DNA of 53,785 bases from Thraustochytrium sp. TN22 (Eukaryota; Sar; Bigyra; Thraustochytrida; Thraustochytriidae). The position numbers and the translations under genes were made by a program. Positions 1 to 53,785 of the stretch are shown here, piece after piece (the stretch's first letter is position 1; each line of letters opens with the position of its first letter). The DNA is taken from contig JABLUY010000251.1 of NCBI GenBank assembly GCA_013306675.1, positions 1-53,785 on the forward strand, in the 5' to 3' direction. Below the pieces are notes generated by a model. It made no database searches. It saw nothing but the letters and a program-made list of their open reading frames with translations, and was not told the origin of the DNA.

Positions 1-31
<31 letters not shown>

Positions 32-708
32 GAACGGGCTTTAGCGGCGCCGCGCTCGCGCGCCCTGCGCACGCCTGCGGGCAGAGGGCGCGCCCCCTGC
101 GCGCGGCCGCCGCCCTCAGATCGCGCGCCCGTTGCCCCCCGCGCCCTCTGCGCGCGGCCAGGGGCCCTGCGCCCAGTGGGGAGAGGGGAGGGCCCGGGCG
201 CGCGAGGGCCGCCAGTGGGAGCCGGGAGGGGCAGTGGCGCAGGAGGGGTGTGGGAGACGCGCGCCGCGAGGAAAAGTCGCTACGGACGGGATGGTCTTTC
301 TTTCTCAGGCTGCAGAATCGAAATGGAGCGCGCGGGCGCGCGCGGCGGCGCGGCGGCGGGGCAGACGCTGGGGCGAGGACGAGGACGTCGTGGAGAGGGC
401 GGAGGACCTGGATATTGGAAGGTTCGTGGGATGCTCGGCCGTGGTCCTGGGGCGTGCGGAGGCGATGCTTGAAATGAATGAATGGCGTTCTCGGACAGGC
501 TATCAAAGGAGGGGCTGCTTCGTCTCTTCGCGCGATGGCGGACGCTCGCTCGCAGACGCGGGTCGGCGGCGGCAGCGGCTGCGCTTGAGGTGGGCTGTGG
601 AATTGGCGTCGCTTGCGTTGGCTTGGCTTGGCTTGACTTGACTCGACAGGACAGGACAGGTGCGGGCAAGGTCCCAGCGGCGCGAGCGGCACGGACGGCT
701 GCAAAGCT
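1..708. other. Spacer left of the YbeY gene, starting with a (GCG)n microsatellite
   Basis: The first 31 bases are an uninterrupted GCG trinucleotide run cut by the window edge. The rest is GC-rich with short direct repeats such as gacaggacagg near 645-660. Open frames here are arginine/alanine/glycine-rich on both strands and match nothing I recognise, so I call no gene. Confidence 0.6.
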
Positions 709-1569
709 TTAGCGGCGCGCGGCACCGCCGAGCTTGGCGAGCTCGATGAGGCCCGGGGATTGGGTCCAGCCGAGGTCGCGGAGGAGGGCGACCTCGGCCT
801 CGCGCATGACCTTGGCGTCCTTGGGCGTCTCGTGGTCAAGCATGGCGAGGTGGAGCATGCCGTGCACGAGCAGGATGCGCATCTCGTGGCGCAAGGAGTG
901 CTTGCGCTCGGCGGCCTGGCGCTCGGCCGTGTCGACCGAAATGACAATGTCGCCCAGATAGGCGGTGGCCGCGTCGCAGGTTGGCGCCTCGGAGAAGTTG
1001 ATGCCGTCGGCGCCTTCGAAGCTGTCGAAGACGGTGACTTCGCCCTGGGCCATGCCGTCAAGCTCGCTGGCCTCAATCTTAGCGAGTTCCTCGAGCAGCT
1101 CGGCCTCCTCCTCAGTGGTGTCAGCGTCGCCAGAGAAGTCCAGCTCAGACGGCGCGAAGGAGTCGCCGTAGCTGGCCTGCATGCAAAAGAGCGGGTACGA
1201 GAGCACGTCGGTGGGCGCGGCCTGGCCGCGGCCGTCCTCGTTGAGCTGCTCGATGGAATCATCGTCGCAGAGCGTGATCTGCACGCCGAAGCTGGGCTGG
1301 TCCTCCTCCTGCCTCTCGGCCTCCTCCAGCGCCGGCTTAATCAGCAGGTTGGCCAGCTGCTTCTCCCACTTGGTGGACGGCTTGGGCCGCACGGCGCGCA
1401 GCACCATGGCCTCGAGCACGCTCCTGGCGTCCTGCTCCGCCTCCACGCGCGCCTGGCGGCCCACGGCGCCGGGCGGCCACCGCAGCAGCGTGTGCTGCGA
1501 GCCCAGCAGCTCGGACGAGACGCCCACCACGGCCCGCCACGGCCTCTTTGCGCCCAGCCGCAGCGCCAT
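709..1569 (-). CDS. YbeY-type endoribonuclease, probably organellar
   Basis: The 286-aa protein ends in a YbeY core. It has a DVLSYP block, then GDIVISVDTAERQAAER, then the zinc motif HGMLHLAMLDH with the H-x3-H-x5-H spacing of the family, and a tail MREAEVALLRDLGW. Known YbeY proteins are zinc endoribonucleases that mature 16S-type rRNA in bacteria, plastids and mitochondria. The C-terminal half reads most like plant chloroplast YbeY from memory. I chose the ATG at 1569 because the longer upstream frame is low-complexity arginine-rich sequence. From this start the N-terminus (MALRLGAKRPWRAVVGVSS) is basic and hydroxylated, like a mitochondrial or plastid presequence. An acidic insertion of roughly 75 residues separates DVLSYP from GDIVIS, where typical family members have a short linker. 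It diverges from the gene at 2278. Organelle assignment is inference. Confidence 0.88.
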   Translation of the reverse strand: MALRLGAKRPWRAVVGVSSELLGSQHTLLRWPPGAVGRQARVEAEQDARSVLEAMVLRAVRPKPSTKWEKQLANLLIKPALEEAERQEEDQPSFGVQITLCDDDSIEQLNEDGRGQAAPTDVLSYPLFCMQASYGDSFAPSELDFSGDADTTEEEAELLEELAKIEASELDGMAQGEVTVFDSFEGADGINFSEAPTCDAATAYLGDIVISVDTAERQAAERKHSLRHEMRILLVHGMLHLAMLDHETPKDAKVMREAEVALLRDLGWTQSPGLIELAKLGGAARR

Positions 1570-2277
1570 CGCGCGGGGCCGCGGGGCTGCTCGCTCGCTC
1601 GCTCGCTCGCCTGTCTGCCTGCCTGCCTGCCCGTCCACGCGCGCGTCGGCGCCGAGCGAGCGGAGACGAGATTGGCAGTCTGCGCGCGCGGCGCCGGAGT
1701 CCGCCGCCCGCGCCACTCGACGGGGTCCGCCGTCGAATGCGTTGCGCGGGTCCGCCGTCGAATGCGTTGCGCGGTCCCTGCGACGGTTTCCCTCGCCAAG
1801 AATCGCAGAGGTCGCGCCGCCGCGCCGCTCGCTTCGAGCCCTGCGCGCGCGCGCCCGGCCGCCGGGCCCGTCGCGCTGGCTGGCCGGTTGCTGCGCAGAG
1901 AGCCGCCGGCTGCGGCGGGTCGTGCGCGCTCGCGGACGCGGAAGAGGCTGGAGAACGCGGCGGCGGCGCGGCGCGTCCCACTCACAACGACCGAGTCCCA
2001 GGCAGACCGGCGGGGGACAGCGAGACGTGGCGCGCCCCAGGTGAGGCCGGAAACGCTCGCGGCGAGCGCAAGCGTCTGCACGTCGCGGCAAGGGCGAGCG
2101 GAGCGGGCCCTGTTTCGGCCTCTCCACATCACGCTTGGTTGCTATAGTTATCGCGTGCGAGGTCCTGCGAGGCCCTCTCTTGCATCATTTCTGAGCGCTG
2201 TCCGAGTCGTGGCCGCTGCAGACAGAGCCCAGTCGATCGCTCGGCGGAGCACGACACGCGTGCCGTGCGCAGACGCG
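1570..2277. promoter_or_regulatory. Divergent promoter region with a 25-bp tandem duplication
   Basis: This 0.7-kb spacer lies between two divergent start codons and must hold both promoters. A GCTC tetranucleotide run (about 1588-1608) followed by TGCC repeats sits only about 20 bases upstream of the YbeY ATG. At 1723-1772 a 25-bp unit beginning gggtccgccgtcgaatgc is duplicated exactly head to tail. No TATA-like element is obvious. Confidence 0.45.
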
Positions 2278-3231
2278 ATGGAGGACCTGAGCGCCGTGGC
2301 CGGCAGGGATGAGAACGGCGGCGCGCTCAACGAGCATCGAGGAGGGGGAGGCGTCGCGGGCGTCGGCAAGCTGGGGCTCGCGGTCATTGAGGAGCAGCTC
2401 GCGCCGGAGCCTGCGGCCACAGTGGCGGCGATGGCGGCAGCGACGACGGTGATTACGACGACGTCGGCGGGCGAGGAGTCTGACTTCTTCGCCCTCGATG
2501 ACGATGACAGCGACTACGACGAGGGAGACGAGGAAGAGGAAGCCAAGCGCGAAGAGGAAGCCAAGCACGAAGAGAATGCCAAGCGCGAAGAGGAATCCAA
2601 GCACGAAGAGGGCCTGGAGGCCGCGGCAAGCCAGACGCGGCGGCGCCGCGTGTCCATGGTGCCAGCCTCGGGAGGTTGGCGTCTCAAGTACGACTCGGCG
2701 CTGCAGCAGATCGGCCACCTCCAGAGCAGCAATGACCTTTTGCGCAGCGAGGTGAGCAAGCTCAAACTCTCTCTCGCGCTCAAGGAGGCCGAGGTGGTGA
2801 CCATGAAGGAGCCCTTGGACGGCCCCTCCGTGGCTGCAGCCTCCAGCGCCGCGGGCAAAAGCAAGGGCACGGCCACGGGTACGGCCAAAGGCAAGGGCAA
2901 GGGCAAGGGCAAGGCAGCGGCGCGGCCTGCAATGCGGCCACCGGTCACAGCGCAGAAAGCGCCTTTGGGGCCAAGCGCTCCAAAGACAGCATCTGCGGCG
3001 CGCCCTCCACTCGTGCCTCGCTCGCGACCTGCACCTGCGCCTCCGGCGCCCAGGCCTCCGGCGCAAGAGATCGACTGCGCAGAGCTTTTTCATGACCTGA
3101 TCGAGAGCGAGTCTTTCCAGCTCGTTGGCTCGGGCGAGTCTGTGTTGGACCAGCTGTCAGAGCAGTGCAAGAAGGACGTGGTGATTCGCTATTGCGACCT
3201 GCTGGACAGCATCGCCAAGACCATGAGCTGA
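2278..3231 (+). CDS. Unrecognised acidic, coiled-coil, proline-rich protein
   Basis: 317 aa from the ATG at 2278; the frame stays open far upstream but only as antisense of YbeY. I do not recognise a family. In order: a low-complexity N-terminus; an acidic stretch (about 67-112) with a repeated AKREEE/AKHEEN hexapeptide encoded by 18-bp tandem repeats; a basic patch RRRR (121-124); a predicted heptad-rich helix (about 138-178); glycine-lysine repeats (about 195-212); a proline-rich segment (214-262); and a C-terminal helical segment (265-317) rich in cysteine and acidic residues. The C-terminal segment looks the most likely to be a folded conserved unit. It converges on the aminodeoxychorismate synthase gene, with 174 bases between the two stops. 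A truncated copy of its own 3' end lies in that gap. Confidence 0.65.
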   Translation: MEDLSAVAGRDENGGALNEHRGGGGVAGVGKLGLAVIEEQLAPEPAATVAAMAAATTVITTTSAGEESDFFALDDDDSDYDEGDEEEEAKREEEAKHEENAKREEESKHEEGLEAAASQTRRRRVSMVPASGGWRLKYDSALQQIGHLQSSNDLLRSEVSKLKLSLALKEAEVVTMKEPLDGPSVAAASSAAGKSKGTATGTAKGKGKGKGKAAARPAMRPPVTAQKAPLGPSAPKTASAARPPLVPRSRPAPAPPAPRPPAQEIDCAELFHDLIESESFQLVGSGESVLDQLSEQCKKDVVIRYCDLLDSIAKTMS

Positions 3232-3262
3232 GCTTGACAGAGCAATTTTTAAATGCAAACAT

Positions 3263-3312
3263 GACGTGGTGACCTGCAGCAAAGCATCGCCAAGGCCGTG
3301 AGCTACAGCTCG
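3263..3312 (+). pseudogene. Partial duplicate of the 3' end of the upstream gene
   Basis: Starting with gacgtggtga and running through agcatcgccaag and tgagct, this stretch repeats bases 3174-3234, the last coding bases and stop of the preceding gene, with an internal deletion of about 13 bases and a few substitutions. It is not coding here. It is one of several short gene-piece copies in this window. Confidence 0.6.
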
Positions 3313-3405
3313 AGGCGCGCGGCCAAAGAGAGAGAGAGAGACGCACACATCAGACGAGACATTCTTTTCTTGTATACATGATGGTTGGTTCAGTCGGGTC
3401 TTGAC

Positions 3406-6234
3406 TCACTCGTCCGCCGCAAGCAGGGTCCCAAAGACAGACTGCACCCGCGCAGCCTTGAGCTTCGTCTCGTCGAGCTCGGCCTGCGGGTCGCTGAGCG
3501 CAACAATGGCACCGCCCGTGCCGACGCTGACGCCGGCCGGCGTGACCACGGCCGTGCGAATGACGATGTTGAGGTCGGAGGCACCGGTGAGCGCCAGGAA
3601 GCCCAGCGCACCGGCGTAAACGCCCCGCTCGCGCGGCTCGAGGTGATCGATGATCTGCATGGTGCGCAGCTTTGGCGCGCCTGTCATGGAGCCGCCCGGG
3701 AAGGCCGCCTGAATGGCGCGCAGCGAGGGCGGGAAGCGCTGGCGGCGGCCGGCCTGCGGCAGCGCAGAGGCGCCGTCCTCCTCGAGGCTGAGCCGGCCGC
3801 GCACCGTGGACACGAGCTGGTGCACGGTCGCGAAGGACTCAATGTGCATGAGCTTGGGCACGTGGACCGAGCCGACCTGGCAGACACGGCCAAGGTCATT
3901 GCGCACGAGGTCCACGATCATGAGGTTCTCGGCGCGGTCCTTGACGCTGGTGCGGAGCTCCTCGGCGAGCGCCGCGTCCTCCTCCGGCGTGCTGCCGCGC
4001 TGGATCGTGCCCTTGATCGGCTTGGACTCCACGACACCGTCCGCGGAGATGCGCAGGAAGCGCTCCGGCGAGCTGCAGCAGACCGCAAAGTCCGCCGTCT
4101 GGCTCCGCACCTCAAAGAAAGTCGCGTAGGGCGCCGGGTTCGCGACGCGCAGCTGCCTGTACACGTCGAGCGCCCGCGGCCGCAGTGCCTTGCTCTCCAT
4201 GCTGAGCTGCTTTGTCAGGCACACCTCGTACGTCTCGCCAGCGCGGATCTGCTCGATGCTCGCACCAATGAGCCCCAAGTAGTCCGGGTCTGAGACCGTG
4301 CTGCGGAGCACCTCGCCATGGTAGGATGCGGGCGCCGCCGGCGCCGCAGCGCCAGCCCCCGAAAGCTGCTGCTGCTGCTGCTGCTGCTGCTCGTGTTGCT
4401 GCTGCTGCTGCTGCTCGGGCTGGTCGCCCGCAAGTACGGCAACCTGTTGCGCGAGGCGCTCAAGCGCCTCGCGGGCCTCGCGGCGCCAGCTGGCCTGCGC
4501 CGCCGCGACGGCCGGCCCGCCGTCCTCGTACGTGACGAGCCAGCAGCGGCGCGAGTCGTGGTCCCAGGCCAGCATGCGGTCCGCGAAGAGAAAGCAGCTG
4601 TCCGGCACATACCTGTCGCCCTCGCAGCATTGCGACTTGTGCGGCGGCAGCGCATTCTCGGCCTCGGCCTCCGGCGAGACGCGCGGCAGCTCCAGCTCGC
4701 TGCCGGCGTCCGAGGTGATGGAGGCGCGCCGCGGCATGGTGGTCTTGACGCCGCACAGCTTGCGCAGACCGTAGCCGAAGAAGCCAACGTAGCCAGAGCA
4801 CGCGGCAAAGGGCAGGTCCCAGTCCTGCAGGGGCCGCAGGTCGGCATCAGGCACGGTGGCCGCGTCGACGCCGGCCGGAAGCACAGCGAAGGCGGCGTCG
4901 CGGCGCTTCTCGTCCATCTCGTGCGTCAGGTACTGGAAGATGTCCTCGACCTCGGTGCTGTACGGCGCAGCCCAGCCGGTGGCGGCCGTGCCGTAGGTGC
5001 GCAGGCGATGCGGCGGGCGGCGGTGCGCGTGGCCCGTGGCGGAGAGCGCGCGGCTGGCCGGGTCGACGAAGAACTCCACCAGCTCCGCGAGCGGGCCCTC
5101 CGCGTTGCCCATGTAGGAGAAGCGCGCCTGCGAGGCGGCGGCCGGCAAGCCCTGGTCGCGCGTGGCCGAGTCGAGCCAGAAGCGCGTGCTCGAGCGCGGC
5201 TCCGCGTCGCGCGCGGGAAAGACCGCATCGAAGACCGCCTCGGTGCTGATGGCGCCGGCCGGCGTCGCCTCAAAGAGCGCCACGGGCTCCACGACGACGC
5301 GGCGGTCGCACGGGCCGGTCGAGGGCAGCGAGCCCGTGGGCGTGCCAGGCGACTCGAGCGGCAGCGCGTGCGCGCCGGCGGCGACGTGGGTGGCATCATC
5401 GATGTCGCCGACGTGCACGCCGCGCGCGGCCCAGAAGCGCGCGGCCTCGCGCAAAAAGTTGCGCACCATCTGGGCGCCATACTCGGAGCAGATGGACTCG
5501 GGGTGAAACTGCACGCCGACGGTGACGCGCGCCGCGTCGTCCACCTGGAGCGCCATGATGGCGCCGTCCTCAGAGCGGGCGGTGATGCGCACGTGCGCCG
5601 GCAGCGTGGCCTCGTCGACCACGAGCGAGTGGTAGCGAACCGCGTCAAAGGGCGAGGGCACCTCCGCGAAGAGAACGCCGGCACGTGGCTCCAGGTGCAC
5701 CTTTGTGACCCGGCCGTGCATGGGTTCCTTGCCGCGCACCACGCGAGCGCCGGCCAGGGCAGCCAGCAGCTGCATGCCGAGGCAGACGCCGAAGACCGGC
5801 ACGCTGGCGTCGCGCATGGCGCCGGCCGAGAGCCCGACGTCGGTCGGCTCGTGCGGCGACCCGGGGCCGGGCGAGACCACGACGTTGTCAAAGTCCACGC
5901 CGGGCCGCAGCGCCTGGCACAGCGCGTCCCAGTCCGCGCCGAAGTCGTCGTTCTGCACCACCAGCGGCTCCTGCCCGCTCACGCCGGCGATGAGCTGGAA
6001 CAGGTTGTACGTGTAGCTGTCATAGTTGTCGATGAGCAGCGTGCGCGCCATGCCTGCCCGCCCTTGCTGCTGCTGCTGCTGCTTGTGCTGGTGCTGGGTC
6101 TGCTGCTGGGTTTGCGGTTGCTGCGCTTCCTGTCCCTGCGCGGGCGCCGGCGCCTGCTGCTCCGGCACGGCCGAGCCCGGACTCTCGTCGCCAGCGGCGG
6201 GCTGCAGGTCAGCCGCGTTGGCCTCCTCGTTCAT
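3406..6234 (-). CDS. ADCS: Aminodeoxychorismate synthase (fused PabA-PabB)
   Basis: The 942-aa protein joins a class I glutamine amidotransferase and a chorismate-binding enzyme, making 4-amino-4-deoxychorismate for p-aminobenzoate and folate synthesis. The amidotransferase half (about 62-270) shows TLLIDNYDSYTYN, the nucleophile motif GVCLGMQ (Cys151) and FHPES (His244, Glu246). The synthase half (about 370-942) shows ESKPIKGT (Lys741), DLVRND, and PGGSMTGAPK. Lysine in PIKGT distinguishes PabB from anthranilate synthase, which has alanine there. The fused form is known in fungi, plants and apicomplexans. Two glutamine-rich stretches are inserted: at about 38-58 before the first conserved residue, and at about 605-623 inside the synthase half. 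The ATG at 6234 is the first in frame. A start at 6051 would begin just before the conserved domain, so the Q-rich leader is less certain. Confidence 0.95.
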   Translation of the reverse strand: MNEEANAADLQPAAGDESPGSAVPEQQAPAPAQGQEAQQPQTQQQTQHQHKQQQQQQGRAGMARTLLIDNYDSYTYNLFQLIAGVSGQEPLVVQNDDFGADWDALCQALRPGVDFDNVVVSPGPGSPHEPTDVGLSAGAMRDASVPVFGVCLGMQLLAALAGARVVRGKEPMHGRVTKVHLEPRAGVLFAEVPSPFDAVRYHSLVVDEATLPAHVRITARSEDGAIMALQVDDAARVTVGVQFHPESICSEYGAQMVRNFLREAARFWAARGVHVGDIDDATHVAAGAHALPLESPGTPTGSLPSTGPCDRRVVVEPVALFEATPAGAISTEAVFDAVFPARDAEPRSSTRFWLDSATRDQGLPAAASQARFSYMGNAEGPLAELVEFFVDPASRALSATGHAHRRPPHRLRTYGTAATGWAAPYSTEVEDIFQYLTHEMDEKRRDAAFAVLPAGVDAATVPDADLRPLQDWDLPFAACSGYVGFFGYGLRKLCGVKTTMPRRASITSDAGSELELPRVSPEAEAENALPPHKSQCCEGDRYVPDSCFLFADRMLAWDHDSRRCWLVTYEDGGPAVAAAQASWRREAREALERLAQQVAVLAGDQPEQQQQQQHEQQQQQQQQLSGAGAAAPAAPASYHGEVLRSTVSDPDYLGLIGASIEQIRAGETYEVCLTKQLSMESKALRPRALDVYRQLRVANPAPYATFFEVRSQTADFAVCCSSPERFLRISADGVVESKPIKGTIQRGSTPEEDAALAEELRTSVKDRAENLMIVDLVRNDLGRVCQVGSVHVPKLMHIESFATVHQLVSTVRGRLSLEEDGASALPQAGRRQRFPPSLRAIQAAFPGGSMTGAPKLRTMQIIDHLEPRERGVYAGALGFLALTGASDLNIVIRTAVVTPAGVSVGTGGAIVALSDPQAELDETKLKAARVQSVFGTLLAADE

Positions 6235-6968
6235 TCGGCTCTGCTCGCCGCGCCGCGCCGTCGCGCTGCCGCCGGCCAGACACCCACACGCCTTCCGTCA
6301 GCGCCCAAGCCTCCCGCGCCTTTTTCCTCGTGAAGTCGCGGCCTCCGCCAGTCAGCAGCAGCAGCGAGCGCTCCGCCGTCGCCGCCGCCGCCGCCTCGGC
6401 TCCTCCCACGCTCGCCCCGGCCCGCCTGAGCCGGAGAACCGGCACGTGGCAGCGCAGGGGCCTCCGCGCCGCCCTGCCGGCGCCTCGCCGCGCCCGCCTC
6501 GCGCCCGCCTCGCGCTCTGCGCGCGCGCGCCGCCGCGCGCAGCGGCCGCGCCGCCGGCCAGTGGCACAGAGAGTGTCTGGGTGTTTCGATGATTCAGCGA
6601 GGGGTTAGTCTTCGGAGTTCTCGCGTGACGTTCGTTCGTTCTGTTCCCACTGCCACTCCTTCCAGACGGTCACGGTGGACCCGGGGCCGGGCCCGGGGCT
6701 CGGGGCCGGGCCTGGCCGGTACGTGACCATAACCGTAACCGTAACTCCGACAGTGAAGTCCGAGTCCGAGTCCGAGTCGCTGCCACTCTCGGCGACCCTT
6801 CCTTTCACTCCGCGACCGCGCCGGGCCAACTCACCTTAGACTATAGAAATGAGGGACTGCCCCAAGTGGTGGCCGGTCAGGTTGGCTGTCGGGGCGCTTG
6901 TGAGAGCATGCATGCCGCGCGTGGTGAGACGACGATATGGCGGTCCAGGCCAGCGGTACGACGTCGTT
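6235..6968. other. Spacer upstream of ADCS with GC palindromes and a candidate dispersed repeat
   Basis: This stretch should contain the ADCS promoter. At about 6683-6717 it has overlapping palindromes of the gggcccggg type. They are followed by acgtgaccataaccgtaacc and, at 6744-6757, the 14-mer actccgacagtgaa, which recurs exactly at 32393-32406 in another spacer. Iterated gtccgagtcc follows. A short minus-strand open frame at 6605-6829 is low-complexity SD/GP repeats and I do not call it a gene. Confidence 0.45.
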
Positions 6969-7950
6969 GATGAGCTGAACCACGAGTGTGCGCTCGAACG
7001 ATGCGGCGATCCGGGCAGGATCGGGAGTTCGAGTGCTGAGGTTGGTGTTTGTAAATGGCAGATGAAGCGTGGATGCGGTTGATGAGCTGAAGCGTGCCTG
7101 CGCGCTCGAACAAGACAGCGATCCGGGCAGGATCGGGAGTTCGAGTGCTGAGGTTGGTGTTGTAAATGGCAGATGAAGCGTGCATGCGGTTGATGAGCTG
7201 AAGCGTGCCTGCGCGCTCGAACAAGACAGCGATCCGGGCAGGATCGGGAGTTCGAGTGCTGAGGATGGTGTTGTAAATGGCAGATGAAGCGTGCATGCGG
7301 TTGATGAGCTGAAGCGTGCCTGCGCGCTCGAACAAGACAGCGATCCGGGCAGGATCGGGAGTTCGAGTGCTGAGGTTGGTGTTGTAAATGGCAGATGAAG
7401 CGTGCATGCGGTTGATGAGCTGAAGCGTGCCTGCGCGCTCGAACAAGACAGCGATCCGGGCAGGATCGGGAGTTCGAGTGCTGAGGTTGGTGTTGTAAAT
7501 GGCAGATGAAGCGTGCATGCGGTTGATGAGCTGAAGCGTGCCTGCGCGCTCGAACAAGGCAGCGATCCGGGCAGGATCGGGAGTTCGAGTGCTGAGGTTG
7601 GTGTTGTAAATGGCAGATGAAGCGTGGATGCGGTTGATGAGCTGAAGCGTGCCTGCGCGCTCGAACAAGACAGCGATCCGGGCAGGATCGGGAGTTCGTG
7701 TGCTGAAGACCTGCTCGAAGGACGCCTGGCTGAGCCCGCTGTGCGAGAGCGAGTCCAGGTCGTCCTCGTCGTCCATCTCCGTCGTGTCGTCGTACTCCGT
7801 GGTCTCGTCCTCGGACGCCTCCCCGGCGTTCGTGCGCCACCCCTTGCCGGACAGCCGCTTGAGCGAGGCGCGCAGGCCGCGCGCGTCGCTCCTGGTCGAC
7901 GAGCGGCCCTTGCCTTCTTGGCCGCCGCGGCGTGCCCTGCGTGCGCGGCT
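6877..7950 (-). pseudogene. Possible gene or gene remnant: acidic segment followed by 37-aa repeats
   Basis: The minus frame contains an acidic, non-repetitive stretch (about 7710-7905) with DETTEYDDTTEMDDEDD and then SQASFEQVF. It looks like genuine coding sequence and runs into the 37-residue repeats. No convincing ATG precedes it: the first in-frame ATG found is at 7776, inside the acidic segment, and the frame upstream runs into the 56-bp array without an ATG. I recognise no family. It may be an expressed repeat protein with an unseen intron or start, or the amplified 3' end of a decayed gene. Treat the coordinates as approximate. Confidence 0.35.
6969..7706. repeat. Tandem array of 111-bp units, about 6.6 copies
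   Basis: Units begin with gatgagctga at 6969, 7081, 7192, 7303, 7414, 7525 and 7636. The spacing is 111 bases except the first (112, one extra t near 7048). Units are nearly identical except the leftmost, which is diverged. Because 111 is divisible by three, all three minus-strand frames stay open and encode 37-residue repeats. The most protein-like frame reads STRTPDPARIAVLFERAG and then INRMHASSAIY per unit. That frame is continuous with the acidic sequence to the right (7707-7950). The extra base in the leftmost unit shifts this frame. Confidence 0.9.
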
Positions 7951-7987
7951 TGACGCTGCGCCGCGCGCCGCCACTGCGCGGCGCGGC

Positions 7988-8297
7988 GACGAAGCGCTTT
8001 GCCGCCGACTTGTCGCACTGGCAGCCGCCGGGCGCGGCGCGGCGACGAAGCGCTTTGCCGCCGACTTGTCGCACTGGCAGCCGCCGGGCGCGGCGCGGCG
8101 ACGAAGCGCTTTGCCGCCGACTTGTCGCACTGGCAGCCGCCGGGCGCGGCGCGGCGACGAAGCGCTTTGCCGCCGACTTGTCGCACTGGCAGCCGCCGGG
8201 CGCGGCGCGGCGACGAAGCGCTTTGCCGCCGACTTGTCGCACTGGCAGCCGCCGGGCGCGGCGCGGCGACGAAGCGCTTTGCCGCCGACTTGTCGCC
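7988..8297. repeat. Tandem array of 56-bp units, about 5.5 copies
   Basis: The unit starts gacgaagcgctttgccgccg and repeats at 7988, 8044, 8100, 8156, 8212 and 8268 with essentially no divergence in the copies I compared. Since 56 is not a multiple of three, a reading frame through the array cycles through all three phases, yet no stop appears in any. Near identity suggests recent or ongoing expansion. Confidence 0.92.
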
Positions 8298-8411
8298 TCT
8301 GCCTGATCAGACTGTCCTCGGCCGCGAGACAACGGCCACCTCCTCAGTCGGACAGCCAGCTGGCAGGCCGAGGCCGACTCCGAGTTCACAGGCAAGAGAC
8401 GAATCGGCCAG

Positions 8412-8420
8412 CCGGTTTTC
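8412..8420 (+). repeat. Candidate left target-site duplication (CCGGTTTTC)
   Basis: The 9-mer CCGGTTTTC occurs here and again at 14686-14694, bracketing the transposon gene. Immediately inside each copy the element would start with TCA on the appropriate strand. A 9-base match between two several-hundred-base flanks is not rare by chance, so this is a candidate only. Confidence 0.35.
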
Positions 8421-9147
8421 TCACTGGTAATCTTCGCCTAGGCGGCCTAACCCGTAACTTCGTCCGCCGCCGCGGCCGGGGGCCGGGGCCCGGCGCGTTT
8501 CGCTCGGTCAAAGTACGTTCCAAACACCGTAACCTTGTAACATAGCCCGCAGTGCAGAGACCCAAACCCTCTGACGAGGCGCGCTCTCCTTCTCCCCTTT
8601 TACTGCGCGCTTCGGCGTTATCGTGCACGCTGCCGCGGCGACTTACCGTGCACGAGTCCGCGGGTGTGCTTGGGCGCGTACGCGACAGGCCCTCACACAG
8701 GGGGGTGAATCGGTACGCGAGAACTCGAAGGGGGAAAAAGGGTCTAAGTGATGAACGCGAGCCTGCTTAGAATTAGGCGCACGCGACGGGCCTATGGTTA
8801 TAGACCGGATCGGGGGGCGGCGTTGTTAGGGGCCTTTTTGGAAGCACTCTCACTACAAAGGACCCGGGCGCTTTTCCCTGAGGTGTGGAAGAGTTGCAAT
8901 CCTGCCAAGAGAGGAGACCGGCGGAGTGTGGCCACCTCCCCTGGCCTCTCTCCTGCGCCTTTTCTATGGGCGCCACTGCATGCAAATTTTCTGCTGAGCG
9001 CCGCACCACCGCCAACGGATGAGGGCTGTGCGTTGCCGGCGGGGGCGGCTTTACAAGACTTTCTTGGGCTCACGCCCAAGTCCAACCGCCTGTGGCAGGC
9101 GCTCGCTGATCGTGCAGACCCCTTCGGGCGTGCCCGCCAGCTTGGCT
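8421..9147. other. Non-coding left arm of the transposon
   Basis: About 0.7 kb between the candidate left end and the transposase ATG. It includes a GC palindrome (about 8476-8492), cgtaac repeats, and two tacgcga motifs. No separate gene is visible. Confidence 0.4.
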
Positions 9148-12100
9148 ATGGACGACGCTGGCGGCGAGGCCAGGGTCGCTGAGAACGCCGAGGCGGCGGC
9201 CGCGGTTGCTGCTGATGCGGTCCTGGCTGGCGACGCAGGCGCTAGCGATGGAGCCAGCGAGGCGGAAAGCAGTGGTGTTGGCGATGATGATCCTGTCGTC
9301 ATCGCAGAGCCGAAGCTCGCTGCTCGTTCAACCGAGCTTCGCGAGGGTGAGATCGACGAGCTGCTCTGGTTGACAACCAAACTCGACACTTTATCCAAAG
9401 GCGCTCCAGATGCTCGGATGAAGTTGGACGGCTGCGACTTTCTGGAGACAGTGCACAGGAGGCCCTGCAAGACAAGGGCAGACTTCTACTGCCGGCCTAT
9501 CTTGGCCTGGTGGCCGTCAAAATTTTTCGATGTGCTGTGCGGGGAAATACCTTGTGCGAATCCAAGGTGCGAGAACAAGATCAACTATCAATCTGGCACT
9601 TGGAGACCAAAGAAGGCACGCGAGGTCATCACCGCGGAGGAGACGTGGTTGCTCGTCGGGCGCGAGTATAAGTGCGTTTGCGGCCGCATTTTCATGAATA
9701 CGTCGAGAGAGTGCATGGCCAAGTGCCCAGACATGGTGCGCTCCGCCTTTCAAATCGTCCTCCGCAAGAAGAGCGCCATCGCGAGGCCCCTTGCGCAATC
9801 CAGCTTCGCGCTTTGGCTTCGACGCGGGACTTTGGCAAGCGACGACATCCGAGGGAAGCACATTGCCAAGTTTCTCGCAAAGGAGCGCGCTTACTACGTC
9901 AGGCTGCGCCACCTGAAAGAAAAGGCGGAGAACGACTCCCGCGGCAGCACCTTGCCAGCCCATTTCCAACGCCAGCAGCGAGAGAACGACGCACTGGATA
10001 TCACCGAGCCCTCGCCTGAGGACAAATTGAAGGAGTCGCATGCTACGATACTCTCCGAATGGAAGCTGAAGGAGACGCTCACAGAATTGCCGCTGATGAA
10101 GCTGGAGAGGGACTACGGCGTGACGCACGTGCATCAGGTGGTACGCTGGGCGAGGCCGCTCGTGGAGATCGAGGAGCTCTTCAAGTCCCCCAGGGACCCT
10201 CGCAAGGTGAAAGTCAAGAGGCTCATGGATGGCCTGCGGCAAGGGATAGCGAAGCGTCGTGGGCCGTCCAACGAGAGGCCTTCGCGCAGAAGGGATTTGC
10301 TGCGAGGCGTGTTCAAGACGGCCAAGGCGGAATGGGAACGTCGTGTCGCAAAACTGTCTGTGAAGTCCGTGAGGCAGATGCGAGACGCGCTGGAGAACAA
10401 AAAGGCGCGCGAGAAGGCCAACTCTCTTGTGCGCGCTGCACATGCAGGCATCGAGCAGGCCGCCGCCGTGGACGAGAAGCGTGGCCGCGACGTGCAGCTC
10501 TTCGGGGCATTTGACGATCAAGCCAAGTATAACGGCCTGCTCATTGGCCAAAAATTGGTTGACAGCGTCTGCGTCGCGTTTTTCCGCGAGCAGGCAAGGG
10601 CCTGGGCTCGGGAGATTGCCTCCGTGCCGGCAAAGGTGCTGCGCGTTGACGTGACCTATCGTTTCCCAAAAAAGGTCAAGGTGAAGATGCAGAGGAATGG
10701 CAAGACGTGGTTCTTCCAGCCCTTCAAGGCTCTGCTAACGGTTCTGAATGAGTACAACCAGGTTGTCTTCTTTCAGGCCCTGCAGAACCCGGAGAATCGA
10801 CCAACAGAGCTCGCTGCGGCGCTGAGACGCCTGAGTCTCATCCGGCAGAGCGTCGACGGCCCGCAATACTGCCCCAAGGTGATCTACTGCGACAACTGCT
10901 GCATGATGCGGACCATGCTGAACGAGATCTGGCCGGGGGCGAGGGTGCACCTTGATGTGTTCCACTGGCTCAAGCGCTGGGAGGCCATCCTGCTGCCGAG
11001 GCCGCACCATGAGCTCCGCAAGAGGTTCTCAGAGGCGATCGCCAGCGCTGTCCTGCATCTCGACCAGGACGGTGTGGCGGACGCGAGCAACGACAAGGGC
11101 GCCGTGTATGTGTCGCGCGGCGTCAAGCGCTGCCACCCGCGTGTGGTCCCAGCCCCAAAGGAGCTGCGCGAGGCAGTCCACAAGGTGCTGCAGGACTTCG
11201 CGGCGGGCGACTCCGCGGCCGATGATGGAAACCGCCGAAACCTCATCGCTCGTGCTTGCGGCATGCAGCAACCAGATGTGGATGTGGATGTGGACATTGC
11301 GCTCCCTGGCGGCGCTGGGAAGCGCGCGGCACCACGGCGTCAGCTCCTCTTCCGCTCTAAGCTGGACAATGGCGTAACGCTGGAGGCATTCATCAAGAAG
11401 ATGATGGTGCACGTGGAGCGCGGCTGCCTCAGTGACCCGGATGGCGAGACCATGCATGTGCTGAGGGCGAACGTGTCTTCCGGCCAGCAGCCCTTCGTCA
11501 CGCTGCGCGGGACTGGATCGAATGAGGGCTTCCATCGCGAGATCAACGAGGTTGTTGGCGACGAATGCATCGGTCTCTTGCGTGCGGATGCCATACTCAC
11601 CTATACTGCAGTCATGCACAACAGACGGCGTCGAGATGAGTTTCAGCTGCTGAGGGAGACCCAGATTGGCGCAGTCAGCGTGGCGACTTCGGTAGTTCAC
11701 CAGCTCGAGTGTAACTCGATTGTGCGTGAGCTTGGCGCGAGTGACGACGCGCTTCCCTATCCTCACGCGCGGCTTCCGCAGACCACCGGTGTCCTGCTCG
11801 AGATGGGCTTCGCTCTGCTTCCGTTGCTGACCGAGGGCACAAGCGAGATCGAGCACGCTATCCTCCGCGGGCCGAGCACGACGTTGCGCGCGAGCATAGA
11901 CTCATCTGGGAAGCCGACGCATGAGCGCGTGGATTTGCTCCGCGCGATGTGGGTGTCTGCTTGCATGCAGACCCAAAGCGTGGACACAGCCACAAGACTG
12001 CTGCGCTTTGGGCTCGGGCGCGACTCGAGGCGGACACCTGAGGTGAACAGTGGAACTCCTACAGCTGCGGCTGAGAGGCTCCGTGAGCTTTGTGAGGAGG

Positions 12101-14445
12101 TTGGAGCTACTGTCGCCGCGAGATTCCTATCTCAGCGTCCAGAGCTTCTCGCGATGCCCACTTTTCAGTTCGAGCTGTCAGTGCTCCGAATGCTAAGCAG
12201 CCAACTGCGCAAGCCATTGCAGCTAACCGTGCTGGAGCCAAGCGAGGAAGGCGACCAGTGCAAAGTCACGACGGTGCAGGCGACACTTTCAGAGTTCCAG
12301 GGCAGCCAACCGCTCCGCCTGTGCGTGATGCGCTGCAGCTCGCTTGATGAGGACTCCGGCCCGCCCACTCCACCTAGAATGTCGCTGGAGGCTGCCGCAA
12401 CAGATCTGACTGGGATCGCGCAAGCGCGACTGACTACGGCAGCGGCTTGGGTCTGCTTGCGTCGCAACCCCCTTCAAGACGCAGAAGAGCCTCAAGCAGC
12501 GGGTGCTGCGGCGGGTGCTGCGGCCGACAAGGCCGCTGGCAGCCTGGCCCAGCGCCACTCGGCAGCCACCACCGCTGAACGTGGAGGTAATAAGAGGAAG
12601 CGGGATCGAACCGCTGGTGAACTTCCGACAAGCATCGAGCTCCTCGGTGGCGAGCGTAGCGCCGCACAGCCTTTCACTAACGTCAACAGGCCAGCCACGA
12701 CCCCGACGGAGAAGATCGAGAGGCGTTTGTTCGCATGTATCTCTGGCCCCTTCAAGGTGTCAGGAGGGCGGCCCGAGGAGCGCTACGAGACCCTGGCTGA
12801 CTTCTGGAACCAGATTGTGGAAGACCCGACACGTTTCCCTCCCATCTGTGCGGAGTTCAGGAACCTGTGCAGTCATCTCCGTCGGAAAACGGCGGCGCAG
12901 CTGAGCGACTACTTTCACGCGTGCCAGGAATCGCAGCAAAGCTCGATCCAGTCGAAGTCCGACAGGCGCCGTGCGCACAGTGAAAATGTCGTCCGTGGCG
13001 CTGTTGACAAGATCGTTCGGGCGCCGGCAAGAGCAGCAGCAGGCGCGTACGTGACACTCAACGACGATGGCGCGCGTCGCCTGCAGCGGTACGAGCCGGG
13101 AGCGCTCAATGCCGCTGTCCAGGAGGCCGTTGGCCACCACGAAGTCCTAGGCCAGCTTCACCAGTACGAAGCAAGCAGCGCCCATGTCATGTCTGGAGCA
13201 CCTCTCGTGCCTGGCCTTCGCCTCCCTGACGCAGCTGCTCTGGCCAGTGCAGATGCGCGCGCCAGGGCAGAGGAGGCAGCACGGCGCGGGGAGCGGCGGC
13301 ATCCGTGGCGTCGAGCTAACAACCTAGCGCCTTCTTTCTTCTGCGTGGTCTGCAATCGTCGGCGCGGGAGGAATGGCCACGGGCCGTCGCCATCCGGCTT
13401 GTACAAGTGCTCACTGGAGCCAATGGCATGGCCGAACGAAATTGTGCAGCGGATGCAACGGAATTTCTTCAGAACCTCGCCGGAGTACGCGTTGCCGCTC
13501 CCGGAAGAGCTCACCGGCGACCAACGGGAGCTCGTTAGGGAATTCGACATGGTCACACTCAAGCTTGAACAATGCCTGGGCCGCGACCATGTGATCAAGA
13601 TCTGCTCATTCGCCGGACCAACAGCATCTCGCCTCGGGTACAACGCCTCATTTATCCCAGTTCAGGTCAAGTCCCTGCGAGCTCAAGTCATGTCCACGGC
13701 TTGGATTTCGAGCGATTGCGTCGACCAGTACAGCGATATGCTGACAAGGCGTCAAAAGATTCGTCAAAAGGCAGACCGGGCTCCGGTTCGCTGCATGTTC
13801 ATGCACACCTGCTCATTTGCGCAAGGTGGACCATGGGACAGTGCACCAGGAGCATGGCGCGGGGCGGTGGCGCGCCATTTCACTGGAAGGGATGCACTCA
13901 CGAAGAACGGCGGTAGGCTCCCCGACGGCCTTGACTTCGTGCTCGTGCCAATCATCCCAACGGGCAGTGGTCATTGGACGCTGGGATGTATCAGCACAAG
14001 GACGAAGACTATCTTTCTCTACGACCCTCTTCCCGGCAGCGCTGCAGCTAAGGGATCGCGAGCTCAAGACGAAGAGCGTGCCTTCAACTGCCTGCGGAAG
14101 GTTGTCAAGGAGTTCGAGAGTTGGCCTCTCGTCCGCATCGCTGGCTGCCAGCAGAACGGTTTCGACTGCGGCATCTATTGTCTGACCATGATGAACGCCA
14201 TCGCGCTGGGCAAGGGCTCTCCGAGCGACCTAGCCGAGCGCATCAAACCCCAGCAAGGCTCCAATCGCCTCAAGGACGAGCGCATCTCTGCTTGTGTAGG
14301 CGTTGCGGAGCAACTCTCCGAGGTCGTGGACTTTGACGCGGTTATTGCAGCGACTTCGGAGGATGAAGTGAGACGCGCCCTTCGCCCGCATGCTAGAGAC
14401 GATGAAGTCTTCGCGATCTCGCAGCCGGTCATCCAGATTGATTGA
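9148..14445 (+). CDS. Transposase with zinc ribbon, DDE core and C-terminal Ulp1-like cysteine protease
   Basis: 1765 aa from the ATG at 9148. The N-terminal part has a Cys-x4-Cys (CANPRC) and a KCVCG pair, a zinc-ribbon pattern like the DUF6729 region of other eukaryotic transposon proteins (from memory). The catalytic core shows DVTYR (Asp501), YCDNCC (Asp582), HLDVFHWLKRW, and GSNEGFHREIN (Glu793), a plausible DDE triad. The C-terminus is a C48 protease: GHWTLG (His1609), LYDPLPG (Asp1626) and QQNGFDCGIY (Gln1668/1669, Cys1674), so the protease triad looks intact. Another Cys-x2-Cys site (FFCVVCNRR) lies before the protease. The frame has no stop or frameshift, so the copy may be intact. 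Codon use is less GC-extreme than the host genes. Ulp1-like domains are known in some Mutator-like and Zisupton-type elements; their role is unclear. Confidence 0.85.
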   Translation: MDDAGGEARVAENAEAAAAVAADAVLAGDAGASDGASEAESSGVGDDDPVVIAEPKLAARSTELREGEIDELLWLTTKLDTLSKGAPDARMKLDGCDFLETVHRRPCKTRADFYCRPILAWWPSKFFDVLCGEIPCANPRCENKINYQSGTWRPKKAREVITAEETWLLVGREYKCVCGRIFMNTSRECMAKCPDMVRSAFQIVLRKKSAIARPLAQSSFALWLRRGTLASDDIRGKHIAKFLAKERAYYVRLRHLKEKAENDSRGSTLPAHFQRQQRENDALDITEPSPEDKLKESHATILSEWKLKETLTELPLMKLERDYGVTHVHQVVRWARPLVEIEELFKSPRDPRKVKVKRLMDGLRQGIAKRRGPSNERPSRRRDLLRGVFKTAKAEWERRVAKLSVKSVRQMRDALENKKAREKANSLVRAAHAGIEQAAAVDEKRGRDVQLFGAFDDQAKYNGLLIGQKLVDSVCVAFFREQARAWAREIASVPAKVLRVDVTYRFPKKVKVKMQRNGKTWFFQPFKALLTVLNEYNQVVFFQALQNPENRPTELAAALRRLSLIRQSVDGPQYCPKVIYCDNCCMMRTMLNEIWPGARVHLDVFHWLKRWEAILLPRPHHELRKRFSEAIASAVLHLDQDGVADASNDKGAVYVSRGVKRCHPRVVPAPKELREAVHKVLQDFAAGDSAADDGNRRNLIARACGMQQPDVDVDVDIALPGGAGKRAAPRRQLLFRSKLDNGVTLEAFIKKMMVHVERGCLSDPDGETMHVLRANVSSGQQPFVTLRGTGSNEGFHREINEVVGDECIGLLRADAILTYTAVMHNRRRRDEFQLLRETQIGAVSVATSVVHQLECNSIVRELGASDDALPYPHARLPQTTGVLLEMGFALLPLLTEGTSEIEHAILRGPSTTLRASIDSSGKPTHERVDLLRAMWVSACMQTQSVDTATRLLRFGLGRDSRRTPEVNSGTPTAAAERLRELCEEVGATVAARFLSQRPELLAMPTFQFELSVLRMLSSQLRKPLQLTVLEPSEEGDQCKVTTVQATLSEFQGSQPLRLCVMRCSSLDEDSGPPTPPRMSLEAAATDLTGIAQARLTTAAAWVCLRRNPLQDAEEPQAAGAAAGAAADKAAGSLAQRHSAATTAERGGNKRKRDRTAGELPTSIELLGGERSAAQPFTNVNRPATTPTEKIERRLFACISGPFKVSGGRPEERYETLADFWNQIVEDPTRFPPICAEFRNLCSHLRRKTAAQLSDYFHACQESQQSSIQSKSDRRRAHSENVVRGAVDKIVRAPARAAAGAYVTLNDDGARRLQRYEPGALNAAVQEAVGHHEVLGQLHQYEASSAHVMSGAPLVPGLRLPDAAALASADARARAEEAARRGERRHPWRRANNLAPSFFCVVCNRRRGRNGHGPSPSGLYKCSLEPMAWPNEIVQRMQRNFFRTSPEYALPLPEELTGDQRELVREFDMVTLKLEQCLGRDHVIKICSFAGPTASRLGYNASFIPVQVKSLRAQVMSTAWISSDCVDQYSDMLTRRQKIRQKADRAPVRCMFMHTCSFAQGGPWDSAPGAWRGAVARHFTGRDALTKNGGRLPDGLDFVLVPIIPTGSGHWTLGCISTRTKTIFLYDPLPGSAAAKGSRAQDEERAFNCLRKVVKEFESWPLVRIAGCQQNGFDCGIYCLTMMNAIALGKGSPSDLAERIKPQQGSNRLKDERISACVGVAEQLSEVVDFDAVIAATSEDEVRRALRPHARDDEVFAISQPVIQID

Positions 14446-14685
14446 CCGCTTGACGACACCCATGTACATGTTAGTTGTGTCCCTTGTAAAGTCTGCATGT
14501 GTCCCCTTTAAAACCACACTTGCCAGCCCAGAGGAGACTTCGCTCACGTGTCCCCACTGGAGCGGTTCGCCTCATAGCGTAATGGTCTAAAAGAAGCGTA
14601 GCGACGCGGCCGTACATACGAGGAAAGCAGGCGACTCGCGTACGAAAACCATGTAAAGGCCTATTCCTATCGCAACCGCCCCTGA

Positions 14686-14694
14686 CCGGTTTTC
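14686..14694 (+). repeat. Candidate right target-site duplication (CCGGTTTTC)
   Basis: Second copy of the 9-mer found at 8412-8420, lying just outside the proposed right end whose complement begins TCAGGGGCGG. Confidence 0.35.
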
Positions 14695-14711
14695 GCTCTT
14701 GTTGGCTCTTC

Positions 14712-15140
14712 AGCTCTCAGATCAGATCACGTCAGGTCAAGTTAGATCACATCAGGCTGGCCATTGCAGTGCAGGCCGCAGGCCGAGGGCACGAGGAGGC
14801 CAGCCGGGCCTGATGCTATGACGCTCGTCCGGAGCCTGCCTGCTTGTTCGCTTTTGTCAATGTCAGCTCAGATCAGATCACGTCAGATCAAATTAGATCA
14901 TATCAGGCTGGCCATCGCAGTGCAGGCCGCAGGCCGAGGGCACGAGGAGACCAGCCGGGCCTGATGCTATGACGCTCGTCCGGAGCCTGCCTGCTTGTTC
15001 GCTCTTGTCAATGTCAGCTCGGACCAGATCAGATCAGGCCAGGCTGGCCATCGCAGTGCAGGTCGCAGGCCGAGGGCACGAGGAGGCCAGCCGGGCCTGG
15101 CAATGTGAGCCGGATGCCATGACGCTCGCCCGGAGCCTGC
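14712..15140. repeat. Three-copy tandem array, 151 and 136 bp
   Basis: The landmark ggctggccat-gcagtgcag occurs at 14755, 14906 and 15042. Each unit holds agatcagatcacgtcag-type GATCA-rich sequence, then gccgagggcacgaggag, then gacgctcgtccggagcctg. The third unit is 15 bases shorter in the GATCA part. No coding function is evident. Confidence 0.88.
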
Positions 15141-15640
15141 CTGCAATGCCAGCTTCGGAAGCTGGACCTGGGCGGCGCGCGGTGGACGCTTTGGTGCGCT
15201 CGCAGCTGCTGGCTGGCGGCGGCGGCTGCGGGGCGTGCTGGGAGGCCGCGCGCGGGTGGAGGCTTGGGCGTCTGGCAGCCACAGCCTGAGCGCGCAGTCT
15301 TGCGCTTGGAACACCGCGTGGCTCGGCCTTGCAGTGCCGCCTCTGACAGTGAATGCCGGTTGTTATTCGCTAACTGTAAGTCACTCTGGCTGTGGGGCAG
15401 AAAGCGAACCATAGGTGCTGGGGCCAGGGCCTCGAACTTGAAGGGCTTTGGTGCCGCGATTCGCGTCCCGGCATTGATGACAGTACACGAGTGACGTTGG
15501 GGTTATGTTTTTTAGAAAAGAAAGAGAAGACGAAGGGGCGCCGCGCGGCTCGGCTCGGCTCGGCTCGGCTCGGCGGGCAGAGACTTGGTGCCTCGGTTGT
15601 GTTCCTTGCCTCTAGCTAGCTAGCTAGCTAGAGCAAGCTC
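15141..15640. other. Spacer 3' of the TPR gene with simple repeats
   Basis: Contains a cggct pentanucleotide run (about 15548-15574) and a ctag tetranucleotide run (about 15613-15631) immediately beyond the TPR gene stop. No gene recognised. Confidence 0.5.
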
Positions 15641-17425
15641 TTAGACAGCGAGGCCGTCGGCACTCAGGCTGGCAGGGAGGTGGTCGCTGCTGGAGGCAAG
15701 GCGCTTCTCAACGAGGAGAAGGTCGTGCGAGACGTCACGGCGAATGCCCTCGGCGCGGTGGCAGGGCGCGAGGTCGCTGTGGCCGCTCAGACGGACCACG
15801 GCGAGCTCCTCGAGGTTGTGATCGCTGCTGATGCTGGTCTGAGGACGCGACGCTGCAGCTCGGCGCGGGGAGGCTGCAGGCTGACTCGGATCCTTGGCTT
15901 GAGCATCGTCGGCGCCGTCCAGACTGCTGTGGTCCGGGTCGGAGTCGGCGCTGAGGCGCGCCGCAGCGTTCTCCAGGTACTCCTTGGCCTTGCCGAGGTC
16001 GTCGCGCGAGTACTGAAGCGCGCCGAGCTGGTGCAGGATGCTCGCTTCGAGCGAGGGCTCGGCGCCGCACTCGCGGGCAATCTGCAACGCGCTTTCGAAG
16101 AGCGCCTGTGCCCGGTCCAGGGCGCCGCGCTCGAGGTCGAAGGCGCCAACGAGCATGAGCGTCCGTGCGTGCTCCTCGCTGCGCAGCGAGTAGCACTCGA
16201 GCGAGCAGGCCAGCGCGAGCTCGCAGTGCTCCATGGCGGCGTCCTTGTCGCGCGCGTCCATGAGCGCGTTCGCGAGCTCGATGTGCAGCGCGATGGCGCC
16301 AGGGAAGGCGCCCTCGTGCAGCGCGCTCTCACCTTGGAGCACGTCGCGCAGCATGGCGACGGGCGCGCGAAGGCGCGTCACGGCGGCGTCGCCCGAGAGC
16401 GCCTTGGCCAGCAGGTCGTTGAGCGCGAGCTTGAGCAGAGAGCGCGAGAGCGAGCCGAGCTTGCCGAGCGCGTCGTTGTTGGCGCCGCGCGCCACGCGGT
16501 CCACGACGTCGTCGACGGCGCCCACGGTGAGGTCGTCCGCGTCGCGCAGCACGGGCCGTTGCAGGCCGACGGCGAAGCGCGCGTGCTGCGGATCGTCGCG
16601 GTGCAGCTCCCAGGAGTACGCCCAGTCGTTCACGAAGGTGACGACAATGGTGCGCTGGAAGGGCGCGTCAGCGGCCGTGACGGCTGCGGCGGAGGCGAGG
16701 AGCGTGTCGGCGCGGTCGGCCGGCCGCAGGCGGTCCGACCCGAGCCAGTCGAGCGTGAGCGAGGAGTAGCCGCGGCCGCGCAGCGCGCTGTGCAAGAAGC
16801 TGGCGAGCTGCGCGAAGTGGCAGTCGCCGGCCACCAGGCAGAGCGCCGTATGCGAGTCCCGCGAGCGCCCGTGCACGTTGCCGCCGGCCGGCTCCACGAC
16901 AAGCTCGAAGACGTCCTCCATGGTCCAATTGTAAAAGGGCTTGGGGAGCAGCTGCCGCGGCCGCGGCCGCACGCGCTCGCCGTCCCACAGCAGGCTGCCA
17001 TCCGGCTCGAGCCGTACCGTGCAGCCGCGCTCCACGAGCACGCGGCCCTCGCCGTCCGCGCCCTCGGACGCGTAAATGTCCTCCTGCGCGGTGTACAGCG
17101 TGAGACCATGCTTGGCCTGCTCCAGCTCATGCACCCAGCGGTCGAAGTTGCGCAGGCTAATGGCCTCGCCGTGGCCGCCGTTGTGGCTCGACGTGCTGCC
17201 CGCGCTGCGCAGCGACCGCGAGGACCGCGACGACCACGGCCGCCCGCTGCCTGACGCCAGCTCCTCCTCGCCGCGCAGTTCCAGATTCCCGTGCTTCTTG
17301 TGGTGATGTAGCGGTACGAGCTTGCCCAGCAGCCTTGCCGGCCACCTCTGCCTCCTCCGCGTCGTCGTCGTCGTCGTCGCCGTCGGTGCCCTCGGCGGCA
17401 GCCCCGACTGCGCGCTGCCCGCCAT
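15641..17425 (-). CDS. TPR-repeat protein of unknown function
   Basis: 594 aa with ATG at 17425 in a good context (gcaggATGgc). The N-terminus is threonine/arginine/serine-rich and basic (1-90). The middle (about 90-370) has no motif I know, though it looks globular (FELVVEPAGG, TIVVTFVNDWAYSWELHRDD). Residues about 377-490 form three TPR-like helical pairs: AIALHIELANALMDARDKDA, RTLMLVGAFDLERGALDRAQ and ILHQLGALQYSRDDLGKAK. The tail is low complexity. TPRs bind partner peptides, so this is probably an adaptor, but no pathway can be named. A GCTAGC-containing motif lies just upstream of the start. Confidence 0.75.
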   Translation of the reverse strand: MAGSAQSGLPPRAPTATTTTTTRRRQRWPARLLGKLVPLHHHKKHGNLELRGEEELASGSGRPWSSRSSRSLRSAGSTSSHNGGHGEAISLRNFDRWVHELEQAKHGLTLYTAQEDIYASEGADGEGRVLVERGCTVRLEPDGSLLWDGERVRPRPRQLLPKPFYNWTMEDVFELVVEPAGGNVHGRSRDSHTALCLVAGDCHFAQLASFLHSALRGRGYSSLTLDWLGSDRLRPADRADTLLASAAAVTAADAPFQRTIVVTFVNDWAYSWELHRDDPQHARFAVGLQRPVLRDADDLTVGAVDDVVDRVARGANNDALGKLGSLSRSLLKLALNDLLAKALSGDAAVTRLRAPVAMLRDVLQGESALHEGAFPGAIALHIELANALMDARDKDAAMEHCELALACSLECYSLRSEEHARTLMLVGAFDLERGALDRAQALFESALQIARECGAEPSLEASILHQLGALQYSRDDLGKAKEYLENAAARLSADSDPDHSSLDGADDAQAKDPSQPAASPRRAAASRPQTSISSDHNLEELAVVRLSGHSDLAPCHRAEGIRRDVSHDLLLVEKRLASSSDHLPASLSADGLAV

Positions 17426-19362
17426 CCTGCCTAAGCTTAGCTAGCCGCCACGCCAAGCTCGACCGCCCTCCGAGCGCCGCCGGCGGGCCGAGAACCAGGA
17501 CTGCACGGACTCGTGCGCGGGCAGCCGGGTGGGCACGCTCGGCACGCTCAGGCTCGGCCGCCGTGGCCGCGGCGCTGAGCGCTGACAGCGCGGCCAGGCG
17601 CGACGGAAGTGGCGCTGACTCTGCCAGTGCGTGTGCCGCCGTGGCGTGCAGTGCAGGCACCGGGCACCGGGCACCGGGCAGGTCGTTTCGGACCCCAGTG
17701 ACGCCGCCGCCGACCACTGCCGCTGCCACTGGCACTGCCGCCGCTGCGCGGTGGCGGCGTGGCCGTCGCCAAGCTCACCTCGTCGAGCGCCTCGCCTCGC
17801 CTCGCCTCGCCTCGGCACGGCACAACACGACTCGGACTTGACTTGGACACGACACGAGACGGCACGACACGACTTGGCCGCGCTCAGCCCGGCTCAGCTC
17901 GACTCGGCTCGGCACGGCACGGCTCGGCTCGGCTCGGCTCGGCTCGACTCGACTCGGGTCACCGTTCAACGTTGGCGCGGTTGGCAGACGACTGTCGGAC
18001 GCAGCCAGGCCCCGCGATTGCGCTCGTCGATTGCGCTCGTCGCGGCTCGTGGCAGTCTGAGCTCGGCGCCGGAGTGCTTGCTCGTGATCGCTGCCTCTGC
18101 AGCCAGGACGGCCAGCCACCAAGCAGGCGAGCCGTGGCAGCCGCCAGGCCGAGGCGGAGCCTGCCGCGTCGCTGCCGAGCGCCGTTTGTTGGACGAGCTG
18201 TGTCACGGTCTCCTGTCTTGCCAGCGGCGGCCAGCTGCGTGCGGTCGCGTGAGTCAACTGCGCTCCGCTTCACAGGCCTCGCGAGCAAGCCTGGCCACCC
18301 GCGCGGGCAGGCGCTGCAGGCAACCTGAACGCGCGTGCTCTCGCCGCTCGTGGCCGGCCTCGCGGCTCTGCCGGCGCCGCGCGCCGCGCAGGTCTGGACC
18401 CTGGAGCGCGGCGAAAAGACGCAAAGGCGCGGCACGGCACGGCACGACACGACACGGGACGCAAGGCAGGGCGTCGAGGCACGGGCGCCGCCGCCGGTCT
18501 GGCGGTGGCCGGCCAGCTGCCTGCAGCGCCGCGTCCGAGCCTGCCGCCTGGCCGTCGCCTCGCGCTACGGTGCGCCAGACGGTCGATCGATCGATCGCTC
18601 GCTTTCGAATTTGATTTGACTGATCGCGATTCTTGGCGCTTGGGGCCGCCGGCGCCGCCTCCTCGTTCGGCGCCACCGCGCAGGACGCGCGGAAGCAAAG
18701 ATCTCGCGCGTCCGCGGCCGGCAGGTTCGCTCCCGTTCGTATGAATCTTATCCCCTCGCTTCCGAACCGCGCGGCGCGGTCAGCTTGATCGCCGTGGACG
18801 CCTAGGCCGCCTGCGTGCCTGCCTCGCACAGGTTGCGGTTCTGCTACGCTGCTGGCTGCTCGCCTCGCCGTCGCTGCTGCTCGCCGCCCTCGGTTCCAGC
18901 GTCCGGCCGCGGGCAGAGCTCTCCCGCTCGCTCGCTCGCTCGCTCGCTCGCTGCGCTGCTGCAGCCCGAGCAGCTCGCGCTGGCCGGCAGCGGCGGGACG
19001 CTCGCGGAGCGTGCATTCTCGTCAGACCGTGCATGGCCAGGAATGGCCCGCCGGCGCCCAGACCGTCATGCGCGCTGTGTCCATCGCGCGCGGCGATGAC
19101 CAGGACGGGAGCGGCGGCCGCGCGATGGAGCAGAGCGCCTGCACGACGCTCGTTGGACACGCGCGCCACGGCGGCTCGACGAAGACGCAAGACACAAGCC
19201 TCGTTGGACACATGGCCAAGAAGCCGGTGCCCGGCCGCTGGAGACGGACGAGACGTACTGGTACGAGACGTACTGGTACGAGCGGGTCGTCCGCGAGGCG
19301 GCCGGTGGCGGCGGCTACCACGCAGGGCATTTCTTCAGGCAGACTGAGGGCAGGCCGGCCTC
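17426..19362. other. Repeat-rich spacer between TPR gene and CNOT11
   Basis: About 1.9 kb without a gene I can support. It holds pentanucleotide tracts (ctcgcctcgc, cggctcggct and variants, about 17790-17960), ggcacggcacgacacgac iterations near 18431, a GCTC run (about 18926-18952) and a 15-bp duplication gacgtactggtacga (about 19251-19282). Open frames here are arginine/alanine-rich and not family-like. Confidence 0.5.
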
Positions 19363-19625
19363 CTCGAGCGCGCGCAGGAGGCACAGAGGCCGACGGCCTC
19401 GCGGATCTGGGCGAAGGTGATGCAAGAGGCCTTGACCTCGACGATACGTAAGGAGGAAGAGCGGGTCGTGCCGCGTGCGCAAGGAGGGTGGCGGTGACTG
19501 CTATTTCTTCAGGCAGACTCGACCTCGACGATACATAAGAGCGGGTCGTGCCGCGTGCGCAAGGAGGATGGTGGTGGCTACTACGTTGTTACTGTTTAGC
19601 ACATTTCTTCAGGCAGACTGGCAGG
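19322..19625. repeat. Interleaved short repeats downstream of CNOT11
   Basis: atttcttcaggcagact occurs three times (near 19329, 19501 and 19604). A block containing agcgggtcgtgccgcgtgcg occurs twice (near 19460 and 19541), each following a gacctcgacgatac motif that resembles the CNOT11 3' end. The pattern suggests successive tandem duplications seeded by the gene end. Confidence 0.7.
19363..19445 (-). pseudogene. Duplicated 3'-end fragment of the CNOT11 gene
   Basis: From ctcgagcgcgcgcaggagg to ttgacctcgacgatacg this stretch matches 19733-19815, the last coding bases of CNOT11, with scattered differences and the stop codon position altered. It lies about 290 bases downstream of the real gene end, in the same orientation. 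It is non-functional as a gene. Confidence 0.7.
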
Positions 19626-19729
19626 CAGGCGGGCGAGCTGGCCGGCTCGCCGGCCGGCTGGCTGGCTGGCTCGCTCTCGCTCTCGCGCTCGCGCTCGCCC
19701 TCGGCGCACTCGCTCGCGCGCGCGCTCGC

Positions 19730-21190
19730 TTACTCGAGCGTGCGCAGGAGGCGCCAGAGGCCGGCGGCCTCGCGGATCTGGGCGAAGTTGATGCAAAAGG
19801 CCTGGACCTCGATGAAGAGGTCGGAGACGTCGACGATCTTGTTGCGGATGAGGGACTGGAGGAAGACGCAGACGAGCCTGACGAGGCGGTGCTGCATGTA
19901 CTTTTCCTTGATGTTCTCGCAGGAGGAGATGCAATTCGAAATGTACAGGTGGATGAACTCGGGCGGGAGCTGCACAGCGGTGGTGAGGCGGTTGACGACC
20001 TCCATGGAGTGGAGGGACATCTCCATCTCGACGAGCGCGGACAGGTAGTTGGTGATAAGGTCGCTGTTCATGAGCTTGAGCAGGCACTCGAAGGCGATCA
20101 TGGGGTTGTTCTCGACCAGGTCGGGCAGGTTGCCCGGCACGAGGCCGCACTGGTAGGCAAGCCAAGGGTCCTCCTCGAGCTCCTGCAGGACCTGCTTTTG
20201 CTGGACCGGCACGAGCGGGCCCTTGAAGGCCTTGGCCATGAGCTCGCGGAACTCCTCGCCGCGCGAGGAGTCCTCGCACATGCTCGAGTCCCACAGCAGG
20301 CCCGGCGGGTCGACCGGGTTGAGCCAGATGGCGGCGTCCGCCTCGAGCTTGAGTAGCGCCGGCGGCGGCCGCGCGAAGACCGGCGCAAAGCCCGCCATGG
20401 ACAGCCCCGACAGGGAGCCGTCCTCGGCACTCTCCAGCCGCACGAGGTCGGCCGCCGGCCGGCGGTCGCCGGGCGTCGGCGGGGGCAGCTTCTGGGGCAC
20501 GCCCTCGGGCCGCACCGGGTCGAAGACGATGGGCCGCTGCTCCGCCGGGATGCGCGGCGGCCCGCCCAGGAGGCCCAGGCCCACGCGCGTGCTCGTGCCC
20601 TGCTCGTAGTCGCGCATGAGCTCCGCGAACTCGGCCGTCTCCAGCGCCTGCAGCTGCGGGATGGGCACCAGCGCGCCCAGCGCCTCCAGCAGCGCGTTCG
20701 CGCTCATGCCGGCCCACTTGGCCGCCAGCACGTCGCTGCGCGCGGCGCCGCCCACCGACGCCGACGCGCGCGCCGTCTGCGACATGTCGAAGCGCGCGCT
20801 CAGCCCGCGCAGCATGCCAGCGATGAAGTGGCACTCGGCAGACCGACCCGGGTCCGCCGCGTTCACCTTGAACAGCAGCCGCAGCATCACGCCCGCGAAC
20901 GGGTGTACGCGCTGGAGCCCGGTCTTGCCCAGCGCCTTGGCCTCGCCGCCCGCGCCGCCGCCGCCGCCGCTGGGCCGCCCCAGCAGCTGCAGCACGAAGA
21001 GCGCCACGATGCGCTGCGCCGCCGGCAGCAGGTTGTCCTCCAGCAGCACCGCCAGCCCGCACGCCCACCGGAAGCGCTCCGCACGGCCCGCCGCCTCCAC
21101 CGCCGCGTCCGCCGCCGCCTGCAGCGCGCCATCCACGCGATCGCACACCGCCGTCACGGCGCTCAGCTCCTCCACCGACAGCAGCTTCAT
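19730..21190 (-). CDS. CNOT11: CCR4-NOT complex subunit 11 (CNOT11-like)
   Basis: 486 aa from ATG at 21190 ([12 protein letters not shown]); the upstream in-frame extension is alanine/arginine repeats and is rejected. The C-terminal 180 residues (about 303-486) match the conserved CNOT11 (C2orf29, DUF2363) domain: [57 protein letters not shown] and [14 protein letters not shown]. The N-terminal half (1-200) is helical and alanine-rich, consistent with the family's N-terminal module that docks on NOT1/CNOT10. Known CNOT11 belongs to the NOT10-NOT11 module of the CCR4-NOT deadenylase that controls mRNA decay. A proline-rich linker with [10 protein letters not shown] sits between the halves. It diverges from the small ORF at 21807. 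Confidence 0.9.
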
Positions 21191-21806
21191 CCTGCCGCCG
21201 CGCCGCGCCGCGCCGCGCCGCGCCGCCGCGCCGCCGCGCCGCACGAGCCGCTCTGCGCGCCCGCCGCGCGGTCGTTGCTCTCCTCGATGATCTCCACGGC
21301 ATCGGCGGCGAGACCCGTTCTCTTGTTCTGCGGAACGGAGCCGCGGGAACGAGAACGAACGATTGTGTCTCCGGCCTGGCCGCCAGGAAACGCGGGACAA
21401 GCGCGGTCTCGAGCCGCCAGCGGGAGCTCGTCAAGAGCACTCAGTGCTACCTTCTTGGTGTCTTTTTTCGTGGTGTTCCTGGTGGATGAAGCGGTGATTT
21501 TTTGGCGCCATTGCGCCAAGGCCAGCCAGCAAGATGTCTGTCTGTCAGCGGGGGGAGAGCCCTCACAGTCAGTAAATGCGACAAGATATTTTTCAGCCAG
21601 AGCTCCTGCCAAGCGCAAGCCTTGTACATGCGTGACAGCGAGCTCAGCCGAGCTGCAGGCAGTCTCATGACTGAGCTCTGCTCGGCAACAACGCCGCACT
21701 GCCAGGCCAGAACGCTGGTGGTTGCCTCTGCTAGCTCAGGCTCTTTTCTTCTTGACAGTGCCGACGGTTGGTCGGCGCCCACGGCCAAGGGGCAGACCAC
21801 CTTCCC
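21191..21806. promoter_or_regulatory. Divergent promoter region of CNOT11 and the ADAT3 locus
   Basis: The 0.6-kb spacer separates oppositely oriented starts. Next to the CNOT11 ATG is a cgccgcgc repeat tract (about 21196-21240). The central part (21440-21760) is noticeably less GC-rich and is the likeliest promoter core. No gene seen. Confidence 0.4.
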
Positions 21807-22073
21807 ATGAGCGTGCCGGCGACGACGACGGCAGCGCTGCGCGAGGTGGCGGGCGCGCTGCGCGGCATCTCGGCGAACGTGCAGAGCATGAACGAGCAGC
21901 TGGAGGCCACGCTCGCGGTCGCAGAGTCGGAGACGCGCACGCTGGCCGGCGCGCTCGAGGCCTTCGAAGACGCCGACTTGGCGCCGGCGCGCGAGCTCAA
22001 GCCCCTGAACGCGGGGGACGACGGCGACCATGGCGACGACGATGGCGGCGCCAAGCGGGCCCGCCGCGCCTGA
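21807..22073 (+). CDS. Small coiled-coil protein or upstream ORF overlapping ADAT3
   Basis: 88 aa starting at the ATG at 21807. The sequence is helical with heptads (LREVAGALRGISANVQSMNE, then LEATLAVAESETRTLAGALE) and an acidic/basic tail ending KRARRA. It overlaps the ADAT3 frame by 44 bases in a different phase. I do not recognise it confidently. Short helical subunits of DASH/kinetochore or BORC-type complexes look broadly similar, but that is speculation. It could be a real small protein from its own transcript, or a translated upstream ORF of the ADAT3 mRNA. Confidence 0.5.
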   Translation: MSVPATTTAALREVAGALRGISANVQSMNEQLEATLAVAESETRTLAGALEAFEDADLAPARELKPLNAGDDGDHGDDDGGAKRARRA

Positions 22074-23097
22074 AGGCGGCCGCCGCGGGCTGCGACAGGT
22101 GCTCTCGCGCGAGCACGAGGCGCTCGCGGCCCGCCGGCACCGCGTCGCCGCGGGCCTGCCCACCGACCCGCCGCGCTGCGTCACGGCGCTCGCCGCGACG
22201 CTGCGCGACAAGAAGGACACCGGCAAGCTACTGCAGGCACTGCGCAGCCTCGAGGCCGCCACGCTGCCCGCCGAGATCGCCCACGCGCGACGGGTCGCCA
22301 AGGACGCGGACCAGCCTGCCACCGGCGCCGTGCGCGCGCTGCTCTGCGTCCTGCCGGTAGGCGATGAGGCAGGGCTGCCCGCTGCGCTCGCGCACCTCGA
22401 CGCCCTGGTCACTGACCCGACACTCGTCCAGGTCCCGGCCTGCGCGCCGGTCAGCAACGTCGAGGCCGCCGCCTGGTCGCGCCGCTTCTGGCCCATTGCC
22501 TTCTCCGAGCTGCGCTCAGGCCTCAGCCGGAAACCGGGCCTCGAGGTCGTCGCGCTCGAGGACCACCCCGAGGAGCTCGCGCAGGCCATGCAGCTCCTCG
22601 ACCGCGTCCGGGACCTTAGTGCCCAGCACGGCGGCAAGGACGCGGCACTCATGGTGCAGCCCGCCGCTGGTGTCATCGTCACGGAGGCCTTCGACACGGT
22701 CGTGGAGGACCAGCACCCGCTGCGCCACGCGCCCATGCGCTGCATTGACCTCACCTGCGAGCGCATCCTCGCCACGCGCGAGGCCCACTTCGCGGCCGCC
22801 GGCGAGAAGCCGCCCGCAGACGCTCCGCGTGCGCCCAAGCGCCCGCGCCTCGCCGAGCCTTTCCCGTCCTTTGACCCGGTCAACACCTACCTCTGCACGG
22901 GCCTTGACGCCTACCTTTCCCGCGAGCCCTGTGCCATGTGTGCCATGGCCCTTTTGCACAGCCGGGTCCGCCGAGTCTTTTTCGCGAGCCCGAACCCGGA
23001 CCGCGGCTTCCTCTTCTCCCAGGACCGCATCCACTGCCGCGACCAGCTCAACCACCACTTCCAGGTCTTTACCTGGGACGATTCTCATTCTGAGTAA
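22030..23097 (+). CDS. ADAT3: tRNA-specific adenosine deaminase subunit 3 (ADAT3/Tad3-like)
   Basis: 355 aa. The C-terminal half carries the deaminase zinc site: HAPMRCID (His233) and PCAMC (Cys301, Cys304), followed by HSRVRRVFF and LNHHFQVF, characteristic of Tad3. In the catalytic partner ADAT2 the first motif is HAE. Here the glutamate is replaced by proline, as expected for the non-catalytic subunit. ADAT2-ADAT3 converts A34 to inosine in tRNA anticodons. The N-terminal part (about 20-220) resembles the Tad3 N-terminal tRNA-handling region only in position and helical content. An inserted basic stretch with KRPRL follows the His motif. Start is 22030 or the in-frame ATG at 22042; both overlap the small upstream ORF. 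Confidence 0.9.
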   Translation: MATTMAAPSGPAAPEGGRRGLRQVLSREHEALAARRHRVAAGLPTDPPRCVTALAATLRDKKDTGKLLQALRSLEAATLPAEIAHARRVAKDADQPATGAVRALLCVLPVGDEAGLPAALAHLDALVTDPTLVQVPACAPVSNVEAAAWSRRFWPIAFSELRSGLSRKPGLEVVALEDHPEELAQAMQLLDRVRDLSAQHGGKDAALMVQPAAGVIVTEAFDTVVEDQHPLRHAPMRCIDLTCERILATREAHFAAAGEKPPADAPRAPKRPRLAEPFPSFDPVNTYLCTGLDAYLSREPCAMCAMALLHSRVRRVFFASPNPDRGFLFSQDRIHCRDQLNHHFQVFTWDDSHSE

Positions 23098-23445
23098 AGT
23101 ATTCATCTTTGTGTCCTGTGTTGTTCGCGAGCGACTGGATTGACGTCCAATAATTCATTTTGCATCAAGCTCTTTGGAGGCGCTCGCCGACTTGGCTTTG
23201 TGCATTCATGGAGAGGCATGGCACCAAGCGTCAGAGGCGTTCATTTGGCATCCGCGCGAGTCGCCGACGAATCATTGTTGGTGGACCGTGGCACCGGGCA
23301 CGCAACTTGAAGCGCCGTGGTCGTTAGGTTCTCACGGAGACGTCAGAGCCGCAGAGCGCAAACCAAATCAAATCATCAAAGCACGTGCGCCGACGAGGCC
23401 AGGCTGGGCATGCGCGTGGGCGGCGGGAGTGCGGGCGCGGCGAAG
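23098..23445. other. Spacer between ADAT3 and dUTPase
   Basis: About 350 bases, moderately less GC-rich than the coding DNA (for example caaaccaaatcaaatcatca near 23361). It must hold the ADAT3 3' end and dUTPase promoter. Nothing else seen. Confidence 0.45.
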
Positions 23446-24138
23446 ATGGCGCAGGAGCTGCTGGTGAGCCGGCTGTCGGCGGCGGCGACGCTGCCGACGC
23501 GCGGTTCGGCGGAGGCGGCGGGCCTGGATCTGTACGCGGCGCACGAGGCGGTCATCGCGGCGGGCGGCAAGGGCCTCGTGAAGACCGACCTGGCGATGCA
23601 GGTGCCGGCCGGAACGTACGGGCGCGTGGCGCCGCGGTCCGGGCTCGCGTGGAAGAAGCACGTGGACGTGGGCGCCGGCGTCATCGACCGCGACTACCGC
23701 GGCAACGTTGGCGTCGTGCTCTTCAACCACGGCAAGGAGGACCTCGAGGTCAAAGTGGGCGACCGCATCGCGCAGCTCGTGCTGGAGAAGGTCGACATGG
23801 CGCCCGTGCGCGAGGTGGCCGACCTGGAGGAGTCCGCGCGCGGCGAGGGCGGCTTCGGCAGCACTGGCGTGAGCGCCGGCGAGACGCCGGCGCCCGTCGG
23901 CGAGGCGGCTCAGCCCGAGGCCAAGAAGGCCAAGCTGGAGGCTGGCGCCGACGCCGACAAGGTCATGGAGGACCTGCTCGTGGCGCTCGCGGCCTTGCCG
24001 GACCTCGATGACGCGGCCAAGGCGCAGCTCAAGAAGCGCGTCCTGGCTGGCGACGCCGCCGTCCTGGCTGTCGGCCGGGCGCACCAGCGTCTGGACGACC
24101 CCAAGGAGCTCCTGCAGAACCTCCAAGCCCTTTCTTAG
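23446..24138 (+). CDS. DUT: dUTP diphosphatase with a C-terminal extension
   Basis: 230 aa from the ATG at 23446 (context aagATGg); an in-frame ATG at 23410 would add 12 residues. All five trimeric dUTPase motifs are present in order: AAGLDLYAA (24-32), PRSGLA (63-68), [16 protein letters not shown] (76-91), GDRIAQLV (105-112) and [10 protein letters not shown] (132-141). The enzyme hydrolyses dUTP to dUMP, keeping uracil out of DNA and feeding thymidylate synthesis. Normal enzymes end just after motif 5. This one continues for about 88 residues: a linker with KKAKLE (possible nuclear signal), then a helical segment from about 169 to the end ([20 protein letters not shown] and onward). The extension is unusual and its role is unknown. 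Confidence 0.93.
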
Positions 24139-24940
24139 ATTGATGCACGCCTCCCTCGCCAGCAGAACCACCCTGCAACTGATTTTGTACGACGCAGAAG
24201 CGGTCTTTGCTTTCTCCGCGTCGCTGCTCTTGTGCATGGTACGCTCAGGTTCGCGAGCGCCGTCAAGAGCTTGTCGTCATCCGAGGCCACTCAGCGCGCC
24301 GTCAAGAACTTGTCGTCGTCCGAGGCCATCCAGCGCGCACCTTGGGCAGTCAGAGTACGCGGTCGCGCAAGCAAATCAGACTCGTGCACAGCGCCTTGTG
24401 TTCGTCGAGGCCTCGTGGTCGTTCCCTCGTGAATCTCTCCTTCTTCTTCCTCTTCGGCCTAGGCGGCTGCGTGCACGTGGGCATGCCCATGGCCCTCCTC
24501 TGACTCCACATCGATCTTTGTCCGTGAGAATGCGCGCAGCCCACCAAAAATGCACCTTGACTTGCTCGTGGCGCCTCGACCCTCGAGCCCGAAAACCACA
24601 ATCTCGCACACGCCAACGCGTCCCTCTCGCGCCCTCCACGCGCCGCGCCGCAGCTGGACGTGTTGCTCGCACGCGCGCAGCGGCGTTGGCGCTGTTCCCG
24701 GAGCGCGGAGGAGTCACAATCGTGTCAAGTGGCCCGCAAGGCCAGCCGGCCTGAGACCAGAGCGCGCGAACTCGCAGACCCGCAACTGCGCAGGCCTCAA
24801 GTTGCGCGAGGCGAGGCGAGGCAAGGCGAGGCAAGGCCTAGCGCGAGGCACGCCGCGAGGCACGTCGCACGCAGGTCGACCGGCGGCGAGCGAGCGCGTA
24901 CGCCGGCAGCTCATCGAGGCGGCCGGCCAACTCGAGCAGG
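24139..24940. other. Spacer between dUTPase and the DJ-1 gene, with gene-fragment copies
   Basis: The spacer has no intact gene. Its middle (24259-24502) contains rearranged copies of the 3' part of the following DJ-1 gene, listed separately. The right part contains aggcgaggcaaggcgaggc simple repeats (about 24810-24840). Confidence 0.55.
24259..24502. pseudogene. Rearranged fragments of the DJ-1/PfpI gene 3' region
   Basis: Bases about 24299-24410 are the reverse complement of about 26065-26165 of the downstream gene; compare gcaaatcagactcgtgcaca here with the complement of the gene's tacacgagtctgatttgc. A 39-bp tandem duplication lies at 24259-24336. Directly after, about 24440-24502 matches the gene's last 60 coding bases in forward orientation, encoding FFLFGLGGCVHVGMP versus FFFGLGGYVHAGML in the gene, and even ends in TGA. 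An inverted and a direct piece are thus joined, so at least two rearrangement events are needed. Confidence 0.8.
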
Positions 24941-26443
24941 ATGGAGGCGCTGCGCAGCGCAGTGGCGGCCGGGCAGCGCAAGGTGGTGGTCGCCACGGTG
25001 CTCTTCGAAGGCTTCGAGCTGCTGGACGTCTTTGGGCCCCTGGAGATGGTCAACATGATGAACGACCGCCCCGCGCCCGGCCAGCCGCACATGGAGCTGG
25101 TCATGGTCGCCGGCAAGGAGGAGCATCGCGCGAACGGCGGCTTCTCGCCGCGCGCCGTGGCGCATTACTTGCCCACGAGCGCTGACGAGGGCGATGACCT
25201 CGTGCCGGACATTCTGCTGCTGCCGGGCGGTGCCGGCTGGAAGTCAGCCGTGGCGGACGTGGCGCTCATGGCCTGGCTGCGGCGCATCGTGGGCAAGACC
25301 AAGGTCGTCATGTCGGTCTGCACGGGCGCTGGCATCCTAGCGAATCTCGGCGAGCTGGACGGCAAGCGCGCCACGACCAACAAGAACGCCTTCAAGAGCT
25401 TCGTGGAGTGGTTCCCGCAGGTGCAGTGGGAGCGCGAGGCGCGCTGGGTGTGCGTGGACGACCAGCCGGAGCGCACCGTGTTCGCAAGCAGCGGCGTGAG
25501 CGCCGGCACGGACCTCATGCTGCACGTCCTGGCGGAGCTCTTCTCGAGGAAGCTGGCCGACACCGTGGCGGAGTTGTGCGAGTACGTTCCGGTGAGCAAG
25601 GACGGCGCCAAGGACCCGTTCGTGAGCAACATCGACTGCGGCAACGCGCTCAGCGAGGCTCCCGTGCAGGGCGGCAAGCCGGCGCGGCCGCTGCGCATCG
25701 CGCTCCTGCTCTACGACAACTTCGAGTTCTACGACACCTTCGGGCCGCTGGAGATGTTTGCGGCCGCCAACCGCACGGGCAAGGACGGCCCGCTGTACGA
25801 GCTCGTGACGGTGGCCGAGGCGCCCGAGGTTCGCGCGGTGGGCGTCAGCTTCCGCGTCGACCGCTCCGACCTCGCGAACGACGCGTTGCTTGATGGGGTC
25901 GACCTCTTGCTCGTGCCAGGCGGCATCGGCACGGCGCGAGAGCTCTTCAACCCGGTCATTCTTCAGTTTCTGCAGCGCGCCGCAGCACGTGTGGCCCGCA
26001 TCATGACGGTGTGCACCGGGAGCGCGCTGCTGGCGATCGCCGGCTTGCTGGACGGCCGCAAGGCCACCACGAACAAGGCGCTGTACACGAGTCTGATTTG
26101 CTCGAGCGACCGCGTGCTGTGGCAGCCCAAGGCGCGCTGGGTGGTCTCGGACGACGGCAAGTTCCTGACCTCTTCGGGGGTGACAGCGGGCACGGACCTG
26201 GCGCTGGCCATCATCGCGGCGGACTATGGGCGGCCGCTGGCCGAGGCCATTGCTCAGCGCGTCGAGTTCGCCTGGAACGCGGACCCGACCAACGACCCTT
26301 TCCAGCACCTCATCAAAGGCGGTCTCTACGCTCGCGTGACCTCGCGCCTTAGCGCCCTGGTTCTCGGGGCCATCATGAAGCCCGTCTTCTTTTTTGGCCT
26401 GGGCGGCTACGTGCACGCAGGCATGCTCAAGTCTTTCATCTGA
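24941..26443 (+). CDS. Tandem DJ-1/PfpI-superfamily protein
   Basis: 500 aa with two class I glutamine-amidotransferase-like (DJ-1/PfpI) domains. Domain 1 (about 14-215): FELLDVFGPLEM, LLLPGGAGW, and nucleophile elbow SVCTGAG (Cys127). Domain 2 (about 250-440): FEFYDTFGPLEM, LLLVPGGIG and TVCTGSA (Cys358). DG(K/R)xATTNK and SSGVxAGTDL recur in both. The domains look most like the isonitrile hydratase/transcription-regulator-like branch rather than human DJ-1. Known activities in the superfamily include glyoxalase, hydratase, chaperone and protease, so no substrate is assigned. The C-terminus ends in a hydrophobic segment (about 470-500, LSALVLGAIMKPVFFFGLGG) that may anchor it to a membrane. 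Tandem DJ-1 proteins are known in plants and other eukaryotes. Confidence 0.88.
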   Translation: MEALRSAVAAGQRKVVVATVLFEGFELLDVFGPLEMVNMMNDRPAPGQPHMELVMVAGKEEHRANGGFSPRAVAHYLPTSADEGDDLVPDILLLPGGAGWKSAVADVALMAWLRRIVGKTKVVMSVCTGAGILANLGELDGKRATTNKNAFKSFVEWFPQVQWEREARWVCVDDQPERTVFASSGVSAGTDLMLHVLAELFSRKLADTVAELCEYVPVSKDGAKDPFVSNIDCGNALSEAPVQGGKPARPLRIALLLYDNFEFYDTFGPLEMFAAANRTGKDGPLYELVTVAEAPEVRAVGVSFRVDRSDLANDALLDGVDLLLVPGGIGTARELFNPVILQFLQRAAARVARIMTVCTGSALLAIAGLLDGRKATTNKALYTSLICSSDRVLWQPKARWVVSDDGKFLTSSGVTAGTDLALAIIAADYGRPLAEAIAQRVEFAWNADPTNDPFQHLIKGGLYARVTSRLSALVLGAIMKPVFFFGLGGYVHAGMLKSFI

Positions 26444-26676
26444 TCTGATTTTGTCTGATCGTTGCTTTGAGACCATGCGAAGAGACCTTGTGCCGAGCGT
26501 CAATTTCTGCGCACACGGTTGTTGTCGTGGCGGGGCAGCGGGACGCGGCGTTCTACATGCGGCGTGTCCTCCTCGTCTCCTGCCTCGTCTGTGCGTTGCG
26601 TTGCAACTCACACGCAAGCTCACGAGCCCACCCCCCGCCCCTTGCTTCTTGAGAAAAAAAAAAAGAAGATAACGTC

Positions 26677-27522
26677 TTACTTGTGCTTGAAGGAGGCATC
26701 GCGCTTCTCGACAAAGGCGGTCATGCCCTCGAGGCGGTCCTCGGTGGAGAAAGTGCTGTGGAAGATGCGGCGCTCGAAGCGGCAGCCCTCCTCGAGCGTC
26801 ATCTCGTAGGACGCGTTGACGGCCTCCTTGCACATCTGCACGATGGGCTTGGAAAAGGCGGCGATCTGGCGCGCCATGCCGAGCGCCTCGTCGACGAGCT
26901 TGTCGGCCGGGTAGACGCGCGCCACGAGACCCTTGGCCTCGGCCTCCTGGGCAGTCATCATGTTGCCCGTGAGCACCATCTCCATGGCCTTGGACTTGCC
27001 GACAGCGCGGATGAGCCGCTGCGTGCCGCCGCAGCCCGGGATGGTGCCCAGCTTGATCTCCGGCTGGCCGAAGCGCGCCTTCTCGCCGGCCAGGATAATG
27101 TCGCACAGCATGGCCAGCTCGCAGCCGCCGCCCAGCGCGAAGCCGTTCACCGCCGCGATGGTCGGCGTCTGGATCTTGGCCAGGTTCGCCCAGTCCGCGA
27201 ACATGTTCGTCGTGTACGCCGTGATGTAGTCCTTGGACTGCATCTCCTTAATGTCCGCGCCCGCCGCAAACGCCTTCTCGCTGCCGGTGATGACGATGGC
27301 GCCCACCTCGGGGTCCAGGTCGAGCTTGCGCGTCGCGTCGTTCAGCTCCGCGATCAGCGGCGAGCACAGCGCGTTGAGCGCCTTGGGCCGGTGCAGCTCC
27401 ACCAGCGCCACGCGGCCCTCCTTCTTGCCCACCTTGATCATCTCGTACCCGTCGAACGCCGCCGCCGAGAGCGCGCGCGCGCCTCGCGGCGACGCCGCGC
27501 GCCGCAGCCCTGCCGCCAGCAT
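26677..27522 (-). CDS. ECHS1: Enoyl-CoA hydratase, mitochondrial
   Basis: 281 aa from ATG at 27522; the longer upstream frame begins with low-complexity arginine/glutamate and is rejected. The first 20 residues ([20 protein letters not shown]) form a typical mitochondrial presequence. The crotonase fold follows: [11 protein letters not shown] (oxyanion hole), [15 protein letters not shown] (Glu135) and [19 protein letters not shown] (Glu155). Both catalytic glutamates of short-chain enoyl-CoA hydratase are present. The enzyme hydrates trans-2-enoyl-CoA in beta-oxidation and amino-acid breakdown. Length and motif spacing match ECHS1. A run of a's (about 26655-26665) lies just past the stop. 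Confidence 0.96.
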
Positions 27523-28382
27523 CCTCCCGCGCCCGCGCCCTGCCCAGCTCCTCTCCCGCTCCTCCTCTTCTCCTCGTCCTCCTCCTCGTCGATGATGCGG
27601 TTCTGCCTCGCCTGGATCCTGCCCGCCGCGCGCGCGCACCGGACCCGGCGCGGCGCGCCTCCGCAGACAGCGCCGCGCCCGGGTCCGCTGCGGCGCCGTC
27701 GGTCCTACGACTTTTTGAAATCTGGTTTTCGAAATGCGATGAGATGATCAAAGTCTGGCAACCAAAAGCAACCAGCGCAAGCGACCAAAGCTCTCATCAG
27801 CGCGGCGCGCGGCGCGCGGCGCGGCGGCCGCGGCTGCGCGAGGTCGCGCGGCGCGGCGCGGCGCGGCGCGGCGCGGCGCGGCGCGGCGAGGCGCTGGCCG
27901 GGGCGGATGGCGGGATGCAGGAGGGATGGCCGCAGGTCTGACTAGAGGCGCAGGACGAGGGCGACGGCGCGCGCGGCGACGAGGAGTACGAGGCGCGGTG
28001 GTACCGAGGACCGGAGCTCTCGGTTTTATTCGCCGCATCGTACCAGTGCGCGCGCGGCTGCTGCCACCGCCACTGCACGGGCAGGCAGCTGTACCAGGAG
28101 GAGCAGTCACCGCGCTGGCAGCGCCGGTGGCCGCGGCCTGGCGTGGTCATGAATGACGGGAGCGGCAGGCGCGCACGCGCGGCGGGCCAATGGGATGCAG
28201 CGTTGCGGCGCGTTGCGAGAGGCGCGCGTGGGCCGGGCTGAGTCACACAACGCGCATGTCCGGTGGCAGGGGCGGTGGACTCTCTCTGTCTGGAGGCGAC
28301 GTCGAGTCCGGACTGGACAGCGGGGGCGAGGGCGACGCCGACGTCGACGCCGACCAGACCTGCATCCGCGGCGCGCGCAAGG
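27523..28382. promoter_or_regulatory. Divergent promoter region between ECHS1 and the polyQ/WD40 gene
   Basis: The spacer contains a pentanucleotide gcggc run (about 27845-27890) and a less GC-rich stretch at 27705-27795. A second frame starting at the ATG at 28256 encodes an acidic, protein-like N-terminus (MSGGRGGGLSLSGGDVESG) but is out of phase with the downstream gene, so either it is an upstream ORF or there is an unseen intron or sequence error. Confidence 0.4.
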
Positions 28383-28758
28383 ATGACGACCGTCTTTGCG
28401 TGCGACGACGAGCTGGCGTCGGCGCCGGGAAGCGAAGAGTCAGCTGTCTCGCGCCAGAAGCGGACGACGTCCATGGTGAGCCTAGGAAGCCTGCACAGCG
28501 GCGCCTCGCTCGAGCTCATCGGCATCACAGACCTGTACGTGGCCGCAGAAGGTGCAGAGAGTGGGGCGGCGGGGGTGGACATGGGGGAGGACGAGGGCAG
28601 CATGGGCGACCTGGACTGGACGGGCGAGTTCTTTCATGAGATGGGCGAGTTCGCGCCGCGCCCGCGCCGCGCCACCGCCGCATCTGGCGCCGCCAAGACT
28701 CCATATCGCCTGGATCACGAGCGGCTGCCTTCTCCGCCTCCAATCCCGCAGCAGCACT

Positions 28759-28847
<89 letters not shown>

Positions 28848-30581
28848 CAACAACAACAGGGACAGGAGCTTCGGCAGCATCAAGACCAAGACCAGAACAT
28901 GCACCAGCATGACCACGAAATCCAAGACCACCAATACGCACCTCTGCCGGACCTGCTGCAAGGCGATTGGGGCGTTGAGGGTTCCGCTCGCGTCCCCAGC
29001 ACGCCGCACTTCGACGTGGCGGGTGCTCCTGCGTCGCACTCCGCTTTACCTCTCTCGGACGTGCAGCCGCGCGCGCGCCTGCACGCGCGAACCTTGACGT
29101 CTGACGGGGTGTCCAGCCTCGGCGGCCGCGCCGGCGACGAGGCGTCTTTCATGGGCGAGTCCGCCGTGTCGTCGTCCTCGAGCTCCTCGCTGGGCAGCCC
29201 CACGGCTGCCACGGACGCCGGAGCAACCTACCCGCCGCCGTTCCGGACGCAGCTCAGCGCGCGCGACCTGTTGGCAGACGACCTCGGCGTGGGCTCGAAC
29301 CGCGCGGCACCGGCGCTGCAGCCCGTCCAGGTGGTGCCCCTCGCCAAGTGCGCCTTTAGCAAGTCGCGCTCGCTCGGTCGCGTGCTGGTCGGCCCCGCTG
29401 GCTCGGGGCTCATCATCGCAGGCACCGACCAGCTCCTTACGCGCGAGGCGCTCGCGACCAAAAAGAAGGACGGCGCCATCGTCGTGGCTCGCATTCGGAC
29501 CCCGGCCTGCAAGGAGGATTTTGGGAGCGCGCGCCCCTACGGCGACGACGTGGACGGCGCCGAGGAGGGCGACGAGGAGCACCCGGCGCGGTCCGCCTCG
29601 GCGTCCTCGCTGCCGAGTCCGCGCGAGCGTGCACGGGCTGCCGCTTGCGGGCGGCCACGGCTGGTGCCGGAACCCCCGCTCGTGCACAAGACCATGCGCC
29701 TCGGCGAGGCCTGCGTACGAGACATGATCTGGCTCCAGGCCGGCCAGCGCGCGCTCGTAGCCACGGACACAGGCTTTGGGCTCGTCTTGGTGGACCCCGA
29801 CGAGGAGGGCGGCCTGGAGGGGGCCTCGTACGAGGCGTGTCAGGCCGGTGGCCGCGTCAAGGCCAGCACGCTCCGCCAGCTCGCCGTGCCGCCCGCGTAC
29901 GCGCGCGAGACCTCCGTACGCGTCGCGTCTGGGGGGTTCGACCGCCGCGTCCAGGTCTGGCAGCCAGACCGCATCCTCTTCGATCGCATCGCGCCGCCCG
30001 AGGCCGAGCACGCCACGGACGGCGTTGTGGGCAGCGTGCAGTGGCACCCGTGCTCCCCGGACATTGTCAGCTGGACGCTGGACCACGGAAGCTTCGAGAT
30101 GTACGATTTGCGCAGCGCCTCCACCGTGCGCTGCTTCGACGACGCCAGCGCGCACGCGTCCGCGTCCACGGCGCGCTCCGCGCAGCTCTTCACGCACGCC
30201 TACATGGGCGAGACCACCGTCATGCTCGGCTTCAGCAACGGTTGCGTCAAAGTCGTCGACGTGCGCAAGCTTCAGGTCCTCTGCGGCTGGCGCGATGACA
30301 CCGTCTCCATCATCGGCGACATCTCCATGTCGCCCTGTGCGTCCAAAGCGGTCCTCACCGGCATCGGCGGCGCCTCCGTTTTTGCCACGGCTGCTTCGCG
30401 CTCGAGCTACTCGGCGGCGCCCGTCGCCAGCATCGGCTTCAGCGACCCGCTCTTTTCGCCCAGCGGCTTGCGCCTCCCAGCCTACGCCTGCAAGACGGCC
30501 GCCACTTTTCTGGATGAGGATACCTTTGCGCTCATGGACAGCGGCGGCACCTTCTCGCGCTTCTCGCTCGCAGACCTGTAA
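28383..30581 (+). CDS. PolyQ-containing WD40-like protein
   Basis: 732 aa from the ATG at 28383. The N-terminal third is low complexity with a polyglutamine run (about residues 127-159) encoded mostly by CAG, ending in CAA codons, followed by a H/Q/D-rich stretch. The C-terminal part (about 330-732) reads as a beta-propeller with WD40-like blades: VRVASGGFDRRVQVWQ, VVGSVQWHPCSPDIVSWTLD, GSFEMYDLRSASTVRCF, and VMLGFSNGCVKVVDVRKLQ. The repeats are few and divergent, so the family is uncertain. Such proteins are scaffolds, and no specific role can be named. It converges tail to tail with the next gene, with only 28 bases between stop codons. Confidence 0.78.
28761..28858 (+). repeat. CAG/CAA microsatellite encoding polyglutamine
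   Basis: About 26 consecutive CAG codons followed by a short CAA run, in frame in the WD40-like gene. Pure CAG runs are length-unstable, and the CAA codons at the end are typical interruptions. Confidence 0.95.
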
Positions 30582-30609
30582 GAAGCTTTTCATTTTTACC
30601 ACCACCTTG

Positions 30610-32073
30610 CTACTTGGACATGCCTGCGCGCCTCCGGAGCTCCTCGCTCCACAGAGCCTCGGCGGCGTCTCTGTCAAAGACCTCCTCGACTCCTAGCTCC
30701 TTGTTGCGCCGATACATTTCCTTCCAGAGGCGGTGCATGAACGCCAGGCGTTCATTCTCGCTCGTCTTGATCCTTGTCCAGCTTGGCTTCCGAAAAATCT
30801 CCGCCAAGACGCATGGTTTCTCCTCGTGCTCCCAGCGCCACTTGAGCACCTCCTCGTTGAGGAACTCCAGAGCCCCCTTGGCCAACATTTGTCTGCGCGC
30901 AAACTCGCCCAAAACTCTGGCTCTCCAATGCGCGCGGGCCTTGCTGAGTTGCCGCGAAATGGGCACGATGACATCGTCCGAAATCGAGGCCGCCTGGCTT
31001 GACGCGCGCGGTGACGAGGAAGCGGAACTGCCTTGCGGCGGCGAGGAAGGACCGTCGCTGCAAGTACTGACAGTAAGGGCGGACGTCTTGCGACGACGGC
31101 GCTGAGGATCCACAATATCGGCCCAGGTTCGTTCGGGCATGGGCGGCTCCTCCTCCTCTTCTTCTACGTCTTCTCCTTCCTCGAGGTGCATGGTCGGCGT
31201 CTTGACCTCGGCTGCTTCCGGCGCCTTGCTGTCGCTCACCGTTGCGCGATCCACGTGCGCGACGGGCGGGGTTCCACTGCGTTGCACTTTGACACCAGGG
31301 ACCTGGCACCAACCATCCACGCTGGGGATGATGACCACCTGCGGAGGGCTCATCGTTTGTAAAGGGCTGTGTGTGGAGTCCTTGTCAAGCATGCCGTTTT
31401 CGTCAAGCACGCTGTTTTCGTCAAGCACGCCGTTTCCGTCAAGCACGCCGTTTTCGTCAAGCACGCCGTTTTCGTCAAGCGCGCCGTTTTCGTCAAGCAC
31501 GCCATTCTCATCAAGCGCGAAGTCCTCGTCAAGCGCGAAGTCCTCCTCTCGCGGGAAGGCTTCATCAAGCGCGATGTCTTCGAGCACCATCCCCGCCATG
31601 ATTTCCGCGAGAGCTCCGGCCCCGTAGGAAGACTCGTGTGATGCTTCGTTCGACGATTCGCGCGACGATTCGTGCGACGACTCGCGCGACGCCTCGTACG
31701 ACGCCTCGTACGACGACTCATTTGAGGAAGAGACGCATGTGAGCGTCCATGGGTTGTCGCTGTCAGTGATTGTGGCAACTTCCTCACTGTCAGTCGCAGA
31801 AAGGGGCTGCTCCGAACGCGACGGAGCCGACGGCAAAGGGACGGACGGCGGCTGAGTCGAGGGCGGATGCGGCTGATGCACAGAAGGCAAAGTCTCCTCA
31901 GCAGAAACCGTGCCCGAAGGAGGAGGCAAAGCGCTGGAGATCGCGGCGGTCGTTTCCGGCGGCCAGATGAGCATGGAAATCAACTCCACGACGCCATGGG
32001 CAACATTCCGTAGGAGGTTGCCGCACTTCGCCGCTCTTTTACGTGCTCCTCCAGGGGTGGTTGCGTTACTCAT
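30610..32073 (-). CDS. Unrecognised protein with two kinds of tandem peptide repeats
   Basis: 487 aa, ATG at 32073. I recognise no family. The first 40 residues include a hydrophobic stretch (HGVVELISMLIW). Residues 117-149 repeat a four-residue S-x-E-(A/S)-like unit (SYEASYEASRESSHESS). Residues about 179-231 repeat the hexapeptide LDENGV, encoded by 18-bp tandem units at about 31380-31540. An acidic run (EEEEEE, about 304-309) and PERTWADIVDP follow. The last 110 residues are helical and non-repetitive (WRARVLGEFARRQMLAKGAL, WKEMYRRNKELGVEEVFD) and look like the only folded domain. Codon use is less GC-extreme than the neighbours, with short AT-richer flanks. It may be lineage-specific. Confidence 0.68.
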   Translation of the reverse strand: MSNATTPGGARKRAAKCGNLLRNVAHGVVELISMLIWPPETTAAISSALPPPSGTVSAEETLPSVHQPHPPSTQPPSVPLPSAPSRSEQPLSATDSEEVATITDSDNPWTLTCVSSSNESSYEASYEASRESSHESSRESSNEASHESSYGAGALAEIMAGMVLEDIALDEAFPREEDFALDEDFALDENGVLDENGALDENGVLDENGVLDGNGVLDENSVLDENGMLDKDSTHSPLQTMSPPQVVIIPSVDGWCQVPGVKVQRSGTPPVAHVDRATVSDSKAPEAAEVKTPTMHLEEGEDVEEEEEEPPMPERTWADIVDPQRRRRKTSALTVSTCSDGPSSPPQGSSASSSPRASSQAASISDDVIVPISRQLSKARAHWRARVLGEFARRQMLAKGALEFLNEEVLKWRWEHEEKPCVLAEIFRKPSWTRIKTSENERLAFMHRLWKEMYRRNKELGVEEVFDRDAAEALWSEELRRRAGMSK

Positions 32074-32666
32074 GTTGAGCTACGCGGAGGTCCCTTGCAC
32101 CATGAACAAAGCTTGGGCGAGGCTTGAACGATTGAATTGGATTTGGGTCCTGCATGGCAGGGGCGTCGCGGCGTTGAAGCGATTCTTTGATCGGCTTTCG
32201 CCCAAGGAGCCGCTGGCAGGAAAGGTAAACAACAGAAAGGACCTGGTCTCGACTCGGACGGCAGCCAACTTACTGGTATGCCTCCCGGCCCGGGGCCCTC
32301 GTAGTACAGTGTCAGTATACGAGTATACGTGACGGTTAGGCCCGCGCTGCACCGGCGAGCGCAACCGCCAAGGACAGTTACGAGTCCAAGTGACTCCGAC
32401 AGTGAAAAGCGGCGTGAAAAGCGGCTCTTGCTGACAATGCCTTGGAAAGCATGTTCGAAGTCGTGCTGCTGACAAATCGTGCATCGTGATTCAATTTCCA
32501 GAGTAACCAAATCATCAGGGAGAAATGAGACTGCGCCTGACGGTTGCTTGACGTAGCTGAAATTTTAAATGGGCCTTGTAGTTTTATGATCTTGGTGGAG
32601 GCTTTTGCCTCGGCTTGACAGCGACTCTCCAGGTAGAGGTGGGGCCCAAGGCTAAGGCAAAGCCAT
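32074..32666. other. AT-richer spacer with a candidate dispersed repeat
   Basis: This 0.6-kb stretch is clearly less GC-rich than the rest, for example at 32550-32600. It lies 3' of the GTPase gene and 5' of the gene ending at 30610. It contains a GC palindrome cggcccggggccc (about 32287-32299), tatacgtgac, and actccgacagtgaa (32393-32406). These occur in the same order as similar blocks at 6683-6757. Confidence 0.45.
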
Positions 32667-35600
32667 TTACTCCTCCTGCTCGCGAAGGTAGCTGATGAAC
32701 TCATCATCGTCATCGCCAGCACCCTCCGGGGCGCCCTCCGCGGGCGCGTCGCCCGAACGAGCCGCAGGCGCGCGAGCGGCAGCGGGTGTGGACGCCGGGG
32801 CAGCCGCGGGCTGGGCCGGCGCAGGGGCCGGGGTGGGGGCGGCTTCCTCCTCCTCCTCCTCGTCGTCGTCGTCGTCGGCGGGACCCTCGCGGTTGGCGGA
32901 CTCGGCGGCGCGCTCGAGGGCCTGGAGCAGAGCCTGGAGCGGGTTCATGGGGGCCGGCATGCTCTGGAGCTCGCTGCGAAGCTCCTCGAGGTCGCGGACC
33001 TCGCCGGTCTCGGTGAACATCTGGCCGGTGACGAGGCGGGCAAAGTCCGGGATGAGGCCGGCGCCGCGCGAGCCATCCATGTGGAACCAGACCTCGGGGA
33101 CGCCGGTCTCCGGGATGGGCGCGGCGCCGATGACGGTGATGCGACGGCCGTCGGGGTCCATGAAGACGGCGCCGGACTGCTGGCCGCACATGCGGCGCAG
33201 AACCTCCTCGCGCACGTCGAACTGGCACGGGGTGGTGTTGATGCCGGTGCCGCGCGGGAACTCAAAGGTGGTGCTAAGCTGGATGCGGCGGCGCTCCTCC
33301 TCCGTGGGCGGGGTGAACATGTTGCGCGGGGGGTCGATTTGCTCGAGCGTCTTGTGCTCGCCAGTGCGCTCGAACTGGTTGAGGTCGTTGTGGAGGTACG
33401 TCCAGACGCTGGCACCCGGGTTGCGGTCGTTGTGGAGCCAGAAGCGCGGCACCTCGGACTGGTGCATGCTGACGCCCACGGTGGTGAAGGTCGTGCCGGA
33501 GGTCTTGTGGCGGATGACGTCGCCGTGGCGCAGGAGGTCGCCGCCGACCTTGAAGCCGAAGCGGTCGAGCATCTCGGAGCGGATGTCGAAGGAGGCGTAC
33601 TCGCGGAAGCGGACGCCGGTGACGTACTTGAAGTCCTGCTCGACGTGGGTGGCGACATAGTCGAGCTCGTCGTTCTCGATGCCATCGTCGGAGTGGCACT
33701 CCCAGTCGGCGTGGTGGATGGGCTCGACCTCGCGCGTGTCAAAGGCCTCGAGGGCGCCGAGGAGCTCGTCGGGGAAGAGGCCGGCGCCGACGGAGCCCTC
33801 GCCGCTAATGACGCGAAACCAGAGCTTGATGTTGCCCTCCTCCTCGACGCCGACGCCAACGCAGACGGCCTCGACCGGGGTGCTGGGCAGGCGCACGACC
33901 TGGCCGGCCTCGTAGCCGCCGACGGCGCGGCAGATCTCGGGGCGAACGTCGAACTTGGCCCAGTGGCCGAAGCGCTGGCCCTTGGGAAAGGCAAAGGTGC
34001 AGCGCAGGTCGCGGTGCGTGATGCGGCCCGAGGGCGCGGCGGAGCGCGGGCGGAAGACGACGCCTTCGAGGTCCTCCGGATCGGCGTACTCGATGCCGGC
34101 TTCCTCGGCGGTCTCAAACTTGAGCTCGTGCTTGTCGTCGGCGCCGATGCGGTACGTGTTGGTGTAGCCGGTGCCGAACCAGTAGACGCGGGCCCAGCCC
34201 GGGTTGACGGGCGCCTCGTAGGTGCGCGGGTGGCCGTCGTAGCCGTCGGGCGCGTTGAGCGCGCCGTGGGCCTCGCCGTCGAGGGAGCGCCAGTTAATGA
34301 TCATGCCGGGGCCCTGGAAGTCCTGCGGGCGGCGCTCGTCGCCGTAACCCCAGCCGCTGCTGTTGCGCAGGACGATGGCGCCGTCCCAGAGAACCTCGTC
34401 GGTGACGCGCGCGCCGCGCAGCACGGTCTCGCGGAAGTTGTCGTAGATGGCCATCTGCTCGAGGTCGAAGCCGCAGGCGCGCTGCACATCCCTGTCGGGC
34501 ATGGCGAGGAGCTCCTTGCGGCCGAGGCCGGAGCCCTCGATGCGGTCGGTGGGCAGGCCGAGCGTCTGGAAGTCGCGCACGAGCACGTGCTCGGGCGAGT
34601 CGACGTCGACGGCGTCCTTGGCGCTGCGCAGGCGCGCGATCTCGGCCGGAGTCCAGTTGAGCAGCTCGCGCAGCGCGCGGTTGCGCAGGCGGCCGAGGGC
34701 GTCCATGGTGTGCACGCCGTTCTCGAGGAGGCGCGGCAGGCGCTCGATGAGATCGAGCTCGCGGAGGCGCTGGGCCAGGCCGCGCGCCTCGACCGGCACG
34801 GCGTTGGCGTCCATGACCCGGCTCACGTCCGGCAGCACCTTGCGGCAGTCAAGCGCGAGGTTCTGCGAGGCGCACTCGCAAAAGTGCTTGAGCTCGGCCT
34901 CCATGGCGCGCACCTCGCCGTCGGCGTGCGCGTCCGAGTCGAGGAAGAAGCACGGCAGGCGGCGGTCCATGGTGCGCAGCTCATTGATGAAGGGGAAGCG
35001 GCCGGCGAGCTCCTCGTTCCAGCGGGTCGACATAAAGGCCACGTCCTTGCCCTTGCGGCGGCGCACCGAGGCCGGGTCCGTGAACCAGTGCGAGAAGACG
35101 ATGCAGGCGTGCGCCCAGAACTGCTTGCCAAAGTTCTTCTCGAGAGTCGTCAGCATCTGCGTGAGCGGGCCCTTGAGCCGCGCCTCCTGCGAGTTGAGCA
35201 CGATCGCGAACGTGTGCACCCAGCCCAGCTGCGCCAGCTTGAAGAGCATGTCGGCGGCCTGCTCCGCGTCGCGGCCCTCGCTGTCCATGAGCCCCGGCGT
35301 GTCCACCAGCACAATCTCTTCGCGTGCCTCGTCGCCCAGCCAGTTCGTCAGGTACATGGAGGTGGTCTCCGTCACGCTGTGCGGCGTGTCGTCCACGACG
35401 AAGACGCCGTTCTCGCGCGGCAGGCCGGCCAGCTTGGACGCCAGCAGCGACTTGCCCACGCCCGTCTCGCCCAGCATCACCGTCACGGCCCGCACGGGCT
35501 GGCCCAGCAGGGAGCGGATGCTCTGCATCCACCCCACCGCCTCGAATAGGCTCGGCGACTCGAAGTTGTACTCCGTCACCTGGCCGTCCGTGCCCTTGGC

Positions 35601-35933
35601 GCTAAGCTGCCACTTGCCCTCGCTCTTCTCCTGCGCGTTCGGGCTCAGCCGCGCGTCCACGATGTCCGCCACCTTGCACAGCGGCTCCACGCGCGCCGAC
35701 TGCCGCTTCGACCGGAACGACGAGAACCGCTTCGACCCGAACCGCACCAGCACCAGGCCGTCGTCCTTGTCCACGCGCAGCACGCCCTCCGCCGGCTGCC
35801 CGCCGCTGAACACGCGCGAGGCGCGGAACATCGACTGCCGCCGGTGCTCCTGCTTGCCCAGCATCTTCACCACGCGCTCATTCGTCTGCATCTGCGACGC
35901 GATCTCCTCCGAGTTCTCCAGGATGGACGACAT
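32667..35933 (-). CDS. PH-like / AIG1 GTPase / MIB-HERC2-like / FDVR-repeat multidomain protein
   Basis: 1088 aa, ATG at 35933. In order: a PH-like domain (about 45-144); an AIG1-type GTPase (about 147-370) with P-loop GETGVGKS (155-162), DTPGLMDSEGRDAEQ (DTPG at 211-214) and SHWFT where AIG1/GIMAP proteins usually have a (T/R)KD-type G4; two helical, SAM-like or DEATH-like segments (about 385-440 and 450-507); a MIB/HERC2-like domain (about 515-606) with GAIVLRNSSGWGYGDE and YWFGTGYTNTYRIGADDKHE; and three repeats (about 645-725, 768-850, 888-963) with FDVR/FDIR and AGLFPD signatures. The tail is acidic then proline/alanine-rich. The GTPase and MIB/HERC2-like calls are by eye from family motifs. 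MIB/HERC2 domains elsewhere occur in ubiquitin ligases. A role in membrane-linked signalling or defence is inference only. Confidence 0.8.
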   Translation of the reverse strand: MSSILENSEEIASQMQTNERVVKMLGKQEHRRQSMFRASRVFSGGQPAEGVLRVDKDDGLVLVRFGSKRFSSFRSKRQSARVEPLCKVADIVDARLSPNAQEKSEGKWQLSAKGTDGQVTEYNFESPSLFEAVGWMQSIRSLLGQPVRAVTVMLGETGVGKSLLASKLAGLPRENGVFVVDDTPHSVTETTSMYLTNWLGDEAREEIVLVDTPGLMDSEGRDAEQAADMLFKLAQLGWVHTFAIVLNSQEARLKGPLTQMLTTLEKNFGKQFWAHACIVFSHWFTDPASVRRRKGKDVAFMSTRWNEELAGRFPFINELRTMDRRLPCFFLDSDAHADGEVRAMEAELKHFCECASQNLALDCRKVLPDVSRVMDANAVPVEARGLAQRLRELDLIERLPRLLENGVHTMDALGRLRNRALRELLNWTPAEIARLRSAKDAVDVDSPEHVLVRDFQTLGLPTDRIEGSGLGRKELLAMPDRDVQRACGFDLEQMAIYDNFRETVLRGARVTDEVLWDGAIVLRNSSGWGYGDERRPQDFQGPGMIINWRSLDGEAHGALNAPDGYDGHPRTYEAPVNPGWARVYWFGTGYTNTYRIGADDKHELKFETAEEAGIEYADPEDLEGVVFRPRSAAPSGRITHRDLRCTFAFPKGQRFGHWAKFDVRPEICRAVGGYEAGQVVRLPSTPVEAVCVGVGVEEEGNIKLWFRVISGEGSVGAGLFPDELLGALEAFDTREVEPIHHADWECHSDDGIENDELDYVATHVEQDFKYVTGVRFREYASFDIRSEMLDRFGFKVGGDLLRHGDVIRHKTSGTTFTTVGVSMHQSEVPRFWLHNDRNPGASVWTYLHNDLNQFERTGEHKTLEQIDPPRNMFTPPTEEERRRIQLSTTFEFPRGTGINTTPCQFDVREEVLRRMCGQQSGAVFMDPDGRRITVIGAAPIPETGVPEVWFHMDGSRGAGLIPDFARLVTGQMFTETGEVRDLEELRSELQSMPAPMNPLQALLQALERAAESANREGPADDDDDEEEEEEAAPTPAPAPAQPAAAPASTPAAARAPAARSGDAPAEGAPEGAGDDDDEFISYLREQEE

Positions 35934-37952
35934 GGTCGTACCTCAGCTCCGCGCCCTCCTTGCCAAGCCCTTCGCGCGATCCCGGCCTCCGCCGCCTCGC
36001 GCCGCTCGCCGCGCTGCGCCCCGCCGCCCCGCGCCGCGTCTCGTCCCTCGCCGCCGCGCGCCCGTCCCGTCCCGTACCGCGACTGCACTGCGCGGCACTG
36101 CCGCCGCGCGCGAGCGAGGGACCGAGCGAGCGAGCTAGCTAGCCTAGAGCGCTGGCCGAGCGAGAGTGGAGCTCCCTCAGCTCCGAGCTCGTCCACGCGC
36201 ACGCGCCGCGCCGCGCCGCGCCGCGCCGCGCTCTGCACGCGCGAGCGAGCGACCGAGCGACCGGGCGAGAGCGCGCCAGGGAGCGCCGGGCCGCCGCTCT
36301 CGATCGATTCGGTTTTGCTCTCGCGACTTTGAGCTTGACTGTGAATGAATGCGCGCCTGCCTCGCCTGCTTGCAGTGCCTTGATCATCATCTCGCCCTCC
36401 AAGGCGAGCGACCCGGAGAGCGCGCGTCCCCGCGGCGCGGCGGGCTGCGGGGCTGCGGGTGCTGCCGCGCTGCTTCCGCGCGACGTTCTCCGCCCCGCCG
36501 CCCCCTCGCACCACTGCCGGCCGCGCCCCCAGTGCGGAGAGAGTAGCCTCCGGCTTTAAAACGCCCACAGAAGCAGGTGCGGGCAGCGACAGGAGGGGCA
36601 CGCGCGGGCTGTGGCCCCGCAGCCAGCGCGGCCGGCGCGCGCCCCGCCGCCGTCGCAAGTGGTAAAGAGGCGCCGCGCAAGTGGGAAGCGGCACGCCGCA
36701 TTGGCCGCAAGGCGCGCTGGGCGCGCACACGGCCACTTGCCCAGTCTTACCGTGCTGCGGACGCGCGCGCGCCGCGCGGCACGTGCCCTGGACTTGTACG
36801 CATTGCTACATTGCCGCGGCGGCGCCCGGCCAGACTGTCTGACTCGGACTGCCAGTGGGACTCTGGGAGGTCAACCGCGACAGCTGCTGCTGCTGCTGCA
36901 GTGCAGTGCAGTGCTGCCAGCTGAGCCGCTCAGCATGCAGGCCGAGTTCAGGTTCCTTGCTTCGATCGCAGGTGCAGCCGTCAGGCCGCGCGACGCCCCA
37001 GCCAGCCAGCCACTGGCAGCCGACCGTGACCGCCACCAGCCCCGAGAGCGACGTGACCGGGCTGCGCGCGCCGCGCAGCGCCGCACGCGCCTTGGTGTCC
37101 AGCCAGCACGTGGCCGCTCTCGGCCGCTCTCAGCAGCCGCTCTCAGCCGTGGTCGCTCTCCAACTAGCCTAATCTTCGGAGACTCCGACTCGGACCGAGC
37201 CATCATCGTCATCTTCCTGCACGCTGAGAGCGGCTCAGCTGAGCTGGCTGAGCTGAGAGCGCGGCAGACGACAGAGCCAGGTCCGGGCTCGCGCACTGCA
37301 CAACTAACCCCGTTTCGAATCAGATCAGATCCTCACCAACCGAGTCTCGCTCGTCGCCTCCTCGGCGGCGTGAGTCGACGCGCGCGGGCCCAGCCCGGCC
37401 AGGCTGCCAGGCAGCCAGGGCGCTCTCCGCTCACGCGACTCGCGAGCCGCCGCCGCCACCGCCGCCGCGCGCTCGGTTCTGCCTCTCCTCTCCTCGCGCG
37501 CCGCGCAGCGCCCGCGCCCGTTCGAAATTCGAATTTCAAAACCCGCGTGGCGGCCTCTGCCCGCGCGCCGCCGCCGCGCCGCGCCGCCGCGCCCGCCGGC
37601 GCCGCCGCGCGGCGCGCGCTGGCCGCGGGGCGCGCTGGGCTCGGCTCGGCTCGGCTCGGCTCGGCGGCGGGGGAGCCGGGGCCGAGCGAGCGCGAGAGCG
37701 GCGCGGCGGCCACCGTGCGCGCGCGCCATAGGCGATAGGCGACTTGCGCGCGGCGAGCGGCAGTGGCGGCGGCGCGGCGCAAGTGCGCTATCGCGGGCAG
37801 CGCCACTTGCGCGCGCGGCGCGTGCCGAGGCGAGGCGCGGCAGCAGGCTGTCAGAAGAGTCAATCGCGCGTGAATCAATCTCCCTTCGCCCGATCGAGCG
37901 AGCGGTGACGGCGAGCGCGGCGGGGGCGGCGCGCGGCGCGGGGAGGAGGCGA

Positions 37953-37983
<31 letters not shown>

Positions 37984-38012
37984 GCGCGGCGGCGGCGGCG
38001 GCGCGCGGCGCG
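35934..38012. promoter_or_regulatory. Divergent promoter region between the GTPase and HECT genes
   Basis: About 2.1 kb with no supportable gene. It has GAGC tetranucleotides and GCTAGC palindromes (about 36108-36145), a cgccg run near 36205-36232, gctgctgctgctgctgcagtgcagtgcag at about 36886-36914, a ggctc run (about 37641-37665) and a gcg run just before the HECT start. Open frames are low-complexity R/A/P. Confidence 0.45.
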
Positions 38013-41000
38013 ATGGCGTCGGCGGCGATGCGGCGCCAGAGCGAGGCGCGCGTGCTGGAGCTGGCGGCCCAGGAGCAGAATCGGCGCGCGCAATCGCCCG
38101 ACGACGAGTACGACCCGGAGCTGGACGCGCCGGGCGCGGGCGACCTGCTGGAGGCGGAGCTCGGGTTCGAGGAGGAGGACTTCGAGGAGGATGAGGACGA
38201 GGTGGAGGAGGCGCTCGGGGGGCTGCCGCTGGCGGACGCCTTCGGAGCGCCGCAGCAGCAGAACCGGCGCGCCTCGCTCTCGCGCAACGTGCGCGCCAGC
38301 CTGAGCAAGGTGACCAAGTCGGCGGCCTCCGTCAAGCAGGGCCTCGGCGGGCGCGTGAGCCTGCGCCGGTCGCTGGGCCGCGGCAAGGGCGCGCAGACGG
38401 CGCGGCCGCAGTGGCGCGCGCTCGAGGCGTCGCCGCTGCTCGACGTGGACGGCCCCGCCGCGAGGCCCTTCGCCTGGGACCCGGCGGACGCCGGCGCGCG
38501 CGCGTCGCCCTGGGAGCTCGCGGCCGCCGGCGCCGGCGAGGCGCTCGTGTCGGTGAGCGCCAGCGCCAGCGGCGACCGGCTCGCCTGCGCCACCGTGTCG
38601 GGGCGCGCCTTCGGCGGGGCCGAGGCCGAGGCGGAGCTGGACCTGGGCGCCGCCGGCCAGGCTGCCGTGCAGGTCGCCTGCGGGCGCGACTTCGTGGGCG
38701 TGCTGACGAGCGAGGGCCGCGTGCTGGCGGCCGCCGGCGCCACGGCCACGCGCGCGCGGCCCGTGGCCGTGCCGGCCGCCGAGCCCATCGTGCAGCTCGT
38801 GAGCACGGAGGACTCGCTCGTTGCCCTGGGCGTCTCGGGCCGCGTCTTCGTGTCGCGCCCCGGCTCGTTTGCGCGTCTGCACGTGGCCGCCAAGGCGCTG
38901 CGCTTCGTGCCGGTCAAGCTGCTGGCGGCCGGCCCGGCGCACTGGCTGGCCGTCACGGTCTCGGGCCGCGTCTACGGCTGCGGCTCCAACGCGGACGGCC
39001 AGCTCGGCGCCGGCCTCCCAGCCGTCGTGCCGGACCCGGTGCGTCTGGCCGTGCCCTTCGCCGTGGACGCGGTGGCCTGCGGGGCCGCGCACTCGGTGCT
39101 CGTGGGCCAGCCCAGCGCCATGCTCTGGCTGGGCGCCGGTCGCCCTGCGGATGCGGACACGGCGGCCTTCTTTGAGGCCAGCGGCATCGACCTGGTCGGC
39201 GTGACGGCCGGCCCGGGCGCCTCGGCCAGCTTTCTCGGCGCCTCGGGCGAGGTCTTCTCCTGGCGCGAGGGCGACCGCGAGCCGCGACTCGTGGAGCTGC
39301 GCGGCGGCGCCCGCGGGCTCGAGGCCTACGAGCTGGCCGCGCTGGCCGACGGCGTGCTGGCGCTGGCGGCGCCGGCCGCCGCGGCGCGCGCCGCGCGCTC
39401 GGTACGCGCCGCGCTGGGCGGCCGCACGCACGAGGCCGCCTGGGTGTCCTCCGCGGAGCTCTACAACGCGGCGCAGCGCGCGCACGAGACGCTCGCCATT
39501 GACGAGACGCGCACCATGCTGCAGTGCCTCCTGCAGGACCCCTACATGCTGGCCGGCAGCCTCTGCCGCCCCGCGCACCGCCCCACGGCGAGCGCCTCGC
39601 GCCTCGCGTGGGCGACGCAGTCGCAGCCGCACGACCGCGTGCTGGCGCGCACGGACCGCGCGCTCGGCTCGGGGCTCGACGTGGAGGGCGTGGTGCGCGG
39701 CCTCCTGGCCGCCACCAAGGCCATCGTGCAGGCTCAGGCCGAGGGCGACGTGCCGGACGTGCGCCGCCTGATGCAGGCCCTGCTGCAGCCCGTCACGCGC
39801 ACGCTCGTCAAGTTCGCGCCTTTTGTCACGGAGCCGGACCAGGTGCGGGCGTACTATCTGCTCTTCATCTCGCCCACTGGCCTGGTGGCCCAGCTCGAGC
39901 ACGAGCGCCTGGTCATCGCCACCGAGAAGATCCCGCGCGACGCGCTCCAGGGCTACTTGCACCAGTGGATCTACCGCGAGGTCCCGGGCGATATCCTCTC
40001 CAAGTATGTTGTGCCGCGCGTCGTCGACGCCATCGGCGTCTACCTTCGTCGCAAGCACTTCACCCGCCCCAACCTGAAGCAGCTCTGTCTCGTGGCGCGC
40101 CGCCTCTACCTCATGAACAACGTGCGCTTCGAGCAGGAGCACAAGCGCAGCTACACGCTCCTGGAGGATACCTCCGGCCCCGCAACCAGCACGACGGCCA
40201 TGGTGGATGCGCCCACGGTCGTGCAGGCGCCCATCCCGCTCGAGAGCTTTTACACGCGCGAGCTGCTCAGCTACACGCCCGAGTACCTGCGTGGCATCTT
40301 CGACCTCTGGCGCAATCCCAAGGGCAAGACCAAAACCTGGAGCATTTTCCAGTACAGCTTCCTGCTCTCCCCGGACACCAAGACCATGGTGCTCATGATC
40401 GAGGACCGTGAGTCGATGCAGGTCAACATGTTCCAGGGCCAGTTCCTCGGCGGCTTTTTGCCTGGCATGGCCAACTACTTTGTGCTCGAGGTGGACCGGC
40501 AGAACCTGCTCCGGGACACCAGGACGGGCCTGGACCGCGCCAGCTCCGGCGACCTCAAGCGCCCGCTCAAGGTCAAGTTCAAGGGCGAGGAGGGCATCGA
40601 CGCCGGCGGCGTCAAGAAGGAGTTCTTCCAGCTTCTCGCCACCGAGCTCTTCAGCCCGGACTACGGCATGTTTAGCGTCGAAGGGGAGACTGGCGAGCTC
40701 TGGTTCAGGACCGACCCGCTCTCCAACGCCGCCACGGAGCCGGAGTCCTTTTGCTTCGTCGGCAAGCTCCTGGGTCTCGCCATGTACAACGCCACCATCA
40801 TCGACGCCAACTTCTGCCAGGCCTTTTACCGCACGCTGCTCGGCCGCAAGCGCAAGCCCGACCTGCGCGACCTCGCCGAGCTCAACCCGATCCTTGCCAA
40901 CGGCCTGCGCGAGATGCTCGAGTACGACGGAGACGACTTTGAGGATATTTACATGTACAACTTCGAGGCGCCCCCGCACCGCAGCCTCACAGGCAAGGCG

Positions 41001-41543
41001 GAGCCGCTCATCCCCAACGGCGAGCGTATCGATGTGACACGTGACAACGTCAAGGACTATGTCGACCGCTACATCCAGTTCGTCCTCGTCGACAGCGTCA
41101 AGCCGGCGATCGACGAGCTCATGCGCGGCTTCCAGATGCTCATCCCCATCAACCTTCACTCCTTCTCCCTCTTCCGCCCGGACGAGCTCCAGCTCGCGCT
41201 CACCGGCTCGGACGAGTTTGATATCGAGCAGATTCGCGCCAACACCACCTACGAGGGCGGTTACACCTCGTCCTCGCCTATTGTCTCCTGGCTCTGGGAC
41301 ATTGTCGCCGAGCTTCCGCACGCCAAGCAGCGCGACTTTTTGCGCTTCTGCACCGGCGCGCCCAAGCTTCAGGTTGGCGTTTTCAAGATGAAGATCCAGC
41401 GCGCCGGTCCCGACTCCGAGCAGCTGCCTACTGCCTCCACGTGCTTCAACATTCTCCTCATTCCCGAATACTCGTCCAAGGAGAAGCTCCGCACCAAGCT
41501 CCTCGTCGCTATCAACTACGCTGAGGGCTTTGGCCTGCAGTAG
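38013..41543 (+). CDS. HECT E3 ubiquitin ligase with RCC1-like repeats (HERC-like)
   Basis: 1176 aa from ATG at 38013; the 36-residue upstream extension is polyalanine and has no separate support. The N-terminus is acidic (about 25-75). Residues about 150-460 contain degenerate RCC1 blades, such as LVALGVSGRVFVSRPG, VTVSGRVYGCGSNADGQLG (around 321) and VACGAAHSVLVG. The C-terminal 380 residues are a HECT domain: PLKVKFKGEEGIDAGGVKKE, FVGKLLGLAMYN, FQMLIPI, and the catalytic LPTASTCFNILLIPEY (Cys1144) near the end, followed by EKLRTKLLVAINYAEGFGLQ. The thioester cysteine and flanking residues match active HERC/NEDD4-type enzymes. It transfers ubiquitin to substrates; the RCC1 part probably selects them. 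It converges with the flippase gene. Confidence 0.94.
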   Translation: MASAAMRRQSEARVLELAAQEQNRRAQSPDDEYDPELDAPGAGDLLEAELGFEEEDFEEDEDEVEEALGGLPLADAFGAPQQQNRRASLSRNVRASLSKVTKSAASVKQGLGGRVSLRRSLGRGKGAQTARPQWRALEASPLLDVDGPAARPFAWDPADAGARASPWELAAAGAGEALVSVSASASGDRLACATVSGRAFGGAEAEAELDLGAAGQAAVQVACGRDFVGVLTSEGRVLAAAGATATRARPVAVPAAEPIVQLVSTEDSLVALGVSGRVFVSRPGSFARLHVAAKALRFVPVKLLAAGPAHWLAVTVSGRVYGCGSNADGQLGAGLPAVVPDPVRLAVPFAVDAVACGAAHSVLVGQPSAMLWLGAGRPADADTAAFFEASGIDLVGVTAGPGASASFLGASGEVFSWREGDREPRLVELRGGARGLEAYELAALADGVLALAAPAAAARAARSVRAALGGRTHEAAWVSSAELYNAAQRAHETLAIDETRTMLQCLLQDPYMLAGSLCRPAHRPTASASRLAWATQSQPHDRVLARTDRALGSGLDVEGVVRGLLAATKAIVQAQAEGDVPDVRRLMQALLQPVTRTLVKFAPFVTEPDQVRAYYLLFISPTGLVAQLEHERLVIATEKIPRDALQGYLHQWIYREVPGDILSKYVVPRVVDAIGVYLRRKHFTRPNLKQLCLVARRLYLMNNVRFEQEHKRSYTLLEDTSGPATSTTAMVDAPTVVQAPIPLESFYTRELLSYTPEYLRGIFDLWRNPKGKTKTWSIFQYSFLLSPDTKTMVLMIEDRESMQVNMFQGQFLGGFLPGMANYFVLEVDRQNLLRDTRTGLDRASSGDLKRPLKVKFKGEEGIDAGGVKKEFFQLLATELFSPDYGMFSVEGETGELWFRTDPLSNAATEPESFCFVGKLLGLAMYNATIIDANFCQAFYRTLLGRKRKPDLRDLAELNPILANGLREMLEYDGDDFEDIYMYNFEAPPHRSLTGKAEPLIPNGERIDVTRDNVKDYVDRYIQFVLVDSVKPAIDELMRGFQMLIPINLHSFSLFRPDELQLALTGSDEFDIEQIRANTTYEGGYTSSSPIVSWLWDIVAELPHAKQRDFLRFCTGAPKLQVGVFKMKIQRAGPDSEQLPTASTCFNILLIPEYSSKEKLRTKLLVAINYAEGFGLQ

Positions 41544-41612
41544 ATGGGCCGCTCTCAGATTTAGTTGCCCAATGATGAACATGATGATCTTTCAAGACGT
41601 TGCAAGCACACA

Positions 41613-41644
<32 letters not shown>

Positions 41645-41836
41645 ACGTCAAGGTGCTGTTGGTCGAGCACGGCGTCCTTTCGCACTTCGAAACGAAGACC
41701 GCGTTGAGCCTTGACATCAACAATCTTGGCATTTCAAGCATCTCTCTCTCTCTCTCTCTGCTGCCCACTTCCTTCTCACCCAAAGCCCTGGGACACGCGC
41801 ACATGAGGTAGGTTATTTTCCTTCTTTTCCTTCTTG
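41544..41836. other. Convergent 3' region with CT microsatellites
   Basis: The 293 bases between two convergent genes contain two (TC)n tracts (about 41613-41643 and 41741-41759), separated by about 100 bases of unique sequence. No gene seen. Terminators and polyA signals were not identified. Confidence 0.6.
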
Positions 41837-44800
41837 CTACTTTTGGGCAGCGGAAGCCGACGCGTCGTGAGACTCGTATTCCTTGAGCGGCATGCGCGAG
41901 GAGCCCTGAGCAATCTCAGAAAGGGTACGCGGGCCCTCGTGCGCCTTGGCATCGGACGCTGCGGCGGAGGGAGACGCGTCCTCCGTGTCATCGCGGCGGT
42001 CGGCGTCTGGGATGTCGTCATAGGTGAAGCCGGCCGGACGCAGCGGCTGGATCTCGCGGTCCTCGGGCGCGGCGGTCGAGTCACCCTTGGAGGCGTCCGA
42101 GGCGTCGGGGTTGGAAGCGCGCATGCGGTTGTTGGCGGCCTGGCGAATGGCGCCGATGGAAAGCGGGACGGGCGCCACGATGAGGCGGCCAGTCTCGCGC
42201 AGCACCTTCATGGCGTCGCGAATGGCGCGCGGCTTGGACTTGACGCCGTTCAGGTAGCCGCGGTCCTGCTCGATGAGGACGTCAAGCGGCGTGGCGAAGT
42301 AGGCGCGGCGCACGGCCGAGACGCACATGTCGAAGGTGAGCACGGTGGCAACGACGAGGAAGATCTGCGCCCAGGCGAGGGCCGGGTCGGCGCCGCTGTA
42401 AAAGAGAAAGGCCGGCGTGGTAACTACCGACATGCCAATGAGGAAGGCGCAGATGATGAAGAGGAAGGCCACGACCATGACGTTGGTGATGTAGTCGCCG
42501 ATGATGAGCTGCTCGAAGAAGATGACGAGGAAGACGGACGAGTAGGCCGTGGAGCCAAAGACGGCCTGGGGGGTGTTGGGCGGCGAGGCGAGGAACACAA
42601 AGCACCAGATGATGACGACATGCACGGCGGAGCGCAAAATGATGTTGCGGAAAACGCGGAGGTTGAGGTCATAGTTCTTGGCGCCAACCGCATAGACCCA
42701 CGGGTTGGCCAGCACGGTCTCGGCCGAGAGGTCCTTGTTGAACCAGCCCACGGCGATGACGGCAAAGTTGAAGAGGCCAGGGGCGAAGAAGGTGTAGAGG
42801 TACTCGTAGTAGACCTGCTGGCCAGACCAGTGGCAGTAGGACTGAAAGACGTAGAGCGTGCAAATGTACACGATCCAGCAATAGATGAGGAAGGCGATGA
42901 CGGCGGCCTGGCGGCGGTAGTTCCATCGGCCGTGCACGAGCAGCAGGCGCACGACAAAGCGGAACTGCGCGATGGAAAAGTCGGAGCTGTTGACGGCCTG
43001 GCGGCCCTCGTGGCCGGAGATGCCAATGCCGACGTGAGCGGTTTGGATCATGGGCACGTCGTTGGCGCCGTCGCCAATGGCCAGAGTGATGGGCTCGCGC
43101 TTGAGCTTCTTGTTGTCGGGCGCGTAGCGCACCATCTCGACGATGAGCGACTTCTGCTTGGGCGAGACGCGGCAGGCCAGCACCACCTTGCAGTTGCGCG
43201 CCACGTGAAGGAACTTGGCCTCGAGCTCGACGGAGCCCTTTTGCTGCGCGAGCAGGAACTCGAGCGAGTCGCCCGAAACGATGAGCGCGAGCGACTCGGT
43301 GGACACGGCAGGCGGGACCGCGGCGGCCGACTCGAGGTCGTCCGTGGCGGTGGCGTCGCGCGCCGGCGTGGTGCTCGAGGGGCTGGGCGCCGCGATGCGC
43401 GCGCTGGCGCCGTTCTCGTGGCCAGAGGCGCCGGAGCTCCCGGCGCCCACCTCCTTGAAGGCCTGGTAGACGGCGTCGAGCTGGGCGTAGACGACCTGCT
43501 CGTCGCGCGAGATGAGCTTGAGCTGGTCCATGGAATTGTCCAAGAGGCGCGAGGAGAGACCGATGTTGATGGCGGTCTCGACCTTGTCACCGGTGAGCAC
43601 CCAGACCTGAACGCCGGCGTCGCGCAGCGTCTGGATGGCGTCCGGAACGCCGAGCTGCAGCTGGTCCTCGATGGCCGTGGCGCCGATGATGGTGACGTCG
43701 CGCTCGATCTCCTCGGCGACGGCCGCCAGCGCGTCCTTGCGCTGCGCGCTGGGCGCGAGCGTGGCCTCGCGGTGCTTCTGCTGCCAAGCGAGAAACTCGT
43801 CCTCGGTCAGGTCGCGACGGCCCATGACGAGCGTGCGCAGGCCGCCCCAGGCGTAGCGCAGCAGCTGGCTGTTGAGCTTGTCAATGTAGGCGTCCTGACC
43901 AGGCGCGACGCGCTCCAGCATGACGTTGTCGGCGCCCTTCATGAGCAGCGAGAGCGAGCCGTCGGAACGCTCGACGACGAGCGACATGCGCTTGCGCGTG
44001 CTGTTGAACGGGTTGAGCGCGACGATGAGGTAGTCCTCCGTCTCGCCCGAGGGCAGACGCAGGCGCACGCTGCCGTCGCTAGACTGCAGCAGCTTCACGC
44101 CGAGCGCCTCGGCGCCGCGCACGAAGGCTTCCTCGTCCGGGCTCTCCGCGTTGAGGGAGGTGACGCCCGTGACCGGGTCCTCGTCCAGGATGACCGTGTG
44201 GCAGACGCCCAAAAACACGACTAGGTCCAGCGCCTTTTGCCGCTCCGGGGACCCAGCGGGCTGGTTCAGCAGCGGCAGCAGGTCCGCGAAGACCTCCTCC
44301 AGCGTCTGGTCGCCAATCGTGGTGGCGTCGGCGCCGGTGGACCCCCCCATGGACTCGGCCGTCTCGACCCTGGCGCTGCCTGACGTCGGAGGTGGCACCT
44401 GCGAGGCGCCGGCGTCGGCCTCGGGCTGCTGCTGCTGCTGCTGCTGCTGCGACTGCACGCCAGACTCATCGACGGCGGGCGGCTGGAAGCCGTACGTGGA
44501 GCCGTCCACGTAGAGGCCGACGAGCTTCATCTCGTTGCGGGTGAGCGTGCCGGTCTTGTCGCTGAAGAAGTGGGTGATCTGGCCAATCTCCGCCGAGAGC
44601 GAGGCCGTGCGGCACTTGGCCGGCGTGTCGGTCTCCGCATGGTACATTTGGCGGTCGAGGTCAATCATACTCTGCGAGTACTTGTTGATGATCTCAATGA
44701 TGAGCACCATGGAAATGGGGATGAGGTTGGAAAACATGATGCAAAAGGTGATGAAAAAGGCCAGGCCGCCCCACACCGTGTAGTTGCTCGTGGAGGAGGA

Positions 44801-46255
44801 GTTCTGAAAGTACCACCACTCGCTCGTGTCCGTCTGCTGGAAGAGCAGAATGTCGGCCACGATGACGACCGCAAAGTAGACGATGAGCAGAGAGTACATG
44901 AGGCGGTTCACGAGGACGTCGATGCGGCTGAACTTGACCGGACTCGCCTTGCGCGAAAGCGAGAGCTTGGTCTCGTGGCCCGCGTAGGCCACCATGCCGA
45001 TGCACCACTTGGTGTTGCGCAGCTCCGACCCGCGCAAGATGAGGTGCTTGAACTCGAGCGGGAGCTTGTCCTGCGCCAGGCGCACGTGGCTCGGCTTAAA
45101 GGAGCCGTCGAACTGCAGAAAGGCGTTGGGCTGCTCATACTCGTAGCGGCCGCGCGCCACACGCGCCAGCACCTTGGACACGGTCTCCAGCTCCGTGTCC
45201 GCGGACGAGAGGCAGGTCTCGTCCAGGTGCGCCAGCAAGTAGTGGTTGACCGCCTGGGGCACCTCCTTGATCTTGAGGTTGGTCTCGCCGTCGATGCCAG
45301 AGGTCTCGATGTAGCACGTGTTCTTCTTCTCGGTCGCCGTGCCGTAGAGCAGCACCAGGTCCGCCGGGAAGCTCGTGCGGTTCTCCACCACCACAAGGTC
45401 GCCCGGCAGCAGCTCGCCCCAGGTCGTGTCCACGAGCTTGCCGTCGCTGAAGCGCACGCGCTTGATCTTGCGAGTGTTCTCCTCGTGGTCGCCACGATGC
45501 CTGGCCAGGTCGTCCAGGCCCTCCACCAGCATGCCGGCGAAGACCAAAATTGCCAGGTAGGTGGCCGTGCCCGTGGCCTGCCACGGCGTCAAAAACAGCT
45601 CCGTGTTCACGTTACCCACGACGAGCAGGATGACAATGCACAGGAAGAAGAAGTTCACGAAGCGCCGGAACTGGTAGCCAGCGGCCAGCGGAATGAAGGT
45701 CCACGGCGAGTACTTGCTCGTGCGCACCGCGTTGCTGCGGCGCGGCTGCGCGCCGCTCTGCGCCTGCTCCGACAGAAAGGCGCGCGTCAGCGGCACCTGC
45801 AGCTCGATCGAGCCGACCGGCTCGCCCTTCTTGGGCACGCGCACCGGCTTCTCCACGCACCGGTCAAGCCGCAGGAACTTGAGCACGCGCATGAAGACCG
45901 ACCCATTGCGGTTCACGTCGCCGTCATCCTCCGGCCCGCCGATCGAGTGGTCGTACGCGTCCACCTGCAGCGACGTGTGCTCGTCCGCATCCTCGCCGCC
46001 GCGCGCCTGCTCCGCGCGCCGCCCGCTGCCCGCGGCCCCCGAGGACGCACCCCCGGGGGCCGCCGACAGCTCCACCTCGGCCGTCGTTGGGTTCACCAGC
46101 GCCACGCCCACCGCGTCCTCGCCCTCGTCCGACCCGGACCTGGCCGCGCCGCGCCCGCCCGGCGACGCCGGCTGCTCCAGGCCCTTGAACGAGGCGGAGG
46201 CGGACTGCTCCGCGCGCTTCTTCGACTCCGCGCCCTCCCCCTCTCGCTCCTTCAT
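41837..46255 (-). CDS. P4-type ATPase (phospholipid flippase)
   Basis: 1472 aa, ATG at 46255. P-type ATPase motifs are present: IETSGIDGETNLK (316-328, P4-type DGET actuator motif), NLIPISMVLIIEI (M4 with the P4 PIS(L/M) signature), SDKTGTLT with phosphorylated Asp566, LNAESPDEEAFV, LLMKGADNVML, and GDGANDVPMI (1061-1070). About ten membrane segments are visible, two before the actuator domain, two after it, and six after the hinge. P4-ATPases flip aminophospholipids to the cytosolic leaflet and drive vesicle budding. It is longer than the usual 1100-1300 because of a low-complexity N-terminus (about 1-140), a glutamine-rich insertion after the phosphorylation site (about 603-650) and an insertion near 935-990. 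A CDC50-type partner is expected but none lies in the window. Confidence 0.96.
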   Translation of the reverse strand: MKEREGEGAESKKRAEQSASASFKGLEQPASPGGRGAARSGSDEGEDAVGVALVNPTTAEVELSAAPGGASSGAAGSGRRAEQARGGEDADEHTSLQVDAYDHSIGGPEDDGDVNRNGSVFMRVLKFLRLDRCVEKPVRVPKKGEPVGSIELQVPLTRAFLSEQAQSGAQPRRSNAVRTSKYSPWTFIPLAAGYQFRRFVNFFFLCIVILLVVGNVNTELFLTPWQATGTATYLAILVFAGMLVEGLDDLARHRGDHEENTRKIKRVRFSDGKLVDTTWGELLPGDLVVVENRTSFPADLVLLYGTATEKKNTCYIETSGIDGETNLKIKEVPQAVNHYLLAHLDETCLSSADTELETVSKVLARVARGRYEYEQPNAFLQFDGSFKPSHVRLAQDKLPLEFKHLILRGSELRNTKWCIGMVAYAGHETKLSLSRKASPVKFSRIDVLVNRLMYSLLIVYFAVVIVADILLFQQTDTSEWWYFQNSSSTSNYTVWGGLAFFITFCIMFSNLIPISMVLIIEIINKYSQSMIDLDRQMYHAETDTPAKCRTASLSAEIGQITHFFSDKTGTLTRNEMKLVGLYVDGSTYGFQPPAVDESGVQSQQQQQQQQPEADAGASQVPPPTSGSARVETAESMGGSTGADATTIGDQTLEEVFADLLPLLNQPAGSPERQKALDLVVFLGVCHTVILDEDPVTGVTSLNAESPDEEAFVRGAEALGVKLLQSSDGSVRLRLPSGETEDYLIVALNPFNSTRKRMSLVVERSDGSLSLLMKGADNVMLERVAPGQDAYIDKLNSQLLRYAWGGLRTLVMGRRDLTEDEFLAWQQKHREATLAPSAQRKDALAAVAEEIERDVTIIGATAIEDQLQLGVPDAIQTLRDAGVQVWVLTGDKVETAINIGLSSRLLDNSMDQLKLISRDEQVVYAQLDAVYQAFKEVGAGSSGASGHENGASARIAAPSPSSTTPARDATATDDLESAAAVPPAVSTESLALIVSGDSLEFLLAQQKGSVELEAKFLHVARNCKVVLACRVSPKQKSLIVEMVRYAPDNKKLKREPITLAIGDGANDVPMIQTAHVGIGISGHEGRQAVNSSDFSIAQFRFVVRLLLVHGRWNYRRQAAVIAFLIYCWIVYICTLYVFQSYCHWSGQQVYYEYLYTFFAPGLFNFAVIAVGWFNKDLSAETVLANPWVYAVGAKNYDLNLRVFRNIILRSAVHVVIIWCFVFLASPPNTPQAVFGSTAYSSVFLVIFFEQLIIGDYITNVMVVAFLFIICAFLIGMSVVTTPAFLFYSGADPALAWAQIFLVVATVLTFDMCVSAVRRAYFATPLDVLIEQDRGYLNGVKSKPRAIRDAMKVLRETGRLIVAPVPLSIGAIRQAANNRMRASNPDASDASKGDSTAAPEDREIQPLRPAGFTYDDIPDADRRDDTEDASPSAAASDAKAHEGPRTLSEIAQGSSRMPLKEYESHDASASAAQK

Positions 46256-48064
46256 CGACCCTGCTCGGCCTGGACTGGCTCGGCCTCCCCGGACGCGTCC
46301 GCGACCGTCCTAAACCCCGTCGCCGTCCGAAACCCCGCCGCGATTTCAAACGCGCCGCTGCGCGCCCTGCGCTGCGCGGGCCTGCGCTGCGCTGCGCGGG
46401 CCGGCGCCGCGCAGCCGCCGCCCGCCGACGGGGCCCGCCGCCCTGCGACCGACCGCCGCGCAGCAGCTGCACCGCGCCGCCGCAGAGGCGCCCCGCGCGA
46501 GCGCAGCCTCGTCGATGCGGAATTGGTCAGCCTGACGAACCCGGGCCTGGGGACCGACGCGGGTCCCGCTTCCCGGTACCGATCTTTTCCCGTCCGCTGC
46601 GGGCACCGCGCCCACTGCGCGAGCCGCGCTTGTTTCCCCCTGCTCAACCGCCCAGTGGGGCAGGGTGGGGCGTCGCGACGCAGGTCTTTCGCGCGGGGGG
46701 GACGCGTGTTCGCGCGGGACAAGGCGGACGAGGCCAGTGGGGAGGGTGGGCGAGCGGCCGAAGACGCATGGGGGGAAAACGCCAGTGGACGCGCGCGGCG
46801 GAGGGGACGGAGGCGCAGTGTCCGCGCCGCAAAGGGTCGGGCTGAGCGGGCTCGGTCCCACGCATGCAATCAACGCGGCGGCTTCGACGTTCTTTGCCGC
46901 CGGCGCCGGCCGCCGCAGACGCAGAGCGGGCAAGCTTGGCAAGCTGTAGCTGCTGGCCAGCCAAGGCCGTGCCAGCCGGCCTGCCTCGCAGCCGCCGCGC
47001 GCAGAAACGATGTTCTGCGCGCGCGAATTGATCTCCGCGGCGCCATCAAGATCGTTTTCTCTCTCTCTCAAGTTCAACCGGCTGTCATTTCAAACGCGCA
47101 GCCTGCAGCAGCTCGAGGCGGCGGCGCGGCGCCAGGCCCCGGCCCCGGCCGCCGGCGGCGCAGACCGTGGCCCGAGCCGAGCGAGGCGAGCCGAGCGACC
47201 GACCGCCGCCGCGCCTGCCGTCGTTCCTAGTCCGCCAGCGGCCAGGGCGGCGGCGGCGCGCGTGCTTCCACGAGCTCGGCGGCGCCGTGACCGTCGAGTC
47301 CTTCGTGCGTGCCAGGATGCATGCTCATTCGACGCGGGTCCGTGCCCGCCGGCCGAATCACGTCCCTTCGCGCGCGCCGCTCGCCGCGCTCGCCCGCCTG
47401 CCCGCCTGCCGCGCCGCGCCCGCGGCCAGGCCGGCCGGCCAGCCCGAGCTGGCGGCGGCCGTCGGGCTCGAGCTGGCCAGGAGGCGGCTGGCCAGCCGCG
47501 CAGCGCCGGCGCCGTCGGGTCGTCGACCGTGGGAACTCGACGAGTCGGACTCATTCGGGCGTCGCGCGGCGAGCGCGGCGAGAGCTGAGCGCGGCGCGCC
47601 GGGCGCCGCGAGCGGCTGGCAGCCTGGCGCTCCGGCCGGGCTGCGCGGCGGCCTCGCTGTCGGGCTGGCGATCGGGCACGGCGTCGTGCGACTGGTCTCC
47701 GGGGGGACTGAGACGCCTGAGACCCCGCGGCGGTCCAGCTGCCACTGCGGCGCGAGGAGTGGGTCGGTCGGCGGGGGAAGCGCATGAAACCGGGGGCGCG
47801 GCGCGAGCCGTGGCACATTGGCCTTGGTTACTTTTAGGACAGGGTGCAGGGCTGGGAGCGGCGAGATCGATTGGACGAGCGCCGATCATCCCCATGAATG
47901 GCGCTGCGATCCTTGGTTCGTGGAACAGTGGAGGCTTGTGTGGACAGGTGACGTCATGTGGTCGACGATGGCAGAGCGATGCTCGCGAGTGGCCGAGGAG
48001 TTTCGGATCTTGCTCTAGCTAGCTAGGCCAAGCACGCGCATGGGCCGGCGGCCCGGCCCGCGCT
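46256..48064. other. Spacer upstream of the flippase gene
   Basis: About 1.8 kb with no gene I can support. Frames here are arginine/alanine/proline-rich and differ between strands. The left part presumably contains the flippase promoter. A ctagctagctag run is found near 48013-48026. Confidence 0.45.
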
Positions 48065-48353
48065 CGCGGCGCGTGGCCAGCAATCGCATCATTCGTCCTT
48101 GGGCGCGGCGCTTGGCCAGCAGTCGCTGTGCTTGGCCAGCAGTCGCTGTGCTTGGCCAGCAATCGCTGCGCTCGGCCAGCAATCGCTGCGCGTGGCCGCC
48201 AGTAATCGCTTGGGTCTTCCTTGGGCGCGGTGCTTGCTTGGCCAGCAATCGATCGCTTGGATCGTCCTTGGGCGCGGTGCTCTGGCCATCGATCGCTTGG
48301 ATCGTCCCTGGGCGCGGTGGATGGCCAGCATTCGATTCCTTTACTCGTCCTTG
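48065..48353. repeat. Imperfect repeats copied from the methyltransferase gene 3' end
   Basis: Units with tggccagcaatcg then tcgtccttgggcgcgg recur at about 48070, 48190, 48235, 48280 and finally 48318-48353. The last unit runs into the real stop codon and last codons of the methyltransferase gene (atggccagcattcgattcc and tactcgtccttggcc). Nested within, at about 48106-48190, is a 20-bp array (cttggccagcagtcgctgtg, four copies). Confidence 0.75.
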
Positions 48354-49240
48354 GCCTTGTTCTGGTCAACAATCTCGTCGCTGCTGCTCCCAGCGTCGCC
48401 GCCTTGGGCAGCCTTCTCGCGCTGCTCCTTTTCAACAGCGGCGCGGTACTCGCGCAAGAACCAGTTCACGGAGAGGATGAGGCAGAGGGAGAGCCCGAGG
48501 AAATTGTAGACGTGAATGTTGCCGAGGCCATTGTAGACGACAACGACGAGGACGAGGAGGAGAACCACCATGGCGCCGTTAAAGACCTGGATAATGTACG
48601 GGTTGCGGAGTGGGTCAAAGAACCACTCTAGCTTTTTGAGGAGCTCGGACTTTTCCTGCGGCTCGTCTGACGCCGCTTCTGCAGCGGTGGCGGAGGCCTC
48701 CGCGGCCTCGGTCTTTGCCTGCTCATGTTTGGCGTGGTTTTTGTTGTAGTAGTAGAGCCGGGTAATGCCGTCGCAGACGACGGCGTCGACGAAGGGGTCG
48801 CCCAGGTAGCCGAGGCTGAACATGTTGGAAAGCAGCTTGGTGCCGCGCGCGTAGGCGGCCTTGACGAGCGCGCGCAGGTCGTCGTTGTCCTGCATGCTCA
48901 GGTACATGAAGACGACCGAGGCGCGGTCGAGGTCGGCTACCTTGGTGGCGTCGCCATGGCGCACCTCAATAAGGTCGCTGAGGCCATGGTGCTTGACCTC
49001 CTCGAGCGCACGCTGCACGAAGCGCTCGTCGTACTCGACGCCGACGCAGCGGCAGCCGAACTCCTGCGCCACGGCGCAAAGCAGGCGGCCATCACCGCAG
49101 CCCAGGTCGAAGACCACATCGTCCGCGTCCACGCCCTCGGCGCGCAGCAGGTCGCACGCCTGTCGCAGCACGTCGCGGCTGCTCGGGTTGAAGGGCGCCA
49201 GCTTGGGCGCGCCCGCCACGATACCCTCCGTGGCCGCCAT
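48341..49240 (-). CDS. Membrane-anchored SAM-dependent methyltransferase-like protein
   Basis: 299 aa from the ATG at 49240; the frame extends slightly upstream without another ATG. A class I methyltransferase fold spans about 18-170: motif I VVFDLGCGDGRLL (about 42-54), acidic motif II GVEYDERFV, and RHGDATKVADLDRASVVFMY (motif III/IV region). The nearest family I can think of is the small FAM173/ATPSCKMT-like lysine methyltransferases, but this is not certain. After a charged linker the C-terminus has two hydrophobic segments (about 215-236 and 244-261, VFNGAMVVLLLVLVVVVY and LGLSLCLILSVNWFL), so it is probably membrane-anchored. It diverges from VPS16 with 274 bases between starts. Confidence 0.82.
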   Translation of the reverse strand: MAATEGIVAGAPKLAPFNPSSRDVLRQACDLLRAEGVDADDVVFDLGCGDGRLLCAVAQEFGCRCVGVEYDERFVQRALEEVKHHGLSDLIEVRHGDATKVADLDRASVVFMYLSMQDNDDLRALVKAAYARGTKLLSNMFSLGYLGDPFVDAVVCDGITRLYYYNKNHAKHEQAKTEAAEASATAAEAASDEPQEKSELLKKLEWFFDPLRNPYIIQVFNGAMVVLLLVLVVVVYNGLGNIHVYNFLGLSLCLILSVNWFLREYRAAVEKEQREKAAQGGDAGSSSDEIVDQNKAKDE

Positions 49241-49514
49241 GGCGCCGCTTTCCAAGAGGCCGGGCGGGGACGCTGCAAGGGGCGCCAGGGGGGGCTACGC
49301 GGCCGCCGCAGCCCGCGCCTCTCCGTGCGCCGTGGCGGTGTCGCCGCCCGCGTTGACGGTTTGGGCGCTCGCTTCCTTCGACTGTGAGCAAGCTAAGTAG
49401 CTATCTCGACTCGCTCGACATGCCATCATGGCGCCAGAACCCCTACTCCGCCCGGCTCACGCGCACGCGCGCGCGCGAGCGAGCGAGCGAGCGGCCGGTG
49501 GGCGCTGCGGCACG
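49241..49514. promoter_or_regulatory. Divergent promoter region of the methyltransferase and VPS16 genes
   Basis: Short shared spacer. It has agctaagtagctatc near 49391-49405 and a GAGC tetranucleotide run (about 49479-49492) roughly 25 bases upstream of the VPS16 ATG, comparable to the tract beside the YbeY start. Confidence 0.45.
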
Positions 49515-52500
49515 ATGAGCGCCAACTGGCAGCGCCTGGGCAGCGCCAGGTTCTGCAAGTGGCCCGTGTACGAGGCGCCGGCGTGGGAGCTGGCGCCCGA
49601 GGCGCTCGACCAGGGCCTCGCGGCCGCGGCGGCCTTTGGCGGGCCGCTCGCGCTGCTGGACCCCGAGGCGGTGGCCGCCGGCAGCCAGAGCCTCGGCATC
49701 CTGGGCGACCGCGAGGCCGGCACCATCTGGAGCATGTGCGGCGACCGCCTCGGCAGCCTGCCCTTGGAGGGCAGCGTGCCGCTGGCGCCCGGCGGCCTCG
49801 GCTGGCTCGACCGCGTGCGCGGCCACAGCGGCGAGCTCCTCGTCACCATCTACGCGAATGGCGCCGTGCACGCTGTCTCGGCCTGCGGCGCCGCGGATGA
49901 CGCCACAAACGCGGGCGGCCTCGCTGCGCGGCCCGAAACCGCGTCCGGCCGCGGCCCGCGGCCCCCCTCGGCCAACCCCTTTGACGACGACGACGCTGAC
50001 AACGACGACGGCTACAGCGCGTACCGCGACGACCTGGACGAGATCGATGCCGCGGATCTGGACCGCGCCATGGCGGCGCAGTTCCTGAGTCCGCGTCTGC
50101 TCTCTCTGGCCCTCGCCGCGGACGAGCTCGACGGCTTCGTGCTGCGCGCTTGCGTTTTCGGCGAGGGCATCGCCGCGGTGCTGCGCAGCGGCAAGGTGGT
50201 GGTGGCCATGGCGGCCTCGCCCGGCCGCGTGCACGCGCTCAACGGCGGCCGGCCCATCGTGCCGACGTCCACGAGCGCGCCGCTGCCCCCGCACGAGGTG
50301 GCCGCCATGACCGTGGTCCTGGACCGCACCCGACCGCCCTCGCGGGCGCCGCGCGCGAGCGACCTCACGGTCGTCGTGGCGCTCGCCTCCGCGGGCGCTG
50401 TCTTTGCCGTCACGAAGCGCAGCGCCGCGCGAAAGCACGTCGGCGCCGCAGCTGGCGCCGACGGGACCAAGGCGCCCAAACAGCAGAAGCACAACGAGGC
50501 GGACCCGACCGCCGACGCGGCGCCTGCAACCAGAGGCCGGAGCGCCAGCGTGGGCGGCGGTGGCGGGAGCAGCAGCAGCAGCAACCGGCGGCGACAGCGG
50601 CCTGAGGAGGGCGGCGGGACGCCGCCACCCCGCGCCGCGACGCAGGAGCGCGACTTCGTGCTGCGCGCCAGCGCCGCGCCCAGCGGCAAGTACGTGGCCT
50701 TTTTCTCGCGCAACGGGTGGCTGACCGTGATGAGCGCCGACTTTAACACGACCTTTCTGGAGTTCGACACCAAGGCTGGCATCGCACCCGTGCAAATGTG
50801 CTGGTGCGGGTCGGACGCCGTCGTCATGCAGTGGAACGAGCTGGGCCTGCTCGTGGTTGGGCCATACGGCGACTGGATCAAGTACACGTACGCGGAGCCC
50901 GTGCTTTTGGCGCAGGAGATTGACGCAGTGCGCATCATCTCGCGCGGCGAGGTCGAGATCCTGCAGCGGGTCGGCACCAGCACCGAGGCCATCGGCCAGC
51001 TCGGCTCCTTCGAGCCGGCCGCCATGCTGTGCGACGCGGCCGACGCCATCGACGGCGAGGACCACACGGCGGCCGACGCCATCCAGGCGCTGCAGCGGGA
51101 CGGCACACTGGTCAAGGCCGTGCTGGACTGCGTGCAGGCCGCCAAGGAGAGCTTCGACCCTGCGCGCCAAGCACAACTGCTGCGCGCCGCCTCGCTCGGC
51201 AAGTCCTTTTGCGACCGCGATGCCGACCGCCGCGCCTGCGCCTCCGCCTTTGTGCTCGCCTGCAACGCGCTGCGCGTGCTCAATATCGTCCGGCATGCCT
51301 CGGTGGCCCTCCCGCTCACCGTGCAGCAATTCACCTACGCCGGCGCGCCGCACCTCGCCTTTCGTCTCGCGGCGCGCCGCCTCCACCTGCTCGCGCTCAA
51401 GGTTTGCTCCTACCTCGGGCTTGAGGCGGCCGTCAAGCAGGCCATACTCATGGACTGGGCCACCGCCAAGCTACGCGCCCCGCTGCGGGCGCCAGCAGCG
51501 GCGACGCTTACGGCGCCGACGCCCTTGCACGCGCAGGTACTCTCGTCCTCGTCCTTGCCCGCGCCCTCGCCCTCTCCCTCTCCCTCTCCCATGCCCTCGC
51601 CGCTGCTCACGCCCTCCCCTCCACCCTTGACGTCCTCGAGCGCCTCCGGCGTCGGCCGCGCCCTGGCGGCCTCCTCGGCGGCTGCCGCGAGCGCCAGCCG
51701 TCTCACGTACACGCCGCCGCTGCCCGGGTCGGCCAAGGGCCTGCGCGAGCACCGCCACAGCGCCGGGACCCGCGACCCGGTTGCGCGGTCCGACTCCCCC
51801 GCGTCCGCCTCGGTGCCCGGTGGCAGCGACCTCGCCGCGGCGCCCGCGCCCGGGCCGCTCGCCGTGCACCTGCGGCAGCGCGGGCCAACCTCTGCCTCGC
51901 GCGCCGAGCATGAGCGCGCGCTCGTGGAGCTCCTCCTGGGCAAGCTGGCGCCCGTCAAGGGCATTCCGTACGCGCGGCTCTCGCGCGTCGCCTGGGATGC
52001 CGACAAGTCCTTCGCCGCGCTCCTGCTGGCTCGCCAGGAGCCCGTCGCGGTGCGCCGTACCGTGCAGCTGCTGGAGCTCGGCGACTTCCGCGAGGCGCTC
52101 CGCTACGCCGTGCAGGCGGCCGAGCCCAGCCTCGTGCAATTCGCCGTGCTCTACGCGTGGCCTGGGCCCAGCTCGCCGCTGCGCCAGCGTGCGCACCAAC
52201 CGGCCTCCAAGGAGGCCGCCGCGGCGCTCGTGGCGCGCCGCGAGCGCTTCCTGGAGCTCGTCAAGCGCTTCCCGCTCGCGCGCGCCTCGCTCGCGCAGTT
52301 CTGCGAGGCCACGCAGCACCTCTCCATGCTCAAGGAGCTGCACAACTTCTCCGGCCACCACGCGCGCCTCGCGCGCGTCTACGTGCACGAGGCCTACGCC
52401 TGCCGCGACCTCTCCGCGCGCACTGCCAAGCTCGCCGTCGCCGTCGAGAGCTACCAGCGCGACCGCAACGCCTCCTTTTACGCGCGCGCCCTGCACGAGC

Positions 52501-53003
52501 ACAGCCGCCTGCTGACCGTGCAGCGCGACCTCGAGGCCTCCACCGGCCGGCCTTGCTTCGTCGACAACTCGCTCGCCGACACCATCTTTAACTGCTTCGC
52601 GCTGCACCTCCCGGAGAAGGCGCGCGAGATCAAGGACGAGTTCAAGATGCCCGACCGCACCTTTGCCGCCATCCAGGTCCGCGCCCTGGCGCAGCTCCAG
52701 GACTGGCCTCGCCTGCGCGCCCTCGCTGCCGCCAAGCGCCAGGCCGCCCCCATGCTCGACTTCGTCTCTGCCTGCGTCGACGCCGGCAACATGGAGGAGG
52801 CGCGCCACTTCGCACACCTCATCAAGGACGACGCCGACAAGCTCCAGGCCTTCCTCCAGACGCGCTCTTGGGAGAACGCCGTCCACGCCGCCGCCACGCT
52901 TCAGGACACCACCACGCTCCAGCTCATCCACAACAACTGCCACGACGAGGAGCTCAAGGTCTCCATCCTCCAGCAGGTCCGCGCCATCAACGCGGCCGGC
53001 TGA
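49515..53003 (+). CDS. VPS16: VPS16, core subunit of HOPS/CORVET tethering complexes
   Basis: 1162 aa from ATG at 49515, chosen because MSANWQRLGSARFCKWPVYE aligns with the conserved N-terminus of VPS16 (ANWxxLG); an upstream in-frame ATG at 49428 is unlikely. The N-terminal half (about 1-500) is a beta-propeller (GGPLALLDPEA, WCGSDAVVMQWNELGLLVVGP). The C-terminal half is an alpha-solenoid of the Vps16_C type (AARRLHLLALKVCSYLGLE, DADKSFAALLLARQEP, DFVSACVDAGNMEEARHFA). VPS16 binds VPS33 and supports fusion at endosomes and vacuole/lysosome. Known proteins are about 840 aa. The excess is three low-complexity insertions (about 128-176, 302-379 and 656-796). The last is S/P-rich and contains repeated SPSPSPSP. 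Confidence 0.94.
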   Translation: MSANWQRLGSARFCKWPVYEAPAWELAPEALDQGLAAAAAFGGPLALLDPEAVAAGSQSLGILGDREAGTIWSMCGDRLGSLPLEGSVPLAPGGLGWLDRVRGHSGELLVTIYANGAVHAVSACGAADDATNAGGLAARPETASGRGPRPPSANPFDDDDADNDDGYSAYRDDLDEIDAADLDRAMAAQFLSPRLLSLALAADELDGFVLRACVFGEGIAAVLRSGKVVVAMAASPGRVHALNGGRPIVPTSTSAPLPPHEVAAMTVVLDRTRPPSRAPRASDLTVVVALASAGAVFAVTKRSAARKHVGAAAGADGTKAPKQQKHNEADPTADAAPATRGRSASVGGGGGSSSSSNRRRQRPEEGGGTPPPRAATQERDFVLRASAAPSGKYVAFFSRNGWLTVMSADFNTTFLEFDTKAGIAPVQMCWCGSDAVVMQWNELGLLVVGPYGDWIKYTYAEPVLLAQEIDAVRIISRGEVEILQRVGTSTEAIGQLGSFEPAAMLCDAADAIDGEDHTAADAIQALQRDGTLVKAVLDCVQAAKESFDPARQAQLLRAASLGKSFCDRDADRRACASAFVLACNALRVLNIVRHASVALPLTVQQFTYAGAPHLAFRLAARRLHLLALKVCSYLGLEAAVKQAILMDWATAKLRAPLRAPAAATLTAPTPLHAQVLSSSSLPAPSPSPSPSPMPSPLLTPSPPPLTSSSASGVGRALAASSAAAASASRLTYTPPLPGSAKGLREHRHSAGTRDPVARSDSPASASVPGGSDLAAAPAPGPLAVHLRQRGPTSASRAEHERALVELLLGKLAPVKGIPYARLSRVAWDADKSFAALLLARQEPVAVRRTVQLLELGDFREALRYAVQAAEPSLVQFAVLYAWPGPSSPLRQRAHQPASKEAAAALVARRERFLELVKRFPLARASLAQFCEATQHLSMLKELHNFSGHHARLARVYVHEAYACRDLSARTAKLAVAVESYQRDRNASFYARALHEHSRLLTVQRDLEASTGRPCFVDNSLADTIFNCFALHLPEKAREIKDEFKMPDRTFAAIQVRALAQLQDWPRLRALAAAKRQAAPMLDFVSACVDAGNMEEARHFAHLIKDDADKLQAFLQTRSWENAVHAAATLQDTTTLQLIHNNCHDEELKVSILQQVRAINAAG

Positions 53004-53138
53004 CGCCTATGTATTCATCCATCCATCCATCCATCCACCGCCCTCGTGCTTCTCCATGCCTTGCTCGTCAGGCCCTGCTCCAACAGCGATCGCCAAGCCT
53101 TGTTCGTCAGGCCCTGCTCCAACCGCGATCGCCGGCTC
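53004..53138. repeat. CATC microsatellite and 39-bp duplication 3' of VPS16
   Basis: A catc run occurs at about 53017-53039. A unit containing cgtcaggccctgctccaac then gcgatcgcc is present twice about 39 bases apart (near 53067 and 53106). Confidence 0.75.
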
Positions 53139-53785
53139 CTCGAGGTTATTCTCGCAGCCCTCGGCGTCTTGCAAACGTGGGCCCCACGAGCCCAGAGAAG
53201 AACGGTGCTGACTCGGACGGGGAGTCCATGCATGGCCATCGACACGGTCCAGCCGTGGCCCGAGAGCAAGTATTTCGTGTCCGTCACGGTCATTGGCGGG
53301 CGCCGAGAAGTTGGCGCGGCACCCGAATTACCTGCGAAAATCAGGCTCAAGCCGGAATTACATCAGGCGAGGCATGGCTCTGGCACCAAGAGCAAGGCTC
53401 TGCAGCGGCGCACCGATTTGCGGAACCTCCTCTCCACGCCTGACCCAAGCTTGACCCTGGCCCTCAGCCCGAGCTGCGGCGGCCTCCCATCGGGGCGCAT
53501 TCCTCGCGGCTTGGCCGGCTCGCAGCCCTCAGCGTCGTGCAGACGTCGGCCTCACGAGCCCAGCCCAGGAGAAGCGGGCTGACTCGGACGGGGCCTCGAT
53601 TCCCGCGCTTGGCCCAAGCTTGAGCCTGGCCCTCAGCTTCCCGAGCTGACCCAGAGACGACCTCCCGTCGGGGCGCATTCCTCGCGGCTTGGCCGGCTCG
53701 CAGCCCTCGGCGTCGTGCAGACGTCGGGCCCACGAGCCCAGCCCAGGAGAAGCGGGCTGACTCGGACGGGGCCTCGATTCCCGCG
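53139..53785. repeat. Tandem array of about 178-bp units at the window edge
   Basis: Landmark cattcctcgcggcttggcc is found at 53498 and 53676 (178 bases apart), and each is followed by cagccctc-gcgtcgtgcagacg, then cacgagcccag, then gctgactcggacgggg. A diverged partial copy is at about 53152-53221 (cagccctcggcgtcttgcaaacg and gctgactcggacgggg). The window ends inside the array. No coding sequence recognised. Confidence 0.85.

Follow-up and report, generated by a model that had tools for sequence, protein, structure and literature searches.

An AIG1-type GTPase with a MIB/HERC2-like domain and a recurrent head-to-head HECT ligase neighbour in a thraustochytrid

AIG1/GIMAP proteins are linked to immunity in plants and animals through a mode of action that is unclear, and the AIG1/GIMAP/IAN GTPases belong to the same superfamily as Toc34. 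In snails, AIGs occur in 19 architectures, including combinations with death, kinase, ARM and hint domains, and the accessible portion of that report names none with MIB/HERC2 (PMC7053062). Among ubiquitin ligases, HERC2 unites RCC1-like, MIB/HERC2 and HECT domains in a single chain, and the RLDs of HERC1 possess GEF activity, according to excerpts of a second source (PMC4565672).

Here we describe a protein encoded in a 53,785-nucleotide stretch of the Thraustochytrium sp. TN22 genome (the window) that combines features of both groups. The protein resembles AIG1/GIMAP/IAN GTPases (PF04548) in its G1 and G3 motifs, in a conserved box with its Arg, in a Pfam score above the cut-off and in occurring as a paralog family. 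It differs from them in an added N-terminal extension and a C-terminal half with SAM-like, MIB/HERC2-like and triple-repeat parts, in a divergent G4, and in having neither a CaaX end nor a strongly hydrophobic stretch. With HERC2, HECTD1 and MIB1 it has a MIB/HERC2-like domain in common, to which the gene cluster as a whole adds RCC1-like and HECT domains and, at one further locus (C391), a ZZ-like finger as well as a Mind-bomb SH3 repeat. Whereas animal HERC2 and MIB1 unite several such domains in a single polypeptide, here they are split over two or three adjoining genes, and the GTPase chain lacks an E3 catalytic domain.

A single gene with three paralogs

32667..35933, minus strand: whole gene, 1,088 amino acids in a single open frame, kept in three paralogs

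The frame begins with ATG, and the preceding in-frame stop lies three codons upstream. The 37.9 Mb genome encodes three paralogs (at loci C59, C89 and C423; the window protein is at C168) that are 38–40% identical to the window protein, nearly full length and identical in domain order. Local GC content is 60–77% and long chance ORFs are many, so that a chance frame in GC-rich DNA or a fusion of two genes had to be considered; the three near-full-length paralogs rule this out, and the codon-position GC of the frame (0.69/0.45/0.95) lies within the range of other frames from the same filter, leaving an artefact extremely improbable. Identical order and near-full length in the paralogs therefore confirm the frame as one real gene, as the earlier note had read it from the window. 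Profile scans of two collections, neither of them eukaryotic (viral_contigs, 37 pattern matches; genome_contigs, 18), confirmed no relatives beyond this genome. The same genome also holds a PfaA-like PUFA synthase frame of 3,044 amino acids, divergent to an adjoining 2,083-amino-acid frame that matches the same family, an arrangement typical of thraustochytrids.

An AIG1-type GTPase domain with a divergent G4

34824..35495, minus strand: AIG1-type GTPase domain, residues 147–370 (Pfam AIG1 E=1.4e-9, 38 bits against a cut-off of 27)
35448..35471, minus strand: G1/P-loop motif GETGVGKS, residues 155–162
35292..35303, minus strand: G3 motif DTPG, residues 211–214
35178..35180, minus strand: Arg252, invariant in all four paralogs and aligned with position 108 of 3zjc_A (GIMAP7)
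35076..35096, minus strand: divergent G4 region FSHWFTD, residues 280–286 (paralog alignment)

All four paralogs pass the Pfam AIG1 cut-off, one of them barely (38.0, 38.1, 32.4 and 28.1 bits), and the domain contains both a GxxGxGKS-type G1 and the DTPG of G3, so that the motifs first read at residues 155 and 211 are indeed present. The closest solved structures are GIMAP7 (E=2.9e-6, from a profile of two rows), GIMAP5 and Toc34; GBPs and septins show a weak resemblance in the PDB profile search. These matches confirm, at the level of sequence, the AIG1 GTPase domain that had been proposed. The conserved-box Arg is present as Arg252, whose counterpart in 3zjc_A we take to be Arg103 of GIMAP7, on the assumption that 5 of the 305 residues in that chain are a tag. 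Arg252 thereby aligns with the probable arginine finger of GIMAP7, and a finger role is predicted here.

A typical GIMAP G4 is of the T-R-K-x-D type, with a Lys. The four paralogs instead read FSHWFTD, FTHWYED, FTRWYTD and FTRWYDD. As the usual Lys is absent, GTP specificity is uncertain, and we classify the domain as an AIG1-type GTPase whose G4 is divergent, rather than as a typical GIMAP. The suggestion that the protein is membrane-recruited found no support: no membrane anchor was seen in the four paralogs, in which Kyte–Doolittle values over 19-residue stretches reach at most 1.61 and no C terminus has a CaaX-like end. Within the GTPase domain, dN/dS is about 0.2–0.3 for C59 and C89, each compared with C423; between C168 and C423 it is 0.7–1.0 across five segments, where dS may be distorted because GC3 differs (0.95 versus 0.82).

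Modules flanking the GTPase domain

35496..35801, minus strand: PH-like segment, residues 45–146, unproven (Pfam PH E=0.024, 15.6 bits against a cut-off of 25.1)
34605..34808, minus strand: SAM-like domain 1, residues 376–443 (SAM_EPH in three paralogs; PDB SAMSN-1 E=0.0083)
34401..34604, minus strand: helical segment 2, residues 444–511, SAM-like by eye only
34098..34403, minus strand: MIB/HERC2-like domain with an insertion, residues 511–612 (profile–profile match)
33729..34028, minus strand: repeat module copy 1, residues 636–735 (copy-to-copy profiles)
33378..33680, minus strand: repeat module copy 2, residues 752–852 (copy-to-copy profiles)
33030..33302, minus strand: repeat module copy 3, residues 878–968 (copy-to-copy profiles)
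32670..32876, minus strand: C-terminal tail, acidic and of low complexity (sequence)

The MIB/HERC2-like domain is supported at the profile level, with scores below the Pfam cut-off. Alignment to known MIB/HERC2 members by hhalign gave 95.1% probability (E=3e-8), the firm match being to the C-terminal half, and a separate MIB/HERC2 profile run gave 94.0% with a score of 42.1, against a maximum of 17.5 in 100 column shuffles. The domain also matches HECTD1 structures (E=1.6e-4), and the stretches GWGYGDE and NTYRIGADDKHE, from which it was first recognized, are confirmed in the protein sequence. Against the Pfam cut-off of 33.5 bits, the paralogs score 14.9–18.3 bits as whole proteins and the window segment alone 20.8 bits. 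The N-terminal half (G.xVxR...W...QD.G) gave a 64-column alignment to two domains from the same genome, at a probability of 18.4%. Scanned against Pfam with E values as high as 10, the GTPase chain shows no HECT or RING catalytic domain.

Upstream of the GTPase domain, the PH-like segment scores below the Pfam cut-off in the window protein and gives no match in C423. None of the 15 matches listed in a PDB profile search of the segment is a PH domain, and 14 of them are armadillo-type repeat proteins. A single-sequence model of low confidence (pLDDT 60.5) contains strands and a C-terminal helix, with no PH fold among the Foldseek or VIA-align matches listed for it. Downstream, Pfam SAM_EPH appears in three of the four paralogs (E=7.8e-5 to 4.4e-4; 20.4–22.8 bits, below the cut-off of 27) and is absent from the Pfam list of the window protein; the best PDB match of SAM-like domain 1 is SAMSN-1, followed by NusA (E=0.011). 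For helical segment 2, neither Pfam (E up to 1) nor the PDB (better than 0.5) yielded a match. The helical module of the earlier note is thus refined to one whose first domain is SAM-like.

The repeat nature of the C-terminal module, noticed earlier from the window, is confirmed: its three copies match one another at 95.8–97.8% probability in profile–profile comparisons. It has no Pfam match, and single-sequence searches that started from the window stretch with all three copies, or from copy 3 of C59, found it nowhere in this genome outside the four paralog genes. Its best candidate relative, by sequence profile and fold alike, is a single stretch (about residues 620–736) of the kinetoplastid mitoribosomal protein mS48. 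The two appear alike in core sequence and mS48 is the best fold match, but mS48 has one such stretch in a ribosomal protein whereas the GTPase has three copies and no ribosomal link was seen. Foldseek returned nothing at E <0.001 for the repeat model; tudor, CarD and CAP-Gly domains are among the weak matches listed, from which we infer that the modules are possibly SH3-like barrels, a theme rather than a result.

The likeness to mS48, together with the weak resemblance of the GTPase to GBPs and septins, would also fit a septin- or GIMAP-like scaffold GTPase that has no ubiquitin role and whose repeat modules, in the manner of structural proteins, bind peptides or RNA. We consider this unlikely, as two features point to ubiquitin, namely the MIB/HERC2-like domain and the recurrence of a HECT neighbour described below, and a membrane anchor was not seen.

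Recurrent head-to-head pairing with a HECT ligase gene

38013..41543, plus strand: RCC1-like and HECT ubiquitin ligase, head-to-head neighbour (HECT E=2.5e-82, RCC1 E=1e-8; start placed at the frame's first ATG)
40629..41537, plus strand: HECT domain of the neighbour (Pfam)
35934..38012, no strand: divergent intergenic region, 2.08 kb from one start to the other (2.05 kb for the pair at C89)

An RCC1-HECT-type gene lies head to head with three of the four paralogs, directly at C168 and C89 and, for C423, by way of C391, to which it is joined by an exact 55-base end overlap that occurs nowhere else in the assembly. At two loci the spacing is nearly equal, about 2.05 kb. This recurrence argues against the coincidence that the earlier note had allowed for, and since most genes of the family stand head to head with a HECT ligase, it suggests that both products may act in concert. 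A chance estimate of 0.2% per gene within 7 kb, or 4e-8 for three of four, takes the loci as independent, which is untrue, and is therefore not relied on. The fourth locus, C59, has no HECT gene on its contig, its upstream gene encoding an ATG4-type peptidase. Beyond the window HECT gene lies one for a P4-type ATPase.

The pairing could also be a duplicated block that comprises one gene of AIG1 type and one of RCC1-HECT type, joined in two of the copies by a TIR gene, and that has not yet been broken up, its proteins doing unrelated jobs. Both families show the same identity ranking, C89 being closer than C168 to C423 or to C391–C449 (from segment identities, without a tree, for AIG1 and from BLAST and a tree for HECT), which is what block duplication predicts; the HECT neighbour is missing at C59, and C391, C449 and C423 bear signs of recent duplication. 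Yet the divergent order and the spacing have been kept at two loci while the AIG1 proteins diverged to 38–40% and the HECT proteins to 34–40% identity with the window copy. Among 175 window ORFs of at least 150 amino acids, only those at the GTPase and HECT genes (the sense frames and the antisense frames overlapping them) match the examined stretches of the other loci (E 1e-6), so that no further tested nearby gene is shared with the window locus, and elsewhere single ligases combine several of the domains, as far as the excerpted source goes (PMC4565672). We regard such passive linkage as a substantial possibility that falls short of probable.

On the tree, the three linked HECT proteins fall within one five-member clade (support 99/95). 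Its other members are without seen linkage: C2 lies on a contig without an AIG1 match, and C449 is cut by the contig start. As C2 branches among the linked proteins, these do not form one group.

A homologous third gene, encoding TIR and zinc-finger domains, occurs at C89 and C391 (29% identity over 796 amino acids, E=6e-87). In the C391 copy a Mind-bomb SH3 repeat is present as well, and a ZZ match falls just below the cut-off. A TIR gene was not seen next to the window pair.

Discussion

We tentatively favour, at somewhat less than an even chance, the reading that the product is a GTP-switched recognition and scaffold protein partnering the separate RCC1-HECT ligase of its divergent neighbour, on the sequence-level basis of the AIG1 GTPase, SAM-like and MIB/HERC2-like domains, the three repeat modules and the recurrent pairing. 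Dimerization would be driven by GTP and run through the G domain, where Arg252 would complete the active site of the partner, as in GIMAP7, and the SAM-like region would lengthen the assembly. The MIB/HERC2-like domain and repeat modules would bind a target, which the HECT ligase, docked through its own RCC1-like domain, would ubiquitinate.

The TIR protein of the same cluster may be a third component at two loci, and its presence there hints at a function in defence or stress. A broader proposal, which we hold to be rather doubtful, is a multi-gene ubiquitination and signalling system duplicated as a unit and acting in protist innate immunity or stress response. It would join the AIG1-type GTPase, with its MIB/HERC2-like and mS48-like modules, to the divergent RCC1-HECT ligase and a TIR/zinc-finger/Mind-bomb-SH3 protein, and would bring together elements of HERC2 and of Mind bomb, a GIMAP-like switch and a TIR effector.

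Searches of the open-access literature, in which other spellings may be missed, found no paper containing both AIG1 and mib_herc2, and none joining AIG1 with a thraustochytrid genome or a TIR domain with a thraustochytrid; a wider search for thraustochytrids with HECT and TIR gave matches unrelated by title. The domain order is novel, as was claimed, only insofar as this literature pairs AIG1 with MIB/HERC2 nowhere.

By its predicted domains, this small thraustochytrid family couples a GTPase switch of the immunity type with recognition domains like those of ubiquitin ligases. Its repeat module has so far been unnamed and has a likely relative of solved structure. A protist GTPase built with a ligase-type recognition domain, its gene repeatedly paired with a HECT gene, gives rise to a testable hypothesis, that the GTPase picks the targets of ubiquitination.

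A single gene with a conserved domain order

The genome comprises 37.9 Mb in 453 contigs, of which the window is C168. A whole-genome search with the window protein returned four places: the gene itself and paralogs on contigs C423, C89 and C59, whose open frames encode 1079–1120 aa and share 39–42% identity across most of their length.

32667-35933, minus strand: window gene, 1088-aa open frame
33030-33302, 33378-33680 and 33729-34028, minus strand: repeat module, three copies, no family name

A single domain order is kept throughout the alignment of the four proteins, and from this comparison the window frame is one real gene, as the earlier note had read it. The window copy has a GC3 of 0.95, compared with 0.76–0.82 for the other three. 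The repeat module is probably related to kinetoplastid mitoribosomal mS48.

The window has a GC content of 60–77% (2 kb windows). A PfaA-like PUFA synthase frame (3044 aa) lies divergent from an adjoining 2083-aa frame matched by the same family search, an arrangement that we take to point to a thraustochytrid. On the 3′ side of the window gene, a 487-aa frame (30610-32073, minus strand) carries a tandem LDENG-type repeat, and Pfam found no family above its own cut-off there. A plus-strand frame (28263-30581) contains an extended polyglutamine stretch; its β-propeller match is weak and below cut-off.

GTPase and recognition domains

All four paralogs score above the 27-bit Pfam cut-off for AIG1 (38.0, 38.1, 32.4 and 28.1 bits), and in each of them AIG1 outranks MMR_HSR1 and GBP, the match spanning just the first 125 of 212 family positions. 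In a structure search, a two-row GTPase-domain profile (window and C59) found GIMAP7 (2.9e-6), GIMAP5, Toc34 and GIMAP4 as top matches, followed by GBPs and septins. These results bear out the proposed AIG1-type assignment. The GIMAP G4 motif contains a lysine, at the site of which the paralogs instead have FSHW, FTHW or FTRW. Arg252, invariant across the four paralogs, aligned to position 108 of GIMAP7 chain 3zjc_A (305 residues), presumably Arg103 of GIMAP7, provided that the chain has a five-residue tag. A figure legend describes a catalytic arginine finger supplied upon GIMAP7 dimerization (PMC8066113), a second source places R-fingers in AIG1/GIMAP and TOC34/TOC159 (PMC11238149), and a review describes GIMAP2/7 activity as dimerization-dependent (PMC8201404).

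MIB/HERC2 scored 14.9–18.3 bits in the four proteins, at an identical location each time and below the Pfam cut-off of 33.5 bits; a genome search with this family gave six places, two above cut-off and the four paralogs below. A profile of the four segments gave a probability of 95% (E = 3e-8) against a profile built from five MIB/HERC2 domains, supporting the MIB/HERC2-like domain named in the earlier note, and matched HECTD1 structures at 1.6e-4. In a control, the real score was 42.1 versus at most 17.5 in 100 column shuffles, and seven segments from elsewhere in the protein did not exceed 13.5. The C-terminal half is the firmly matched part. Against two domains of the same genome alone, 64 columns aligned with a probability of only 18%. 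SAM_EPH was detected below the Pfam cut-off in three of four paralogs (7.8e-5 to 4.4e-4); the best PDB match of this SAM-like segment was SAMSN-1 (0.0083), with NusA second (0.011). For the PH-like segment, Pfam PH scored 15.6 bits (cut-off 25.1), and neither the PDB profile comparison nor the fold comparisons, the latter with a model of pLDDT 60.5, listed a PH domain.

C59 and C423 are near-identical in their C-terminal halves and diverged in the GTPase half and tail. Their DNA identity is 87–88% from about residue 355 and 90–100% from about 445 to 1010, versus 48–74% before and 50–58% after this tract; dS drops from 1.25 in the GTPase to 0.05 across the repeat modules. The pattern appears gene-conversion-like, with the recognition half copied between paralogs that each retained their own GTPase.

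Four further AIG1-type GTPases have CaaX-like C-termini, which suggests prenylation:

C78:84244-84627: ends CLLM; no BTB_2 seen by Pfam
C138:47247-47639: ends CTVM; BTB_2 above cut-off
C201:36091-36477: ends CVIQ; BTB_2 above cut-off
C50:19442-19744: ends CSIS; BTB_2 just below cut-off

Recurrent pairing with a HECT ligase

The gene divergent from the window gene encodes an RCC1-HECT protein (HECT 2.5e-82, RCC1 1e-8; 23 HECT matches in the genome), confirming the head-to-head arrangement. The same divergent pair occurs at C89, where RCC1 and HECT were both detected in the neighbour and the start-to-start distance is 2.05 kb versus 2.08 kb in the window. The C423 paralog starts 70 bases from its contig end, and the final 55 bases of C423 equal the reverse complement of the final 55 bases of C391 and occur nowhere else in the assembly. 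Across this junction, the C391 HECT gene stands head-to-head with the C423 paralog, with one gene between them and their starts about 6 kb apart; we infer its RCC1 part from 97.8% DNA identity to the scanned C449. C449 starts within the TIR gene of this cluster, at a 55-mer also found inside C391, so C391 and C449 could represent either recent duplications or alternative routes through the assembly. Segments flanking the inferred junction (C391:1-332 and C423:139746-140077) are 95% identical in direct orientation, which suggests a tandem duplicated cluster. Upstream of the C59 paralog is an ATG4-type peptidase gene, and the genome-wide HECT search found no HECT on that contig. Thus, three of the four paralogs are paired.

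The earlier note had allowed that this adjacency may be coincidence; the pairing recurs, and the main rival is now passive block duplication of AIG1-type and RCC1-HECT genes. Identity ranking in the two families fits both such duplication and functional partners. When 22 of the 23 HECT domains were placed on a tree, leaving out the partial C196 match, those of the window, C2, C89, C449 and C391 formed one clade (support 99/95). No AIG1 match lies on the C2 contig, and the AIG1-linked HECTs do not form a single group (three changes). The window holds 175 ORFs of 150 aa or longer; just those at the pair (the genes and overlapping antisense frames) matched the compared stretches of the other loci at E 1e-6 (15.5 kb of C89, 10.1 kb of C391, the last 7.2 kb of C423 and 15 kb of C59).

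A third gene is found at two of these loci:

C391 5776-8550, minus strand: TIR plus zinc-finger-like gene, with TIR_2, Mind bomb SH3 repeat and ZZ just below cut-off
C89 11693-13969, minus strand: its homolog, with TIR and C1_2 below cut-off

The C391 gene scores 8.1e-19 for TIR_2, 1.1e-6 for the SH3 repeat and 20.8 bits for ZZ (cut-off 21.4); the C89 gene scores 1.1e-19 for TIR. The position of this third gene within the cluster differs, lying between the pair at C391/C423 and beyond the HECT gene at C89. Because TIR_2 is abundant (123 matches genome-wide, E up to 0.001), a nearby TIR gene is weak evidence alone; the homology of the two proteins (29% over 796 aa, E = 6e-87) is stronger evidence. 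The large TIR expansion includes copies about 1 kb apart on C160, with TGA inside. SH3_15 occurs at two places in the genome, the C391 TIR gene and C196; at C196 it lies in a 3423-aa frame, equal in length to the frame that holds the HECT match there.

Comparison with known ligases

MIB1 contains two MIB/HERC2 domains together with ZZ and SH3 repeats. PMC4565672 assigns MIB/HERC2 to the Delta-binding region of MIB, GEF activity to HERC1 RLDs, and RCC1-like, MIB/HERC2 and HECT domains to the single HERC2 chain, whereas here MIB/HERC2-like and RCC1-HECT parts lie on neighbouring genes; a ZZ domain in HERC2 is named only in a reference title (PMC8044464). Domain content and recurrent pairing are consistent with a GTPase choosing or collecting targets for its partner HECT ligase, a role in which each functional step is our inference. 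The interest of the family lies in its new domain architecture, its repeated ligase pairing and its repeat module.
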